DNA from: Siderastrea radians
Taxonomy: Eukaryota > Cnidaria > Anthozoa > Scleractinia > Rhizangiidae
Assembly: GCA_964017195.1 (NCBI GenBank)
Contig: OZ024898.1
Location: forward strand, 9,871,130 to 9,935,129
Length of the DNA stretch: 64,000 nt
Direction: 5' to 3'
Shown: one piece after another, positions 1 to 64,000 of the stretch
Position numbering within the stretch: position 1 is the first letter of the stretch
How the letters are laid out: each line of letters starts with the position of its first letter
The notes under the pieces: model-generated
Told to the model about the DNA's origin: nothing
Databases searched by the model: none
Seen by the model: the letters and a program-made list of their open reading frames with translations, nothing else
Made by a program: the position numbers and the translations under genes

Positions 1-864
1 AAGATTCATCAGTGTCTTCCATCAAATATCTGAAGGCGTCTCGTTTTTGTCCTGAATTAATGATCTGAGATTCATGAATTTTTTGAGTGACAAGATCTCT
101 CATAGTTGTTATTTCATTTTCCATTAACTCAACATTAACTGCGGATTTCGAATTTTTTGAATCGGTTTGTAAGTTAACAATTTTATTGTTATTTAAATTC
201 AAGTTTCCAGACATACTTGTTGTGCCATCAAGTTTGAGATAATTTTTTTGTGTTTCACTAAGTCTTTTATTGACAAACTCTACACATGCGGCGTCTCTTT
301 GGTTTGTTGGAAGATTAAGATTGATAATTGATTTATCTTTCATATCAATTTTAGCTCCTTTATCCAATTTTTTCACAAGTTGGTTATCGACATATTTTTT
401 ATTTGTTGCATGATCTGCCTGTGTGGGGTCTTTCACATTGAAAATTGTATTATTATTCATATCAATATTTGCTTCCATTTGCCCACCCTCTTTTTTCGAA
501 AGAAAGATATTTCTCGTGTCCTGATAGTTTATTACCTTTGACAGATCACCGTGGATAGGATAAGGGTTGCTTTTCAATCGCAAGATACTGTACTTATTTT
601 GCATGTCAATATCAGCAGAACCGCTGGCACTACCCTGAGGTCCACGATCACCTTTGTCGCCTTTGTCGCCTTTGTTGCCTTTTAGGCCCTGGGGTCCTTG
701 TGGCCCTTTATCACCTTTTGAACCCTTATCGCCTTTATCACCTTTATCACCTTTATCGCCTTTATCGCCTTTAGGACCAGGTAACCCAGGCAACCCTCTA
801 GGGCCTATCTGACCTTGTCCTTGAGAATCAACATGATTGAGAATACCGTTTGTATAACTCATAT
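1..864 (-). CDS. Collagen-like fibre protein of the outer Polinton, C-terminus outside window
   Basis: Read on the minus strand, an open frame runs from 838 to the left edge without a stop. It opens with a Gly-X-Y collagen stretch (about 820-615) dominated by KGD triplets. Three related repeats of 35-40 residues follow (about 485-375, 358-260 and 228-130), with the pattern (A/G)-x-IDMNN-x-IxN and then PTxxxDA, a pattern seen in phage tail-fibre shafts. I infer a trimeric virion fibre or spike with a collagen stem. It starts 10 bp from the ATPase stop. The only nearby ATG (862-864) sits behind the same promoter-like motif as other genes of this element, but is out of frame with the collagen frame because of an extra CT dinucleotide near 841. 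The gene may therefore be frameshifted. The 3' end is unseen. Confidence 0.7.
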
Positions 865-873
865 AATATTAGT

Positions 874-1521
874 TTAGATTTTTTCGTCGAAATTTCGGGC
901 TACCTTTTTTTTGACCTTATTAACATACAAAAAACTATATGGATCCTTAGTAGCTTTCTGATAATCTGATTTATTTATGTTCAGTTCTCGGCAAATCATC
1001 GATTGCTCGTTTTGGGAAGGAAAATCAAAAACACAAAAATGTGAACTATTCAGTCTTATTGTTTTATCGGTTCCGTAATAGCTTTGACTCAAATATATAC
1101 AACAACAATTTTTGTTTCTAGAATTGGTAAAGTAGTCACGTATCCGTTCGTCATTTTTTTTACCTGTATTCAAATAATCATCAAATATTATCAATTTTTG
1201 GTTTTCATCAGACAAATCTGTCAGAGGGATGATTTCATCGTTACTTGCTTCTATCACGTCATAACCGACCTCTTTTGATTTTGATATTGGTTCAAGAGAT
1301 TTCAACAGATGCTTATATTTGCTTTGGGAGAGATTTCGAGCGTAAAGGTATATCTTGTCAAAGAACAATAGCCTATATATCATATCGAGCAAAAGGTTAG
1401 TTTTACCGCCACCAGATGGAGCACAAATAAGCATCCTAAAACATCGGTTTGGCATGAAACTCTTTAATTGAACAAAATCGTTGTTTTCATCATCTTGGAT
1501 GTCGTAATTTTGAATCTTCAT
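874..1521 (-). CDS. DNA-packaging ATPase (FtsK/HerA, A32-like) of outer Polinton
   Basis: The 215-residue P-loop ATPase has Walker A APSGGGKT at residues 34-41 and Walker B IIFDD at 111-115, followed by an Asn/Arg/Ser-rich sensor region. Size and motifs fit the A32-like genome-packaging ATPases carried by Polintons and by viruses with double-jelly-roll capsids; the role would be pumping DNA into the capsid. The start is ATG at 1521. It is transcribed divergently from the PPxY protein gene at 1650 and lies directly upstream of the collagen-like gene. No lesion is visible. Confidence 0.88.
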   Translation of the reverse strand: MKIQNYDIQDDENNDFVQLKSFMPNRCFRMLICAPSGGGKTNLLLDMIYRLLFFDKIYLYARNLSQSKYKHLLKSLEPISKSKEVGYDVIEASNDEIIPLTDLSDENQKLIIFDDYLNTGKKNDERIRDYFTNSRNKNCCCIYLSQSYYGTDKTIRLNSSHFCVFDFPSQNEQSMICRELNINKSDYQKATKDPYSFLYVNKVKKKVARNFDEKI

Positions 1522-1649
1522 ATGATATTATGTTATACAATTTTATCGCATGGCGACACGCTATGCGACACGCTATGCGAGCGTTTTTATATATGATAAC
1601 CCTAATTTTTCCGAACAAAATATGAAATTTTATGTAAACAAATGATATA
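1522..1649. promoter_or_regulatory. Divergent intergenic region with a duplicated 12-mer
   Basis: This is the AT-rich gap between the ATPase (minus) and the PPxY gene (plus). It contains two abutting copies of GCGACACGCTAT plus a third partial copy at 1553-1579, and a TTTTTATATATGATA stretch. It probably acts as a two-way promoter; this is inferred from position only. Confidence 0.4.
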
Positions 1650-2642
1650 ATGAGTTTACTCAAATGGAAAGAAATGGCTGAGAAACGATCCGAGCTTGGT
1701 AAAAAGATTAACACAGTAAGAGAGACAATAAAACAAAAAACGATATCTGATCAAATGGGTGAAGTCGAGGCAGAGAAACTTTTCAAACCTATAACATCTG
1801 AGTTAAAGGAACTTACAGCCCCAAAAGCACCGTTGAGAAGATTACCAAAGAAAAAGCGACCTGTTCCAGATTATGGAATAGCTATTGATGATGAAGTGCC
1901 TGATTATGGATTGGAAGATCTATTTGGTGATCAAGTTCTACCACAAAATGACAAACAATTGGTTCCAAAACCTCCAAGTTATGAAGATGTCCTTAAGGAT
2001 TTAGCATCAGGTGAAAAACAAATGTATATAGATCCAGCATTTATGTATGAACCTGAAGATTTTCCACCTGAATACGAAGAAGAAGGACCTGATTATAACA
2101 TTCTCGAGGAGGATGAAATTAACCGAGTTTTAGATGAATATGAGCTTCCGAACTACGATGATGTTGAATTACAACTCAAACAAGAAGAAATGAATGACAA
2201 AAAAAAGAAATCTTATCTGAAAAAAATCTTGAAAGATGCTAAAGAGAAACGACAACAACTTTCTGGATATTCGATGAATATCACTAAAAAATTAAATAGT
2301 GGTTCAATCACTGAAGCTGTGGCTCAATATAAAAGAAAAATTCTTCTAGATAAGAGGAAGGTTCTTACTGAATATATGAATCACTATGATAAAAAACTGA
2401 AAGAGATTAAAGGATCTGGTTTGAAGAAAAAAACAAAAAAAGGTGGACAGCTAATGTTTTTCAATAATCCGACAGAAATGATTAAAAAACTGGAAATTAT
2501 TATCGGTTCGATGGTTGCCGGAAATAATAGCAAAGAGCTACGGAATACAGGCGTCGCAATTCTCGACATCTTGTTGAAAAACTTAGTTTTGAACAGGCCG
2601 CAATATAACAAAATATACAAAAACTATTTTAGTCTAAACTAA
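1650..2642 (+). CDS. Polinton virion-associated protein with PPxY motifs
   Basis: The 330-residue protein is charged, with a long acidic disordered centre. It contains PPSY at residues 108-111 and PPEY at 139-142, two PDYG motifs, and a Lys-rich segment (KKKTKKGG) before a more ordered C-terminal part ending RPQYNKIYKNYF. PPxY motifs recruit Nedd4-family WW-domain ubiquitin ligases; adenovirus protein VI uses PPSY in this way (established). I infer a minor virion or trafficking role. I recognise it as a recurrent protein of cnidarian Polintons but know no assigned function. It starts at ATG 1650 and is followed 10 bp later by the minor capsid gene. Confidence 0.7.
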   Translation: MSLLKWKEMAEKRSELGKKINTVRETIKQKTISDQMGEVEAEKLFKPITSELKELTAPKAPLRRLPKKKRPVPDYGIAIDDEVPDYGLEDLFGDQVLPQNDKQLVPKPPSYEDVLKDLASGEKQMYIDPAFMYEPEDFPPEYEEEGPDYNILEEDEINRVLDEYELPNYDDVELQLKQEEMNDKKKKSYLKKILKDAKEKRQQLSGYSMNITKKLNSGSITEAVAQYKRKILLDKRKVLTEYMNHYDKKLKEIKGSGLKKKTKKGGQLMFFNNPTEMIKKLEIIIGSMVAGNNSKELRNTGVAILDILLKNLVLNRPQYNKIYKNYFSLN

Positions 2643-2652
2643 TCATATATAT

Positions 2653-3414
2653 ATGAATAGACAACTCGTATTATCCAGTCATACCGTTAAAGGTATAAGT
2701 GGTAATAAACCATAGGATTTCACAATCAAATACCGTAATCCGATAATAGTAGATTCAAACAGACAATATGAAATCGGCCTAGACCGAATCATTTCGATGT
2801 CATTCACTTGGTTTAATGTGACAAAAGAACTCAATAATCAGAAAATAAGATATTCAACAGATAGTGGTGCTAATTGGACGGAAATTATATTCAACCCTGG
2901 AGTATGGAATTACATTGATTTTGACAATTTAATCAAAGAAAAAACAAAAACAGGAACCTCATCAAACCCTCAATATCCAATCACTTTGGAGTTTAACGAT
3001 ACTGTATTCAGGACAATAATAACACTAGCCTCAAATTACAGATTAGATCTTACTCAAAGTAATTTTAATGATCTTATTGGTTTCAATAAAAAGATTCTAA
3101 CAAGTAGTGTAAATGTTGGAGATTACATTCCTAATCTCTCACAAGACAGAGAAATATTGAATGTTCATTGTGATTTGATAAGTGACAGTCTTGTCGATGG
3201 TGAAGAGTCAGATATTATATATAGTTTCAGTACCTCAACTCTCACCCCGAGTTATAGTTTCACACAAGAGCCTCGACGAGTACAGTTCAATCCTGTCAAT
3301 AAAAATACGATTAATAAAATTCGGATTTATATCACCGACGGTAAACGAAGAATTATAGATCTTAATCATAGTGACACTTCATTCAGTTTGATTTTAAGAG
3401 AGAAGAGAGATTAA
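2653..3414 (+). pseudogene. Minor capsid (penton-like single jelly-roll) gene with an in-frame TAG
   Basis: The reading frame starts at ATG 2653, just after the element's promoter-like motif. It is interrupted by TAG at codon 21 (2713-2715) and is then open to 3414 (205 residues from Met 2797). The N-terminal layout (a short beta segment, an F-x-I/N-x-(L/Y)-x-P stretch, then YEIGLDRI) and the C-terminal half match the three minor-capsid paralogues of the inner element, where the equivalent strand reads GWQVGLSAI. By family it would form the pentameric vertex capsomer. The position upstream of the major capsid gene is typical. Either the copy is dead or the stop is read through. Confidence 0.65.
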
Positions 3415-3432
3415 TCTAACTAATAGTTATAG

Positions 3433-3789
3433 ATGGCATCATATGAATACAAGCGAATTTATCATCCAAAACTTGGACGATTTGTTTATAAACATAAAGG
3501 ATCTGGGATCATTGTTGATAACATTTTCAAACCGGTTGGAAGGGTGTTAAGTAAAGTTCCAGAAATGATTTTAAAACCTTTTGCCAAAAAAGCGCTTGAA
3601 TCTGGTATTTCACATGCTGGAGACAAACTTGGAAAAAAAGCAGCTGAAAAAAGCGGAGAGCTTATTATGAGAAAATTACATGGTTCAACTAAACAATCAA
3701 TGAAACCAACCAAACCTACTAAACCAAAACAAGAAGACTACAACACGATTCTGAATAGACTTATATCTGGTACTGGATTAAGACGATAA
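3433..3789 (+). CDS. Small basic virion protein
   Basis: This 118-residue Lys-rich protein (pI clearly basic) has an N-terminal YEYKRIYHPKLGRFVYKHKG segment, a central amphipathic helix rich in Ala/Lys (GDKLGKKAAEKSGELI) and a KPTKPTKPK linker. Size, charge and the place between the two capsid genes suggest an adenovirus pVI/pX-like or core-type minor virion component; this is inference. The start at 3433 is preceded by the TAATCTAACTAAT promoter-like motif. No enzyme motif is present. Confidence 0.6.
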   Translation: MASYEYKRIYHPKLGRFVYKHKGSGIIVDNIFKPVGRVLSKVPEMILKPFAKKALESGISHAGDKLGKKAAEKSGELIMRKLHGSTKQSMKPTKPTKPKQEDYNTILNRLISGTGLRR

Positions 3790-3887
3790 AATGTTATTAA
3801 AAAGTGAATTTTATCCAATTATAAATAGACTAATAAGTTGGAAATGGTTTATATAAAGAGTGAATTTTATCTAAACTACTCATATAA

Positions 3888-5177
3888 ATGAGTTTCAGAA
3901 CAAATGAAAATCTGCAACGATATGAATACGTTCGTTTCCATTTGGATAATGTCATTGAGCAACCTGCTAACAATCAAAGCCAGAAAAAGACGGGTTACAG
4001 ATTCACAATCAACGATCGGTCGACTATGTTTGATTTCTTCAATGGGTATTTCGAAGTAACTAAAGAGCTTCAAAAAAGGGCAGATGGTGCTGGATATGCT
4101 CAGGCAGATCGCATCACCATGATAAACGGATCTCACAGTCTAATCAGACATATGGTTATTAAATCGTCTGGTAAAATAGTATACGAGAGTGATAATTTAC
4201 ATAGAATTACGAATGTCAAAAATCTCCTCGAATACAGCGATGATTATAGTAGATCCGTTGGAAAGAATTCGTTCTGGTATCTAGATACTGATGGAACTAC
4301 AGCAGATACAAACACAGGTTTCGAGGCCCGTCGTATTTTAACCCAAGCAGCACAAAACAACGGTGGTGGGGGAGCTAAATCGATTAACGAGATGATTCCG
4401 TTAAACAGATACAGCTTTTTCCAAGAATTAGAAAGAAAAATGTTGCCCCCAATGCAGCTCACATTTGAACTAACCCTGAACGACGATGATGAATTGATTC
4501 ACAAAGCAGCAGCAGCAGACGCTGGTCGTGTTGTAGTAAAGAGATTGTATCTTTGGCTACCAAGACTAATCCCAAAAGACAGCATGTATAGTAATTTCGT
4601 TTCAGAGTTTCTTAAGCCAACAACCTGGACATATATGCGAGATCTCTACAATCAGTCGGCAAATACCAGAGCTATTCAGAATATGTTTCAAATCAGTCCA
4701 GCTATTGATAACGTTAAACATGTTTTTATTTATCTCCAGCGAACAGACGGACCGAATGATGTTGAAGCAGAGAGGAGTCCGTATTTGTTCGATACTTTTA
4801 AGTTGAATGCTGCTGACGCTAATAGCTCTCTCTCGAGTTGTCGTTTAGAATACGGGAATAACGTTTTTTACCCAGAGCTGGAATATGATAGTGACTCTAA
4901 AATACGGATATTTAATGATCTCATGTCATATGCATTTCGTAAGAACGATTACAATTCAGGAACACAGCTTAATGTATCCAATTTCACTAGTTTGTATGGA
5001 TTATTGTATTTCGATTTGTCATATCAGAAAGAGGTAGTGACTAGAGATCCTAAACAGTTGATTCTCCATTATCGTCTCAATGTAGCCCCTACAGCAAACG
5101 TCCGAGCTCATAGCATCGTATTTTACGAGAGTGAGGTTGTAGTAAAGACAGTTGGAAACGAATTGATGATAGTTTAA
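3888..5177 (+). CDS. Major capsid protein (double jelly-roll) of outer Polinton
   Basis: The 429-residue protein sits between minor-capsid and protease-side genes, as in other Polintons. It shows the alternating beta-rich character of double jelly-roll major capsid proteins: an N-terminal F/Y-rich start, the QELERKMLPPMQLTFELTLN strand in the first jelly roll, and YFDLSYQKEVVTRDPKQLIL with a C-terminal RAHSIVFYESEVVVKT strand in the second. It would build the hexameric capsomers of an icosahedral shell. It is only distantly related to the inner element's 466-residue capsid. The start at ATG 3888 follows TTTATCTAAACTACTCATATAA. No lesion is seen. Confidence 0.8.
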   Translation: MSFRTNENLQRYEYVRFHLDNVIEQPANNQSQKKTGYRFTINDRSTMFDFFNGYFEVTKELQKRADGAGYAQADRITMINGSHSLIRHMVIKSSGKIVYESDNLHRITNVKNLLEYSDDYSRSVGKNSFWYLDTDGTTADTNTGFEARRILTQAAQNNGGGGAKSINEMIPLNRYSFFQELERKMLPPMQLTFELTLNDDDELIHKAAAADAGRVVVKRLYLWLPRLIPKDSMYSNFVSEFLKPTTWTYMRDLYNQSANTRAIQNMFQISPAIDNVKHVFIYLQRTDGPNDVEAERSPYLFDTFKLNAADANSSLSSCRLEYGNNVFYPELEYDSDSKIRIFNDLMSYAFRKNDYNSGTQLNVSNFTSLYGLLYFDLSYQKEVVTRDPKQLILHYRLNVAPTANVRAHSIVFYESEVVVKTVGNELMIV

Positions 5178-5254
5178 ATAAATAAGTTTTTTAACATCGA
5201 TGAAAATTTAAATGAATATGTTTTTTAAAACAGAATTTATCTAACATATATAAT

Positions 5255-5455
5255 ATGACACAACTATACGAAATCAAAGTTAGTTTATCACCAAACCAGA
5301 AAAAGAATCTTAGTAACGCGTATCATAAAAGAGAAACAATAGTTCTGAGGCTCACGAAGGACTCTCTATCTGGGAATGACACTCTATATGTACCTCAGAA
5401 TATAGTTAAGCGATTGGAAAAAAATAAGAAATTGAGAAAAAGGAATGGACATTAA
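5255..5455 (+). CDS. Short conserved Polinton protein, overlaps the next gene
   Basis: This 66-residue basic protein begins LYEIKVSLSPNQKKNL and has the segment RETIVLRLTKDSLSGNDTLY. I recognise the same sequence as the N-terminal part of a longer protein in related cnidarian elements, where it runs straight into MDIKLxKTNIRKQ. Here that second part is in the +1 frame, starting at ATG 5445 inside the end of this ORF (11-nt overlap). It is either two overlapping genes or one gene split by a single-base shift near the A-rich run at about 5425-5441. The start is preceded by TTTATCTAACATATATAAT. The function is unknown; a virion role is likely. Confidence 0.6.
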   Translation: MTQLYEIKVSLSPNQKKNLSNAYHKRETIVLRLTKDSLSGNDTLYVPQNIVKRLEKNKKLRKRNGH

Positions 5456-6101
5456 ACTTTCTAAAACAAACATTCGAAAGCAATTAGGTGGATCTCTTCT
5501 GTCTACAGTTCTGTCGCTTGGAAGAACTTTTGGTCCAACGATTGCTAAGACTCTTGGATTGTCGGCTTTAGCTGGAGCAGCTAGTGAAGGAGCATCTCAG
5601 ATTGTTAAGAAGATATCCGGAAAAGGTGTTCAAACCGGTGGGTTCCTCATACCACAAAATAAAATCGATCAGTTGATAACATATAAACATCTTTTGACAA
5701 CCAAACAAAAGAAGGATATATTAAATGCTCTACAAACAGGTTCTGGTGTTCATATAAAACCAACAAAAGTTCAAACCGGTGGGTTCTTAGGTACTCTTCT
5801 CGCATCAATTGGAGTACCTTTAGCTATTGAGGCAATAAAGAAGATGACTGGTAAAGGTGCCCCTCAGATGGGACAGCCTAAACAAAGACCACCCAGATCT
5901 ATACCAAAACCAACTACTGTTAACAATCAAGATGGTGGTTTGTTAGTCCCAATGTATAGAACTCCACCTTTTTATGGAAATTGGCCTGATCAAACATTAG
6001 GTATGGGGACTAAAAAAAAAGCTCAGAAAAAGGGCAAAGGTCTACTATTAGGCAAAAACTCACCATTCAAAAACGTCCCTCTTCTAAACATTTTGTTGTA
6101 A
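5445..6101 (+). CDS. Gly-rich minor virion protein with repeated QTGGFL motifs (pVI-like)
   Basis: The 218-residue protein has hydrophobic helices (LLSTVLSLGRTFGPTIAKTLGLSALAGAAS; LLASIGVPLAIEAIKKMTGKG) separated by basic, Gly-rich linkers. KQLGG-S, VQTGG-F (twice) and QDGG-L occur at domain borders and resemble recognition sites of an adenain-type protease, which is encoded just downstream. It ends LLLGKNSPFKNVPLLNILL. The likely role is a membrane-active or cement virion precursor cut during maturation (inference from layout and composition). The 3' end overlaps the open frame of the protease. Confidence 0.6.
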   Translation: MDIKLSKTNIRKQLGGSLLSTVLSLGRTFGPTIAKTLGLSALAGAASEGASQIVKKISGKGVQTGGFLIPQNKIDQLITYKHLLTTKQKKDILNALQTGSGVHIKPTKVQTGGFLGTLLASIGVPLAIEAIKKMTGKGAPQMGQPKQRPPRSIPKPTTVNNQDGGLLVPMYRTPPFYGNWPDQTLGMGTKKKAQKKGKGLLLGKNSPFKNVPLLNILL

Positions 6102-6103
6102 AA

Positions 6104-6559
6104 CCAAAATTCCATAAAAATTTCCCATTAAGCAATTATGATTTAATAAAATGGTGTAAATATCTGAATATCCCAATTAATGATGTATTGTCAAGAGATG
6201 AAAATGTTCCTCACGATCATAGACAGGCTCTATTCATTTACAATCTTGAACCGAGTTATATGTCAGGGAGTCATTGGGTAGCTACTTATGTTAAGGACAA
6301 AGTCATCAATTACTTTGATAGTTTTGGTTTGCCCCCCTTCCAAGAAATGGTCAATCACGCGAGAAAAAAGAATTTAACATTGCTTCATCAGAACAATCAA
6401 ATACAAAATTTACTGACGACAACATGCGGTTACTTCTGTTTATATTTTTTGAATGAGATGAATAAGGGTAAATCATATTTTGATCTGTTGGAAGTTTTCG
6501 ACATATATGATACGACGAATAATGAGAAATTCTTAGAACAGTATTTCAAAAATATCTAA
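6104..6559 (+). CDS. Adenain-like cysteine protease (C5/C48 type), start codon not found
   Basis: The frame encodes the maturation protease of Polintons. Catalytic His lies in GSHWVATY (near 6272), Asp in YFDSFG (near 6317) and Cys in TTCGYFCLYF (near 6425), the order and spacing of adenovirus protease. The family-like sequence begins at about 6104 (FPLSNYDL...KWCKYLNIPIND), but no ATG lies in this frame before the catalytic His. The first available non-ATG start is TTG at 6188. Either the start has been lost, or the protein is made by frameshifting from the upstream ORF, which it follows within a few bases. It would process virion precursors. Confidence 0.75.
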   Translation, partial: PKFHKNFPLSNYDLIKWCKYLNIPINDVLSRDENVPHDHRQALFIYNLEPSYMSGSHWVATYVKDKVINYFDSFGLPPFQEMVNHARKKNLTLLHQNNQIQNLLTTTCGYFCLYFLNEMNKGKSYFDLLEVFDIYDTTNNEKFLEQYFKNI

Positions 6560-6568
6560 CTCATATAT

Positions 6569-6954
6569 ATGGTCAAAAGTTATTGTGTGAAACAGAAGAA
6601 ACAGACTCTATGTGTGCCTGAGGAAGCGAACAATATGTGAGAGCCAAAAATAACAGACTTGTGATGAAATGTATTTGTGCTGAATGTGGTATTACGAAAA
6701 CCAAATTCATCAAAAGCCAAAAGGGAGGTGAAAATCCATTAGGTAAAGCTTTCGAGGCAGCCAAAATAGCCGAACAAATAACTCGCAAAGTAATTCCATC
6801 AACCAACCATGTATTTGACCGATATTGGTCTGGTGATATCTTAAAAGGTGCTTTCACAGGACCAACAGGTATAACAAGAAAGAAATTCTGGACCAGACCA
6901 AAGAAGGGTACTGTCATGCGCTTAGTTAAAAATAAAAAAAACTGGGAAATATGA
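6569..6954 (+). pseudogene. Zinc-ribbon (DUF5679-like) protein, copy 1, frameshifted
   Basis: ATG 6569 follows TATCTAACTCATATAT and begins a Cys-containing zinc-ribbon: YCVKQKKQT, then after a frame change at about 6620-6640 RAKNNRLVMKC-I-CAECGITKTKF. It is a near copy of the start of the gene at 6998, with one extra base in CCTGAGGAAGCG compared with CCAGGAAGCG. The downstream part differs (ENPLGKAFEAAKIAEQITRK ... GILKK-like basic end), so this is a paralogue and not a simple repeat. The zinc-ribbon suggests nucleic-acid or protein binding. The function is unknown. Confidence 0.55.
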
Positions 6955-6997
6955 AAACGTATATTTTGAACCTTAATCTAATCTAATCATATTATAT

Positions 6998-7830
6998 ATG
7001 AAATCTTATTGTGTGAAACAGAAGAAACAGACTCTATGTGTGCCAGGAAGCGAACAATATGTGAGAGCCAAAAATAACAGACTTATGATGAAATGTACTT
7101 GTGCAGAATGTGGTATTACAAAAACCAAATTCGTTAAACAGGCGGGAAACGGGCTGGCCCGTCGAAAGGGGCGGGCGTACTAGATACAGTAGCATCAACT
7201 GGTACTGATTTATTGATTCACGACGGTATTCCTTGGCTTGGAAAAAAGGCAGTTGAAATGGGAAGATATTATGGATCAGAAGCCTTGAGAAACCCAAAAC
7301 TGCAGAAAAAGGCTATCGATTATGCTCTGGATAAGTTGAATCCAATGATTCAGAATGTCGGAAGTCAAGCTCTTGATCAATTATCTACTAAAATAAGACC
7401 GAATAGAAAGTATAAAACCGACAGAAAGGATTTGGATGGCGCTGGTGTTGATATACATAAACTAATTGGGAAAATACCGAAACCAAAAGCTGGATGGACT
7501 CCTGGAAAGTATAAATACATGGGACCATACAACCCCCTCGATGAACAGTTAGAGTATGATAGGGACACTGGAGAGGTCACCAAGTGGCACGTACAACCTT
7601 ACAATAAAGTGGATGAAATAGCAGCTCATCATGATATTTGTTATGATATGGGAAAAAACAAAGGTGAATGTGATAAGAAAATGGTAAAGTCACTTGATAT
7701 GATTCCTTATGGCCAGATGCCAAAATGGGGGCAAACAGCTCGGTTCTTGATTAACACAAAACAAAAGCTAGGTCTTGGGACAAAAAACGTAAAAGGCCGT
7801 CGAGTGAAGAAAACTGGCAAGAAAAATTAG
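6998..7830 (+). pseudogene. Zinc-ribbon plus parvovirus-type PLA2-like protein, frameshifted
   Basis: The first part (6998-7183) is a DUF5679-like zinc ribbon (YCVKQ..., CTCAECGITKTKF). After a one-base frame change at about 7160-7175 the frame continues to 7830 with LDTVAS... and a phospholipase A2-like core: YKYMGPYNPLD (calcium-loop position) followed by VDEIAAHHDICYD, holding the His-Asp catalytic pair and a downstream Tyr. This is the domain of parvovirus VP1 unique regions, which breaches endosomal membranes during entry. The calcium loop has Tyr where the usual motif has Gly (YxGPGN). Related Polintons carry the same two modules in one ORF, so this copy is probably broken or mis-sequenced. 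Confidence 0.7.
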
Positions 7831-8822
7831 CTGATGAGCTTCATAAACCGATAAAGCGAAACTTCACTCGGCGGCGTGTTTTAGTAAACGGCATTGACGA
7901 GATATGGTGCTCTGATCTTGTCGAGATGCAAAATTTCAGTCGATGGAATAATGGCTACAGATACCTTCTTATGGTTCTAGATATGTTTAGTAAATATGGT
8001 TGGATTGTCCCTTTAAAAGACAAAAAAGGTGAATCCGTTGCTATGGCATTGAAAACCATTTTTAAAGAAGGTAGGAAACCACAATTTCTGTGGACAGACA
8101 AAGGCAAAGAGTATTACAACAAACATGTTAAAGAACTACTTGATAAGAATAAAATAACCTTGTACTCAACTGAGAATGAGGAAAAGTCGTCAGTTTGTGA
8201 AAGATGGAATAGAACAATAAAAACTAAGATGTGGAAGCAGTTCACTGTCCAAGGTAATACACAGTATTTAGATATGCTACCTAAAATATTGAAACAGTAT
8301 AACAACACCAGACATTCAAGCATAAAGATGACACCGACAGAAGCCAGTAAAAAGAAGAATGAAGGGACTGTTTACTTTAATCTGTATGGTAATTTGGAGC
8401 AAGTATCATCTAAACCGAAATTCAAAATAGGTGATAAGGTCAGAATAAGTAAGTATAAACGGAATGTGTTTGATAAGGGCTATACACCAAATTGGTCTGA
8501 GGAAGTTTTTACAGTTGATAAAATCCAATATACGAATCCAATAACTTACAAACTAAAGGATCTCAGAGGTGAAGACATTCAAGGGAGTTTTTATGAACCT
8601 GAATTATTAAAAGCAAAACAAGAGGTATTCAGAATTGATAAAGTCATTCGGAGAGATTATAAAAAGAAGCAAGCTTTGGTGAAGTGGAAGGGGTATAGTG
8701 ATGAATTTAACAGTTGGAATACCGTTCAAGGACTTGAAGGATATATAAAATGGTTTAAAGAGAATTATCTAATATATATTATATCAATCGATACAGTATA
8801 TACTGTCTTTTGCTTTTGGTAG
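7755..8822 (+). CDS. Retroviral-like DDE integrase with chromodomain (outer Polinton)
   Basis: The rve-type integrase core has the first catalytic Asp in IWCSDLVEM (near 7914), the second in WTDKGKE (near 8098) and Glu in SSVCERWNRT about 34 residues later. A C-terminal chromodomain follows (FRIDKVIRRDYKKKQALVKWKG, about 8630-8730). It inserts the element DNA into the host genome and makes 6-bp target duplications. The frame opens after a stop at 7752-7754, but no ATG occurs before 7926, which lies beyond the first catalytic Asp. The true start may be lost, or supplied by overlap with the upstream PLA2 ORF or by splicing. Confidence 0.85.
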   Translation, partial: HKTKARSWDKKRKRPSSEENWQEKLADELHKPIKRNFTRRRVLVNGIDEIWCSDLVEMQNFSRWNNGYRYLLMVLDMFSKYGWIVPLKDKKGESVAMALKTIFKEGRKPQFLWTDKGKEYYNKHVKELLDKNKITLYSTENEEKSSVCERWNRTIKTKMWKQFTVQGNTQYLDMLPKILKQYNNTRHSSIKMTPTEASKKKNEGTVYFNLYGNLEQVSSKPKFKIGDKVRISKYKRNVFDKGYTPNWSEEVFTVDKIQYTNPITYKLKDLRGEDIQGSFYEPELLKAKQEVFRIDKVIRRDYKKKQALVKWKGYSDEFNSWNTVQGLEGYIKWFKENYLIYIISIDTVYTVFCFW

Positions 8823-8828
8823 CCAAAA
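8793..8828. other. Two short palindromes at the end of the integrase gene
   Basis: ACAGTATATACTGT (8793-8806) is a perfect palindrome, and TTTTGGTAGCCAAAA (8814-8828) has 7-bp arms and straddles the integrase stop codon. They may fold in the mRNA as 3'-end signals, like the hairpin at 31771-31810; this is a guess from position. Confidence 0.35.
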
Positions 8829-8881
8829 ATATAATTGTTTCTGGCGATCTTATTTAAACATAAAATAATATAGTATATAAT

Positions 8882-9341
8882 ATGGAAAATTTCATTTATG
8901 AAGGAAAAAAACTGGACATTATCAAAAAGGATGATGATATATGGTTCCGTGCTAAGATTGTTGCTAACATCTTAAAGTATACAAATACTCGTAAAGCTAT
9001 TCGTGATCATGTTGATTTGGAAGATAAAATTACATTAAACGACCTCAAATCTTGGGGGAACGAATCGTTCCCCCTAAAAAATAACCATGTGATTTATATA
9101 AATGAATCCGGACTGTATAGCCTCATTTTGAGATCTGATATGGATAAAGCAAAGGAATTCAAACGATGGGTCACAAAAGATGTTTTACCATCAATCAGAA
9201 AAAATGGACGGTATGAATATAACCACAAACCCTTTAAAATGTTAACTTTTAGTATACAGTCAGAGTATGACTTACATAAAAAAGTGGTTAACTTTATAAG
9301 AAACAATTATCCAAAAGCACTTTTAAATGCAACATTAGGTG
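8882..9341 (+). pseudogene. BRO-N / VRR-NUC / zinc-finger protein, 5' half (interrupted by inner Polinton)
   Basis: ATG 8882 starts a BRO-N domain (about residues 1-105): IWFRAKIVANILKY, YINESGLYSLILRS and FKRWVTKDVLPSIRKNG. BRO proteins of baculoviruses, giant viruses and phages bind DNA and nucleosomes. The frame then runs through a linker (HKKVVNFIRNNYP) straight into the target duplication at 9336-9341. After removal of the inner element and one duplication copy, the frame is continuous with the piece at 31139-31494, which carries the nuclease and zinc finger. The gene was therefore intact when the inner element landed and is now disrupted. Confidence 0.85.
9336..9341. repeat. Left target site duplication TAGGTG of the inner Polinton
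   Basis: TAGGTG directly precedes the inner element's terminus (AGTAGTAAAG...). The same six bases follow the other terminus at 31139-31144. Six bases is the length made by Polinton integrases. Confidence 0.95.
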
Positions 9342-9596
9342 AGTAGTAAAGTGGGCCCATCTGGAGAAAATGCTGGCTTCTGATTGGTCGAGAGCGATCA
9401 CGTGACCAGAGGATGACGTCATGTCATTTCCGGTGGGGGAAACCGCTGACCAGTGGAAAAAAGGATCGCAGGCTCATGGGAACCGGAAGTCACGTGTTTT
9501 AGGATGGGAAACCGCTGACTAGTCTAAAAAATCGATCGTGGGCTCAAGGTCCGCGGAGAAAACGCGGGCTCAAAGTCCAAAGTCCAATTTTTGGAA
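9342..9596 (+). repeat. Left terminal inverted repeat of inner Polinton
   Basis: It matches the reverse complement of 30875-31138 almost base for base. Inside are a CRE/ATF palindrome in GATGACGTCATG, two E-boxes (CACGTG in ATCACGTGAC and GTCACGTGTT), and two related sub-repeats beginning GGGAAACCGCTGAC. The right copy has an extra GGGTGAAAA. Confidence 0.95.
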
Positions 9597-9694
9597 CGGG
9601 GGTAACCCTTGGAGTGAAAACCACACAAAAATGAATAAATCACGTTTATTGATTTGTTTACAATAACTGAGAAAATGGTTTTCCTGAGTGTTCC

Positions 9695-9919
9695 TTAATG
9701 TTCAATAGAGGGTCCCCACCATTGTTTTTGACATCGAGTTATTCTTCGCCATTGATTGTTGTCACGGATCCATTGTTGTAGTGGACGACGTCGATGATTT
9801 CTGATCAAAGGTATGGCAAAGGAACTGTAGAATGGGGGTGGTGGTGGTGGCGCCAAATGTTCTCGATCACAGTGATCACAATCGACGATCTTGTTTTTTG
9901 ATCTCTCACTGGTAGCCAT
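9695..9919 (-). CDS. Small downstream ORF overlapping the polymerase stop, PPFY motif
   Basis: The 74-residue ORF starts at ATG 9919, overlapping the last codons and TGA stop of polymerase B (9906), and continues to 9695. It has a CDHC pair, a proline tract ending PPPPFYS (a PPxY late-domain-like motif), and a W/R-rich end. The tight overlap copies the stop-start coupling seen elsewhere in this element, which argues for a real gene, but nothing else supports it. A minus-strand AATAAA lies downstream at 9645-9650. Confidence 0.4.
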   Translation of the reverse strand: MATSERSKNKIVDCDHCDREHLAPPPPPPFYSSFAIPLIRNHRRRPLQQWIRDNNQWRRITRCQKQWWGPSIEH

Positions 9920-12900
9920 AGGGGTAGGTCTTGAAGGTGCGGGGATCCAGGACTCTTTTGTCATAGACCAACTTGTACCATTTATGTTGGGGTTGAGTCA
10001 GCAAGGTGTAGTTTTTCGGGTTGAGAACAATTTGATAAGTCTTCGTCACTTGGATTTCCCGTGGTTTGGGAAGGGGGTTCTGGATTTCATCTTGGACATT
10101 TTGACGCATGACGTCATAATTCAGTTGCGCGTGTCCTTCACTGTTGAGTCGGAAGCCTCTGACCTTGCATTCGACCTTTCCTTTATTCGTAGTGTAGCCA
10201 TAATTCTTGGGTCCTCCGCTGACGAATTCTTCGATGTATTCCTGGTCCTTTAATTCGGAGGCGAAGTCCCCTAGATAGGATCCCAAGACAGGTTGAAATT
10301 GAGTGGGTGTTTCTTCCAGGTAGATGACGGAGTCGGTGTCAAAGTAGAGGACTCTTTCCCCTAAGCGTTGGAGGGCGTCATAGAGTTTGAGCCGGGCATG
10401 GCAGGTAGTGAAGCAGGCCACAAAAATGTTGAGGTTGGGTGAGACGCGGATGTCCTCTTTTTGATTTTGGTAGTGCACCTCTACCATTTGGTCATTGACC
10501 ACGGACACGTGACGTACGTCCAAGGAATCTTTGTCCAAAAACTGGTGGAAGGCATGAGGATCATCAAAGGCTTGAATTTGGGTCTTGTTGAGGCGTTGTC
10601 CAAACTTGCCCCACATGGAGTTGAGCATGAGCTTAGCTAGGGTACGCAACCCCGGATTTTTCTCGATTTTGTCGTACTCTAACTGGATGCCTTCATGCAG
10701 GAAATACTGTTCGATGTAACGTTGCTTTTCTTCTTCTGTCATGTCATCCTTAGGCCACCCACTAGCTTCTTGTTTGATTTTCAGCCAGGTATTGACATAA
10801 TCGGCGAAGAGGCCCTCACAGGTTTCTTCAAAATGCCAAGCTTCATAGATGTATTGAACTTGGTACCCCAATTCGACGGCTTTGACTAATTCGGGACTGC
10901 ACCAGGTACTTGTGAGGGTGCGTTGTTCGTCGGGGTGAGGGCAATGATAGGATCTGTCCAAAAGAGGTTTGGCCATTTCTTCTTTCACACAACGGGCACA
11001 GAGTGGAAAGAGTAGTTTGTCGTCATGACGGTAAGGCAGCACGGGATGGTACAATTCACGGGGAGGCAGGACTTTGCATTGGATGAGGCCAAAGTACTGG
11101 TGGATGTCCGTGTGACCTGGGGTGAAGATGATTTTCGGACATCGATGTAGTGAATTTTTTGGCCGGGGGTGATATGATGGTAGAGTTTGATGGCATTGGT
11201 ACGACCTCCACAGAAAGCATCCCGAGGTTCAAGTGATTGAATGAAGTTGAGTTCCCGGACGAAGGCGTCGATCTCTGGTTGGGTTTTTAGGAGGTGCTCC
11301 CATTCACATCCCCACATTTGAATGACGTTGTACCCTTGATTGGTAAGCTTTTGGACTTTGTCTTGGGTGGCGTCATAGACGTCCTGCATGGTCCGATCAT
11401 GGTTGCGGGGATGTTTTTCGTGGCGATGGGGAAAACAGGTAGGGCATCCGTGGGTGAAACAGCCTTGAAATTCGTAGACGGTGTGGGTGTCGGGGCAATA
11501 ACCATCCACATGGATGTTGGTCCCGGGGATCTTATACTCGCCTTGATTTCGGGCATGTTGAATGTACTGTGGGTTTGGATTGGCATTGGTCAGTAGATCA
11601 GCGGGGGTAAGATCTTGGAGGGCGCGTTGACGTAGTTGGTGATCGCACCAGGTTAACCATTGAATGGCTGGGAGGGAGTGGTTGATGTTGTTGTTTCTCC
11701 ACCCGTTATGACCGGCGGGTTCACTGGCAATACTGTTGGGGATCATCCGGTTCATACGTAAATCTCGATTACAAGCCGAGGCAATGGTGACGTGATCGAA
11801 GGGATTGAAGCCGGTCAAGTCTTCAAACATGCGTTTGAAAGTCAGACATCCTTGTTTGAGGAGTCGTACATCCGATTGACAATAGGCGAGCAATTCTTTC
11901 TGAAAGTCAAACACGACGTTCTTGGCACGCTGCTCTTGATGCCAGGTTTCAAAGGCTTGTCTTCCTTCGAGTGACATGGTCTCAGGCATGTAGTAATCGC
12001 GTGAGGGGAGGATGCCCACGTAGTGTTGATAATAATCACCGGGTATGTTGAACTTGTGGGGGAAATGCCCTTTGCAGAGTTCGGTCAAGCCAAAGGTTTT
12101 GGGAAAGGCAGAGAGGGGCATCTGGAAGAAACTCATCGAATCGATGAACCGGATGTGGTCATGCTTGATCTCTAAGAGTTTACACCCGTTGCGGAGTTGT
12201 TGGACGATCCGGTTGTCCCCATAGTATTCTTGGATGATAAAGTACCCGTCGTACCCCTGGAAGTTATGAGCGATGACATTGACTTGACGGGTATCGTGGA
12301 GAGTCAAGGTATCCAACCATTCCAGAAAGTCACGGATACAAGTGAGACCTGGGAAAGGCTTGGGTTCATCGTTGTCTTCGGTTTCGGCCACGACGAGATT
12401 GGCAATGTGTTCTTCGTGGGGTTGCATGGCTTCGATATCAAAGAAGACGTGTAAGGGTGGCAGGTCGTCCTCGTCCTCGGAAGAGGCAGGGGGTTCCGCG
12501 GCGGCGGCGGCGGCACCTCGTTTGGCGCGAGGACCTTTTTGACGGGTTCTCTTTCTCTTCTTTTGGTCTTGAGGTTTGGGGGCTCTTTGTATGAAACAAC
12601 GGTGTTTGTCGGCGTGGACGTACTGATGACAAGACGGGCAGTCTATGTGCCAACAACGGTGACGTTGAATGCGGGACAAGCCCACATTTTGTTGATAACA
12701 GTCAGGGCATCGGTATCGTTGAGAGCACACGGAGGTCTGGAGGCCCGTGATGGGTTTGCCAGCATGGGTCTTGCTTGAATGGGCTTCGAAACACGCGGGT
12801 CCGAAAAAGTCCCGATGACACGAGTTGCAACGTTGAGTGGCTTTCAGGTGTCGGGGGTAAGCATATTGAAAGTCTGGACAATCTTTCTGTCGACAGGCTC

Positions 12901-14029
12901 CGCACAACTTGGTCTTGGTGCATCGATGCAGTCCCTCGGTGTTGTAGGGTTTCCAACAATGAGCACACACATAACTGGACCCGAAAAATCCTGGCAATTT
13001 GGTGATGACATCGTAATGGTCTTGGTTGTGCAACAGGATCAGTTGTTTGTCAGAAAGGGGACCAAACGTCGTGATGTGAAACGATCGCTGCGCATCGACC
13101 AACAGGATCTGGTAACCGGTGAGGGATGGGGCCTGGCTGAAAGCCGTTAAGGCGTCATAGCTGCAAGGACCGAGTTGTACCTTGGCTTCATTCTGGAGGT
13201 CCAGAGCTAGGGTTCGCTGGATTTGACTTCCTTTTCGAATCGAATGCCATTTCGGGTGCTGGTCCACGCGAGCTTTGGCGACCACGAGGGCTCTGGCACA
13301 ACAGAGCTCATCATCATTTTGGATGCGGATGACCGAGTTTTTCTTGGCCGTTAACATGGCCATGGTGGGATGCCCTGGTTTCCCACGACGGGGTTTGCCG
13401 GTACCTTGAGGAGCATGATGGACTTGCGTAATGGACACTTGAAAGGAGTCATCCATTTCAAATTGTTCGTTGCTGTTGAGGGCTTGGGCTAAACGTTGGA
13501 ACAGAGCTTCCACCCGTTCTGTGTCTCGACGCCATTCACCTGCACGTAATCCCCACCCCTGAAAATTATTGTGCAGGCGATCGGAGGCGATGGTAAAGTA
13601 GAGGCGATCTTGATCGTGGAGGTCGGGGGTAGTGGTTAACACTTGATCGACGGCTCGACGTAATCCATCTTGGAGAGCTTGGGTTATATTTTGGCCTGGC
13701 ATCAAGTTCCCCCTTTGACGTAACTGGGTCTTGAAATGACGTTCTTGTACCCCCATGCGATCACTCTTCCGATTCACAAAAGGTTCTAAGTCAAATTGGA
13801 AGGTAACGTGCGCAGAGGGATCCAATCCACCCCCGCTTTGTTCCCATTGGTCCAAGGCCTCTTGACAAATCTCATCACTGTCTCCTAGCTCTTCGGTGCA
13901 AATCAAAGGTCCCACACAGGAATGGGTGTTGTCTTCCGAATCACTTAAGTCCAATCCGAGCATGGACATGATCTCACGTCTGGCGAGGCCACTTGGCCCC
14001 GCCACATTGTCGTCTTTGTCAGAGGACAT
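9906..14029 (-). pseudogene. Protein-primed DNA polymerase B of inner Polinton, disrupted at motif A
   Basis: ATG 14029 begins a large polymerase. Residues about 350-500 hold Cys/His clusters (CAHCWKPYN, CGACRQKDC, CPDCYQQN, CPSCHQYVH). Exonuclease motifs are FFDIEAM (near 12440), AHNFQGYD (near 12265) and YCQSDVRLL (near 11870). A Vsr-like nuclease segment (VDGYCPDT, YEFQGCFTHGCPTC) lies at about 11430-11550. Polymerase motif B NSMWGKFG (near 10610) and motif C YFDTDS (near 10340) are intact. At about 11138-11141 the frame changes just after YIDV, and the rest of the SLYP-type motif A region is missing, apparently a deletion of about 50 bases. The copy should not make active polymerase. A TATA box lies about 40 bp upstream. 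Confidence 0.85.
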
Positions 14030-14269
14030 GATCAGATGAAGTCACTGGAGATCGGGGTTCGTTTTTTATAGAGAACCAAAATGTCACGTGGGAGGGGAAG
14101 GAGCCAATCACTAAAACAGGGTGCCCCCCTAGAGAGGGGGTGCCCTAGGGAGGGGTGGGAAGGGGTGGGGGGACCCCCCTCCCCCCTCTCTAGTGAGGGT
14201 CCCTGCTGTATGACGGGAATGAATGAGAGACTATAAAACAGATCGCCCCTCGAGGTCAGTTATCTCAAC
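14030..14269. promoter_or_regulatory. Divergent promoter with two TATA boxes and a G-rich inverted block
   Basis: For the polymerase (minus) there is CTCTATAAAAAACG near 14068. For the plus gene there is ACTATAAAACAG near 14231, 30-40 bp before ATG 14270. An E-box (GTCACGTGGG) and CCAAT (GAGCCAATCA) sit between them. The segment GGGAGGGGTGGGAAGGGGTG (within about 14130-14200) is highly G-rich. Much of this region recurs in inverted orientation at about 29412-29645. Confidence 0.75.
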
Positions 14270-14680
14270 ATGGACTCTCACCATGAGAATTTGTTAAAAG
14301 AGTTTGAGGTATTTGAAGTGAATGCTATCTTAGATGAAGTGAAGAAGTGGAGTATCGACGATGGAGACATCCGGGAGTTTGGGGAAGCGCTGCTTGAGGA
14401 AAGGAGGAAGAGGAGGCAGCTCGCCCAAGCAGCCCAAGCAGCACGCCACACGTACGTGCAACAGCACTGGAACCCGGGCTGCTACCCACAAATCACCACC
14501 GAGTGGTACATCCGGGGCCTCGACTTCTGTTGTGACTACTGGCGGTATGAGTTTAAGCGCCCGCAGACACCTCCGCCAGCACCGCCCCCCTCGCCCGAGG
14601 TCTCCCGTAAGCGAGGGCCTCCGCCGCAGCAACCGACGACGCACGACGTACCGACCAAACAACAACGACGACGACGATGA
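14270..14680 (+). CDS. Unknown 136-residue protein, proline/arginine-rich tail
   Basis: ATG 14270 follows a TATA box by about 40 bp. The N-terminal 45 residues are acidic and helical (LLKEFEVFEVNAILDEVKKW), followed by Ala/Gln-rich and aromatic segments (YIRGLDFCCDYWRYEF) and a PPPAPPPSPE tail ending in RRRR. Two TGA stops (14678-14680 and 14684-14686) then separate it from a long Arg-rich frame in phase with it. It may originally have been the N-terminus of that larger protein. No family is recognised. Confidence 0.55.
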   Translation: MDSHHENLLKEFEVFEVNAILDEVKKWSIDDGDIREFGEALLEERRKRRQLAQAAQAARHTYVQQHWNPGCYPQITTEWYIRGLDFCCDYWRYEFKRPQTPPPAPPPSPEVSRKRGPPPQQPTTHDVPTKQQRRRR

Positions 14681-14686
14681 CTCTGA

Positions 14687-15853
14687 CCCAGACGACGTTA
14701 CGACAAGAAGGACGAGGACTATGACCCTGACGACAACGACCTTAACGACTCTGACCCAGACGAGGACTTGAACGACATAGACTATGTTCCCGACCCTGAC
14801 GACGACGACGAAACGACAGAGTTACTGACGAAAGACGAACGACGACGGAGACGGAACGCCATCAAAAAAGCTAGGTACAATGCCCGCTACCCAGAGAAAG
14901 CCCGAGCGAGGAATATTCGCAAAAAAGCCAACTACCGACACAAGTACCCTGAGAAAGTGCGTGCTGCCAAAAAACGATACGTAGAACAATATCCGGATCG
15001 AGTGCGGGAGTCCAAAAGGCGTTATGAGGAGACGCATAAGGAGGAACGGCGTGCCGCCAAAAAACAATGGGCCCGAAACAACCGAGCACGTTGTGTCGAA
15101 TACGAGCGACGGTATAGGGAGAAACATCGGGAACGTATCAGACTCCGACGGCGTGAGTATCGTAAAAACAATCGTGTTCGATTAGTTAAGTATAACAAGA
15201 TGAACAGGAGAAGGGAAAAAGTACGGGCGGCTCGTCGGGAATATTATGCTGCGAACCGAGAGAAGCTGGTGGCGCAAAGAAGAAAGTACTACTGGGATAA
15301 CCGAGAGAAGATGCTGGAGAAATCAAAAAGGTACTACTACAACAAAAGGAAGAAGGACGTGCCTCGTCCCAAACCACTGCGGGTGGTATTGACTGATTAT
15401 AGAACGCAACCTTCTCTGGAAATGTATTTGAATGACTTTTGTGCCTCCTTACCTTCTGTAGAGAGACAGAAAACGGAAGAGAAAATCAAAGCATTAGGAC
15501 CCTTGAAACTGACCATTCCCTTGGAGGACTTTAAGAAATCAACGCCTAAAATGCCTGAGAACTTGTCTTTTTGTGAATCATTTCTAGATTGTTATACTCT
15601 CACGGATATGGATTCGGGGGGTGTGCAAGTCATGGGCCCCCCTGACTTGGGACCCCCTGACTTGGACCCCTCTGACTTGGAGGACTTTTCGTCTTTGTTG
15701 CAGAACATATCGCCTGACGAGTGGACCGAGTTACTGAGGGATGTGGAGGACTCTTGTTCCTTTGATCTGGAGGCATTGGTGCCCCCCGAAGACTTCGTTC
15801 ATGACATGTCACCCGACGAGGGGGTGGATTTAATGTATGATTTAGTAACGTAA
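14687..15853 (+). CDS. Arg/Tyr-rich repeat protein with acidic ends, no ATG
   Basis: The frame is open for 389 codons after two in-frame TGAs. It begins acidic (DEDYDPDDND...), then has about ten copies of a 16-18-residue unit of the type Y-x-E-K-x-R-E-K-x-R-x-x-(K/R)-R-R-Y-Y, predicted to be a long basic helix. A separate acidic C-terminal part follows (LDCYTLTD, DLEDFSSLLQNISPDEW, DFVHDMSPDEG). Similar repeats occur in other cnidarian Polinton proteins. There is no ATG before 15199, so it depends on readthrough, frameshifting from the overlapping acidic frame near 14665, or splicing; or it is broken. A DNA-condensing or transactivator role is possible but unproven. Confidence 0.55.
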   Translation, partial: PRRRYDKKDEDYDPDDNDLNDSDPDEDLNDIDYVPDPDDDDETTELLTKDERRRRRNAIKKARYNARYPEKARARNIRKKANYRHKYPEKVRAAKKRYVEQYPDRVRESKRRYEETHKEERRAAKKQWARNNRARCVEYERRYREKHRERIRLRRREYRKNNRVRLVKYNKMNRRREKVRAARREYYAANREKLVAQRRKYYWDNREKMLEKSKRYYYNKRKKDVPRPKPLRVVLTDYRTQPSLEMYLNDFCASLPSVERQKTEEKIKALGPLKLTIPLEDFKKSTPKMPENLSFCESFLDCYTLTDMDSGGVQVMGPPDLGPPDLDPSDLEDFSSLLQNISPDEWTELLRDVEDSCSFDLEALVPPEDFVHDMSPDEGVDLMYDLVT

Positions 15854-16106
15854 AACATTTTCGTCTCAGTATTTGGCAGAACATTCGTCTCAGTATTTTG
15901 GCAGAACATTTCGTATATGACAGAACAATGACAACTCATGAACCAATGAGACAGTGGCATTGTTTTTATTTTATCTGGATTGTCTACATCACAAATGGGT
16001 TCTGTCTCGCAAATCCTGTTTGAGACTCGAACTACAGAAGACTACCGAACTGCAGAATAACAACAATGTGACATTTTTTTTATTGATTCAACATGTCATT
16101 AAATGT

Positions 16107-16460
16107 TTACAATTTCAAACGTTTCTTGGCTTGCATGATTTTCTTGACCACCCGTTCCGTCTTGGTTTTCTTGCCCGGTAATCGATCAATGGCTTGGATC
16201 ATCTTGGTATCGGCTTTCCATTTATCTTGCAAATTCTTAGCACGGCTGTAATCAATGTCGTGTTGTTTTGCAATCCGGTCCAAGCGATTTTTGCCGGGAT
16301 CCCCACGTTTCAGACGTTTGGCTAAATGCGTCCCAGGGCCCATGTATTGATAGCCAGGCCAATGAAATTCTTTGCCGGTTTTAGCAATCCATTTTTGGAC
16401 ATCCAAGGCCCCTCCTCGTTGACGGCGTTTGATACCCCTTCTCCTCCTGTGGGTGGGCAT
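16107..16460 (-). CDS. Parvovirus-type PLA2-like virion protein
   Basis: The 117-residue protein has a basic N-terminus (THRRRRGIKRRQRGG), then the PLA2 signature: YMGPG at residues 39-43 (calcium loop) and KQHDIDY with His67-Asp68 and Tyr71. This is the domain of parvovirus VP1u, a secreted-type phospholipase used to breach endosomes. QRGG-A at 14-18 resembles an adenain cut site that would release the basic leader. It is the last ORF of a seven-gene run; the upstream gene stops 3 nt before its ATG (TAA-ACA-ATG). A minus-strand AATAAA follows near 16080. Confidence 0.75.
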   Translation of the reverse strand: MPTHRRRRGIKRRQRGGALDVQKWIAKTGKEFHWPGYQYMGPGTHLAKRLKRGDPGKNRLDRIAKQHDIDYSRAKNLQDKWKADTKMIQAIDRLPGKKTKTERVVKKIMQAKKRLKL

Positions 16461-16463
16461 TGT

Positions 16464-17117
16464 TTAGTCACTGTCGTAATCCAATCGACGTCGTAACTTT
16501 TTGCCTTTGGCCCAATCTTCCCACCCGGGTAAGGGTTTTAATGCGTGCACTTCACGGGAGACGCCTTTGCCTTTGCCTTTGCCTTTGCCTTTCGTGAAAC
16601 CACTTTCGGTTAAATGCTTTTCCCAGGCCTTGCGTCGTTCTCGTACGGCTTCTAAACGCGATTGTAGATCCCCTCGACTAGTGGATGGACTCCCTTTCTT
16701 GGGAATCTTACTAGTGGTGGCTGCTCCTTTGCCTTTCTTGGTTGCAGGGGTAATGGTAGGTTTGGGAGTCGACGGACTTCCTTTTATCATGCGCTTCAAC
16801 CATTGTTCCACGGGTCCCGTCACCAAATCCCCGGCTTCTTCTTCTTCTTCTTCGCCTGGCGGGGCCCCCGGTGCGCCGACCCCCACGCCTCCGGGAAATT
16901 GACGAATGCGTTTGGTTAACTTGATTAATTCTTGACTCAACGGTTTGGTTTGAGCATTGACCACAGCGGGGGGTAATTCGGGATTGGCTAACAAGACATG
17001 TTTTTTAGCGGCCAGCGTCGCGGCTTTGTTCAACAAGGCATTTTCGGTGAGTTCTCCTTTGTAATATTGAATGAGTTGCTTCAAATCCTTTTGGGGAATC
17101 ATGTAGACCTCGTCCAT
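16464..17117 (-). CDS. Conserved Polinton protein with Lys/Gly-rich tail
   Basis: The 217-residue protein has an ordered N-terminal 75 residues (YMIPQKDLKQLIQYYKGELT ... LIKLTKRIRQF). A low-complexity middle (GGVGVGAPGAPPG, six Glu) and a basic C-terminal half with GKGKGKGKGK follow. The N-terminal block recurs in other Polintons, but I know no function. It overlaps the preceding gene by 19 nt (ATG 17117 lies before its stop at 17099) and is linked to the PLA2 gene by TAA-ACA-ATG. Likely a virion core or tegument-type protein. Confidence 0.65.
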   Translation of the reverse strand: MDEVYMIPQKDLKQLIQYYKGELTENALLNKAATLAAKKHVLLANPELPPAVVNAQTKPLSQELIKLTKRIRQFPGGVGVGAPGAPPGEEEEEEAGDLVTGPVEQWLKRMIKGSPSTPKPTITPATKKGKGAATTSKIPKKGSPSTSRGDLQSRLEAVRERRKAWEKHLTESGFTKGKGKGKGKGVSREVHALKPLPGWEDWAKGKKLRRRLDYDSD

Positions 17118-17338
17118 AGGGGTTGACTACAGTCGGGGCAAAGTTCCCCGTCTTCTATCTCACGACAGCTCTCACAAAGACGGGACCTCAACATATGTTG
17201 GTACTCTCGATACAACAGGTGATATTTATGCTTCCAATAATGACACTTGTCTTTCCACTGGTCGGTGGCCCGATTGGCCTCTTGTAACAGGGTGATCCAT
17301 GTGGCCAGAGTTAACGGGTCGGTCGAGCACATTGACAT
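17099..17338 (-). CDS. Small zinc-ribbon/coiled protein
   Basis: I choose ATG 17338 (MSMCSTDPLT); the longer upstream extension would need a GTG start. The 79 residues hold a helical Trp/Tyr-rich segment (DQWKDKCHYWKHKYHLLYRE) and a C-terminal Cys pair arrangement CESCREIEDGELCPDC, a likely zinc ribbon. It overlaps the upstream gene by 28 nt and the downstream gene by 19 nt. The function is unknown. Confidence 0.6.
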   Translation of the reverse strand: MSMCSTDPLTLATWITLLQEANRATDQWKDKCHYWKHKYHLLYREYQHMLRSRLCESCREIEDGELCPDCSQPLWTRST

Positions 17339-17637
17339 AACACCTCGTGAAGTCCTTGAAACAAGCCGCGTCCTTTTTGTCGGACTAACCACGCCCGACG
17401 TTTTTTGACGGAATGTCGACGACGTCCCAAATCGCGTAGCACCCTTTTATAGGGTTGAAGTTTAGCCAGCATGGGGGGTGTAACGGGAATCTTGTTTTTT
17501 AAGAAGTTCAAGACCAGTTCACTCACGGCATTGATTTGATCGGCATAGGCATGTTGTAACAACTCTTGACGTTTGGAACCGTTGGCTTCTTGTAACATGG
17601 ACCGTAAAAACGGCAATTGACGCCTAAGACGTTTCAT
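17311..17637 (-). CDS. Small basic helical protein conserved in Polintons
   Basis: ATG 17637 overlaps the upstream stop as ATGA. The 108-residue product has leucine-rich helices (RLRRQLPFLRSMLQEANGSK, INAVSELVLNFLKNKIPV) and a basic stretch ending KKRRAWLVRQKGRG. The pattern K-R-L-x-x-x-L-P-x-L and the final K-K-R-x-x-L-x-x-Q-K-G-x-G is one I have seen in proteins from many invertebrate Polintons and in related unannotated sequences; no function is known to me. It may bind DNA or act as a virion core protein. Confidence 0.65.
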   Translation of the reverse strand: MKRLRRQLPFLRSMLQEANGSKRQELLQHAYADQINAVSELVLNFLKNKIPVTPPMLAKLQPYKRVLRDLGRRRHSVKKRRAWLVRQKGRGLFQGLHEVLCQCARPTR

Positions 17638-17915
17638 TGGATACAACACTTGTTAGGTTTTTTGGCATAGCCTTTGTCGATCAACCAACTGTTGTACCCT
17701 TTGGTACCCCCTCGTCTTTTATACGCTTGATATTGTTGTTTGTACCCCGATACCATCTTTCTCCCTTGGGCAGCACTCATTTGGGGTTTTTTCAAGGCCT
17801 TGACCAAATCACTTGTGACTTCATACCCCTTTTTCACGTCGACGAACCAAGGTATGCCTTCTCCTTGCTGGGTTCTTCTTTTTCTTTTTGTCCGTCTTCT
17901 TCTTCGGGGGGCCAT
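17634..17915 (-). CDS. Arg-rich core-like protein
   Basis: The 93-residue protein starts APRRRRRTKRKRRTQQGEG-I (a possible leader with a protease-type Gly site), followed by a helical segment (VTSDLVKALKKPQMSAAQG) and a Tyr/Lys-rich end. Composition suits a DNA-condensing core protein like adenovirus VII or X. Its ATG lies 82 nt inside the end of the upstream membrane-protein gene, and its stop forms ATGA with the next start. Confidence 0.6.
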   Translation of the reverse strand: MAPRRRRRTKRKRRTQQGEGIPWFVDVKKGYEVTSDLVKALKKPQMSAAQGRKMVSGYKQQYQAYKRRGGTKGYNSWLIDKGYAKKPNKCCIQ

Positions 17916-18520
17916 GGTTCTAAGAGTGTCGGACTGGGAGGGAGCGGCTTTTTATGGATCCAGTAGTCTTTGGGTCTCAAGGGACGAGGACATCCATCTA
18001 CATAGCATAGGGCTTCCACGGGCTGGTACACAAAATGACCATGGTACTCTTGCACACATCGTTTGGGTAACGGAGGGGTGAAATCCACAATGGTGTCATC
18101 CAACGTTTGCATCTTGATTAAAAATCCTTCCAGGTCCTCCAAGGGGACACCCCTCACATAGGTTTTCAATTCGGTCAAGGCTTTGGCATAGGTGGTAAAC
18201 GCAAACCGACTCATGGTCACTTTAAATCGGTACTGTTTAAAATCATTCCATCCTTTGACCACGGTGCCCACCGCCGCCAAACAGGCTACCAACGTACTGT
18301 TGTCCAACAGGGGGCCAGCAATCATGCCCGCGGCCATCAGGAGTAACGCCATCCCATTGAACAAGGCATTGATACACTTGTAATGATTCAACATTTTGCG
18401 ATAACACCACCATTGTTGATGGTAAAAGGCATACAAGGAATCCATCCGTTGTAATAATTCCGGTGGGAAGGGGATGCCAGGACGTCGAGATCCATTCAAT
18501 AACGACACGGGGGTTTTCAT
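17834..18520 (-). CDS. Two-transmembrane protein, SLATT-like arrangement
   Basis: ATG 18520 is used (TGA-GG-ATG after the upstream gene). Of 228 residues, 49-69 and 74-90 are hydrophobic (LFNGMALLLMAAGMIAG and STLVACLAAVGTVV), preceded by a Trp/Tyr-rich helix (YAFYHQQWWCYRKMLNHYK) and followed by an amphipathic helical region (FAFTTYAKALTELKTYVRG) and a Pro/Glu-rich tail. Helix, two close membrane segments, then a long helix is the layout of SLATT (SMODS/SLOG-associated 2TM) proteins. The resemblance is by eye only. The same element encodes a SLOG-like protein at 27851. An alternative is an unrelated viral membrane protein. Confidence 0.6.
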   Translation of the reverse strand: MKTPVSLLNGSRRPGIPFPPELLQRMDSLYAFYHQQWWCYRKMLNHYKCINALFNGMALLLMAAGMIAGPLLDNSTLVACLAAVGTVVKGWNDFKQYRFKVTMSRFAFTTYAKALTELKTYVRGVPLEDLEGFLIKMQTLDDTIVDFTPPLPKRCVQEYHGHFVYQPVEALCYVDGCPRPLRPKDYWIHKKPLPPSPTLLEPWPPEEEDGQKEKEEPSKEKAYLGSST

Positions 18521-18522
18521 CC

Positions 18523-19419
18523 TCACGGCGAGACCCGGGACGACGAGGTTTGTACGCTCGGGGCTCCTCCTTGTTTATAACTGGTCACAATGCTATTGGT
18601 CATGGTTACATTAGCAATTTCCCGTCCTTGGGCCAATTGTTCTTGATCTTGTAATAGCATCCGTAAACGTCGTTGTAAATCCGCTTGACGCAAGGTACGA
18701 GGGGGTGGAGTCTGAGATCCTCGAGGAGTGGATGGACTGGAGCCAGGTGTCCTAGGTGAACCGGGAAAAAGTCGTCGTCGTCGTCGTCGTCCGCGTCGGC
18801 CACCACGACGGCCACCGCCACCACCACCACCACCACCACCACCTCCTCCTCCTCCTCCTCCACCTCCTCCACCTCCACCAGCACCACCAGCACCTCCACC
18901 AGCACCTCCACCTCCACCACCACCACCAGCACCAGCACCACCACCACCACCAGCACCACCACCACGTCCACCGCCACGTCCCCCACCACGTCCACCTCTA
19001 GTCCTAGGTCCACGGCGTCCCCTACCATTACCCCCAGCCCCCGCTGCTGCTGTTCGAGCACCCGCCGCCCGGGGTACGCTAGGAGGCGTCGCAGGCGTTC
19101 GAGCCCCAGAAGACTCCGGGGTGGTCTGGGGGCTTTGGAATGAGGGTGAATGGGATGCTTGACTTCCTACCCCCGCGGGGGAAGAGGCCTGTGCTGGGTG
19201 CGGGAGGTCAGGCAACGATTCCAGATATCGGGTGAGGGCATCATAATCACCCGCCTCCTCCATTTGATCAATGGCTTGGTCGATCAAGCTTGCGTCCCCT
19301 GTAGCCAAAATTTCTTGGATGGTCCCTGGGGACACTTGGTTGCTGCCGGACGCCCCGACCCCCGCGGGGGCCACGGTATCGTACGATTGCGGAGGTTGAC
19401 GGTCGTCATCATCGGCCAT
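18523..19419 (-). CDS. Gly-rich RGG protein
   Basis: The 298-residue protein has an acidic N-terminus (ADDDDRQPPQSYD), a helical segment (DASLIDQAIDQMEEAGDYDALTRYLE), an S/P-rich linker, then about 70 residues of RGGRGG followed by nearly pure glycine and a run of arginines, and a helical C-terminus (LRQADLQRRLRMLLQDQEQL). RGG/poly-Gly tracts bind RNA or phase-separate. The glycine tract is a triplet/hexamer microsatellite (about 18800-19000) and its length is probably unstable. First gene of the seven-ORF run; TATAAAG at 19457-19463 is 40 bp upstream. The C-terminus ends 2 nt before the next ATG. Confidence 0.65.
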   Translation of the reverse strand: MADDDDRQPPQSYDTVAPAGVGASGSNQVSPGTIQEILATGDASLIDQAIDQMEEAGDYDALTRYLESLPDLPHPAQASSPAGVGSQASHSPSFQSPQTTPESSGARTPATPPSVPRAAGARTAAAGAGGNGRGRRGPRTRGGRGGGRGGGRGGGAGGGGGAGAGGGGGGGGAGGGAGGAGGGGGGGGGGGGGGGGGGGGGGGRRGGRRGRRRRRRLFPGSPRTPGSSPSTPRGSQTPPPRTLRQADLQRRLRMLLQDQEQLAQGREIANVTMTNSIVTSYKQGGAPSVQTSSSRVSP

Positions 19420-19458
19420 GGTTGCTCTTTTTCCGGTTCCAAAGGGGGTGTCGTGCCT

Positions 19459-20112
19459 TTATACTCGCTTTTGATAGGTGCGCGTCCATCCTTCGTCTTT
19501 TAACAGGTGACTCAATAGACGTTGTTGATCGGAGGAGGCCGGGTGTAAATCCAATACCAAATACCCATACGGTCGTGTGGTGGCTTGATGAAACGTCTCC
19601 AACGTGTCTTTCCAAGTCGTCGGAAACGATTGCAGCATGACGTTGCGTACCCCTAATTGATCCCGGGGGTTCTTGAACGCCACAATGTAATGGGCATTGC
19701 GGGATATACTTTTGGCATAGCGCCCCACGGGAAACATGTCTTGGCACAAGTACAACACCGTCACCCCTTGATGATGCGAATGTTTGGTGAATAAATCCAA
19801 CACGCGTTTATCGTGACTTCCTTCGTCCATTAAATCGTCCAAGACCAGGACCCCATGTCCTTCAGGAAACCATTGGACCAACGCGTCATGATCGGGAATC
19901 CCTTCGTGAAACACCACCCCATGATCTTGCATGCCTTGAAATCGATCTTGCCACGCCCCATAACAATAATGCATTTGGGTCGGTGGGGTGTCAAACAACT
20001 CGGGGTTGTCTACCAAGAGTTTTTCCGTAAACACGGTTTTGCCACATCCCGAAGGACCCACCACCAAGATAGAGGAGGGGGTGTGAAAACGAAACGGTTT
20101 CCCCGTTTGCAT
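19459..20112 (-). CDS. DNA-packaging ATPase of inner Polinton
   Basis: The 217-residue P-loop ATPase has Walker A GPSGCGKT (residues 19-26), Walker B LVLDD (89-93), and a downstream YLCQDMFPVG segment with a Gln-Asp where the sensor usually lies. Same family and size as the outer element's ATPase but very different in sequence. It would drive genome packaging. ATG 20112; its stop overlaps the TATA box of the next transcription unit. The tRNA-like gene sits between it and the protease gene. Confidence 0.88.
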   Translation of the reverse strand: MQTGKPFRFHTPSSILVVGPSGCGKTVFTEKLLVDNPELFDTPPTQMHYCYGAWQDRFQGMQDHGVVFHEGIPDHDALVQWFPEGHGVLVLDDLMDEGSHDKRVLDLFTKHSHHQGVTVLYLCQDMFPVGRYAKSISRNAHYIVAFKNPRDQLGVRNVMLQSFPTTWKDTLETFHQATTRPYGYLVLDLHPASSDQQRLLSHLLKDEGWTRTYQKRV

Positions 20113-20155
20113 GATGATGATACTACCCAGGGAAAAAAAAAAGGCACCTTTTTAT

Positions 20156-20244
20156 TGGAATCGGTGGGACTCGAACCCACGCGCGATCCCCCTACACCTG
20201 TTTTTCGGGGGATCCAAAGGCTCTACCAACTGAGCTACGACTCC
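20156..20244 (-). tRNA. tRNA-like gene with aberrant anticodon arm
   Basis: Read on the minus strand, GGAGTCG (from 20244) pairs over 7 bp (one G-U) with CGATTCC at the 3' end. The D arm is GCTC-AGTTGGTA-GAGC and the T arm GTGGG-TTCGAGT-CCCAC. A box (TAGCTCAGTTGG) and B box (GGTTCGAGTCC) fit the pol III consensus exactly, and a T10 run lies about 15 bp downstream (20133-20142). The part between D and T arms is 39 nt rather than the usual 23. It folds as an 8-bp GATCCCCC/GGGGGATC hairpin and not as a standard anticodon arm, so there is either an intron, a long variable arm or an altered arm. I cannot assign an anticodon. Confidence 0.75.
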
Positions 20245-20272
20245 GACACCACGTTTTTCCAACAAATTTTAT

Positions 20273-20812
20273 TTAATCATTCCGTTGATGATACGGATGA
20301 CAACAAAGTTGATACCATCTGGCTTCTTGGCCTACAATCAATTGTTGAACGCGTTGACCGGCTTGATGGTCATTGCTTACATAATCATGATCGGAAAACT
20401 CATTTAAAAAGTCTTGCAAGGTCCGTCCACGGGCTTTGGCTTTCAAGTACAACAAGGCGTAATCCCCACAACTCTTGCTTGAAATGGTTTGCAGGGACTT
20501 GCCATTGGTCACCACATACTTCCAATGTTTCACAATCCAATCTCGTAACGGGGTAGCTTGCACGTACGTGTCCATGGGCAAGGCATAACTGTCGAGGATT
20601 TCACACACGTTTCCATCCGTCCACACCGCTAACCAATGTTGTCCCGGTTGATCGTGCGGGTCGGTGTTGACAATGTACCCTTGGCGTTGGGTTTTGACAG
20701 GACTCTTGGGTAGTCGATCACAGGCCACCGTCCCGTAAAACATCGGTTTCAATTGCGGGTCGTCTCGGGCTAAATAATCCAATTGCACATTATTCAAGGC
20801 CACGTGTTCCAT
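20273..20812 (-). CDS. Adenain-like cysteine protease of inner Polinton
   Basis: The 179-residue protein has His59 in GQHWLAVW, Asp74 in ILDSYALP and Cys115 in SKSCGDYALLYL, the catalytic order of adenovirus protease and C48 peptidases. Substrates are probably the element's virion precursors, several of which carry (Q/M)xGG motifs. It starts 5 nt after the major capsid stop (TGA-AGAAG-ATG). A minus-strand AATAAA sits at the stop codon near 20270. Confidence 0.85.
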   Translation of the reverse strand: MEHVALNNVQLDYLARDDPQLKPMFYGTVACDRLPKSPVKTQRQGYIVNTDPHDQPGQHWLAVWTDGNVCEILDSYALPMDTYVQATPLRDWIVKHWKYVVTNGKSLQTISSKSCGDYALLYLKAKARGRTLQDFLNEFSDHDYVSNDHQAGQRVQQLIVGQEARWYQLCCHPYHQRND

Positions 20813-20817
20813 CTTCT

Positions 20818-22218
20818 TCAGTGCTGGTAAATGTTATACAACACGGCTCCGTTCCTGTCAATCTCCAGCAAGTTCTCAAATTCTCCATAGACGAGCACGG
20901 TTATATTGACACCGGGGGCAGCTCCAAATTCCAAGACCAGCTGTAAATCGCCCGTTTGCTTGGGGTTGAGGTTTTGACTGTCAGCACAGCCATTGGCCAC
21001 ATTGTCAAACATGTACAAGGTACAATTTTTCCGATGGCCCCAATCTCCTAGTTCTACCATATTGCCTTTCTTTTTACACCAAGCCCCACTGGCTTGCAGA
21101 AAACGGAAGTAGCCTAGATTATCTCGGCTGCCATTGTTGTGCACTAACTGCAGGGTTTCATAAGGGTATTCTTCGCCTTTGACAATCTGTTTAATGGACG
21201 TCAGTCCAAATTTCTGGAAACAGAACGGATCTCGGGTCACATCTCCATTGAAGGCTCGGCTGTCCAGTAACCCCACAATCAATCGGTCCGGTATTCTGTT
21301 TTGAAACAGGTTAGGGATATCAAAGCGGACCAGGTTGTTTTGCATGCTGAACGTGCGGATTTCACTGCGGACGGTCGGGTAAGCAGCCACTTGGCCTTCA
21401 TTGTGTCTTTTTTCAGACAAACTGTGGTAGATGGCGTCATTCAAACGCAGTTGGCAGAGATGAAACCGTAGTTTCACATCGCCTTCCATCAATCGACCAG
21501 CTAGACCCACTCCATTGAAAAACAGGCTGGGGCCATTGAAATGAAATTTCATCTTGATTTCAATGCCAGGCACTAACAGTTTGCCGGTATGAAAGACTTC
21601 CAGGTGGGGGGTAAACACCAGACTGTGGGTGACACCTCCTGCATACTTGGCGGTTTCGGCGATCATGGCGTCCAACGCCCCTTTGTGATTGGCAGGGAGA
21701 GCGGTCCAGTCTGCATGCGGTCCAGCTTTGTTGGTGTTGTTGGCCGTCCATGCGGGTGGGAAATCCACTTGATTGAACCATCCTTGGGGTCCCAACACGG
21801 TCTTGCCATCTTCTCGGTCATAATTCAGCAAGGTTTCTAGGTAAGCTTTGTAATGATAAGTGTCGGATTGTGGACTGATCAACGTGCCATTCAATTGCAA
21901 GTCAATTTGTTTGATGATGGAATGGGCCAAATTGTTGACGGGCCACAATTTTTGAGCGGCCACCAAGTCATCGTTCGTACTTTTCTGCAATCTCAATTCC
22001 ATGGTAAAGTAACTGCGTCCCAAATCCACAAAATCGTCTAATCCAGGAATGATGAATTCCATGGGATTGATACCCGTGGTGGTGGGTTGAATGGTAACCA
22101 TGCGATAGGCATTGATGCTAATGTCGGTCGGCGGCACCTTGAAAATCCGTAACGCCGGGTTGACGGTCCCTTCGGAACGCTCGTGAGCCGGGGCGGTTTG
22201 TGTACTCACGTCAGGCAT
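20818..22218 (-). CDS. Major capsid protein (double jelly-roll, F54H12.2-like) of inner Polinton
   Basis: The 466-residue protein belongs to the widespread Polinton major-capsid family known from C. elegans F54H12.2. Seen here: MEFIIPGLDDFVDLGRSYFT in the N-terminal strands, IIKQIDLQLNGTLISPQSDT, the YLETLLNYD loop, GKLLVPGIEIKMKFHFNG at the domain middle and VLEFGAAPGVNITVLVYGEF near the C-terminus. It forms the capsid hexons. It is the third ORF of a four-gene run (22777 to 20273), 2 nt after the upstream stop (TAA-AC-ATG). No lesion is visible. Confidence 0.88.
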   Translation of the reverse strand: MPDVSTQTAPAHERSEGTVNPALRIFKVPPTDISINAYRMVTIQPTTTGINPMEFIIPGLDDFVDLGRSYFTMELRLQKSTNDDLVAAQKLWPVNNLAHSIIKQIDLQLNGTLISPQSDTYHYKAYLETLLNYDREDGKTVLGPQGWFNQVDFPPAWTANNTNKAGPHADWTALPANHKGALDAMIAETAKYAGGVTHSLVFTPHLEVFHTGKLLVPGIEIKMKFHFNGPSLFFNGVGLAGRLMEGDVKLRFHLCQLRLNDAIYHSLSEKRHNEGQVAAYPTVRSEIRTFSMQNNLVRFDIPNLFQNRIPDRLIVGLLDSRAFNGDVTRDPFCFQKFGLTSIKQIVKGEEYPYETLQLVHNNGSRDNLGYFRFLQASGAWCKKKGNMVELGDWGHRKNCTLYMFDNVANGCADSQNLNPKQTGDLQLVLEFGAAPGVNITVLVYGEFENLLEIDRNGAVLYNIYQH

Positions 22219-22220
22219 GT

Positions 22221-22448
22221 TTAACGTCGTCGTCGTCGAGTGGTGGTACGTCGTCGTCGTGAGGGGTTTTTATACCGTCGTCGTGCTAAACGTTGTCTCA
22301 AATCAAACCCGGGCAGTCTCATCACCTCGGCACTCAACCAGCCACCACGTTGTCCTCTCCTGAGTTTCCAAAACGGATACAGGCCACCCCATTGAGACAA
22401 CCCTCGATTACTGCGAATCCGTCGAGGTCGTGAATGCACGGGATCCAT
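22221..22448 (-). CDS. Arg-rich pX-like virion peptide
   Basis: ATG 22448 (2 nt after the upstream TGA) gives 75 residues: a basic start, GQRGG-W (a candidate protease site), an LPGFDLRQRLARRRYKNP segment, and the end RRRRTTTRRRRR. It resembles adenovirus pX/mu in size and composition and probably condenses DNA. It is located directly before the major capsid gene. Confidence 0.6.
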   Translation of the reverse strand: MDPVHSRPRRIRSNRGLSQWGGLYPFWKLRRGQRGGWLSAEVMRLPGFDLRQRLARRRYKNPSRRRRTTTRRRRR

Positions 22449-22450
22449 GT

Positions 22451-22777
22451 TCACACGCCCAAAATATCACGCGCCCGTTTGGTTTGTTTGGGAAATAAGG
22501 CACTGGCTACCCGCACGGCGTCTTTTACGCTCTTATGACTCAACGCTTTCTTGGCTTGTTTGGTGATTTCTTTTTTGATGACTTGTTCGGCTTTGCGTTT
22601 GACACCTCGTGATAACCCCGTTGTCAAGCCTCTCTTGATATTACTAGGCAGTTTTAAAGGATTTCGCGTCCTTATAAGACCTTGCAACCCCCCACGCATC
22701 AGATCCGTCACCAACCCTTTGCCTTGTTGATCATACCACTCGTCGGTTCGAAATCGTGTCAAACTTCCCCCACGCAT
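22451..22777 (-). CDS. Small basic virion precursor with MRGG motifs
   Basis: The 108-residue protein starts MRGG-S and contains DLMRGG-L at about residue 28. Both fit the (M/I/L)xGG-x cleavage consensus of adenovirus protease. The rest is a basic helical segment (RGVKRKAEQVIKKEITKQAKKAL and later VRVASALFPKQTKRA). Probably a pVI/pVII-like precursor. First ORF of the capsid run; GAGTATAAAAAG near 22838 supplies a TATA box. Confidence 0.6.
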   Translation of the reverse strand: MRGGSLTRFRTDEWYDQQGKGLVTDLMRGGLQGLIRTRNPLKLPSNIKRGLTTGLSRGVKRKAEQVIKKEITKQAKKALSHKSVKDAVRVASALFPKQTKRARDILGV

Positions 22778-22845
22778 GGTGTCTTCTTCTTCTTCACCAG
22801 GGATGCCTTTTGTTGTTTTTCACAGGGGCTCGTCTCTTTTTATAC

Positions 22846-23079
22846 TCACATGAGGTTGCACGTAAACGATTCCCCCGCATAGCGTTTTCGTTTTCCTTGT
22901 CGGATTTCCTCCATGCGTTTCAAATGCGATTTTCTGGCATTCTTTTTCGCCAACTTTTCTATCCCTTTGGTGATGGACCATGCGGCTTTAGGAATTCCCG
23001 CAATCACTGCGTTGATCCCTTCCCCCGCTTGGGGACGCTGTTTTCGTCGTCGTCGTCGTCGTCGTCGTTTCGGAGGCAT
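22846..23079 (-). CDS. Arg-rich core-like peptide
   Basis: The 77 residues start PPKRRRRRRRRKQRPQAGEG-I (basic leader with a Gly site) followed by INAVIAGIPKAAWSITKGIEKLAKK, an amphipathic helix with membrane-active character, and a basic end. Similar in plan to the peptide at 17634-17915. A CATAAAAAAG TATA-like box lies about 40 bp upstream, so it has its own promoter. Confidence 0.55.
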   Translation of the reverse strand: MPPKRRRRRRRRKQRPQAGEGINAVIAGIPKAAWSITKGIEKLAKKNARKSHLKRMEEIRQGKRKRYAGESFTCNLM

Positions 23080-23115
23080 GATGATTGACTTGGAGTTCCT
23101 TCTCGTCTCTCTTTT

Positions 23116-24169
23116 TTATGCCTTTTTGAAGTGTAACGTGACAATGGTATGGCCGTCACCAAACTTGACCAAGTCGCCTCCCCTACCAATCGTTTCGGCG
23201 ACTTGAACGTGAATGATTTCCACCACCTCGTTACGAATAGCCATGTATTGAATGTGCAACGGTTCAAAGTACAGGGTGCCGCGTCCTTGTCGCTTGTACT
23301 GGATTTCACGCAATAAATCGGTCACGCGGTTGCCCACCACACTGCTGCCTGCCACGTCCGAGTACACGTGGAGCGTTCGCGTGGGGTCGCCCACCACCGC
23401 CCGAAATGCCACATTCAAGTTGGTGAAACGCCAATTCACGCTGAAACTCAACCAAATCCATGTGGTCCCAGCACCATCTGTGCTCACTTGATAATACTCC
23501 GGGTCGTTCTTGCTATTTCTCAATTCAATGTCGCTATTGTTGGGAACCTTTTCATCACGGAATTCCATGGCCAAGTTGGGTCCCAACGCATAGTTTCCTG
23601 CGTCGTTTTTTTTTAAACCATCCCATTTTTTCGGCCATGAGATGATGAATGGCCAAGTGAGGGACGACAATCGTCGTGTTGTCTTTGTATGGAAGAGGGT
23701 ACTTGTACCGCGCGATATTGCGATTGTTCATCACCAAATCCTCACCGTCCCACTCAAAGGTCGTACACGTTTTTTCTCCCCGCTCCGTATTCGGTGCGCC
23801 ATGGTAGCCCAGGTAAGCAGTGGTCATACGTTGTCTCACCCATTGCAAAAAGGCTTTCATGAAGGTCACGCCATCCACAATGGAAGCATCGTCTTTCAAA
23901 TCGTCCATTTTCATATTGAAGCTTTTCACCACACGTCCCGCGGAGGAGGTCAACCGGTAACAAGAGGTCCCAAACACGAACTGATCCGCCGGCAGCAGAT
24001 TAAAAATGTTGACCCCCGTGTCCGGTAAGGAAATGGCACTCAACCCCACTTGCCATCCCCCTCCTTGTAACCGTAACGGTTGAGGTAGACGAATCTTGAA
24101 GGAATTGGCTTGGTTGTTGGGAAATTCACGTCGGTTGGAATGACTGGGTAACGTCACGTAGAACGACAT
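23116..24169 (-). pseudogene. Minor capsid (penton-like) paralogue 1, frameshifted at a homopolymer
   Basis: ATG 24169 begins SFYVTLPSHSNRREFPNN, then FKIRLPQPLRL and GWQVGLSAISLPD, the single jelly-roll start shared by all minor capsid proteins here. At 23606-23614 a run of nine A residues (minus strand) changes the frame. The C-terminal half continues in another frame to 23116 with LHVYSDVAGSSVVGNRVTDL and VKFGDGHTIVTLHF. It is closely similar to its tandem neighbour 24181-25224. The shift is a mutation, a sequencing error or slippage on the A run. Confidence 0.8.
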
Positions 24170-24180
24170 TTTGGTTTGCT

Positions 24181-25224
24181 TCACACCACCACCTCCCTTT
24201 TAAAGTGCAGGGTTAGGAGGGTATGCCCTTCGCCAAATGTCACGAGATCCCCATTGATTTCGGCCATCTGCGTTTCCACGATTTCCACCACTTCATTGCG
24301 TACGGGGACATATTGAATATGTCGAGGTTCAAAGTGCGTGGTTTCTTTGGGCTGGTACTTGATTTCTCGTAAGAGATCCGTGATGCGACCCCCTACCATA
24401 CTGCTGGTCCCTACATCACAATACACGTGCAAAGGACGCACGGCGGGAAATTCCGACGGGACACGAAAGGTCCCGTTCAAATTGACAAACCGCCAAGGAC
24501 ACGATAGACTCAATTTCAGATAATCCCCCTCCACTTTCCAAAAGAGGGGTTTGTTGGAGGTATCGCGGACATCCGTCGGGGTGGGAATGGTAGACATGCC
24601 TTGAAATTCTTGCAAGAGATTCGGACCCAATCGATACTGGCCGGGGGACACTTGTTCAATCCATCCCATTCTCAGGGCCAAGGTTCTGCCCCATGACACG
24701 TGCGCCACTTGTCGTTTGTAATCCACGGGCTTGCTATTCAATAACAAATCCCCTTCGGAGGTCCATTCAAAGGTCGGGGCCAATTTGACACCATTGTCCT
24801 CGGCCCATTTGTTTTTGGGGACGGTTTGTTTCGCACGGCTTTGCTCGTAACGATAGATCAGTTGATGAAAAAATTGAACTCCCGTCAACGAGGTCATCTC
24901 CTTTCTCATATCTCGCCCGTAGACAGTGAGTTCGCGGCGTTCATGGTACCAGCGATCGTTCCCTTGATCGTCTTGGATATACACCCGTTCGTGCCATCGT
25001 ACGTACAACAGAGGATGGGAATCGCCCACGCCTCCTTCTTCCGCTAGCACGGGAATGGTGGGTAAGGATAAACTCGCCATACCCACCATCCATCCTCGTC
25101 CCATAAATCGAATGGGTTTCGGCAATCGGTTTCTGAAATGATGACTCTTGTTCCCAGGAAACTCTTTGGTACTCGCATGACTCATCAACGTCACGTAAAA
25201 CGACGAGTTGGGCACCCAGGTCAT
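24181..25224 (-). CDS. Minor capsid (penton-like) paralogue 2
   Basis: The 347-residue intact single jelly-roll protein has SSFYVTLMSHASTKEFPGN and FRNRLPKPIRFMGRGWMVGM at the start, LSCPWRFVNLNGTFRVP in the middle, LHVYCDVGTSSMVGGRITDL and TFGEGHTLLTLHFKRE at the end. By family it would form the vertex pentamers. It follows the integrase by 3 nt (TAA-ACA-ATG) and precedes paralogue 1 by 11 nt, so the run W-rich ORF, integrase, mCP2, mCP1 looks like one transcription unit. Confidence 0.8.
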   Translation of the reverse strand: MTWVPNSSFYVTLMSHASTKEFPGNKSHHFRNRLPKPIRFMGRGWMVGMASLSLPTIPVLAEEGGVGDSHPLLYVRWHERVYIQDDQGNDRWYHERRELTVYGRDMRKEMTSLTGVQFFHQLIYRYEQSRAKQTVPKNKWAEDNGVKLAPTFEWTSEGDLLLNSKPVDYKRQVAHVSWGRTLALRMGWIEQVSPGQYRLGPNLLQEFQGMSTIPTPTDVRDTSNKPLFWKVEGDYLKLSLSCPWRFVNLNGTFRVPSEFPAVRPLHVYCDVGTSSMVGGRITDLLREIKYQPKETTHFEPRHIQYVPVRNEVVEIVETQMAEINGDLVTFGEGHTLLTLHFKREVVV

Positions 25225-25227
25225 TGT

Positions 25228-26397
25228 TTAGCGTCGTCGGCGTCGTTTGCGCGGTCGAAGGGACGTCACGTCACCACGAGCAATCCAACTATTGTACTTG
25301 TCTGGCCACCCTTTCCACTTGACCAACCAACGATCTTTTTGACGCTTAAGTACCTTTTCGATGCGAAATACATCGGACACCTGGACTTTTTGTAAATCCT
25401 CCTCGTAAAACGTGCCTTGGATGGGGGTCTCATCCCATTCCTGAATCTTATACGTGGGCACGGGGCCCGGGATCACACGATGTACCACAAACACTTCTTC
25501 GGTCCAACCGGGGAGATAGCCTTTTTCAAAGGTACGATGAATCGTGTTGAGACGAACCCGATCCCCGACTTTGAATTGGGGTTTTTTGTAGCCTTTCAAT
25601 CGTTTGCTGTACAATCGTTTCCACACGGCTTCTTCGTTGTCCCACGTCACGTCTTCGGGGGGCATACCAATACTTCGATGACGGGTGGCATTGTACCCTT
25701 GCACCAACTGGGGTAACACATTGTCAAAGCGTAAGGTGTTGGCCGTGGTCAAATAACGGTACAATCGTTCTTTCAAGGTCCGATTAAATCGTTCCACCAC
25801 ACTGGCTTTCGCATCCCCTTCGGTGGAAAAATGGTGAATGTCTTGCTCCTCCACCCATCGTTGAAAGGTCCGATTGTAAAATTCTTTCCCTCGATCCGTT
25901 TGCAATCGGTTGGGGTGACGTCCTTGTCTCACAATCTTCTCAAAGGCTTTCACGAGGGCCACGCCGGTTTTGGTTTTCAACGGTTGGACCCATGCGTACT
26001 TGGACAAGACATCCACGACGGTCAACAAGTAGCGTATACCCCGATTATGTTTAGCCAAACGTTGCACTTCCACTAAATCCGCCGCCCATTGATCGTCTAA
26101 CCCTCCCACGACCACGGGTAAGGTCGCAAAACGACGACGTCGGGGTTTATGCAAGGTGTAGCCCACATCCTGTTCCAAGAGTCGTTGGGCTTTTTTCAAA
26201 GGGAGACCCTGGGCTTTGGCAAACCGTTGCACCCCACCTAAACTCCCCGGGGCGCTAGGATCCTGGTAACGGCTTAACCATTGTTGCGAGACATTGCTTT
26301 TCTTCTTCGTTGACGACACAGGGCGTTTGGTTCTCTTCAACCCTGAGGACGAACTCCAGCGTTGGGTTTTCTTTCGAGGGGCCATACTTTTTGGCAT
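25228..26397 (-). CDS. Retroviral-like integrase with chromodomain of inner Polinton
   Basis: The 389-residue protein has a basic, disordered N-terminal 35 residues, a zinc-free helical leader, then the DDE core with Asp107 (AADLVEV), Asp168 (QTDRGKE) and Glu202 (SVVERFNRT). An SH3-like C-terminal domain and a chromodomain (FRIEKVLKRQKDRWLVKWKG) follow, with a final RKRRRRR tail. It integrates the element; the 6-bp duplication around the element is its product. ATG 26397 lies 61 nt inside the preceding ORF. Complete, with no lesion, unlike the polymerase. Confidence 0.9.
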   Translation of the reverse strand: MPKSMAPRKKTQRWSSSSGLKRTKRPVSSTKKKSNVSQQWLSRYQDPSAPGSLGGVQRFAKAQGLPLKKAQRLLEQDVGYTLHKPRRRRFATLPVVVGGLDDQWAADLVEVQRLAKHNRGIRYLLTVVDVLSKYAWVQPLKTKTGVALVKAFEKIVRQGRHPNRLQTDRGKEFYNRTFQRWVEEQDIHHFSTEGDAKASVVERFNRTLKERLYRYLTTANTLRFDNVLPQLVQGYNATRHRSIGMPPEDVTWDNEEAVWKRLYSKRLKGYKKPQFKVGDRVRLNTIHRTFEKGYLPGWTEEVFVVHRVIPGPVPTYKIQEWDETPIQGTFYEEDLQKVQVSDVFRIEKVLKRQKDRWLVKWKGWPDKYNSWIARGDVTSLRPRKRRRRR

Positions 26398-26702
26398 TCA
26401 TCCCATAACGTCGATATGGTGGGGACCGTGTGGGGATGCGCCTTTTGAATGATTCGATACCATCGCCACGCCTCTGGGTGGGCTTTTAACCATACGACAA
26501 AAACCACCCATCGATACAGGTTACGGTCGACGTGGGTTTCTTCAAAGATCTGGAGAGGATGCGTGTCCTCGGGACAGGGGGGAATAGGGATCTTGGACCC
26601 GGGTTGGTGATCATATAACACTTGGCACAGGGTTTGATGGCATTGCCATTGCGCCAGGGACCAGAGAGACTCCCACGCATAACACATCCACACAGACTCC
26701 AT
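26337..26702 (-). CDS. Trp/His-rich protein of unknown function
   Basis: ATG 26702 gives 121 residues with unusually many Trp, His and Cys (VWMCYAWESLWSLAQWQCHQ; WVVFVVWLKAHPEAWRWYRI). The rest is acidic/aromatic with a C-terminal basic end that overlaps the integrase start by 61 nt. No family is recognised. The overlap and position at the head of the integrase/minor-capsid run suggest it is a real gene. Confidence 0.5.
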   Translation of the reverse strand: MESVWMCYAWESLWSLAQWQCHQTLCQVLYDHQPGSKIPIPPCPEDTHPLQIFEETHVDRNLYRWVVFVVWLKAHPEAWRWYRIIQKAHPHTVPTISTLWDECQKVWPLERKPNAGVRPQG

Positions 26703-26748
26703 GGTCACATTGATAACATCATTTTATTCCTACTCCTTTTTAAACCAT

Positions 26749-27636
26749 TTAAAAGAGACCTAGACGACCACAAGTGACGGTCTCGAGATCTTTCTGCCAG
26801 TTGTCCACACTGTCACTGTACTTGGGGGGTGGCGGCGCTGGGGCGACCATCATTTCTTGACGGTTCTTGAGCTCTTGAATTTCTCGCAACAATTGTTTCT
26901 CATAATCTGTCAGGGGGCGATCCTCTTTCCTTGGAGCTCGAGGGGGCGGGCCAGGGATGTCATAACCCCTCTTGGGATATCCTTGCGCATCACGGGTAGA
27001 CAAAGGAGATTCAGCTTGTTGGTCGGCTTTCTTGGGCGGGTTGTCATGAAACCAACTCCAGTACTTGGGGCCCATGGGTTGATCGGCCCATCGGAAGAAG
27101 CCACACTGTTTCTTGGAACAATTCAGAAACAAGCGATCGGGGTTCTGGGTCGAATGGCTCTGTTGCAGCGTGGCGGGTTCACGGCAAAAACACTGCAAAC
27201 AAGTCCACATGTCCAACACTTCTACATGAGGTTGACTATACACGGCTTTCATATACTCCAGGGCTTGATCTTGTCCACAAAACAGCAAACACGGTTGCAT
27301 GGGACATTTCACATACTTCCATCCCTTTTGAGATTCTCGGGCCTCCAAACGCACGTCATGGCAAGGGCATACCATATAGTCCACCTTTTCATTGTTGCCT
27401 TTGACTTGATGATGACCCACCTCATTGTCAAACACTGTCATCAGAGTGAATTGTGGTGTAGATTGCTCCGCCATGTCATTCAATTCTTTCATCATATCTT
27501 CCACCGCCGCTCGGGTATCTTCCACCACCTCGCGTACCCCCGGATCACAGTCTACGGGCGTCATCGTTTGAATAGTCTTCTTCTTCTTCTTCCCCTCTGG
27601 GGGATGGGTTGTCTTTCTCTTCCGATCGACTGACAT
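26749..27636 (-). CDS. GRF-type zinc-finger protein with PPKY motif
   Basis: I choose ATG 27636 because the TATA box (TATAAAAAGG, about 27671-27682) lies downstream of the more distal ATG 27702. The 295-residue product has a Lys-rich start (KGKKKKK-like), then two Cys clusters: CPCHDVR ... KCPMQPCLLFC (about 90-120) and CLQCFC ... LNCSKKQCGFFRW (about 146-182). The second is a clear GRF zinc finger as in topoisomerase III and NEIL3, which binds single-stranded DNA. A Pro-rich tail with PPPPKYSD (a PPxY motif) and a coiled segment follows. Likely a DNA-replication accessory or virion protein. Confidence 0.65.
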   Translation of the reverse strand: MSVDRKRKTTHPPEGKKKKKTIQTMTPVDCDPGVREVVEDTRAAVEDMMKELNDMAEQSTPQFTLMTVFDNEVGHHQVKGNNEKVDYMVCPCHDVRLEARESQKGWKYVKCPMQPCLLFCGQDQALEYMKAVYSQPHVEVLDMWTCLQCFCREPATLQQSHSTQNPDRLFLNCSKKQCGFFRWADQPMGPKYWSWFHDNPPKKADQQAESPLSTRDAQGYPKRGYDIPGPPPRAPRKEDRPLTDYEKQLLREIQELKNRQEMMVAPAPPPPKYSDSVDNWQKDLETVTCGRLGLF

Positions 27637-27850
27637 CGTGCTCAAAGGTTTTTCATCCCCTACCACCGAGGCCTTTTTATACCTAGGACCCTTGGTTGTC
27701 ATTGGTCAGCTTTTCATAACCCTATAAGGACGTCTCATCTTCCCATTGGTCAGCTTGTTATGACCTTATAAGGTCCTCTTGTCTTCCCATTGGTCAACTG
27801 TCTCTATTTAAGGAGCTCCCTTGCTCCCTGAATCGTCATTCTCCAAAACC
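27637..27850. promoter_or_regulatory. Divergent promoter with CCAAT, CArG and TATA boxes
   Basis: Three ATTGG (reverse CCAAT) boxes are spaced about 43 bp apart (27701, 27745, 27788) as part of a repeated block CCCATTGGTCA(G/A)CT. CCTTATAAGG at 27764-27773 is a perfect CArG/SRF site, with a near copy at 27720-27729. TATTTAAG at 27805-27812 serves the SLOG gene and TATAAAAAGG near 27676 serves the GRF gene. Confidence 0.7.
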
Positions 27851-28543
27851 ATGCCCCCAGACATCATGATCGGAGAACAAGATCTCGGTGCCTTGGAACT
27901 GCAAGTGGGTCATGGTCATGTGGTCTACACCGGGGGAGCCAAAGGTACGGATGCCCTCGTCGAAGAACAGGCCAAACACTTTGGGATGCAACTCGAAGTC
28001 CTGGTCCCCCCGAACCATCCTCGAGCCACTTTCATCACCCCTTCTACGGTGGAAGTCCTGATGTTGGCCAACCCTCATCTTCACCAGGCGGCAGAGAAAC
28101 TAGGCAAAAAAATGCCCAGTCATTTTTACACCCTGCAATTGCTGCAACGCAATTATCAATTGGCCAAGAAAGCCCATACCATCTATGCCTTTGGCATCTT
28201 GGAACCGGATCATAAACGCGTGAAAGGAGGCACTGGTTGGACTGTGCAATTGGCTATGGATCAAGGCAAACCCGTCTACCTGTTTGACATCCCCAGTCAA
28301 TCATGGTACCGCTCGGACCATTACTACCAAGTCAATGAGAATGCCGCCACCCTGGTCACTGGCAGTCAATTTGTTCCTTGGGGACCTAAAAAGCCCACCC
28401 TTCATCAAAGCAGTGCTATTGTGGGATCCCGGGATGTGGACGAGAAAACCCGAGCCGAAATTCAAGCCTTGTTCAACCGCACCTTCTGTCTCCCCGAGAA
28501 CATTGATCAATTACGTATGGAACTGGAAGACTTTCATTTGTAA
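27851..28543 (+). CDS. SLOG-like (DprA/LOG family Rossmann) protein
   Basis: ATG 27851 gives 230 residues. The core reads HVVYTGGAKGTDALVEEQA (residues 23-41) and later IYAFG (111-115), GGTGWTVQLA (126-135) and KPVYLFD (140-146). These are the nucleotide-binding loops of the SLOG superfamily, which also contains DprA, LOG and sensor proteins of nucleotide-signalling and defence systems. The fold is established; the ligand is unknown. It has its own promoter on the plus strand, away from the structural genes. A C-terminal part (SSAIVGSRDVDEKTRAEIQA) looks like a second short domain. The element also encodes a two-membrane-segment protein with SLATT-like layout. Confidence 0.7.
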   Translation: MPPDIMIGEQDLGALELQVGHGHVVYTGGAKGTDALVEEQAKHFGMQLEVLVPPNHPRATFITPSTVEVLMLANPHLHQAAEKLGKKMPSHFYTLQLLQRNYQLAKKAHTIYAFGILEPDHKRVKGGTGWTVQLAMDQGKPVYLFDIPSQSWYRSDHYYQVNENAATLVTGSQFVPWGPKKPTLHQSSAIVGSRDVDEKTRAEIQALFNRTFCLPENIDQLRMELEDFHL

Positions 28544-28829
28544 TTTCTTAGTTTTTACTTTTGGAATTGTACATAGCCTTTTTAATTTCTTAGTTTTTAT
28601 TTTTTTCAAAATTGTAGATAGCTTTTCCAATTGTACATAGGAACGCCCCACCCGCGTGGCAAAGAAGACCAACCACCCTTTGTAAAAAAAAACATCCTTT
28701 TTAATTAAAATTTTAAAAAACTGACAACACTGGTTTTGCACGTTCATCATAAATAATGTCTCTTGACTCACATGCCTCTTGACTCACAATAAAAAAAACT
28801 CAACAGGAATAAAAAATGTTCAAGTCCCT
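28544..28829. other. AT-rich 3' region with a duplicated segment
   Basis: Downstream of the SLOG gene there are two copies of a 55-60 bp segment (TTAATTTCTTAGTTTTTA ... GTACATAG-type ends) at about 28541-28640. AATAAA at about 28788 lies in plus orientation, and its reverse, TTTATT, for the minus gene lies near 28597. No ORF is supported. Confidence 0.5.
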
Positions 28830-29357
28830 TCAAACAAACAAAACACGTCGTACACGACTGGCTCGTTCCCGTCTGTCCCGTTCCTCCGCTTTCTTTACTT
28901 CACGATAAAAATGACTAATGGTCAACCAAGCATTTCCGCAGTACAGTTCCGGCAGATGCGCCGCCATATAAAAATTAAGTTCCTCAAACATCTTCATACT
29001 AATCGGCCAATATCGTTCCTCCCTGGTTGCCACTATACGGCGCTCAATAAAAGGGATAATACGCTGCGCCAGTGCTCTCTTTAATTTCTGGTAGGTGACT
29101 GGGTGAAGAGGAAGCCCATTCTCCGGCTCCGCAAAACATAATAAAAATAAACGAAGGAAGGCCTCCACGCGTTGTCGATTCAGGGGGCGCCATGACTCCT
29201 CGCGTCTCTCATACATGCGCCTAATTTGGCGCTGGAGGGGCGTCTCCTCTGGTCGCACTCTCCTCCTCAGCGTCTCCTCACCTCCCACATTCATTTCACT
29301 GCCCAGGGACCCCAATACTCTTCTTGTTTCGGCCATTTTTGCTCCACCAACTGACAT
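28830..29357 (-). CDS. Unknown 175-residue protein
   Basis: ATG 29357 (or 29336, MAETRR) lies 57 nt after TATATAAG at 29412-29419. The protein is Arg/Glu-rich and helical, with RQIRRMYERREESWRPLNRQ, a hydrophobic segment VEAFLRLFLLCFAEPENG and a middle containing QRIIPFIERRIVATREERYW. A basic C-terminus (RDRRERASRVRRVLFV) follows. No motif or family is recognised. It has its own promoter in the region that mirrors the polymerase promoter. Confidence 0.5.
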   Translation of the reverse strand: MSVGGAKMAETRRVLGSLGSEMNVGGEETLRRRVRPEETPLQRQIRRMYERREESWRPLNRQRVEAFLRLFLLCFAEPENGLPLHPVTYQKLKRALAQRIIPFIERRIVATREERYWPISMKMFEELNFYMAAHLPELYCGNAWLTISHFYREVKKAEERDRRERASRVRRVLFV

Positions 29358-29775
29358 AAGTCAACCAAGCATGAACTCAAAGCTAGGAGTGACGCCCTGG
29401 GGCCTCCCTTGACTTATATACCCCGATCCGCGCAATGCCTCATGGTCTATCTAAGGAGGGGGGAGGGGGGTCCCCCCACCCCTTCCCACCCCTCCCAGGG
29501 GCACCACTGGGGTCTCCTCGTCATCCAGGATTTCGTGGCAGATCAAATCATCGTCCTCGTAATCCTCATACAGGATTTGTGGCACCCTGTGCCCTGGTTG
29601 GTTCATCACCCCTCCCACGTGACCTTTGGGTCTCTATAAAAAATCGCCTCCACTCCCCGTTTTCACTCCCAAGCCAGCAAGCAGTCAAGCAAGCAGGTAA
29701 CCAAGCAAGCAAGCAAGCAAACGGGATAGTGGTAAGTCATTTTTTTTATTCCTCATCTCTTTTCAATCTAAGTCG
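29358..29775. promoter_or_regulatory. Inverted copy of the polymerase promoter region
   Basis: The G/C block (about 29448-29510) is the reverse complement of 14130-14200, and CCTCCCACGTGACC ... TCTCTATAAAAAATCG (about 29610-29650) is the reverse complement of the polymerase E-box/TATA block (about 14062-14100). The TATA box therefore points rightward (plus), but the next gene on that side (29776-30825) is on the minus strand. A CAGGTAACC splice-donor-like site lies near 29695, followed by a run of (GCAA)n. Confidence 0.7.
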
Positions 29776-30825
29776 TTATCGTTGACTTTTTCTGGAGAGT
29801 TCAAGGGTGACAATGGTTCGCCCTTGTTTGAACGGAGCCGGTTGTCCATTGGCTGTTTGAATGTCTATCTCAATGCTGTCAAAGATGGTCTTGCCCAGAG
29901 GAAAATACATCCGTTGCTTGGTATCAAATTGATGCTCGGTATTGCCGGCATCCAAGGTACGTAACAAGCCTTTTTCTTGATTTCCCACAATGCTCGGTGC
30001 CACCAGATCCGTGTAAATCATCAAGGGTTGTTGTCCTTGTTGCGGTTTGACCGTGGGCGTACTGGGAAAGGGTTGCCGACTCAGATTCGGACCCAAGAAC
30101 AACTCATAATCAAAGTCGGGGTGGGTAAAGCTGACGGAGACGTGCCCCCACGGGGGATATTTGGCGATAGTACCAGTGGTGGGTGACCATTTATGCCGAT
30201 CGTTGTAATCCACGATATGTTTCACCAGATAATTCTTTTCTTGGACCACGCGTTCCGTGGACGTTCCATCTTTCACCAATCCCATCAACCCGGCGAATTT
30301 CCATTCCATTTCAAATTCCATATTGGCCGGTATGAGGACATACAACGAATCTAATTCGGGGGCGATGCCCGTATTGGTGATTTTCACATAGGGTTGAGCC
30401 AGGTTCAAAGCAGCTAGTTGTTTGCGTTTGGCTTGATCGTCCACGTCCATTTTAGCTATATCCATCATGACTTCCATGTGTTGTTTTTCCATTTCGTACC
30501 CAATGGCAATCCAGGCTTCTTTCAAATTGTGGTAATACCCAGGCGGTAAATACATTTGTTTGGTGACTTTCAGGGGCGCCGTGCCATCCGCCCGTTTTGG
30601 CATGTATTTGATATCTGTTTTCATCCAATGGTTTTCACTATCCTCTTGCGTCCAATTCTGTTTGGTTTGATCTTCCAAGGATTGATTAAACCCCGGGTGG
30701 GACATATGTACCAACGCCACTTCCCAATCATCTTCCACCAAATAATACGAACGAGGCAATCGTGCCGTAAATTTTTGACCCGTGCCTTGTGCTTGATCAC
30801 TCAGGAGCGTGATGTAAACACTCAT
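29776..30825 (-). CDS. Minor capsid paralogue 3 (divergent)
   Basis: The 349-residue protein has a YITLLSDQAQGTGQKFTARLP start and DWEVALVHMSHPG, matching the first strands of the other minor capsids. Its C-terminal half (LMIYTDLVAPSIVGNQEKGL ... GRTIVTLELS) aligns with LHVYCDVGTSSMVGGRITDL ... HTLLTLHF of paralogue 2. The middle is longer and charged. It could be a second vertex or spike-anchor protein. TATAAAATGG at about 30856-30863, at the edge of the right inverted repeat, is its TATA box. Confidence 0.65.
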   Translation of the reverse strand: MSVYITLLSDQAQGTGQKFTARLPRSYYLVEDDWEVALVHMSHPGFNQSLEDQTKQNWTQEDSENHWMKTDIKYMPKRADGTAPLKVTKQMYLPPGYYHNLKEAWIAIGYEMEKQHMEVMMDIAKMDVDDQAKRKQLAALNLAQPYVKITNTGIAPELDSLYVLIPANMEFEMEWKFAGLMGLVKDGTSTERVVQEKNYLVKHIVDYNDRHKWSPTTGTIAKYPPWGHVSVSFTHPDFDYELFLGPNLSRQPFPSTPTVKPQQGQQPLMIYTDLVAPSIVGNQEKGLLRTLDAGNTEHQFDTKQRMYFPLGKTIFDSIEIDIQTANGQPAPFKQGRTIVTLELSRKSQR

Positions 30826-30874
30826 CGTGACTACTCCTTCACTTAGGGTTTACCCCATTTTATACCTACCCCTC

Positions 30875-31138
30875 TTCCAAAAATTGGACTTTGGACTTTG
30901 AGCCCGCGTTTTCTCCGCGGTTTTCACCCACCTTGAGCCCACGATCGATTTTTCACACTCGTCAGCGGTTTCCCATCCTAAAACACGTGACTTCCGGTTC
31001 CCATGAGCCCGCGATCCTTTTTTCCACTGGTCAGCGGTTTCCCCCACCGGAAATGACATGACGTCATCCTCTGGTCACGTGATCGCTCTCGACCTATCAG
31101 AAGCCAGCATTTTCTCCAGATGGGCCCACTTTACTACT
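30875..31138 (-). repeat. Right terminal inverted repeat of inner Polinton
   Basis: This is the reverse complement of 9342-9596, with a few substitutions and one extra GGGTGAAAA. It ends CTTTACTACT at 31138, directly followed by the target duplication. Confidence 0.95.
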
Positions 31139-31144
31139 TAGGTG
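31139..31144. repeat. Right target site duplication TAGGTG
   Basis: This second copy of the 6-bp duplication lies at the boundary between the inner element and the interrupted outer gene. Confidence 0.95.
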
Positions 31145-31494
31145 AAAACCAAATAAATAGTAATATGAGATTAAGATCTTATAATATGGGTTATCAAAAA
31201 GGATCTCCTGATCTAATCATACAGAATTTACATATGAGGTATTCAGGTTTCGCGATTGAATTTAAATCTCCATCTGGAAATGGAAAGTTATCAGATGAAC
31301 AACAAATAATGTTACAAGAATATGGAAATAACAATTTCAAAGTGTTGGTTAGTAATGATTATGATGAGATTATAAAAGAAATTATCCATTATTTTGATGG
31401 AGTTAGGATAAAATGCAATCATTGTTCCAGAAAATTCAAGTCAACAGAAACATTAAAGAATCATTCGAATTACATACATATAAAGAGAAAATAA
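31139..31494 (+). pseudogene. BRO-N / VRR-NUC / zinc-finger protein, 3' half
   Basis: The frame continues from the 5' half across the duplication. It encodes a VRR-NUC-type nuclease domain: GSPDLIIQN (metal-binding Asp), FAIEFKSPSG (catalytic E-x-K) and LSDEQQIMLQEYG. A C2H2-like finger follows (CNHCSRKFKSTETLKNHSNYIH). VRR-NUC enzymes cut branched or flap DNA. BRO-N plus VRR-NUC plus zinc finger in one protein is unusual. It is now separated from its promoter and BRO-N half by 21.8 kb, so it is inactive unless internally started. Confidence 0.85.
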
Positions 31495-31510
31495 TATATA
31501 TAGATTATAT

Positions 31511-31756
31511 ATGGAGAATCAGACTGTTAAGAGAGGTCGAGGTAGACCTAAAGTATTCACCGATGAGGAAAGAAAAAACCACAAAACAACGTACATGCTA
31601 AATAAAGAGTGGTATTGTGATATATGTAAGACGGGACGTAACTACACGCTAGCTGGAAAATCCTGTCATTTGAAAACAAAAAAGCACATTAAAAATGTCC
31701 ATGAAATCAATATTAAAGAGGTAAGGAATGAAATAACACGGATACTAAATCCATGA
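31511..31756 (+). CDS. AT-hook plus zinc-finger protein
   Basis: ATG 31511 follows ATAGATTATAT. The 81-residue product starts with an AT-hook (KRGRGRPKV) and has a Cys2-His2-like cluster (WYCDICKTGRNYTLAGKSCH ... KKHIKNVH). Probably a small DNA-binding regulator. It is located between the interrupted nuclease gene and the polymerase gene; a hairpin follows it. Confidence 0.65.
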   Translation: MENQTVKRGRGRPKVFTDEERKNHKTTYMLNKEWYCDICKTGRNYTLAGKSCHLKTKKHIKNVHEINIKEVRNEITRILNP

Positions 31757-31770
31757 TAATCTTTTTTCAT

Positions 31771-31810
31771 ATAGTTCAAGGGATCCTATGTTTTGGATCA
31801 TTTGAACTAT
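31771..31810. terminator. Hairpin between the AT-hook gene and polymerase
   Basis: ATAGTTCAAGGGATCC and GGATCATTTGAACTAT are 16-base arms (two mismatched positions) around an 8-base loop. The place, 15 bp after a stop codon and before the next promoter, suggests a 3'-end or transcription-stop structure like the palindromes used by some giant viruses; this is inference. Confidence 0.45.
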
Positions 31811-31874
31811 TGACAATATTTAAACGGACTAATTGAAAACACTTAAAAGAATATCTATAGTATATATATATAGA

Positions 31875-34800
31875 ATGGAAAAATATAATCATATAAATAT
31901 GAACAAGAAAGATCTGAAGAAACTCAGTAAAAGTCAATTAATCAATCTGCTTCTGAAGCAATCTGTGATGAAGCCTAAAATTATTGTGGTAGATGGTACC
32001 AAACCAGTTCCAGCACCAAGGACTTATAAACCAAGACCACCAGTACCAACACCTCGCAAGAGTGTCAAACAGATGGCTAAAGAATATGAAGAAAACATCA
32101 TTCTTCCACCAATAGAGTTTATGGATGATTACAAACCAGTTCCAGCACCAAGAACTAAACAACATGCAGTTAAAAAACCGGTTCCAACACCAAGAACCAA
32201 AATAGAACAAACAGACAAAGCTTTAAAAGGTTACACTAAGTCTTATGAAATTAGCATCAAAAACAATAAAGACCCCTTAGCACAAATGCAAAACACGAGA
32301 AACGCTATAGAACATCGTGTAATAACTTTGTTGAATGAAATGAAAGGCTTGAAATACGTTGAAACATTGAAAGTCACATTTAGCAAAATGTCTGATGGTG
32401 AAACAGTGATTAAAAATGCATATTTCAACAGTACACCTCAAACAATAATCAACCAAATAGAAATCAAAGAAGCATTACAAATGTTTAAACAAAATATCTT
32501 GAACCTGATCTCCCAGTGGATATCAGAAGGTTCAGGATGGACCATCCAATCTGTTGATAGCCATTACCTCAACATTGTCAAATACAAACCCATGAAAGGA
32601 TCCTCATATATCCAACTACCTTACGAACTGCAAAACAGCGCTAAAGGCTTAATAAACATGAAAAATGAGGATAATGAATGTTTCAGATGGTGTCATATCA
32701 GACATATAAATCCGCAAGAGAAATATCCTCAAAGGATTAAAAAAGTCGATAAACCATATATTGAGAAGTTAGATTACTCAGGTGTTGAATTTCCAGTCAG
32801 TGTCAAACATTACAACAAAATTGAGAAGCAAAACAGTATCAATATAAGCGTATTCGGATATGAAGACAAACAACCGTACCCCATCTATGTTTCCAAAGAA
32901 AAGTATGAAGATCATATGGAACTACTTCTGATAACGGAAAATGAAAACAAGCATTATGTTCTGATAAAGGATTTCAACAAATTCATGTATAACCAAACAA
33001 AACACAAAGAGAGGAAACACTTTTGTATGTACTGTCTTCAATGTTTCAGTTCAGAAGGAGTATTAAACAATCACAAAGAAAACTGTATTCAAGTGAACGG
33101 CCAGCAAGCAATAAAAATGCCTGATAAAGACAATAACATACTGAAATTCAACAACTTTCATAAACAGCAACCTGTGCCATTTGTTATTTATGCTGATTTT
33201 GAGGCCATAACAGAGAAGATTCAAGGATGTCAACAGAATAATGAGTCATCATATACTGAAGCTTACCAAAGACATACAGACTGTGGATATGGTTATAAAG
33301 TGGTTTGTTGTTATGATGACAAATATACAAAACCAATACAACTATATAGAGGTGAAAAGGCTGTGTACAAATTCATGGAAAATATGTTAGAAGAAGTAAA
33401 ATACTGTAAAAAAGTCATGAAAAAACATTTCGATAAACCATTGAGAATGACAAAAGAGGATGAAGATGAATTCAAAAAAGCAACAACATGTCACATCTGT
33501 GATAAAAAATATACTGAAAAAGACATTCGAGTCAGAGATCATTGCCATATTACTGGTAAATACAGAGGCTCAGCACATCAAGACTGTAATCTGAAACTCA
33601 GAATAAATCCAAAAGAAATAAAAATTCCTGTTATATTCCATAATTTGAGAGGTTATGACAGTCATTTTATAATGCAAGAGATTGGAGCTATTGTTAAGAA
33701 ACATGCATACAAAAATAAGAAAGGAGAGGAGAAACAAATGGACATAAATGCAATTCCAAACAATATGGAAAAATATATGGCTTTCATGCTTGGTAACCAT
33801 CTGACATTCATTGACAGTTTCCAATTCATGAGCTTAAGTTTGGATAAATTAGTCAGCAACTTACCAGCAGAAGCTTTAAAGTATACAAACAAAAAATTCA
33901 AGGGCAAAAAATTCGAGCTTATGACGCGAAAAGGTGTTTATCCTTATGATTACATGGACAGTTTTGAGAAATTCAATAAAACAGAATTACCAACTAAAGA
34001 AGAATTTTACAGCATATTGAATAATGAGCACATAACAGATGAGGATTATAACCATGCTCAAAATGTGTGGAATACATTTCAATTACAAACGATGGGTGAA
34101 TACCATAATCTATATCTTAATTCTGATATACTTCTATTAGCTGACGTGTTTGAAAACTTCCGTAAGACCTGTCTTCAGTATTACAAACTTGACCCCTGTC
34201 ACTACTTCACATCTCCTGGTTTGTCGTGGGATGCTATGTTGAAGATGACTAATATTCAACTAGAACTAATGACAGACATAGATATGTTTCAATTCATTGA
34301 AAAAGGTATGCGCGGTGGTATATCTTATATTGCCAATCGATATGGGAAAGCAAACAACAAGTACATGAGAGAATACGACGAGAAGGCTCCCTCAAAGTAT
34401 ATCATGTACCTTGATGCTAATAATTTATACGGTTGGGCTATGAGTCAATATCTCCCTACTGGTGGTTTTAGATGGATGACAGAAAAGCAGATTAATAAAA
34501 TCAATTTAGCTCAGTATAATGAAGACAGCAATAAAGGGTTAATACTAGAAGTTGATCTAGAATACCCCAAAGAGTTGCATGACCTTCATAACGACTACCC
34601 TCTAGGATCGGAAAAGGTTAAAGTGGCTGAAAGCATGTTGTCTGAATATTGTAAGAAGATACAAAACAAGTTCAAAATATCGACGGGACTAGTTCACAAA
34701 CTAATTCCTACTTTATGTGACAAAGAAAAATATGTTCTACACTATAGAAATCTACAGTTGTATCTTGATCTTGGATTGAAAATAAAGAAAGTGCATAGAG

Positions 34801-35669
34801 TATTAGAATTCAATCAGTCACCATGGCTCAAACAATATATTGACTTCAATACACAAAAACGTACTCAAGCAAAAAATTCATTCGAAAAAGATTTCTTCAA
34901 GCTAATGAATAACTCAGTGTTTGGAAAGACAATGGAAAACATAAGAAAGCGTGTTGATGTCCGACTTATCACAGATGAAAAGAAATTATTGAAAATGGCT
35001 TCTAAACCAACTTATGTAAGTAGCAAAATATTCAATGAAAATCTGGTTGCAGTGCATAAGATCAAAGAAACGCTGACTCTGAACAGGCCGGCATATGTGG
35101 GTATGTGTATTCTTGATCTAAGTAAGACATTAATGTATGATTTTCATTATAACTACGTAAAAGAAAAGTATGGAGACAAAGCCAAGCTGCTCTTCACCGA
35201 CACAGACAGTCTGACATATGAGATTGAAGCCGAAGATGTGTACCAAGACTTTTGGAATGACAAAGATCGATTTGACAACAGCGACTATCCAGAAAACTCT
35301 CCGTATTTCGATAAGACAAACAAGAAGGTAATCGGTAAATTCAAGGATGAAGCAGCTGGAATACCAATCACAGAATTCGTCGGTTTGCGATCAAAAATGT
35401 ACAGTTACATAAAAGACAACCAGAAAGTAGGGAAAACAGCCAAGGGAATCAAGAAGAACATAATAAAGAACAATATCAAACATGAAGATTATAAAAATGT
35501 ATTAATTAATAACAAACAAATACATCATACCATGAAAACAATCAGAAGTATTAATCATCAACTAGGTAGTTACGAGCTCAATAAAGTGTCACTCAGCTGT
35601 TTCGACGATAAACGATATAGAGCAAACGATGGAATCAACAGTTTCTCTTACGGACATTATGCAATCTGA
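31875..35669 (+). CDS. Protein-primed DNA polymerase B of outer Polinton
   Basis: The start is ATG 31875 (a longer frame would need TTG 31833), preceded by ATCTATAGTATATATATATAG. The 1264 residues include an N-terminal region with PVPAPRT-type repeats (about 30-110), a C2H2 finger (FCMYCLQCF ... H-x4-C, about 381-403), exonuclease I YADFEA (about 436), an inserted endonuclease-VII-like zinc motif CHICDKKY ... RDHCHITGKYRG (about 538-576), exonuclease II HNLRGYD (about 587), exonuclease III YLNSDILLLADV (about 746), motif A YLDANNLYGW (about 844), motif B MNNSVFGKT (about 1012) and motif C FTDTDS (about 1108). It replicates the element from terminal protein. All catalytic motifs are intact, unlike the inner polymerase. 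Confidence 0.93.
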   Translation: MEKYNHINMNKKDLKKLSKSQLINLLLKQSVMKPKIIVVDGTKPVPAPRTYKPRPPVPTPRKSVKQMAKEYEENIILPPIEFMDDYKPVPAPRTKQHAVKKPVPTPRTKIEQTDKALKGYTKSYEISIKNNKDPLAQMQNTRNAIEHRVITLLNEMKGLKYVETLKVTFSKMSDGETVIKNAYFNSTPQTIINQIEIKEALQMFKQNILNLISQWISEGSGWTIQSVDSHYLNIVKYKPMKGSSYIQLPYELQNSAKGLINMKNEDNECFRWCHIRHINPQEKYPQRIKKVDKPYIEKLDYSGVEFPVSVKHYNKIEKQNSINISVFGYEDKQPYPIYVSKEKYEDHMELLLITENENKHYVLIKDFNKFMYNQTKHKERKHFCMYCLQCFSSEGVLNNHKENCIQVNGQQAIKMPDKDNNILKFNNFHKQQPVPFVIYADFEAITEKIQGCQQNNESSYTEAYQRHTDCGYGYKVVCCYDDKYTKPIQLYRGEKAVYKFMENMLEEVKYCKKVMKKHFDKPLRMTKEDEDEFKKATTCHICDKKYTEKDIRVRDHCHITGKYRGSAHQDCNLKLRINPKEIKIPVIFHNLRGYDSHFIMQEIGAIVKKHAYKNKKGEEKQMDINAIPNNMEKYMAFMLGNHLTFIDSFQFMSLSLDKLVSNLPAEALKYTNKKFKGKKFELMTRKGVYPYDYMDSFEKFNKTELPTKEEFYSILNNEHITDEDYNHAQNVWNTFQLQTMGEYHNLYLNSDILLLADVFENFRKTCLQYYKLDPCHYFTSPGLSWDAMLKMTNIQLELMTDIDMFQFIEKGMRGGISYIANRYGKANNKYMREYDEKAPSKYIMYLDANNLYGWAMSQYLPTGGFRWMTEKQINKINLAQYNEDSNKGLILEVDLEYPKELHDLHNDYPLGSEKVKVAESMLSEYCKKIQNKFKISTGLVHKLIPTLCDKEKYVLHYRNLQLYLDLGLKIKKVHRVLEFNQSPWLKQYIDFNTQKRTQAKNSFEKDFFKLMNNSVFGKTMENIRKRVDVRLITDEKKLLKMASKPTYVSSKIFNENLVAVHKIKETLTLNRPAYVGMCILDLSKTLMYDFHYNYVKEKYGDKAKLLFTDTDSLTYEIEAEDVYQDFWNDKDRFDNSDYPENSPYFDKTNKKVIGKFKDEAAGIPITEFVGLRSKMYSYIKDNQKVGKTAKGIKKNIIKNNIKHEDYKNVLINNKQIHHTMKTIRSINHQLGSYELNKVSLSCFDDKRYRANDGINSFSYGHYAI

Positions 35670-36107
35670 AGATGTGACGTCACGCCACAGCTGTGGCGTT
35701 TTGTGGCTTAATATTATTTAAACCCATTGAATTGATTCTTCTTCATTGTCCTTAAAAACAATAGCTATTAGTAATGACGTCACGCCACAGCTGTGGCGTT
35801 TTGTGGTTGACCGAGATCATACGATCGTCTCATGACATTGACACAATAGCTATTAGTAATGACGTCACGCCACAGCTGTGGCGTTCTGTGGTTGAATTGT
35901 TTGTATATGAGATTATATTTTATGTACTTACAAACATGACGTCACGCCACAGCTGTGGCGTTTTGTGGTTGACCGATATCATACGGTCGTCTCATGACAT
36001 TGACACAATAGCTATTAGTAATGACGTCACGCCACAGCTGTGGCGTTTTGTGGTTGAATTGACTGTCTGCTTTCCGAGAATTTTAAGACTTCCTGTTGTA
36101 TGAAGTC
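35670..36107. repeat. Five direct repeats of CRE plus a 16-bp palindrome
   Basis: TGACGTCA followed at once by the palindrome CGCCACAGCTGTGGCG occurs at 35675, 35775, 35860, 35937 and 36022 (spacing 100, 85, 77 and 85). Part of the spacer (TGACACAATAGCTATTAGTAA) is repeated too. It lies between the polymerase stop and the element end, so it is a subterminal repeat array, perhaps for replication-protein or host CREB/ATF binding. Confidence 0.8.
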
Positions 36108-36319
36108 ACGCGATGGAAAATGCGTTCGTTTCCACATGAAATAAAAACATATAGATTCCATCAGATGTAAATAAATATAGTTCTCCAAATAATTGAAAAA
36201 TGCATTCGTTTCCATATGAAATAAAAACATATAGATTTACATAAAATAATACCATAAAATAATTCAATCAGATGTAAACCATCAGATGGAAACCATCAGA
36301 TGGAAACCATCAGATGGAA
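36108..36319. repeat. AT-rich subterminal repeats
   Basis: Two copies of a block with ATGAAATAAAAACATATAGA (about 36120-36160 and 36200-36240) are followed by tandem copies of CCATCAGATGGAAA (about 36275-36319), whose CCATCnGATGG core is itself palindromic. No gene. Confidence 0.7.
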
Positions 36320-36393
36320 AGTAGATATATAGTTGGGTTTGGTATCAGCGCATTTTCACAAAATGCGCTGGTACCCCCAACTATATAACTACT
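36320..36393. repeat. Terminal palindrome, predicted right end of outer Polinton
   Basis: Arms of 37 and 34 bases (AGTAGATATATAGTTGGG ... and its reverse ending ATATAACTACT) surround a 3-base loop between TTTT and AAAA. Read inward from 36393 the end begins AGTAGTTATATAG, the same AGTAG start as the inner element. A terminal hairpin-capable repeat is unusual for a Polinton. An independent foldback insertion is the alternative. Confidence 0.6.
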
Positions 36394-36439
36394 CACATCC
36401 TTGACAACACATGTGAAACTTGCGCATATCAATACAAGA

Positions 36440-38875
36440 ATAATTGACCGCGTGTCGCGATCGGTTGTAAGACTGGGGTTTTTCATCGAGGTACCACACA
36501 TGAGAAAAGAGATTAAAGCAACAGGCCATTGGCCGAGCGCTTTTACTTTTTCCCAATGTTTCAAGACCCTGACGAATTCAAACAGAATTGCAGGGGTTTT
36601 TAAAATGACTTTTCAATCGGGTATGCGATGAAAATTTATCTGCGTTTTTACATTGCATTGACGTCCTATCTCAGTTAAGTTCACAGTCGATTTTCCTATA
36701 CAAATGGATAGAGATTTATCTCCTCCTCCCAGAATGTTATAATTGTCATGTTACAGTGTAAAAGTGCCTAGTGTTGTAAGGTGCGGCACAATAATCTGGG
36801 ACTGTGAATGGTGTCCACCCCGTTTTAGCTTTGGGAATTGTAAATGCGTACTGTAATTCACACTGAAAATAAGCTTTTATATTTACAATTATCGTAATTT
36901 TTTAAATAGAAAGACATTGATTTACCTGCGTTTCAGCGCTTTTTAAGCCCTTTTGATAGAGATTTGCATCAGAACGCAGACGGTTTGTTCATGCAATTTC
37001 AAATGTTAGGGTCTCAAGCGCGTTGGAATCTGGTCTAGTTTAACGGCTCGAGTTTCAAGAGACTACCGGGCTAATTTAGATCTGGGGTTAGTTTTTCGAT
37101 GTGCTTGAAAAGATTGTATTTGAAATCGCACGGAGAAATTAAAGCATCTCCTCTCTGCTGCAAATCCCTTCCAATGAGTAAATAGCTATAAAGCACGCGG
37201 GTTTTCTGTGATAGTAAACTTCTTGAGCACCTGTGACTGACAAATTTCGTTCAAACAAATGATACGAACTTGACCACCACACGGTTTGGTTCCAACAGCA
37301 AGTTTATTTTACACCAGCGCTTTTACTATTGCACCTTTTTCATCAGAGTGACCAAACGCGAGAAAAGAATAGAATAATAGGTCTGCATAAGGGACCAGTT
37401 GGAGCACATGTTGCATCAGGAAACCCACTGTCGAGAAAAGAGTTGAACGAAGTCCTCAGGCTTCTTGGTCAGTTGTTGATCGCCGGGAGAGACTCTGGCG
37501 TAATGGGAAAAAATGATTTTTTGATCGGCTGTTCACTGTAACAAAACTAAGAACTGTTAACCGCAGGATTCAAGCGGAAAAAATTTCAATACTACAGAGT
37601 CTCTCGCGGCGACCACCCGCTGACCAAGAAATCTGAGGACTGTGGGTGTGAGACTGTCTAGATCTTCACAGCGGTCAAACGCAAAAAGCTACGTCACGTT
37701 TTTGAGAGCCTTGAAGTTTGAATCAGTTCAGACTTTTACAAGCGCGAAGTTCTTATGAAAACGATACATAAAATGTCCCGATAAAGAAAATTTCGTCGAC
37801 AAAACTTGTGAATGCCAGTTACTTCATTCTGAACGCTTGCTCGAAGTAAAAACTTAGGTTCTCAGAAATGGCGTTAAGTTTTGTGATTAAAGTGAAACTT
37901 TCGACATTTCTCTGTATTTTCATTTGTAAAATTATGTCGGGAACTGCGCACGCGTCGTGTGTTTGACCGCTGTGAAGTCTAGATCCCAAGGTTGCGGCTC
38001 CTGGGTCAGTGGACTATCCCCTATCAACTGCTGACCAGAATGCCTGAGCTGGAGATTCTGAATACAACAAGCAAGCGTTGAATGATGGGTTAAATAGCGA
38101 TCTTAAATAAACACTATAGGGGACTTCCTTTATAGCCAAAGTTTGAAGTGATTGATATCCTGATGCAGGAATTGTCTCCAATCTACTAGTAGATTTGTCT
38201 ACTAAGCCAGAAGCTAAAAAAAAAATAGGAAGGAAAAAAAGTCTATTCTTCTGATCAAATCATAAGGCACGATTACGATTTTTTTACGCCTATGAAAATA
38301 CACAAAGCTAATAAAAAGCTTATTTTTATTGTACTTTTAAACTTAATATTCCTCTTGGCTTTTCTATTTTTTTCGTTTACCAACTCAGCCCAGTCCCTTG
38401 GCATTCCCTTTCTTCACTGGTGCAGAGGGAGGTGTGCGCAAGGTTGACGTAATGGCAGTCGTAGGAAAATCGGGTGAGTAGGAGGGAATACCTAGGCATC
38501 AGGCTGTACTAGCTAAGAATATGTAGGAAAGGATACTGAATGGCTAAATGCGACTAATTAATATAAATGCGGTTAAACATTGAAACTAAAATTAAAAGTT
38601 TAATTTTTTTAAGCTTACTTATTTAGTTAGTAGGCCTCATTGCACCAGATGGCGCATAAGGCTCCTAGAGTTTCCTGTAAACTAATGTGGGAGTGGGATG
38701 ATCAGCTCCACACCCAAACCCCAGCCTGGAGGGGGAGGGGCTGTCCGTTATCAGTCCCCTTCCCCTTGACCAATCTGGCATGGTTCAACCTACCAGGGTC
38801 AGACGTCCCAGTCGGCATTGCCTCTGGGATCATTATGGCACCCAAACTTAACCACTTGTGACAAGGCTGGCAAAA
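36440..38875. repeat. Host repeat segment, copy 1
   Basis: It shares, in order and orientation, long matching stretches with 54990-58125 (for example ACATTGATTTACCTGCGTTT at about 36914 and 56486, CAACAGCAAGTTTATTTTAC at about 37297 and 56868, and CAACTCAGCCCAGTCCCTTG at about 38381 and 57631). Identity looks like roughly 70-75 per cent by eye. No coding frame is supported. Confidence 0.75.
37451..37641. mobile_element. Foldback MITE in copy 1
   Basis: AGTCCTCAGGCTTCTTGGTC at the left and the reverse-complement-like end near 37620-37641 form imperfect inverted arms of about 50 bp around TCGCCGGGAGAGACTCTG. The same block is absent from copy 2 of the host segment. Confidence 0.6.
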
Positions 38876-40378
38876 ATAGTACAAAGCTTGATTAATACTA
38901 CAGCAGGTTCTGTGAGCGGTCTGAGTTCAGCGCCGTAACACGCATTGCTTTGTTTTTTCAATAATTATATATTTCATTATTGAATGTGAGCTGCCAGAAG
39001 CCGCTCGTGTTGGCGATTTGGGTTTCTCGGTTGCTTGTTGGAAGCCTTCGCTTGTCTGGTGCACTTTCACTTTGTTTGAAAAAATAACGAAAAAATGACC
39101 ACTGCGCGAACGGATTAATAAAATCAGACATTTCGATTTACTTTTAAGTTATATTGGAGGTTAATAGCGGAAATTTTATGTTTTGGTTTTTGAACTCCAG
39201 ACTATTTTGCAAGAAATTGATCTTTAAAGGGACAACGAGTCCTGTTATCCGGGACACAACAAAGTTTGTCACGTTAAATGCACTTGACCCCAAATTTATC
39301 AACGTCCTCTTCTTAGTTTTATCAAGAGAAAATAAGGGGACAGAGAGGGTCACTGCCAGACCAGGCTTTGGGATATGTCAAGTTCGGAAAAGTTATTTTT
39401 AGACGGCCATTTGCAACGGAAGTCTGAATTCAGGACGTCCACATAAAGGCAACCTCGATCTGTTGTTTGAAGTACCATTCAAAATTTTGCTTGTAATGGC
39501 GGACCAAGTGGTCTTACGTTTTGTCGATGAAAACGACTTCGAAAAACAAAGGAAATGGTATTGATGCGGACGTTTCGGGAAACAGGCTTCCGTTCAAAAG
39601 CCAGTCTATAAATAACTTTTGTGGAATTGACATATCCCAGCCAACGCCCTCAGAATCCCTCTCTGTCCCCTTATTTTCTCTTGGTTTTATGTATTCCCCT
39701 CACTTACCATTTAGTTTGAGGCTAATCGACAAAGGAAATGAGCAGAGATTGTTTCAAAGGAGATTGAAGCAGTGAGTCGGTTATTTTGCAATAAAATGAG
39801 CTTATACAAGTAATCTCTATGTTCCTGACGATGGAAAATAGGTCATTCTATAATACATGTTTTCCTGATCCCTCATGACCTCTCGGTCCTGTTCGTTGAA
39901 TTTTCCATAGCGTAACCTTCAAGATCCACTTTCAATTGTATTTTTTCTTTTAAATTAGAAAAGATATTTATTTTTTCCGTATTTTTCCCATTTTTAATTA
40001 GGTTGGTTAACACACCATTTTGACCTTCTTTTAGCTTGTGTGGTCGAATGTAAGAAATGTAATATAATTTATGGAAAATAGAGGAAAAAATTAGAAGTGA
40101 TTTAGAGTGCTTTGAGCCCTAACTGCTCTGGCTTGCCGTGATGGCGGTCTAAATTAAATTTACATCGTGTGTAAGTATACTTAACCGCTTCAATTCCCCT
40201 CTCCCCGCCCCGTAACTCCCACAATCGCCCATCAAGCACAAGGCAATGCAAAAAAAAAAAAAAAAAAAAAAAAAAGAAAAAAGGTTACTACATAAATAAG
40301 AAAGAATAAAAACTTTTAGGGCTAACGTTATCTGTTTATAAGTGGATTATTTTAAGGAGATATATGCTCATGTAGCAT
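38876..40378. other. Host intergenic region with an inverted repeat
   Basis: No gene is supported. An inverted repeat pairs about 39320-39420 (AGAAAATAAGGGGACAGAGA, then GGGATATGTCAA) with about 39575-39690, a likely foldback element. A run of about 25 A lies at 40250-40275. Confidence 0.55.
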
Positions 40379-40804
40379 GTGGCACTAAATTTTTGCGGGA
40401 GTTTAGTTTTTCGGATTGGCGATTTTTTGTGTTTTGCGGGAGCTAGTTTTTGCGATTGGAAAAGTCAGGTCTTTCTTGCTGAGAATTAATTTTGCGTCTT
40501 TCTGGAGGTCGCTTTCAAAAACAACTCATAACATCAACATGCGAATGTAAAACAGATTAGTCAGTGACACTCGTTACAATGGATCGACAATAACTAAACT
40601 ATCACTAGATGTATTATTATTCACCGAGTTATCTATAGGCTTTTCTCCTTCAAACCGGTATTTTTGTATATAATTTCTACAGTTCAGTAAATTTTTGCGG
40701 AAAAAATTGCGGTAATTTTATTTTGCGGGATCTTTTTGTTTAAGGATCGCGAAAAAACGCCCCAAAATCGCAAAAATTAGAAGCCGCAAAACTTCAGTGC
40801 CACA
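40379..40804. mobile_element. Foldback MITE with GTGGCACT ends
   Basis: The left end GTGGCACTAAATTTTTGCGG and the right end, read in reverse, GTGGCACTGAAGTTTTGCGG form terminal inverted repeats; more TTTTGCGG repeats occur inside. About 425 bp, non-coding. Confidence 0.7.
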
Positions 40805-40959
40805 CGGTGTAGTCTGTCCTGTGTGCCTGCTTGACTTACATTAAGGTAGATAACACTTGAATATTCGGCTTGGGCAGATTAAAATCGATTTAGACCGCGG
40901 TTTTGATAAACCACGTCCAAGTACTTTGGTTAAATAACCGGCCCTGAAAGTTTCAGTGG

Positions 40960-41520
40960 TCCTTAGTGATCTCTTTTGAAAATCACACAAAGAAAACACC
41001 CTCTACAATGCCTGAAATGATCCACCCATATTTATGTTTAACCTGCTAAGACCATAGCCTCCCACGCAGTCGTTGTTAGGGGAGTCGTAGGGAGGATGGT
41101 AATACGACTCCCCTAAAAACGACTGCGTGGGGGGCTGCTAAGCCCAGTAAGCGTGTGTGATTCTTGTAAAAGGAGAAGGTTTTTCAGCAATTAACGTATC
41201 CCGAGGTATAAAGGGCCACTGTTGGTTTGCAAACCAGTATCACCATAATTACCAAAATCATCTTCTCCATTTGAGGCATCAATAAAGGAAGCCTCGTTAA
41301 CCTCTCTTATCCCAGTCCCGTGATCAGCACGGGCTCAATTGGTGCCTCCTCAACCAATTGCGCCGTAATGATCGCGTTTGAAAATTTGCACAAAGAAAAC
41401 GTCCTTTACGATGCCTGAAATCATCCACCCCAATTTATTTTTAGCCCGCTTGATGCATTCGTGATTCTTGTTAAAGGAGGAACTGAGGTTTCAACAATTA
41501 ACCCTATTTAGCCTGGGGGG
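40960..41520. repeat. Tandem duplication of 3' gene region with a nested palindromic MITE
   Basis: ACACAAAGAAAACACCCTCT ... CTGAAATGATCCACCC (from about 40985) recurs as CACAAAGAAAACGTCCTTTA ... CTGAAATCATCCACCC (from about 41388). At 41056-41136 a palindrome (AGCCTCCCACGCAGTCGTTG with its inverted copy ending in GGGGGGCT) is inserted in the first copy. Confidence 0.65.
41191..41360 (-). pseudogene. Relic of the last exon of the PAN/EGF/fibrinogen-like gene
   Basis: The minus-strand translation matches the last about 55 codons of the exon at 42087-42743 (DHGTGIREVNEASF ... GEDDFGNYGD) with the same terminal IR-stop. TGA codons replace a conserved Cys and a neighbouring codon. It is a decayed tandem copy lying downstream of the real gene. 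Confidence 0.8.
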
Positions 41521-42086
41521 GGGGAGCACATTGTGCCCGCGCTGACTTTGACGAACTATAACTTTTAAACAGCTAGCCGAATAATCACTAAATCTCGTGA
41601 CTTTTCCCAAAATTCATCAGAGAAAATTTTTCTGTGTCAATGATGCGCCTATGAGGATTGACGTTTCCATAGCAACCGACTTCTCAGGAGTGTATTTTGA
41701 CTATTTTCAGTCGTTTTTCAGTCTTTTTTTCAGTTTTTACCCTTCGTTTGTGAGAAAAAGATAATCCTTTGCTTTTTTGTGCTTATTTTGATTAAGTATG
41801 TTTCCTAGAACAAATTCATATATTTTCGATGTCGTCATTGCCAACTGTATGACTGCAGGCTCGGGATCCGAGATGGTGGTCTCAAATTCAAAATGGCGGA
41901 TTTGTGACGCCATTATGACGTCATAACACGTCATAATTGACACATCATAATACCAATCTGTTAAGCTAATGGCGTACTAAAAACGTGCCAACTTTCATCA
42001 CAAGAGCGTTAATAGTTATCCGGATCTGTAGGGGTGGGGGGGCACAAAGTGCTCAGAAACTCAAAAAAAGCCCAGGCGAAATAGGG

Positions 42087-43083
42087 TTAACGTATCCAAA
42101 GGTTTAAAGAGTAGCTATTAGTGAGCACACTAGCACTCCCGACAGCAGTAAAGTTACCAAAATCACCTTCTCCGATTCCGTTGTCATTAAAGGAAGCGGA
42201 GTCAGCCTCTGTTATTCCAATCCCGTGATCAGCACGTGCACAATTGCTGCCTCCTCCGCCAGTCATCATCACTGCCCCATCAGCACCCCAGTTACACCAG
42301 AATCCAATACCGTTGGCGCTTTGGATTTCTCCACTGCACGAGGCTTGTACGAAGCCTTCAGTTGTCTGGTACTGGCCTCCATATTGAATCGTGCAATTTC
42401 CCTGACACTCGTTACTGGCCCGAACGGCGCCGTTTCTGAAGTCCCCATAGCTCGTGATTTTCGACCTCAATGTTTGGCCACCCAGACAGTCACTGGTGGT
42501 CTGCAACAGTGCAGTGTGCTGAGGGTCATCACTGCGCGTGATCTTGAATTCGTTACCGCTGACCAGCCAGAATGCTGCAGATATCATGTCAGTATTGCTT
42601 GATGGATGGGTTGTACTTCCAAACGCAAAATTCCTATCATACCACCAAGACCCAGTGTCGTCCATCCAGGTTTTAGCGTCATCGTTTGAAAACCGAGCAA
42701 TGAGAGTCCATCCTTGACCAGAAGATGTCATATCACAATAAACCTGATAGAGAGGTAGTTAACACTTCTATTCAAGTCCGGTGGGTGAGCACCCTTTCCT
42801 GTCACAGAACGCAATTTCACTCCCCTCCCCTTCCCAAATTTCTTACTCTGGGTTCCACCTCATACGAAAGTCTACTGATGTTAATAAATTCGCAGTTGTC
42901 AGTTCACTGATCCCGAGGTTAGCTAAAGTGCAAATTTTACCTTATCGACGGGATTCATAAATGATACTTTTGGAACGAATCGGATTTAATCTATGATACT
43001 TTTTGTAATCAATCTGAATAAAAGGGGGGGAGGCAACTATTTGATTTATTGACTGATTGATTGACTGATTGATTGATTGATTG

Positions 43084-43125
<42 letters not shown>

Positions 43126-46100
43126 GATATGGCGTCAGGAGGAAAACGGTTTGCTTTTCGGTCATTACACACGCCTTGCATTACGTCATAACCTAGAAAG
43201 ACAAACTGTCTTGTCAGCCCTCGCACTCATCCCATAACTGCATATCGCTAATACGACCATGCATAAGCTTAGAACTAAACAGACACGGTCATTAATAAAG
43301 AAATGGACAAGTAAAGACAAGAGAAAAAATCATGTCACCTCTTTTCACGTAATCTAAGCATGATGAAGGTGTTTGTTGTGTTACAATATTTCGAAACCTT
43401 AAGATTTACCTTTGCTAGATAGCCTGTGATGTGTTCTACAAGACCAGGTAAACAATGCTGGGGGCCGATGACGTCATCCAATACGGCTGCCAAGGTGGCC
43501 AACATATTGGATTTTACTTAAAATTAGATATCATAAAAAAGACGGCGAAAATTGAAACTCTTTGGCGCTAGACATGTAACATGTGACATAACTAAGCAGT
43601 TTGCTGCTATTTGTTGACTTTTTATGCGTTTTCGCAGAAAAAAGGTGAAAAACACGCCTTTTTCTTCAAAATGGCTTGACCACATACTACTTATGACGTC
43701 ATATCTTGTAACCATATCAACCGATTCTCACCAAACCTTTGCCAAAATGTTTATGAGGTGTACGCATAAAGCTACTGAGAACGGTAGGTGCTGATAACAA
43801 ATAATCTTAAGTAAATTGAGGGAAAGCCTTACAATAAGGGATGCCACCCAACCCCCCTATATGTACGCCCGAGAGTTATTATTAATAAAATTATTAGCCA
43901 GGGAAAGTAATCAGTGTTGTCAGTAATTCTACGAGAGGTGGACACTAAAATGTTTAGTAATTTAAACTGTGTATGAAATTCTATTTCTAGGTATCAAGTT
44001 ATTAGGGTAGAGGTCAAGGAAACGAGGTTTTCCATTGAGTATTTTAATTTTATCCATAAATATCATCCGGTTTCCTATCTACACCATTTAAATTATTAGA
44101 CAGTAATTACATATTTGGAACTAAAAGGTTACAAAATTAGGCGTGTCTAGTAAAAGTTACCATCTGAATCAAAATTTCTGAGTGTAAGAAATTTACCTGA
44201 AGAGTAGAAGAAGTTGTATGTATTGTGAAGCTTCCATCACTAGATTGGGAATCACTTCTTTTTATTGCATCGCACGAGCTCGCTTTAGGGAAGAAGAGAA
44301 GAAATAGTCAAATTTAAAATAAGTAGATATATTTTGTGGTATTAACTTATATTAGTTTTCAGTTTTCATTCTTTTCTTACCTTTACACGTTTTCCCATCC
44401 CCACTGAATCCCACCCTACAGGAACAAAGATACGATCCTTCATTGTTCTGACAGTTGGCATTGACGTCACATGGGGTGGGAATAGCACTGCACTCGTTGA
44501 CATCTAACAAAGCAAAGAGATGACGAATCATCGGATAACAAGATGAAGGGTGATCAAACAGGTCTTAAAGAGACAACAATTGGATTCTTATTGGCTTTGC
44601 TAAAAGCAATGGCTTTTTCACTCTGTATATAAAATGCATGATATGTCATGTATTTTTTTTTTATATACCTTGGCACGTTTTGCCGTCCCCACTGAATCCC
44701 ACCCTACAGGAACAAAGATACGATCCTTCATTGTTGTGACAGTTAGCATTGACGTCACATGGGGTAGGAATAGCACTGCACTCGTTGATATCTAACAAAG
44801 AGATAATGAATCAGCAGATAAGAAGTTGTTAGGTGTTTAAACATGTCTAAAAGAGAATACGGCTGGATTTGGATTTGCTTTGCTAAAAGCAATGGCTTTT
44901 TCACTCCGTATATAAATTGCATGATGTCTTAGTTATTTATCTTTTTTTTCATACCTTGGCACATTTTGCCGTCTCCACTGAATCCCACCCTACAGGAACA
45001 AAGGTACGATCCTTCATTGTTCTGACAGTTGGCATTGACGTCACATGGGGCGGGAATAGCACTGCACTCGTTGACATCTAACAAAGCAAAGAGATGACGA
45101 ATTATCGGATAACAAGATGAAGGATGATCAAACAGGTCTTAAAGATACAACAATTGGATTCTTATTGGCTTTGCTAAAAGCAATGTCTTTTTCACTCGGT
45201 ATATAAAATGCATGATATGTCATTTATCTTTTTTTATACCTTCGCACGTTTTGCCGTCCCCACTGAATCCCACCCTACAGGAACAAAGATACGATCCTTC
45301 ATTGTTGTGACAGTTAGCATTGACGTCACATGGGGTAGGAATAGCACTGCACTCGTTGATATCTAACAAAGAGATAATGAATCAGCAGATAAGAAGTTGT
45401 TAGGTGTTTAAACAGGTCTGAAAGAGAATACGACTGGATTTGGATTTGCTTTGCTAAAAGCAATGGCTTTTTCACTCCGTATATAAATTGCATGATGTCT
45501 TATTTATTTATCTTTTTTTCATACCTTGGCACATTTTGCCGTCTCCACTGAATCCCACCCTACAGGAACAAAGGTACGATCCTTCATTGTTCTTACAGTT
45601 GGCATTGATGTCACACGGAGCAGGAATAGTACTGCACTCGTTAATATCTACAAAAAAAATTGAAAACCGTTATTTATATTAAATGTTCATTACTAATATT
45701 TTGCGATTATGCAATAGACAAAAATGCTCACGATAGTTTCAGAGCGGTATACAACTAGGTGGAATAAAGACAAAAGAGAAAATTCAGAAAGATATCAGGT
45801 GTCAACATATTATATAGTAGTCATGCTTTCGTGAAAGTAGATGTGAAAGCTCAATATATTTTTCGCTTTAAATCCATCCCTTAAAATGATTCAAGCATTT
45901 CAAGTTTACAAAGACGTGTAACGCACATTGAACGTTAGATTAAAATGTTAAAAAAACAGTCAATCTACTAGTTTTGGAATTACAGCTCCCGTAACAAAGA
46001 TGTCACCTAAACATGAGACAAAATCAACATGTAAAAAAAAACCCTTTTGTAACATGAAATAAAATCGAGTGAAATTTTCCTGGAAAGTACTCTTATTCCA

Positions 46101-48568
46101 CGTACAACAATAATATAAACTGAAAACGTCCTTTTAATCCGTATACGGGAAGCAGTAGTATAGTCCTTTTTTTGGTGGGGAATCTCTTTAATTTGAGGGA
46201 GAATACATTAACGTTGATGACGTCATAGGGTATTGTCTTTATCTCATGAATAAAATGTGGAGGAATCCCACAATTCTATTGTTTTCACCGTTTCCACCAC
46301 CTGGTTGTGGTTCTTAAGGAAAACATTTATTTGAAAACGTTCGCGTAGACTTTCTAAAACGTTTCCAGTCGGAATCATAAGATCGTTTCTAAAGCTTAGG
46401 TCTAATCGTTGAGAAAATAAGAAATATGTAAAATGTATGGCGGCATCGCTGTTTCTATGCTAACACTGATGTCAATCAAACCTATTTTTCTGCCAAGTTC
46501 GTTCAATGCGAAGTAAATGTAAAGTCGCCTGACCTACCGAGCTCTGATACAAAATATCAGCCCTTCAAATGTTACGTAACGTGGTCTTACAAAATCAAGG
46601 CGAGCCACTTTAAACGTGAGTTTTCTTTTTCTGTGCAAAGATGTTTTGTAGACCGCCATCATGAAATGAGCGTAACACAATAACTGCACGGTGCGCAAGA
46701 GTCTAACACTGGACTCCCAGCGGTGCAAACTGCAGGTGTCCCACCAACCTTTGCAAGTTTTGCCGTCACCAGAGTAACCAATCTTGCAAGTACAGGAATA
46801 AGATCCGCGAGTGTTCTTACAGATGGCATTGACATCACAAACGGGGGAAGAAGCAGTGCACTCGTCAACGTCTGAGTAAACAAAAGCAAAAAAAAAACCG
46901 TTCAACGAGTTCAAAACGCAATTGATGACAAAATTATAAACAGTAAATGAAAATTCGAGTTATAAAACTCACCGTCTGTTTTCATATCGCAGTGAGCAAG
47001 TACAGGAATGTCGGGCTTAATAGAAGAGATCCAGTATTTACCGCTGACCATTTGTCCTTCACTCGCCTTAATCTCTTTACAGGACTCTGCTGGCAGCTCG
47101 GGAATAGAGCCGAGCGGAACTGCAGGGGAGAATCGATTGATAAGAAGAAACTATCATTCAGCATGTCAAGAGCGACGGACCAAGACAAATTTGAGTTGAG
47201 TTTCCGATGGAAGGAGAAACCATTACCTTCCAGAAACTAACCACTGAGCTACTGGGAGACTGGTGGCAAGTTAGCTCAAGTTCAATGATCATCAACACAA
47301 CACAACGCAACACAGCACAACACGACACAGCACAACTGGGCAACAGAACACGACACAACACGACACGACACGACACAACGCAACACAACACAACAGAACA
47401 CAACAGAACACAAACCAACGCTACACAACACAGCACAGCACAGCATAACACAACACAACACAACACAACACAACAACACAACACAACACAACACAACAAC
47501 ACAACACAACACAACACAACAAAACAACACAACACAGCACGGCACGGCACAGCACAACACAACACAACACAGCACAACACAACAACACAACACAACACGG
47601 CACGGCACAGCACAGCACAGCACAACACAACACAACACAACACGGCACAGCACAGCACAGCATAACACAACACGACACAACACAGCACAGCACGGCACAA
47701 CAACACAACACAACACAGCACAGCACAGCTCAACACAGCACAGCACAGCACAGCACAACACAACACAACACAGCACGGCACAGCACAACATAACACAAAA
47801 CAACACAACAACATAACACAACACAACAACACAACACAACACAGCACAGCACAGCACAGCACAACACAGCACAACACAGCACAACACAACACAACACAAC
47901 ACAACACAACACAACACAGCACAGCACAGCACAGCACAGCACAACACAACACAACACAACACAACACAACACCAACACAACACAACACAACACAACACTG
48001 AGCACGGCACAGCACAGCACAGCACAACACAACAACACAACATTTTTAAATTTGTATCTTCATTCTACAATCCCAGTTGCGTTCTTAAGCCCAAATAACC
48101 TTAATTAGCATTTAATACAGAAACCGAAGGATTGTTGTAACTCAGTGAAAATAATACTCAAGTACACTGTGTCACTCCTGAGAAATTACGTTGAATAGGC
48201 GTTCAAAAGTAGTCAAAGACTCATTTTATTTGCCATAACAACTGCAATAGTGTACCTCGTTTCATGGCCCGTCTGTAATAAAATCGATCCTGATCCCGAA
48301 CAAAATCCTCAGGCCTGGCTTCCTTAGTTCTATCATTGAACTCACACTTGCCGACAGATATGACAAAATTAAAACTTTGACATCTCTGATCACGTCGGCA
48401 GGCGATCACGCACTCGGGACCAAGTTCTGCCATCATCGTCTGGTAGGTGTGTCCCCGTAATTCCCAGCCAAAGATGGATTTCTCAATTCCACTGGCAGGG
48501 TGCTGCTCACAAATTGCACCATGAAGTAGCTGGCTCAGCAAAAACAGAACTGCGATCCGGAGGGCCAT
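42087..48568 (-). CDS. Secreted PAN / six EGF / fibrinogen-related protein (skeletal-matrix type), 10 coding exons
   Basis: Exons by splice sites and frame: 48256-48568, 46973-47119, 46749-46871, 45525-45647, 45240-45362, 44955-45077, 44669-44791, 44381-44503, 44197-44282 and 42087-42743. All have AG/GT borders and consistent phase, about 646 residues. Order: signal peptide ([19 protein letters not shown]), PAN/apple domain ([16 protein letters not shown]), a fibrinogen-like N-terminal piece ([20 protein letters not shown]), six calcium-binding EGF modules (DxxEC ... C-x-N ... GFSGDGKTC), a second [10 protein letters not shown] piece and a fibrinogen-related C-terminal domain ([20 protein letters not shown]). 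The design matches coral skeletal organic matrix protein 5-like genes. It probably acts outside the cell in adhesion or matrix. Four internal EGF exons are near-identical, showing recent exon duplication. Confidence 0.85.
43041..43125. repeat. (TTGA)n/(GATT)n microsatellite in the last intron
   Basis: About 85 bp of GATT/TTGA tetranucleotides with a few changed units. ORFs through it are artefacts. Confidence 0.9.
47294..48039. repeat. ACAAC/ACAGC pentanucleotide satellite in the first intron
   Basis: Nearly 750 bp of ACAAC, ACAGC and ACGGC pentamers, more uniform toward the right. It lies in intron 1 of the PAN/EGF gene. Cys/Leu/Val-only ORFs in it (and Thr/Gln/His ones on the other strand) are meaningless. 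Confidence 0.95.
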
Positions 48569-51500
48569 TGTGCACGCGAAGGGCTGACACAGAAAGAGAC
48601 CTGAAAAAAATATTAAAAGCAGAGACTGGGGACACTTTCCATCTGGCCAAAATTTCCAGTTCAACTAGTTTAAATACAAAGGGAACGCGCAGATCAACGG
48701 GAAATAATTTACTGGAACAAATGGACGACCTTTGGAGGTATCGCACCTTCTTTTGGGACGTAAATTACCGCCTGTTGCTATCAATTATAAATTACTCGTC
48801 CCCGTAACAACAACACAGTGAAGACCCAAAATAGTTTTGTGCTTTCTTTAAATTTCTTCCGACAAAATAGTCACATTAGTCGCTGGTGTTGATTCAGAAT
48901 CGAGCACAAAATTATCTCCCCAGAAAAGTCCTTCATTACAACCCGTGTTTGCTGAAACATCCCATCTTCCGCTGACAATTTTTATGTAATAAGGATACAT
49001 TTGTCTTTGCAAATTCAATATGCTCGGTTTCTATACAGTGAGTTTTTATAACAAACACTGATATTTCTGATCTTTTCTGTCCTTTTGCTGTCACTTTGCT
49101 GTGCTAGTACAGTTCCACAAAAAATATTTTCAGCTTACAAAATGTTTCTATAAAGACACTACAACCTTGATTCCACTTCTAAAGTAATCACTCATGCTGG
49201 CGACTGTGTCCTCAGTCTTTTTGACCCATCAGGCTTCCATCATGTTTTATACGACAAATACTTGGAGTTTTTCAAACACATGCTTTTAATACGAAGATCT
49301 GGTTATAACAGCGGAAATTTTCCTGGGTTCTACCCACACAATTCATGGATGCACAAAGTTTTATGTACAATCTCGCCGGTTTACGATTGCCCCAAGAAAA
49401 CGGCGTAAATCGTAGTATTACGCGTCGTCATCCGCTTCCCAATTGTCAAGGACGGAGGTGAGGTAGGGACTGGTAGGGCTAAAGCGCAACCACTTTTTTG
49501 CTTGGGTTCATTTTTTAGGTCTCCCGATGACATGAATAATGTATGAATTTCACCACTTGAAAGTAGTAAAACGCGTCTAATCTTGCATTTGCCCTTCACG
49601 AAGTCAAAGGCTCGGCAAAGCTGTGCTGCGGCAGTTATATTTTCACGGGCGTTCCTACCGTATGGCAGACGCGGATAAGGGCGATTTGCCCATTTGCTTG
49701 ACGATGCTCGACGAGCTCCATACTAAATAACTTGCAGACATTTCTTAGCGGTTCACTGTGCCAACACAAACCTTGTTCTATTTTTCTTCCTTTCTCAGCT
49801 CCGTTGGGAATGTCAAGAAGGATCACATGAGCTTATTCAAAAGTGTGTCAGGTAAAGTCCTTTCGACTATTTAACCGGTTAATGATGCAAGAATTATAAA
49901 TGAAGCAAATAATATAGTTTCATTAACGATCGTCAAACTTCACAGCATTCTGGCGTCTGAAGACGTGGCTTGGAAACAGGATGGGTGACGAAAGGTTTAG
50001 TAACCTAGCCGTGTTGAATGACGTCTAGCTGTCTAGCTGACGTCGCAAAGGAATTTGTTTCATGCAACGAGAACCGCGAGAGAAACATTGGCAACTTCAA
50101 AAAGTAGCAACCTTAGGTAGTTTTATTTAACATATTTACTGTATTGGTATACCAAGTAAGGACGGTTATGTTATATTTATTGGGGTTGTAAATATGATGG
50201 CGTGCAAATGCATGATAAATAGCGGAACAGTGACACCCTGATGGTTGTTTGTCTTGGCCAGATGTTTTAGCCCTATGACTTTAAAATGGTCTCCGCGGTC
50301 CCTGATTGTACGACCGCAACAATCTTTCAGAAGTTCCTACTGTAGTTGTTCGTAAATTTTCCTTCTAGCATTTCTAGCTTATTCGGAAAAATCGTTCTGT
50401 GTACACGAACCAAAAAAAACCATTATTTACATTCTCTGAGAACGTTACCTACTTTCTGTTTATTAATTTAATGGCAGAAATATTTATTGATACACAAATA
50501 ACCAGCAGAGTTCAACCAACTACAGTTAAAACCTGCATTTTATTTATTTCTTTCCTTGTGAGAAATAGGTACTCACTTATTAATTAATTATATTTCAAAA
50601 TGTGGCACATCACTCTTGGTCTTTATGATGTTAATGCAAACAATAGTGAAGTTTATATTTTGAGACAGATTCTGGAAACCGCGATATTGATTGACGTCGT
50701 TTTCACGATTAAATTAAAGACCAAATATATAAAGTTTATTTTGGACAGCTTCTCGAAACCGTGATATTGACTGCAAAGGCGCTCCTTTATAACATAGTCC
50801 TATTTCTGGCTGTTTTGCAAGTGATTCATGCAGTGTCCTAAAATGTATATTAACATGTGTATCCTAATTAACACGACCGCAAGATTTCCAGAAGTTCCTT
50901 GTCTATGAATTTTACTTTCAGTATTTCTACCTTGTATGAGAAATTATTCTTTTAACGTGAACTGGTAAAGCTAATAAAAAAAATGCTCAAAATTTTAAGT
51001 TTTTTAATTACTTCAATGAAAGAAAAATTTTTCTTCGATAGATAAAGGAGTTACAATCTTATGGATAGTTTGCGACTGTTTACACAGGGAAACGCAACTT
51101 TACCTGTTTAGACATGACTATAGACACAACACTTTTCCCATTTTTTCTCCTTTTTAGGAATAAGAAACTCGCATATTAATAATTTGTAACCCTTTTATTT
51201 TCGTTTTCTGTTCAGGAAAACTTTCCTTGACGGGAAATCATTGTATTTTTTCGCCAAAGTGTAGTGCGTTATTCGTGGCTTTTGTTATGTTAATGCAACA
51301 GGTCATTGAGTTGAATTAACAATAGCTCAGAAATGGAAACGGTAAAATATCGACTCATGTTGTTGTGCTATTTGCAAGACCGCAAAGGCAGTATTTTGGG
51401 GCTGTTGTGAAAGTGATTCTACTTTTGAGTACGAATTTCCAGAATCTAATATTACAATCCCGTGTTTGCAATAACATCCTTAACTAATCCACTGACAACT

Positions 51501-54500
51501 TGGAATGCAATTAGGATTCACCAGTGTCACTGGGAAGTTGAAAGGTTTGCTCGCCGGTTTTCCGGGTTTCTTCAAATTATCCGTTAGGGACAATTATTAA
51601 AACAACAGCTTTTCTGGTTTTTCTTGTCCGACTTGGTCACTTTTTGACCCATTAGGCTGTTTTTATCGGATAAATAATCACAGTCAAATCGCACAGAAAC
51701 GCACAGAGTATTGGTTATTCACTGTCGTCACCGCTGAGTTAATAGACCAACTCATGGCATCGTTTTTCGGAATTTTTGCATTTTGACCTGGACAGAAAAT
51801 CGGCCGAAGTAAATTGCCAAGCCGTCTTGAAAATAGATAAATAAATAAATAAATAAAGGAAATTTTATAACGCTAGTAGTGCGTTGTCGTTGACTGTCTT
51901 GTAGACAGGAAAAATACGTTCCCAATAATCAAACTCCTGCCTTGTTAGTTATCGGTTACAACAGTAATGTTCTACTTATTGCTCGGCATCATTCAGGGAC
52001 ATTTTACTAAACTGAAATATCTAAGGTGAACTATGTCTTACGCACAAATATTCCATCGAAACGAACTGTTATTTGAGCCTGTGCTTCTGTTGCGTTCTTC
52101 AAAGGCCGGCCGACCCCCCGCTCTCAAAACAAACGTTCCACAAGCTTAAGGTAACATTTCGCTAAAGAAAAGGGCAGTTTTTCATCACAGTGAAATCCGA
52201 ATCGTAGCCTCTTATACTTTCGAATACATATTATCAGTTCTTCAAAACGAACCGTTAGGTCGGCCCCTCCAATGCATGGTTGTCTGTTGTTTTCTTTATA
52301 CATAGGCATTTGGGTTGTTGATAGCATTTAATGATCGACTACTAAAATTTTATCGCTAGGTTTCCTCGTCTGTAGAGGCCAACGCATCTAATTCGAATAA
52401 AACACATGGCCTTTGGAGCTTTGTATCCTCAATGATGAAACGACCATGTTGTCATAATATGAATATTTTTTAAATTCAAGGAAGAGGTAAGTCGTAAGTG
52501 GTATACAATTCTTCATAAAAAAAACTGACGAAAAACAAATAATGATGAAAAAAAAAGGGAATTATCGCCTTTTATTGTTGTGGACCTTAGATTTGCCAAA
52601 ATCATGTCTGGCAAAACATGAAAGGTGGTCGGCAAAATTTTCGCCTTGTATTTGAGTCACATTCTAAGAAGTATTAATACTTTAACGATGTGCGAAATAA
52701 GCGAAAACAGAAGTTAAAAGGGATACGGTGGATAAAACTGGATAAGATCTTTGTGAAGCAGGCTTATAGAAAATGTTCAGCCCGTTACCTGCCCAACGAC
52801 GAATTGGAGTAAATCGTGAAAAAAAAAAAAAAGATTGGTTATGGCAACATTGCATATGGAAGAACAAAATAGTGAAATAGCTTTCGTGAGTTTACAACTA
52901 GGAATTCAACCATAAAACAAAAGAAAACCAAACAAAACGAAAATCCTGAAAAGGAAGTAAAAAGCGACTAAGGGAAACTTAAAGCTCTTACCAATCCCTA
53001 ATCTTGAAGATATGTATTCTTGGATTAGACGTGAAACGTTTATGTCATTAGCTGAGAAGAGAACAGTTATCCACTCGCACCTTTCAGGCCAGGCAAATTG
53101 AGCTCTGAGTTATAATTTTTAATTTAACGCGAATATATTGTTTATATTCCGATGTATAACTAATTACGCAAATAAAAAGGTTTGGCAACTTTCCTCAGAA
53201 GAATTGTTTATTAATGAGCCAAGCTAAACTACGTCTTCTAGCTTTTTCTTTTTCTTTTTTTGTTGGAGGAAGACGTATCCACTTTTTTCTGTAAAGTTTC
53301 CTAATTTTATTTTCGTTTTCATCCGATCCAACTGATTTACTGTTTACGAAGTCTCATAAAGGATTCCTACATTATAAGCTGTTATTCAAAACATCCGATG
53401 ATAATATACTCAAAATGTGGCACCTCATTCTTTTGTGATGTTAACTCTGCCATGTCTGCAACCGATAATTAAGTTAAATTGAGACAGCGAATGCATAAGC
53501 TTTCAATATCTACAATCATTAAAACAACGTCTGTTTGTTTTCCTGTCCTTTTCATGGTCTTTAAGGAAGTTCCCTGCTTGTGAAGTTTTAATCAACTAAT
53601 ATTTTCAAATAGTAAATGTTTCCATGGACTCATCCCAAACTTGGTTCAAATTCTAAATCAATTATCATTTATGTTGGCGACAGTGTTCCCATGCTTTTAT
53701 TGTGTTAATATGACAGATAATTGCGGTTAACAAGGTCGGCTTATAGAATAAAAACGCATTTGGTCATCGACATATTCACAAGTTCCCTGGTTAACATCCA
53801 TTGGACGTTGGCGGAGGAGAGGGGAGGGGTTAGGGAGAGTCGAAAGTAAGACGACAGAGTGTCGACGATTGAGCCGGATACAGTGGGGAGTCTGGGGAAA
53901 AAAATAACGTGTTTTACTCATGCTAATAACAGAACATAAAGAGAAAAATGAAAAATGAGAACAAACTCGGTTTCGCTGTTATCTACTAATGTCACTCAAA
54001 AAGATGTCGCAGAAGTAATACTCGTTCGCAAGGGTTACAAAACTAACAAAAGTGTTGTGCCTGGATTTACGATATAAACCCAAGGGGGGTCCATCAACAG
54101 CCCCCCCTCCTCTTGTACTACGGTGGGGGTACCGGTCGGGAAGTATGTCTAGGGAAAGACTGTGCCTGAGGTCTAAGTATCACACAGTTCTTCTCTGTAA
54201 AGAACGACCTAGGCCGGTGAACGAGTCGAATTGGATATGAGAATTGGTTTGTCAGTGAAAAGTCTTTGTATTCGCGTTTCCTCCAACCATCAAAGTACAA
54301 ATTAAACTTATAAAAAGGAGCCGCTTGCAAACCTCACGGAGAAAGGACAAACGATGAAACAGATGTTGAAATATATCAGTATTGCGATTTTTTTTTTCAT
54401 AGGAAGCATTAGTCCTGTTGCCAGGACGCCTATAACGGCACCCTAACCAAGGGGCTTAACTCTGGGTGGTGCTCGATGCGTCCCATAATTTCCGGGTACG

Positions 54501-54989
54501 CATGCATGGATTTCCCCCCTCACTCCCCCCCCCCTCCCAACCCCTCAATCTGACGAAAAAAAGGATTAATAAAAAAGAAATAATGGAGGCAAATGAAGGA
54601 AAATATACCTTTGGAGTGGTCATTCCGGGTTGGAAATTAGCGATTTGGGTTTTCTGGTGGAGTTATTTGGGTAGAAATATTTCTGAAATGTCACTGAGAG
54701 ACTTCCTGTTTTCGGGCCTGTCATGTTTTAGCGGTTTATTTAAGAGAGGTCATGTTCCATCATTTACGTAAATTTGTTAAATACCACGTTGGTGGACTTT
54801 TTGGTGTCCATTTTTAGCCTAATAGAACTTTGGGTGTAAAATATGGCCCTCATTCGTACCCCGTCACTAACATATCTGAGCGCATGTACATATCTGAGCG
54901 CATGTACATCCCCCGCCCCCAGGGGTCAGGGTAATTATTACACTATACTAGGTGTTAGACCAAGCGTCCGATGTAAGTTTTCTAAATAC
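48569..54989. other. Host intergenic DNA upstream of the PAN/EGF gene
   Basis: No gene is supported over about 6.4 kb. Several diverged direct repeats share CAAAATGTGGCAC(A/C)TCA(C/T)TC and the following GATGTTAA (about 50598, 53410, with a weaker copy at 51260) and CTTCTCGAAACCGTGATATTGACTG-like blocks (about 50670, 50750). An (AAAT)n run lies at 51838-51860. A short C-rich patch lies near 54520. Confidence 0.5.
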
Positions 54990-57900
54990 CAGTTGAGGTG
55001 TTACATCGAGATTCCACACATGGGGGGACAGCAATAGACCGTATGCCGAACGCTTTAATAACTCTTTTTCTGTGTTTCAAGACCCTAGCTGATGAAACAG
55101 GGATGCACGGGTTTTTAAAATAGTATGCGATTAAAAATTATCAGCCATGCTTTTACCTTACATTGGCATCCTATCTCAGTTCAATTCTTACTGGATTTTC
55201 TAGAATGCTAGCGCTATTGCCTCTCTTGGCATGTACCTATAGAGTCAAGTTGTTTAGGGGGACGACATAATAACCTGGGACTTTGAATGGTCAACAATTC
55301 CAGCTTTAGGATTACGACAATGACATGGTGTGTGAGGCAGACTCAAATATGATTGTTGGGCCGATTGTTGGAGACGATTCTCCCGGTTTTGACCGCCTTA
55401 AAGTTGTAAAGAAGAAACCTTTTTCGGTCGCACGGCCTGTAATGGGGGCTGAGGGTAGTTACCCTATGTAAAATTCTTGGGTGGGGGTGAGCCGCTGGTA
55501 CTCTGAGACCCTTAGCCTATTCCATGTCAGGTTGCATTGTGCAGCGCTCTTCTAGACTGGACACCTAAAATCCCCACCCTATTCCAGATTCGCCGAGTCG
55601 AATCCTAATTTCCCGATACTGTGATACACTTTTGTCAATTTAGTCAGAACTCTGTTTTAAACTCGGAATACAGCTATATAGATGCTTCCTGTATAAGTGT
55701 TGCTTTAAAGTAAAAAAAAAAAAAAAAAAACTAAAATATTCTAGACCAAGACTCTCTGATCTGACTCGATACCCTATTCCAGACCAAGCTGAGCTGGTGC
55801 ATGGGAAAACCCTCATTCTCGGACCGCACGCTCCGTGCCTTTGTAAGTAAACGGGAGAAATTTGTCGCTGAAATTTTCAAACATTGCTCAGCGGCTCGGC
55901 AAAAGAAGGAAAAATTCTCTTCTCAGTCACGCAGCGACTGCATATTAAAATCTGATTATGTTGTTTATCGCGAAATAAAGTTGGAGCCCTGAGCAATCTT
56001 TTTCTAAGCTACAGGATAACAAAACAAAGTCTTCAGACTTTATAAAGACAGAACAGATGGTCCTTTTCCGTTTCTTTTGCGACAGAGACTTATTATATAT
56101 CATACTAAGTTTTGTTAAGAAACGAACTGCCGAAATGAAAGCAAATTGTTATTCGTAATTGCGACATGAATGTTTAAACTAATTAAGATATACACATAGC
56201 ATGGTATCTGGTTTCGATGTTTCTCCAAACACATGGATTTGACTATCAAACACATGGTTTTGAATATGACGGTGTGAATTTTCTCTTGCTTATCACTGAC
56301 CTAGAAACAGTCTCCGGAGCATCCACCTCACCAAATATGGCTGCACGGAGTACATGAAATCATATGACAACCCAGCCTGTGGGAACATTTGGACTTTATT
56401 GGGATGCCTATGTAGTTCACACTACATAAGCATCTCAATAACTGAGCGTTTTATAGCTACAATCATAATAACGTTCTAATAAGACGACATTGATTTACCT
56501 GCGTTTCAGCACTTTTTAAGCCGTTTTGGGAGAAATTTGCATCAAAGCGCAGACGGTTTATTCATGCGATTTCAAATGTAATGGTTTCAAGAGCGTTAGA
56601 AACTGGAACCTAAATTAACATGTCACTTTCAACTATATATTAACTCTTAGTTCTCGGAAGATTTTCTCGGGTTAATCTACATTCTTTTGACGCACTTGAA
56701 ACGATTACATTTGAAATCCGCGCAAAGAGAAAGAGGGCAGCAAATCTTTTCCAAAGAGTGAATTGCTATAAAGCGGCGGGTTTTCTTTTGGAGGCCCTGT
56801 AACTGACAAATTTTGCTCAAAAAAATTATAAGAGCTTGACCACCACAAAGTTTGGATCCAACAGCAAGTTTATTTTACACCAGCACCAGTACTAATACAA
56901 CGAACATCAACAATAGAATGAAATAATAGCTTCGCATAGGGAATCTATGACAACATTTTGCATCAGGAAACTCCACTGTCGAGCGGGAAAAACGCTGAAC
57001 GATCTTGATCGTAGAGTCTGCGGGTCCTCGGTCAGCGGACATTCGCCAATCTAGCCTGCATAGCAGGCGTAGTTTGCTGGACGAGCGATGAATATCCTGG
57101 GCGAGCGATGAATAATCCGATATGCCGCTATCTTGAATAATGAAACTGACAGAGGGTTGGGGCGAGGCAAAAAATTATCCATTTTCTACTTGCTTTCAAA
57201 ATGGCGGCCTAAGCGATCGTTAAACAAGCGTTCATTTCGTAAAAAACGCCTGTTCTGCAGGCTATCGCCAATCATTCGCGCGATCGTTATACCAGGGAAT
57301 CTGAATACAATACTAACCGTTAAATTATGGGCTGAATAGCGATCTTGTAAAAACAAACAAAGTTGTCTTAACTGACGTAAGCGGCGGGTTTTCTTTTAGG
57401 CAAAGTTCAAAGAGTGGGATATCCTGATGCAGGAATTGTCTTCAGTATTAGATATGTCTATTGATACAAGCCATAAGCTAAAACTGAAATCCGAGGAACG
57501 ATTTCTAAATTTATGATCAAATCACTAAAGCACAATTATAATTTTTTTACGGCTACAACATACTTGAAGCTAATAAGAAGCATTTTTTAAATATAATATT
57601 GCTGTTGGCTTTTCTCTTTTTTTCGGTTAACAACTCAGCCCAGTCCCTTGGCATTCTCTTTCTTTACGGGTGCGGAGGGAGGTGTGCGAAAGGTTGACTT
57701 GACGTTATGAATTGACGTAATGCCAATCACGCAAAAATGGGGTGAGTAGGAAGGGAATGCCTCGACATCAGGCTGTTCTAGCTAAGAATATGTAGGAAAG
57801 GAAAAATGGCTAAATGCGCCTAACTTATTAATATAAATGCGGTTAAATATTGAAACTAAAATTAAAAGTTTAGGTTTTTTTATCTTACTTATTTAATTAG

Positions 57901-58125
57901 AACTCATTGCACCAAATGGCACTTAAGGCCCTTAGAATTGCTGTAATCTGCCGTGGGTATGGGGTGATCAACCCCGCACCCAACCCCTAACCTTGAGGCT
58001 CAGCGGCTGGCCTCTGTCACGCCTCTCACTTTCGACCAATCCGTCATGGTTGAACCGTCCCAGCCGTCATAGCTCCTGGGATTACCAAGGCACGCAATCC
58101 TCACCACCGCTGACAAGACCCGGGT
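54990..58125. repeat. Host repeat segment, copy 2
   Basis: Direct-orientation partner of 36440-38875, separated by about 16 kb that includes the PAN/EGF gene. It carries an A18 run near 55711 and the MITE at 57052-57264, both absent from copy 1. Confidence 0.75.
57052..57264. mobile_element. Mutator-like MITE with 9-bp target duplication
   Basis: Inverted ends TAGCCTGCATAGCAGGCG and (reversed) TAGCCTGCAGAACAGGCG are flanked by TCGCCAATC at 57043-57051 and 57265-57273. Nine-base duplications are typical of Mutator (MULE) elements. Copy 1 of the host segment lacks it (empty site near 38010). Confidence 0.85.
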
Positions 58126-58496
58126 GGGCTTTTCTTGAACTAGTTATATATAATTACTCATATGGAAAGTAAGACATAACGTTAGATTGTGCGTAAATAA
58201 CTACACGAATGTTCTCTCTTCGCATTATACATATATACACAAACGGTGTAGCTTCCAAAAAAATACTCAGGGAATCTAGAAAAATCTTCGGTCTTTGTCG
58301 ATGTTTCTCGTTATTTGTCGGTGTTGTTCGGTTGTCATTTACAGGGTGTCTCAGAAGTTCGTGCCTCCAATTTGAACAGATAAAAATCTACTTCCTATTC
58401 TGTAAGTTAAGCTTTCTTGCGAGCCCCAAACTACAGCATTCTTTGGATTTGGCAACTGGAATAAGTACTTAGGGCATTCGTCGGAGAAAAGAAAAT

Positions 58497-58960
58497 CCTC
58501 CCCGGCTCTCCTGTGCCGTTAGGTGCTTGTATTGCTTTGTAAACTTTAATCGAGCTCGGGGTTGTTTTTGCGTCAGAAGTGGCTTCTTATGTCGTCGAAA
58601 TGGCTTCCAACCTTTCTTATTCATGTATCGCCATACTGTCGCTCTTGAACCGGATAAACCTTTACCCTGTATTTGCTGTAACATTTTTCGAGTCGAGCTT
58701 CCTCGCTTGTACGTGGCTTTTTTGACAACTCTTCTAGCTTCTTTGGTGAAGACTGCTGGCCTTCCTGTTCTTGCTTGGTCTTCGAACTCTCCTCGAACTG
58801 ACCATTTCACAACCCAACGGACACTTTTGTTCGACAATTTTGACATTTCCTTAACAGATAACCCCGCGGATCGTAAAATGGAAGCTTGTGCTTGCAAATA
58901 TGACAGTTTTGCCGTTTTAAGCGGATGGAGTTCTGAGAAAAACTGACTAAACTGAGGAAT
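58497..58960 (-). pseudogene. Tc1/mariner transposase, N-terminal half only
   Basis: Read on the minus strand: helix-turn-helix pair (LSVKEMSKLSNKSVRWVVKW; GLSGSRATVWRYMNKKGWKP) joined by the GRP AT-hook-like segment (RTGRPAVFTKEARRVVKKA), and the LTQKQPRARLKFTKQYKHLT linker that precedes the DDE domain. The catalytic part is missing; fewer than 160 bp remain to the element end. No ATG is found in frame upstream. Non-functional relic. Confidence 0.8.
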
Positions 58961-59001
58961 GCATACCTTATATTAGCCGAGTTCGAGGTCCGTACTTACC
59001 T

Positions 59002-59136
59002 CTTATTAACCGAGCAGGAGGTCTGTATGGGAGAATCTTGACCGAGGTCGTGAGTACAGACCGAACGCAGTGAGGTCTGTACACACGACCGAGGTCAAGC
59101 TTCTCCCATACAGACCGACTAAGCTCGGTTAATAAG
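59002..59136. repeat. Foldback palindrome (CTTATTAACCGAGC ends)
   Basis: The long imperfect hairpin has arms containing GTCTGTATGGGAGAA and GTACAGACC facing their reverse complements. Non-coding, inserted in the mariner-like element. Confidence 0.7.
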
Positions 59137-59486
59137 ATGTTTATTATATGGCCAAACTAGAAAACTTTAATTCGCTTAATGTAAATGGTTCGTGCTAGCT
59201 GACATTTTGCTTGCAAAAGTCGATGAGCTGAACTTAAATCTGCCAAAGTTTGCTCGTCCTCTACCTTTTTTCTCGTCAGGCTTGTTGGCGCTTCATTTTA
59301 GTATTTTTAGAAGGAAATAGTCAATATTTTTGTAGTTTAGTTTACACCTTTGTCACCGCAAAGTGTAACCGGTCTAGATGCCGGTCTAGATGGGAAAATC
59401 TAGACCGCGGTCAATATCGACTTCAGCCAATCAAATTCGTGAACTCGGTAGTTCCCAGACCTTGTGAGACACCGCCAAATAATAAT

Positions 59487-59584
59487 GTAAGTTACGGACC
59501 GAGTTTTTTCCGCTCGATTTATGGCCCAAGCGCGAAGGGTGCGGGCCATAAATCGAACGGAAAAAACGAGGATCCGTAACTTAC
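59487..59584. repeat. Foldback palindrome (GTAAGTTACGGA ends)
   Basis: Arms of about 40 bp (GTAAGTTACGGACCGAG ... TCGATTTATGGCC) surround a short centre. Typical small MITE. Confidence 0.75.
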
Positions 59585-61053
59585 AGTACGGGCCAAGAAT
59601 ACGAGGCTAATAAAATATTTATTATGTCTCTTTAATCGAAGAAAAAGGAAAACATTTCGAACAGTCGAACAGGTTCATTTCACTTACGTGTGTCAAAGGA
59701 TTAATAAAACGCGCGAATTTCATTGGCTTTTGAAAATCGTTGCTCGTCTTCGTCGTCAGCTGGGGTCGATAAATGAAAACGTTTTAATTTTTGTGTTTTT
59801 TCGCCCGGGACATATCCACAAAACAAGATTAAGATAGTTAAAATACTTCTTCGTCACTGACAGGAGAAAAGAAAAGAATGAAATCTCGAAGCGATAGAAT
59901 CGTCGATCCCGGATTGAATCGGATTGAAGTCGTGTTTTGTCAACGTGGAAGATTTGGTGGTATTCAGTCAACAACAATAGATTCAGAATGAAGAAACTTT
60001 CAAATGACGGAGAATATACTGAAATAAATCTCTACAAATCCTACTTGCACCTGCCTTTGGCTTTCAACTGTGCTCGGCAGGTCGTTTTTCGAGCAAAGTA
60101 TATACTGGACGCTGAACACCAAGGAGTTGCGTCGGAAATTATGAGTTTTAGTCGGGTATTGCAAACGCCAGAGCGAAGGCTGGAACTCCACTACAAGACA
60201 AGAATTTCGCAGAGGAATAAAGGTAATTTAGGTTAAAAATACTGTTTTGTTTCTGTGAGAGCAAATAACTAAAGCGGTGTGTTAAAAGTTTCAAGCTTTA
60301 TTTGATCAAAATTTAAGCTTTTGTAAACCGGTCAAAGATAAACAATTTTTCGAGTTGTTTTGAAGCTGAATTTTTTCCACTAAGAGAAACTAGCTAGAAA
60401 CTCTTTCTCTCGGTACAGCCACTTTTTGGCTAGTGTTCACGGTCTTTTTGAGTTAATTTGACTTGTTTTAGCTTCTTTTTAGCATGTTTTGACTTACCAG
60501 TTGCAAAACAGGTTCCCCGAGTGAAATTAGCTTATATCAGATGTTTTTCTTTAAGTAAAAGTTTTCAGCGAGTCTCGGTAAACTAAAAAGTTTTCAGTCC
60601 AGCTTTTTACTTGTTTTACATCCCGTCTAGGACATTAACCTGCTATTTTTAAAGTAAGTGTATATATAAGACTACCGCCGTAAATTGATTCTAGGCCTTT
60701 CAAATTTTGCGGTCCTACGGTAAAATACGGCCCGCATAATTGACCAATCGCAGCGCGCGTACTAACTGAGAGATATAATAAATCAGAAAACTAAAACTCA
60801 GAAAAAAAAACACAGGAACAGGCAGGAAACAAAAATACACAAGCGCTGTGCGCTACGCGTTTTGGCGGGAAAATATTGTTTTATAGTGTTTTTAGCATTG
60901 TGTTGAATACTTAATCTCGTATCTGATGTACTTCAGAGGCTTTTTCAAAATATAATTACTTTATTACAAAAAATGAGGAAGATATACGTCTTTCAAGTAG
61001 AGGCACAGACTTTTGAGACACCCTGTAGAGTGTTCACCCTTGATTACAACCGA

Positions 61054-61684
61054 CTAATTAACGTTACAAATCACACTTGCATCCTTATAATGGCCGCAGT
61101 TTTCTACACCCCACCCTCATGCTTACAATCAAACAAAGAAGTCTCTACACCTTGGCAATCGAGCTCATTTAACCAGACAGGACCAGATCCCTGACCGTAT
61201 TTTGCACCGATAGGAGCGGAAGATGCACTGGGAAAACCAAGCTGACGACACACCACATGGGCATCATTGATATCCCAGTTGTCGTCGCACACTGTGCCCC
61301 AGATTCCCAAGAACAAAACCTCAACACGACCATAGCTACCTCCACCATCAGCCAAACGAAGTGATGGACTGCACCGTACCCTGACATCTTGGCTGTGTGT
61401 GCAATTACTGTTTCCCCATCCACGATGACCGCAATCGTAGATGTAAAACTCATTTCCGGAGCAGGCCACGTTATCCATCCAAATGGGGCCGGATCCCTTG
61501 CCGTGACTGGCACCGCTAAAGGCTTTAGAAGCTTTTGGGAATCCAAGCTGCCTGCACACTACCTTAGCATCGTTGATATCCCAACCATCATCACAAACTG
61601 TGCCACACTGGCCATCATAAAAGATCTCAACTCTACCACTTGATAACGTACTGCCATTTATACGGACCGAGCCGGCTGTGATAG
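61054..61684 (-). pseudogene. SRCR-domain gene exon, one-base frameshift near its end
   Basis: Read on the minus strand from a splice acceptor at 61685. The first SRCR domain starts SVRINGSTLSSGRVEIFYDG and GTVCDDGWDINDAKVVCRQL and ends VRVRCS; the second starts LRLADGGGSYGRVEVLFLGI. At about 61102 a G/T run is one base short, and the frame stops at 61104. In the next frame the usual ENCGHYKDASVIC ending follows, with a stop at 61054. The last two conserved Cys are therefore lost, so the second domain could not fold normally. It may be a mutation or an assembly error. The mariner-like element begins only 29 bp further on. SRCR proteins are secreted or membrane scavenger-type receptors. Confidence 0.8.
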
Positions 61685-62740
61685 CTGGTTATGATGTAAA
61701 CATATTTTCAGATATTAAATCTTTAAGGTAAGTATGCTAGTTTGTAATTAATTCGCATACTTTCGTGAGATCTACCATCAAATCACAGTTCTAGGATAGC
61801 CCTTAGAGCTGGTAGTTCTTCTCCAATTCTGATTGGACAAAGTTTGCACTAAAGTATGCGAATTAGTTAAACAGTGGTCACACTTTTGTGTGTCTCACTG
61901 TAATAAAGATACGTATATAATCAACTACAAGTGTCTCGCATACATGGTAATTGTAGACTGCATACACTCTATCAATAAATTGTCGAATATTAATTTTGAA
62001 AACAATTTTAGAACTATCCTTATAGCCCGAACTACCAAACTAGAGCACAAACTACTGGAAGGGGGGAGGGGTGGGGGAGGGAGGGCCTCATAGCCACACA
62101 CATTAGGACTTGTTAGTTCTCTGTTTCCGATAATGTTGTATTATTTTATATACCATTAAAGATCCCTTAACCTCGAACACTACCTAAGAAACCTACCTCG
62201 GAAATAAGCAATAAATTTGTAGTAGCCAAAGTATTTGGTTGTAATTCTGATGTGAAGTTTGTTAGACGAACTAGTAATGGGTGCAGGAATAGAAAGACCA
62301 GTGAATGAATGATTTGCCACTAATCGGATTCCTCTGTTAGGCGCAAAGGTTTCTGGGATCGCTAGGGGGCAAACATTGCAAGTCGCTCGAAGGAAATGTA
62401 TGGCGAAAAGTTGTTTTGACGTCCAAAAAGACGATTTTTGAAGGAGTTCGACGCTTTTTCGCCGCTATTTTATCAGAGATGGGTTTGGACCATGTTGGTA
62501 CGTGGGAAGTGTAAGTTTTAGTTTGTATAACCTCGAAATATGTGATAAAATCTACCGATAAACGTGTTGCTTGCGAAAGGTTTATTGACGCCTTTATTGT
62601 GAAATTCACATCGCGTAATGCTCTCGAAATAGCATAGAAGTAAGTTTGAAATCGGCATGAATAGTTCAATAAACCTCTTTCAGTTGTATTTACATGTGTA
62701 CAGGCTGTTTTCTTATTAGTAACATCTTAAGCAAGAAATT
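61685..62740. other. Intergenic or intron region
   Basis: No supported gene. It may hold further upstream exons of the SRCR gene that I cannot recognise. A G-rich patch (GGGGGGAGGGGTGGGGGAGG) lies near 62060. Confidence 0.4.
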
Positions 62741-63097
62741 ATGGCTTCTGGAAATTTACCTCCTCAAAGGAGAGAAATTGTTGTCAGAGGAGATGGAAAT
62801 TGTTTTTACCGAGCTATTGCTCTCTGGAGGGATGAAACGAGCGATAAGAAACGTGAGGAAATCCGAAGGCTAAGTTCTAGTTTGATTGAGAAAAATCCGA
62901 AGGTTTTTGAGACGCTTCTCTTCGCTTCGAACTCTGTGGAGGAACATGTCAAGAACAGCAAGATCACGGGAACTTGGGCAGAAACTAAATTTTGGGAAAC
63001 TGTTGTGGCAACAGTTTTCAAGTTTTATTGTAAGCAAATAGTCCCCTCCTTTCTTCTTGAAGCTTTCCATAGTTACAGTAATCAGACAAAGCAGTGA
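62741..63097 (+). CDS. OTU-family cysteine protease fragment
   Basis: The 118-residue ORF from ATG 62741 has RGDGNCFYRAIALW (residues 16-29), the Asp-Gly-Asn-Cys catalytic start of the OTU deubiquitinase family. The following helices fit. The ORF ends before the usual catalytic His segment near the C-terminus of OTU domains, unless that part is on another exon. It lies next to a transposase relic, and OTU domains are common cargo of mobile elements, so it may belong to a transposon and not to the host. Confidence 0.6.
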   Translation: MASGNLPPQRREIVVRGDGNCFYRAIALWRDETSDKKREEIRRLSSSLIEKNPKVFETLLFASNSVEEHVKNSKITGTWAETKFWETVVATVFKFYCKQIVPSFLLEAFHSYSNQTKQ

Positions 63098-63165
63098 GCA
63101 CATTGAAATCAAGAAGATCAAGAAAATCAATAAATATATATTTTCTAACTTATGCATTGTGCACC

Positions 63166-64000
63166 TTACTTTATACTTCTCTTACATAAGTTAGTTAAAG
63201 CAGCACAAACAAACACAATTCTATCCAACATCGCTTTCATCAAAAGGGGTATAACTCCGGAGAGAATTCTAAATTGTTTCAATTTTAAAATGTTCCTTTC
63301 AGCTTGAGTACGCAATGACGCCACACGACGAGTGTGTGTTGTTCCTTTTGCTGACAGGCGTGCTCCTCTACAGTAAGGCTGGAGAAACAAGGTACAGTCT
63401 TTTGAATGTAAGGAGATCCCGAATGAGAAATCCCTTGTCCGCCATGACTGCATCCCCCTCCTCAAGCAAGTTCAGCAGTCCACTTTGCTTTACTATTTCC
63501 TTGTCACTAATGGAGCCTGTCCATTGTGGTGGAATGAAAGAAATAACACCAGTCGGTGTTATTCCAACCAGTAACTTAAAAGTGTTCCAGTGTTTGTAAC
63601 TGCTCCATGTGATCTTTTGGCTAATAGGGACCTTTGGTTTTTGTATAAAAAGTTCTCGACAGTCAAGTATTATTCTTACATTCTGAAATCTTTTAAACCT
63701 TTTTGGTAAAGATTTTCTCAGTTCTGATCTTGAAGGCCATGGAACTAAGAAGGACAGCTCTTGGGACAAAAATGCTATCCAGGTATTGTAAATTCTAGAC
63801 ACTTGAGAAGGGTTAATTCCAAAAGTATCAGCAAGGAATTTAACATCAAAACCTTTTCTTGTTCTTACTAAAGTGAGAACAACTTGTTCCCATTTTGTCA
63901 GGACTCCGTCATTATTAGTCGTCGTCCTTTTTTTAGCTGCTCGTTTTTTGGATGGCTTTTTGGTATTTTTACTACCCCTCCAGACACGTATGTCAGTGGT
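63166..64000 (-). pseudogene. DDE superfamily (DDE_Tnp_4 type) transposase, runs off the right edge
   Basis: Minus-strand frame open from the right edge to 63368. A helix-turn-helix region (LTKWEQVVLTLVRTRKGFDV ... VSRIYNTWI) is followed by DDE core blocks: ITWSSYKHWNTFKLLVGITP, WTGSISDKEIVKQSGLLNLL, GDAVMADKGF (catalytic Asp). At about 63360-63370 the frame changes; the rest (HTRRVASLRTQAERNILKLK, with the catalytic Glu) lies in another frame to 63166. A basic stretch before the HTH (KKPSKKRAAKKR) is visible near the edge. The N-terminus is outside the window. Inactive as read. Confidence 0.75.

What the first reader, a model, noticed from the sequence alone, without database searches (positions are those of the whole stretch)
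27851..28543. SLOG-family sensor encoded by a Polinton, possible signalling or defence module
GGAKGTDA and GGTGWT loops identify a SLOG/LOG-DprA Rossmann domain with its own inducible-looking promoter, in an element that also encodes a SLATT-like membrane protein. In bacteria SLOG senses or makes nucleotide signals in anti-phage systems. Here it might sense host nucleotides, counter innate signalling, or exclude other elements. I regard this as the most interesting candidate for an undescribed system in the window.
Basis: partly seen in the sequence, partly recalled or inferred. Interest (0 to 1): 0.75.

Follow-up and report, generated by a model that had tools for sequence, protein, structure and literature searches.

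The report
Phage-type nucleotide-binding protein in coral Polinton
A virus-like mobile element, present in large numbers in what looks like a coral genome, carries a well-preserved, rearranged nucleotide-binding protein otherwise known mainly from viruses of bacteria, which may help the element cope with its host's alarm signals or handle its own DNA.

The parts
27851..28543 (+). SLOG gene, 230 aa, circularly permuted SLOG domain, residues about 22-213
27932..27952 (+). GGAKGTD loop (residues 28-34), the second strand-loop of an ordinary SLOG domain; G28, G32 and D34 in 66 of 66 phage rows
   Evidence: hhalign pairs it with SGLARGID of E. coli Smf/DprA
28148..28153 (+). RN pair (residues 100-101), counterpart of RN in the DprA RNR motif
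   Evidence: (R 66 of 66, N 61 of 66 phage rows)
28226..28252 (+). GGTGWTVQL loop and helix (residues 126-134); Gln133 where LOG enzymes have the catalytic Glu (LOG motif recalled)
   Evidence: W130 in 66 of 66 phage and 14 of 14 Polinton rows; residue 133 is E in 1 of 66 phage and 0 of 14 Polinton rows
28415..28432 (+). AIVGSR (residues 189-194), first SLOG strand moved to the C-terminus
   Evidence: 2 of 8 C-terminal pieces match PF02481 positions 44-70, weakly; SSAVVGSR pairs with Smf 109-119, weakly
27700..27799. shared divergent promoter array: ATTGG boxes at 27701, 27745, 27789; CArG-like CCTTATAAGG at 27764 (such sites are not more frequent in the window than by chance)
27805..27842 (+). 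TATA-like TATTTAAG (27805) and Inr-like TCATTCT (27836) before the SLOG ATG at 27851
   Evidence: consensus names recalled
26749..27702 (-). divergent partner: GRF zinc-finger protein (likely start at 27636, inferred; TATAAAAA on the minus strand at 27674-27681)
   Evidence: (PF06839 6.8e-6)
17834..18520 (-). SLATT-like 2-TM protein, 228 aa
9342..31138 (.). inner Polinton, 21,797 bp; terminal inverted repeats 9342-9604 and 30867-31138; target duplication TAGGTG at 9336-9341 and 31139-31144
9906..14029 (-). protein-primed-type DNA polymerase B, broken into two ORFs in this copy
   Evidence: PF03175
16107..16460 (-). phospholipase A2-like protein
   Evidence: PF08398 4e-11
19459..20112 (-). packaging-type ATPase (Pox_A32 weak match)
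20273..20812 (-). adenovirus-type protease (weak match)
   Evidence: PF00770 0.0047
20818..22218 (-). putative major capsid protein (assigned by position and length only; no Pfam match)
   Evidence: inference
25228..26397 (-). retroviral-type integrase with chromodomain
   Evidence: PF00665, PF00385

Best explanation
SHOWN: the gene encodes a circularly permuted SLOG-fold protein of the phage 'DprA-like' (phrog_768) clade. It is a constrained component of a multi-copy Polinton (probably of a stony coral). At sequence level it has a divergent RNA-polymerase-II-type promoter, shared with a GRF zinc-finger gene and separate from the capsid block. INFERRED: it is made outside the structural gene programme, probably early. 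The conserved GGAxGTD, RN, GGTGW and GSR loops form one pocket that holds a nucleotide-type ligand. Because the LOG catalytic Glu is Gln in the Polinton proteins compared, it most likely binds (sequesters or senses) rather than hydrolyses. The ligand is most likely an NAD-derived signal (ADP-ribose or cyclic ADP-ribose type) made by the host during infection or element activity, so the protein blunts that signal. The SLATT protein would then be a separate, virion or entry-side membrane protein. Identity is near certain (about 0.93); the confidence below is for the ligand-binding counter-signalling mechanism.
For: Fold and permutation: with weaker sequence support in 108 and 111. Family: (60 phage records, 23 with >= 80% coverage). 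Constraint: median dN/dS 0.124 for SLOG over 209 pairs among 21 copies, against 0.105 ATPase, 0.119 PLA2, 0.178 SLATT, 0.206 protease, 0.209 putative capsid, 0.255 GRF. Such a low rate suits a fixed small ligand better than a host-protein target that co-evolves (inference). Pocket-loop residues are shared by phage and Polinton rows that are otherwise about 30-37% identical to the Pylas domain. The same domain is built into giant phage proteins: 33 of 80 viral loci, near-duplicates included, have it in ORFs of at least 500 aa, one a 3,819-aa virion RNA polymerase, which is consistent with delivery at the start of infection. Two of the 9 larger phage proteins scanned (of 39 with 260 aa or more) carry DUF4326, which published work proposes to act in ADP-ribose processing (PMC9503650 passages). 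That work predicts that viral SLOG domains counter ADP-ribose-type host signals (PMC9503650, passages and section 15 read; see also PMC7824862, passages read). Separate promoter.
Against: No ligand, host target or expression was tested. The closest Pfam and phage labels are DprA (DNA recombination). No paper holding cnidarian, TIR domain and cyclic ADP-ribose together was found in one search (0 papers). Neighbour genes of three named phages show no recurrent signalling context around the 80 loci. A catalytic role using other residues (for example D34) is not excluded. The fold rests on a model with pLDDT 78 and on a VIA second look after Foldseek found nothing at E <= 0.001 in the PDB; Pfam matches are below curated cut-offs; the sequence-level matches of the moved strand are weak (hhalign probability 0.2%; 6 of 8 C-terminal pieces, the window's own among them, did not match DprA).
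Confidence: 0.4

Rival explanations
1. DprA-like DNA handling: the protein binds the single-stranded DNA displaced in protein-primed replication of the element, protecting or annealing it.
For: Local hhalign to E. coli Smf/DprA pairs SGLARGID, RN and SGSLVTA..ALEQGREVF with the family (E 0.043 for a single comparison, probability 1.2%). Jumbo-phage DprA/Smf is proposed as an extra ssDNA-binding protein (PMC7824862 passages). In phage Cr30 the gene adjoins recombination endonuclease genes, one noted as a T4 gp47 homolog. dN/dS is nearly as low as for the packaging ATPase.
Against: Circular permutation; no room in 230 aa for the DprA N-terminal and winged-helix domains (domain make-up of DprA recalled). 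Homologs of the Cr30 recombination endonucleases lie near only 2 of 80 viral loci. Fusion into a virion RNA polymerase and to DUF4326 is not obviously recombination.
Confidence: 0.27
2. Two-gene SLOG-SLATT system: SLOG senses or makes a nucleotide signal that opens a SLATT membrane pore to exclude rivals or kill the cell.
For: Both genes in the same element in 18 of 20 fetched copies, 95 of 150 SLATT places with a listed SLOG at 9.8-11.6 kb, and 18 shared contig lengths, one of them 12.3 kb, among 115 and 116. SLOG and SLATT are associated in bacteria (Pfam description of SLATT_1).
Against: 10 kb apart, opposite strands, different gene blocks; SLATT lies among capsid/packaging genes. SLATT is reported as widespread in cryptophyte Polinton-like viruses (n = 868) in a paper whose main text has no 'SLOG', where it is proposed for endosomal escape (PMC12220804). 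Unscored first-look candidates are 2,172 for SLATT and 1,306 for SLOG, so SLATT may occur without SLOG. The linkage is that of one element family, not independent events.
Confidence: 0.13
3. A nucleotide or nucleoside hydrolase or transferase (LOG or DrHyd type) that alters nucleotide pools or degrades a host signal enzymatically.
Confidence: 0.15
4. A hitch-hiking relic without function for the element.
For: The copy in the window sits in an element whose polymerase gene is broken.
Against: No stop in the aligned part of 20 of 20 fetched SLOG copies, and dN/dS about 0.12.
Confidence: 0.02

Closest known systems
Phage DprA-like proteins, phrog_768 (e.g. Escherichia phage PBECO4 gp006; domain in Klebsiella phage Pylas virion RNA polymerase)
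   Same: Same permuted order, collinear over the domain; shared GGAxG(A/S/T)D, RN, GGT(G/A)W, GSR/GTR
   Different: The 14 Polinton rows form one group on a long stem (2.63 changes per column, support 100/100), carry HQ before the GSR strand and Thr33, and are encoded by an animal element, not a phage
cpYpsA / 'molybdenum carrier' (PDB 3imk; that 3imk belongs to Pfam PF12694 is recalled)
   Different: 17% identity over 132 aligned residues; 158 residues against 230; Pfam cpYpsA below cut-off
DprA/Smf
   Same: Loop motifs SG.A.G.D and RN and the SG(S/T)-helix pair up
   Different: Order of the first strand reversed; extra DprA domains (recalled) absent
LOG / lysine-decarboxylase-like SLOG enzymes
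   Same: SLOG fold
   Different: Catalytic Glu of PGGxGTxxE (recalled) replaced by Gln
SLATT proteins of Polinton-like viruses (PMC12220804)
   Same: 2-TM SLATT-type protein in a Polinton-type element
   Different: Animal Polinton; matches SLATT_1, while SLATT_4 is named for transcripts there

Membership tests
SLOG superfamily (Rossmannoid) | SLOG fold with nucleotide-loop motifs | tested here: met
Circularly permuted SLOG (cpYpsA topology) | first strand with GSR at the C-terminus, rest in order | tested here: met
   chiefly the structure match; the sequence-level matches of the C-terminal piece are weak: 2 of 8 pieces to DprA at E 0.07-0.10, one other to an unrelated DUF7795 at 0.016; hhalign E 0.25
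cpYpsA Pfam family PF12694 | score above the curated cut-off | tested here: not met
   12.9 bits against 26.2; 7 of 21 members match at E <= 0.1
Phage DprA-like, phrog_768 | profile match and collinear alignment | tested here: met
   E 1.6e-10; alignment A3
DprA proper | Pfam PF02481 above cut-off, order GSR before SG.A.G.D | tested here: not met
   18 bits against 29.6; order reversed
LOG/lysine-decarboxylase-like | PGGxGTxxE with catalytic Glu (recalled) | tested here: not met
   Gln at residue 133 in 14 of 14 Polinton rows
Polinton/Maverick | terminal inverted repeats, 6-bp target duplication, polymerase B, integrase, packaging ATPase, protease | tested here: met
   polymerase broken in this copy, protease and ATPase matches weak
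Polinton/Maverick | double jelly-roll major capsid protein | tested here: inconclusive
   ORF 20818-22218 has no Pfam match
SLATT | 2-TM SLATT domain above curated cut-off | tested here: inconclusive
   20 bits against 26.3, 21.8 against 41; 17 of 28 relatives match at E <= 0.01
Bacterial SLOG-SLATT conflict system | SLOG and SLATT adjacent or fused in one transcription unit | tested here: not met
   opposite strands, about 10 kb apart
Bacterial SLOG-SLATT conflict system | SLOG ligand gates SLATT effector | not testable with these tools
   needs biochemistry
ShosTA (PADLOC ShosA) | ShosA profile plus PRTase partner | tested here: inconclusive
   ShosA E 0.006 on 27 residues only; no PRTase among the Pfam matches of 17 inner-element ORFs scanned, several further ORFs not scanned

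The most novel reading that the evidence does not exclude
Animal Polintons carry a phage-type permuted SLOG protein as a standing counter-measure that soaks up NAD-derived alarm molecules of animal innate immunity. It would be the first such counter-signalling protein in an animal mobile element, kept under strong selection over a multi-copy family, with a phage-like origin, and in some copies encoded with or fused to an undescribed 76-aa helper.
Probability: 0.25. Interest if true: 0.85.

Novelty: new variant of a known kind. Interest (0 to 1): 0.56.

Why it matters
A 2022 survey states that viral SLOG domains are currently found only in tailed phages and giant viruses (PMC9503650, passages); a search for papers holding both 'SLOG' and 'Polinton' gave 0. 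An animal Polinton that keeps such a protein about as tightly conserved as its packaging ATPase makes a direct test possible: does a mobile element of animals bind NAD-derived or other nucleotide signals, and did phages and Polintons exchange the gene? It also gives a clear set of conserved pocket-loop residues for a large phage family whose function is unknown.

Tried and rejected
LOG/lysine-decarboxylase-like enzyme: rejected on the Glu-to-Gln position. Chance or overcalled ORF: rejected. Operon-type SLOG-SLATT module: not supported by layout. Sequence searches of the PDB with the protein or profiles gave only spurious hits. Foldseek against the PDB gave no E <= 0.001; the 3imk match came only from the VIA second look. 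The viral structure library gave 7 matches at E <= 0.001: 3 without a name on hand, 4 named, all from phages; giant-virus proteins (Medusavirus, Pithovirus, Clandestinovirus) follow at E 0.006-0.008. IMG/VR scans with the protein, its family profile, the SLATT protein and profile, and the capsid ORF found no relatives of this Polinton, so independent viral contigs with both genes could not be compared. Recurrent phage neighbours: few. Plasmids: no match to one phage member. CArG boxes are not enriched in the window. The small upstream ORF has no Pfam match at E <= 1. Contig-length coincidence is a proxy only. PADLOC gave one weak match.

Limits: the 20 genome copies were picked by me from two ranked lists (7, 13), not at random, and each list holds the 150 scored places of 1,306 and 1,245 first-look candidates. 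SLATT was not reached in one of the 20 stretches (L096, where the capsid gene lies further along) and was a 38-aa piece in another (L105); two of the 18 others have a stop in the match. Promoters were compared in 17 of the 20 copies; three were left out because their match did not start at residue 1. For the residue counts, 3 IMG/VR loci with short stretches were dropped and 77 were reduced to 62 distinct ones; with 4 named phages that makes 66 rows, one of which (Pylas) repeats L007. dN/dS pairs are not independent.

Full report
OBSERVATION. The ORF at 27851-28543 (+) is present as described, 230 codons with one stop at the end. Profile evidence for SLOG is weak in Pfam (DprA 18 bits against a cut-off of 29.6, cpYpsA, YAcAr) but clear in PHROGs (phrog_768, DprA-like, 1.6e-10). 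The weak Pfam matches recur across relatives: DprA 15, YAcAr 12, cpYpsA 7 of 21 members at E <= 0.1. The protein search found 180 relatives at E <= 1e-3 among 313 candidates, the best 120 listed.

FAMILY. tblastn against phage records gave 60 records, 23 covering at least 80% of the query; the 20 rows listed show 25.5-32.3% identity. A profile of phage and Polinton members pulled 153 relatives from 171 IMG/VR stretches, of which 80 were kept. Among 66 phage rows (62 distinct IMG/VR domains and 4 named phages) and 14 Polinton rows the same sites are conserved: G28, G32, D34, L97, R100, N101, G126-G127-T128, W130, W152, G192, R194, each in at least 61 of 66 phage rows and at least 11 of 14 Polinton rows. 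The position of the LOG catalytic Glu (motif recalled) is Gln in 14 of 14 Polinton and 49 of 66 phage rows, and Glu in 1 of 66. A maximum-likelihood tree of 80 rows puts all 14 Polinton rows on one side of a 100/100 branch of length 2.63; the neighbouring Pylas rows join with weak support (61/82) and the root is a midpoint for drawing only. A phage-like origin is therefore plausible, but direction and donor are not shown.

PHAGE CONTEXT. In 33 of 80 IMG/VR loci (near-duplicates included) the domain lies inside an ORF of at least 500 aa, in 6 inside 260-500 aa, in 37 in a shorter ORF, and in 4 the match is not in one frame. One giant is the 3,819-aa virion RNA polymerase of Klebsiella phage Pylas (phrog_2206, SLOG matched at residues 984-1112). 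Two of nine larger proteins scanned also carry DUF4326. Two others (4,378 and 1,952 aa) had little beyond phrog_768. Thirteen neighbour proteins of three named phages rarely recur around the 80 loci: the two Cr30 recombination endonucleases in 2 loci, a dNMP kinase in 3, the other ten in none.

THE ELEMENT. The gene is in a 21,797-bp Polinton at 9342-31138, with terminal inverted repeats (9342-9604 and 30867-31138; 98% and 96% in the two matched blocks) and the target duplication TAGGTG. Pfam finds polymerase B (in two pieces, broken in this copy), PLA2-like, a weak A32-type ATPase, a weak adenovirus-type protease and a retroviral integrase with chromodomain. The capsid ORF is assigned by position only. 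The element is inserted in a second, low-GC Polinton: the two flanks join into one open frame of 269 codons. Outside the inner element the window has no SLOG or SLATT match below E 0.3.

COPIES AND SELECTION. The window lies in an 804.8-Mb genome of 439 contigs; the 13 of contigs C1-C14 whose lengths were printed are 37.7-75.3 Mb. That a stony coral is the host is inferred from this and recall. SLOG gives 1,306 and 1,245 unscored first-look candidates with two queries; 149 of 150 scored places in each search have no inner stop, though these are the best-scoring ones. In 20 copies that I chose (82-100% protein identity), 20 of 20 SLOG matches have no stop; three of these matches start at residue 6 or 9. 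Median Nei-Gojobori dN/dS over 209 of 210 pairs (dS > 0.05) is 0.124, against ATPase 0.105, PLA2 0.119, SLATT 0.178, protease 0.206, putative capsid 0.209, GRF 0.255. Of the seven genes compared, SLOG is the third most constrained.

SLATT. The 228-aa ORF at 17834-18520 (-) matches SLATT_1 below cut-off; 17 of 28 relatives match it at E <= 0.01. The model of its 98%-identical relative P0123 has two long helices with mean pLDDT 65. Of 20 SLOG copies, 18 have a SLATT match over 178-228 of 228 residues in the expected place (two with a stop), one has a 38-aa piece, and one stretch did not reach it. Of the 150 scored SLATT places, the window's own included, 95 have one of 299 listed SLOG places 9.8-11.6 kb away on the opposite strand and always on the same side; 0 after a 200-kb shift and 0 on the same strand. 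This is a lower bound, because both lists are cut. Among protein clusters, 18 contig lengths are shared between 115 SLOG and 116 SLATT lengths, one only 12,341 bases. All this shows one element family with both genes; it does not show that they work together. SLATT stands between the PLA2 and ATPase genes, 10 kb from SLOG and on the other strand. A 2025 paper reports SLATT as widespread in cryptophyte Polinton-like viruses (n = 868), suggests endosomal escape, and has no occurrence of 'SLOG' in its main text (PMC12220804, passages).

PROMOTER. Three CATTGGTCAGCT-type repeats 44 bp apart at 27700-27799, a TATA-like box at 27805 and an Inr-like site at 27836 precede the ATG; on the other strand TATAAAAA at 27674-27681 faces the GRF gene, whose probable start is 27636 (start inferred). 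In 12 of 17 other copies the TATA-like box and two to four ATTGG boxes stand at nearly the same place. In the remaining 5 a further stretch intervenes; in the two that I translated it holds a 76-codon ORF overlapping the SLOG start in another frame, and one relative, P0033, has it fused to SLOG. It has no Pfam match. Induction was not testable.

MECHANISM. Shown: fold, permutation, family, constraint, co-residence, separate promoter at sequence level. Inferred: early expression, a nucleotide-type ligand in the shared pocket, binding rather than LOG-type hydrolysis. Published analysis proposes that viral SLOG domains sense or break ADP-ribose-type host signals and states that they are currently found only in caudoviruses and giant viruses (PMC9503650; passages and section 15). 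Another survey proposes a DprA/Smf ssDNA role in jumbo phages (PMC7824862, passages), and a DprA-like protein with a PRTase protects against T7 and lambda in a P2-phage hotspot (PMC9122126, passages). I put ligand binding and counter-signalling at 0.4, DNA handling at 0.27, enzyme at 0.15, SLOG-SLATT module at 0.13. The low dN/dS argues against a fast-evolving host-protein antagonist but does not decide between small ligand and DNA.

NOVELTY. Papers with both 'SLOG' and 'Polinton': 0. Of 26 papers holding at least two of DprA, Polinton, adintovirus and Maverick element, the 10 listed have no DprA. Two preprints on related viruses, searched inside for these words, had no SLOG, SLATT or DprA. 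The held library lacks most subscription papers. I rate this a new variant of a known kind.

Noticed in passing
window 9336-9341 and 31139-31144: The GC-rich Polinton is nested inside a low-GC Polinton; it interrupts an ORF that looks like a Bro-N plus VRR-NUC type gene (names recalled, not scanned). The joined empty-site frame is open for 269 codons.
   Followed up: partly
L001 6001-6525 (Klebsiella phage Pylas): A permuted SLOG domain sits inside the 3,819-aa virion RNA polymerase, and 33 of 80 IMG/VR relatives lie in ORFs of 500 aa or more.
   Followed up: partly
L120 842-1072; L132 869-1099: In 5 of 17 genomic copies compared, an extra stretch lies between promoter and SLOG; in the two translated it is a 76-codon ORF overlapping the SLOG start, fused to SLOG in P0033; no Pfam match.
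   Followed up: partly
G000, rows: A second SLATT subfamily with open frames of about 347 aa occurs in many places with equal scores; whether its elements carry SLOG is unknown.
   Followed up: no
L040 and L068: Phage SLOG proteins of 901 and 963 aa carry a C-terminal DUF4326.
   Followed up: no
window 14139-14193 and 29451-29505: A 55-nt GC-rich inverted repeat, 93% complementary, brackets 15.3 kb inside the inner Polinton.
   Followed up: no
window 16107-16460 and 7258-7830: Both nested Polintons carry a PLA2-like gene, a possible endosome-escape factor (inference) that would make SLATT redundant for that role.
   Followed up: no
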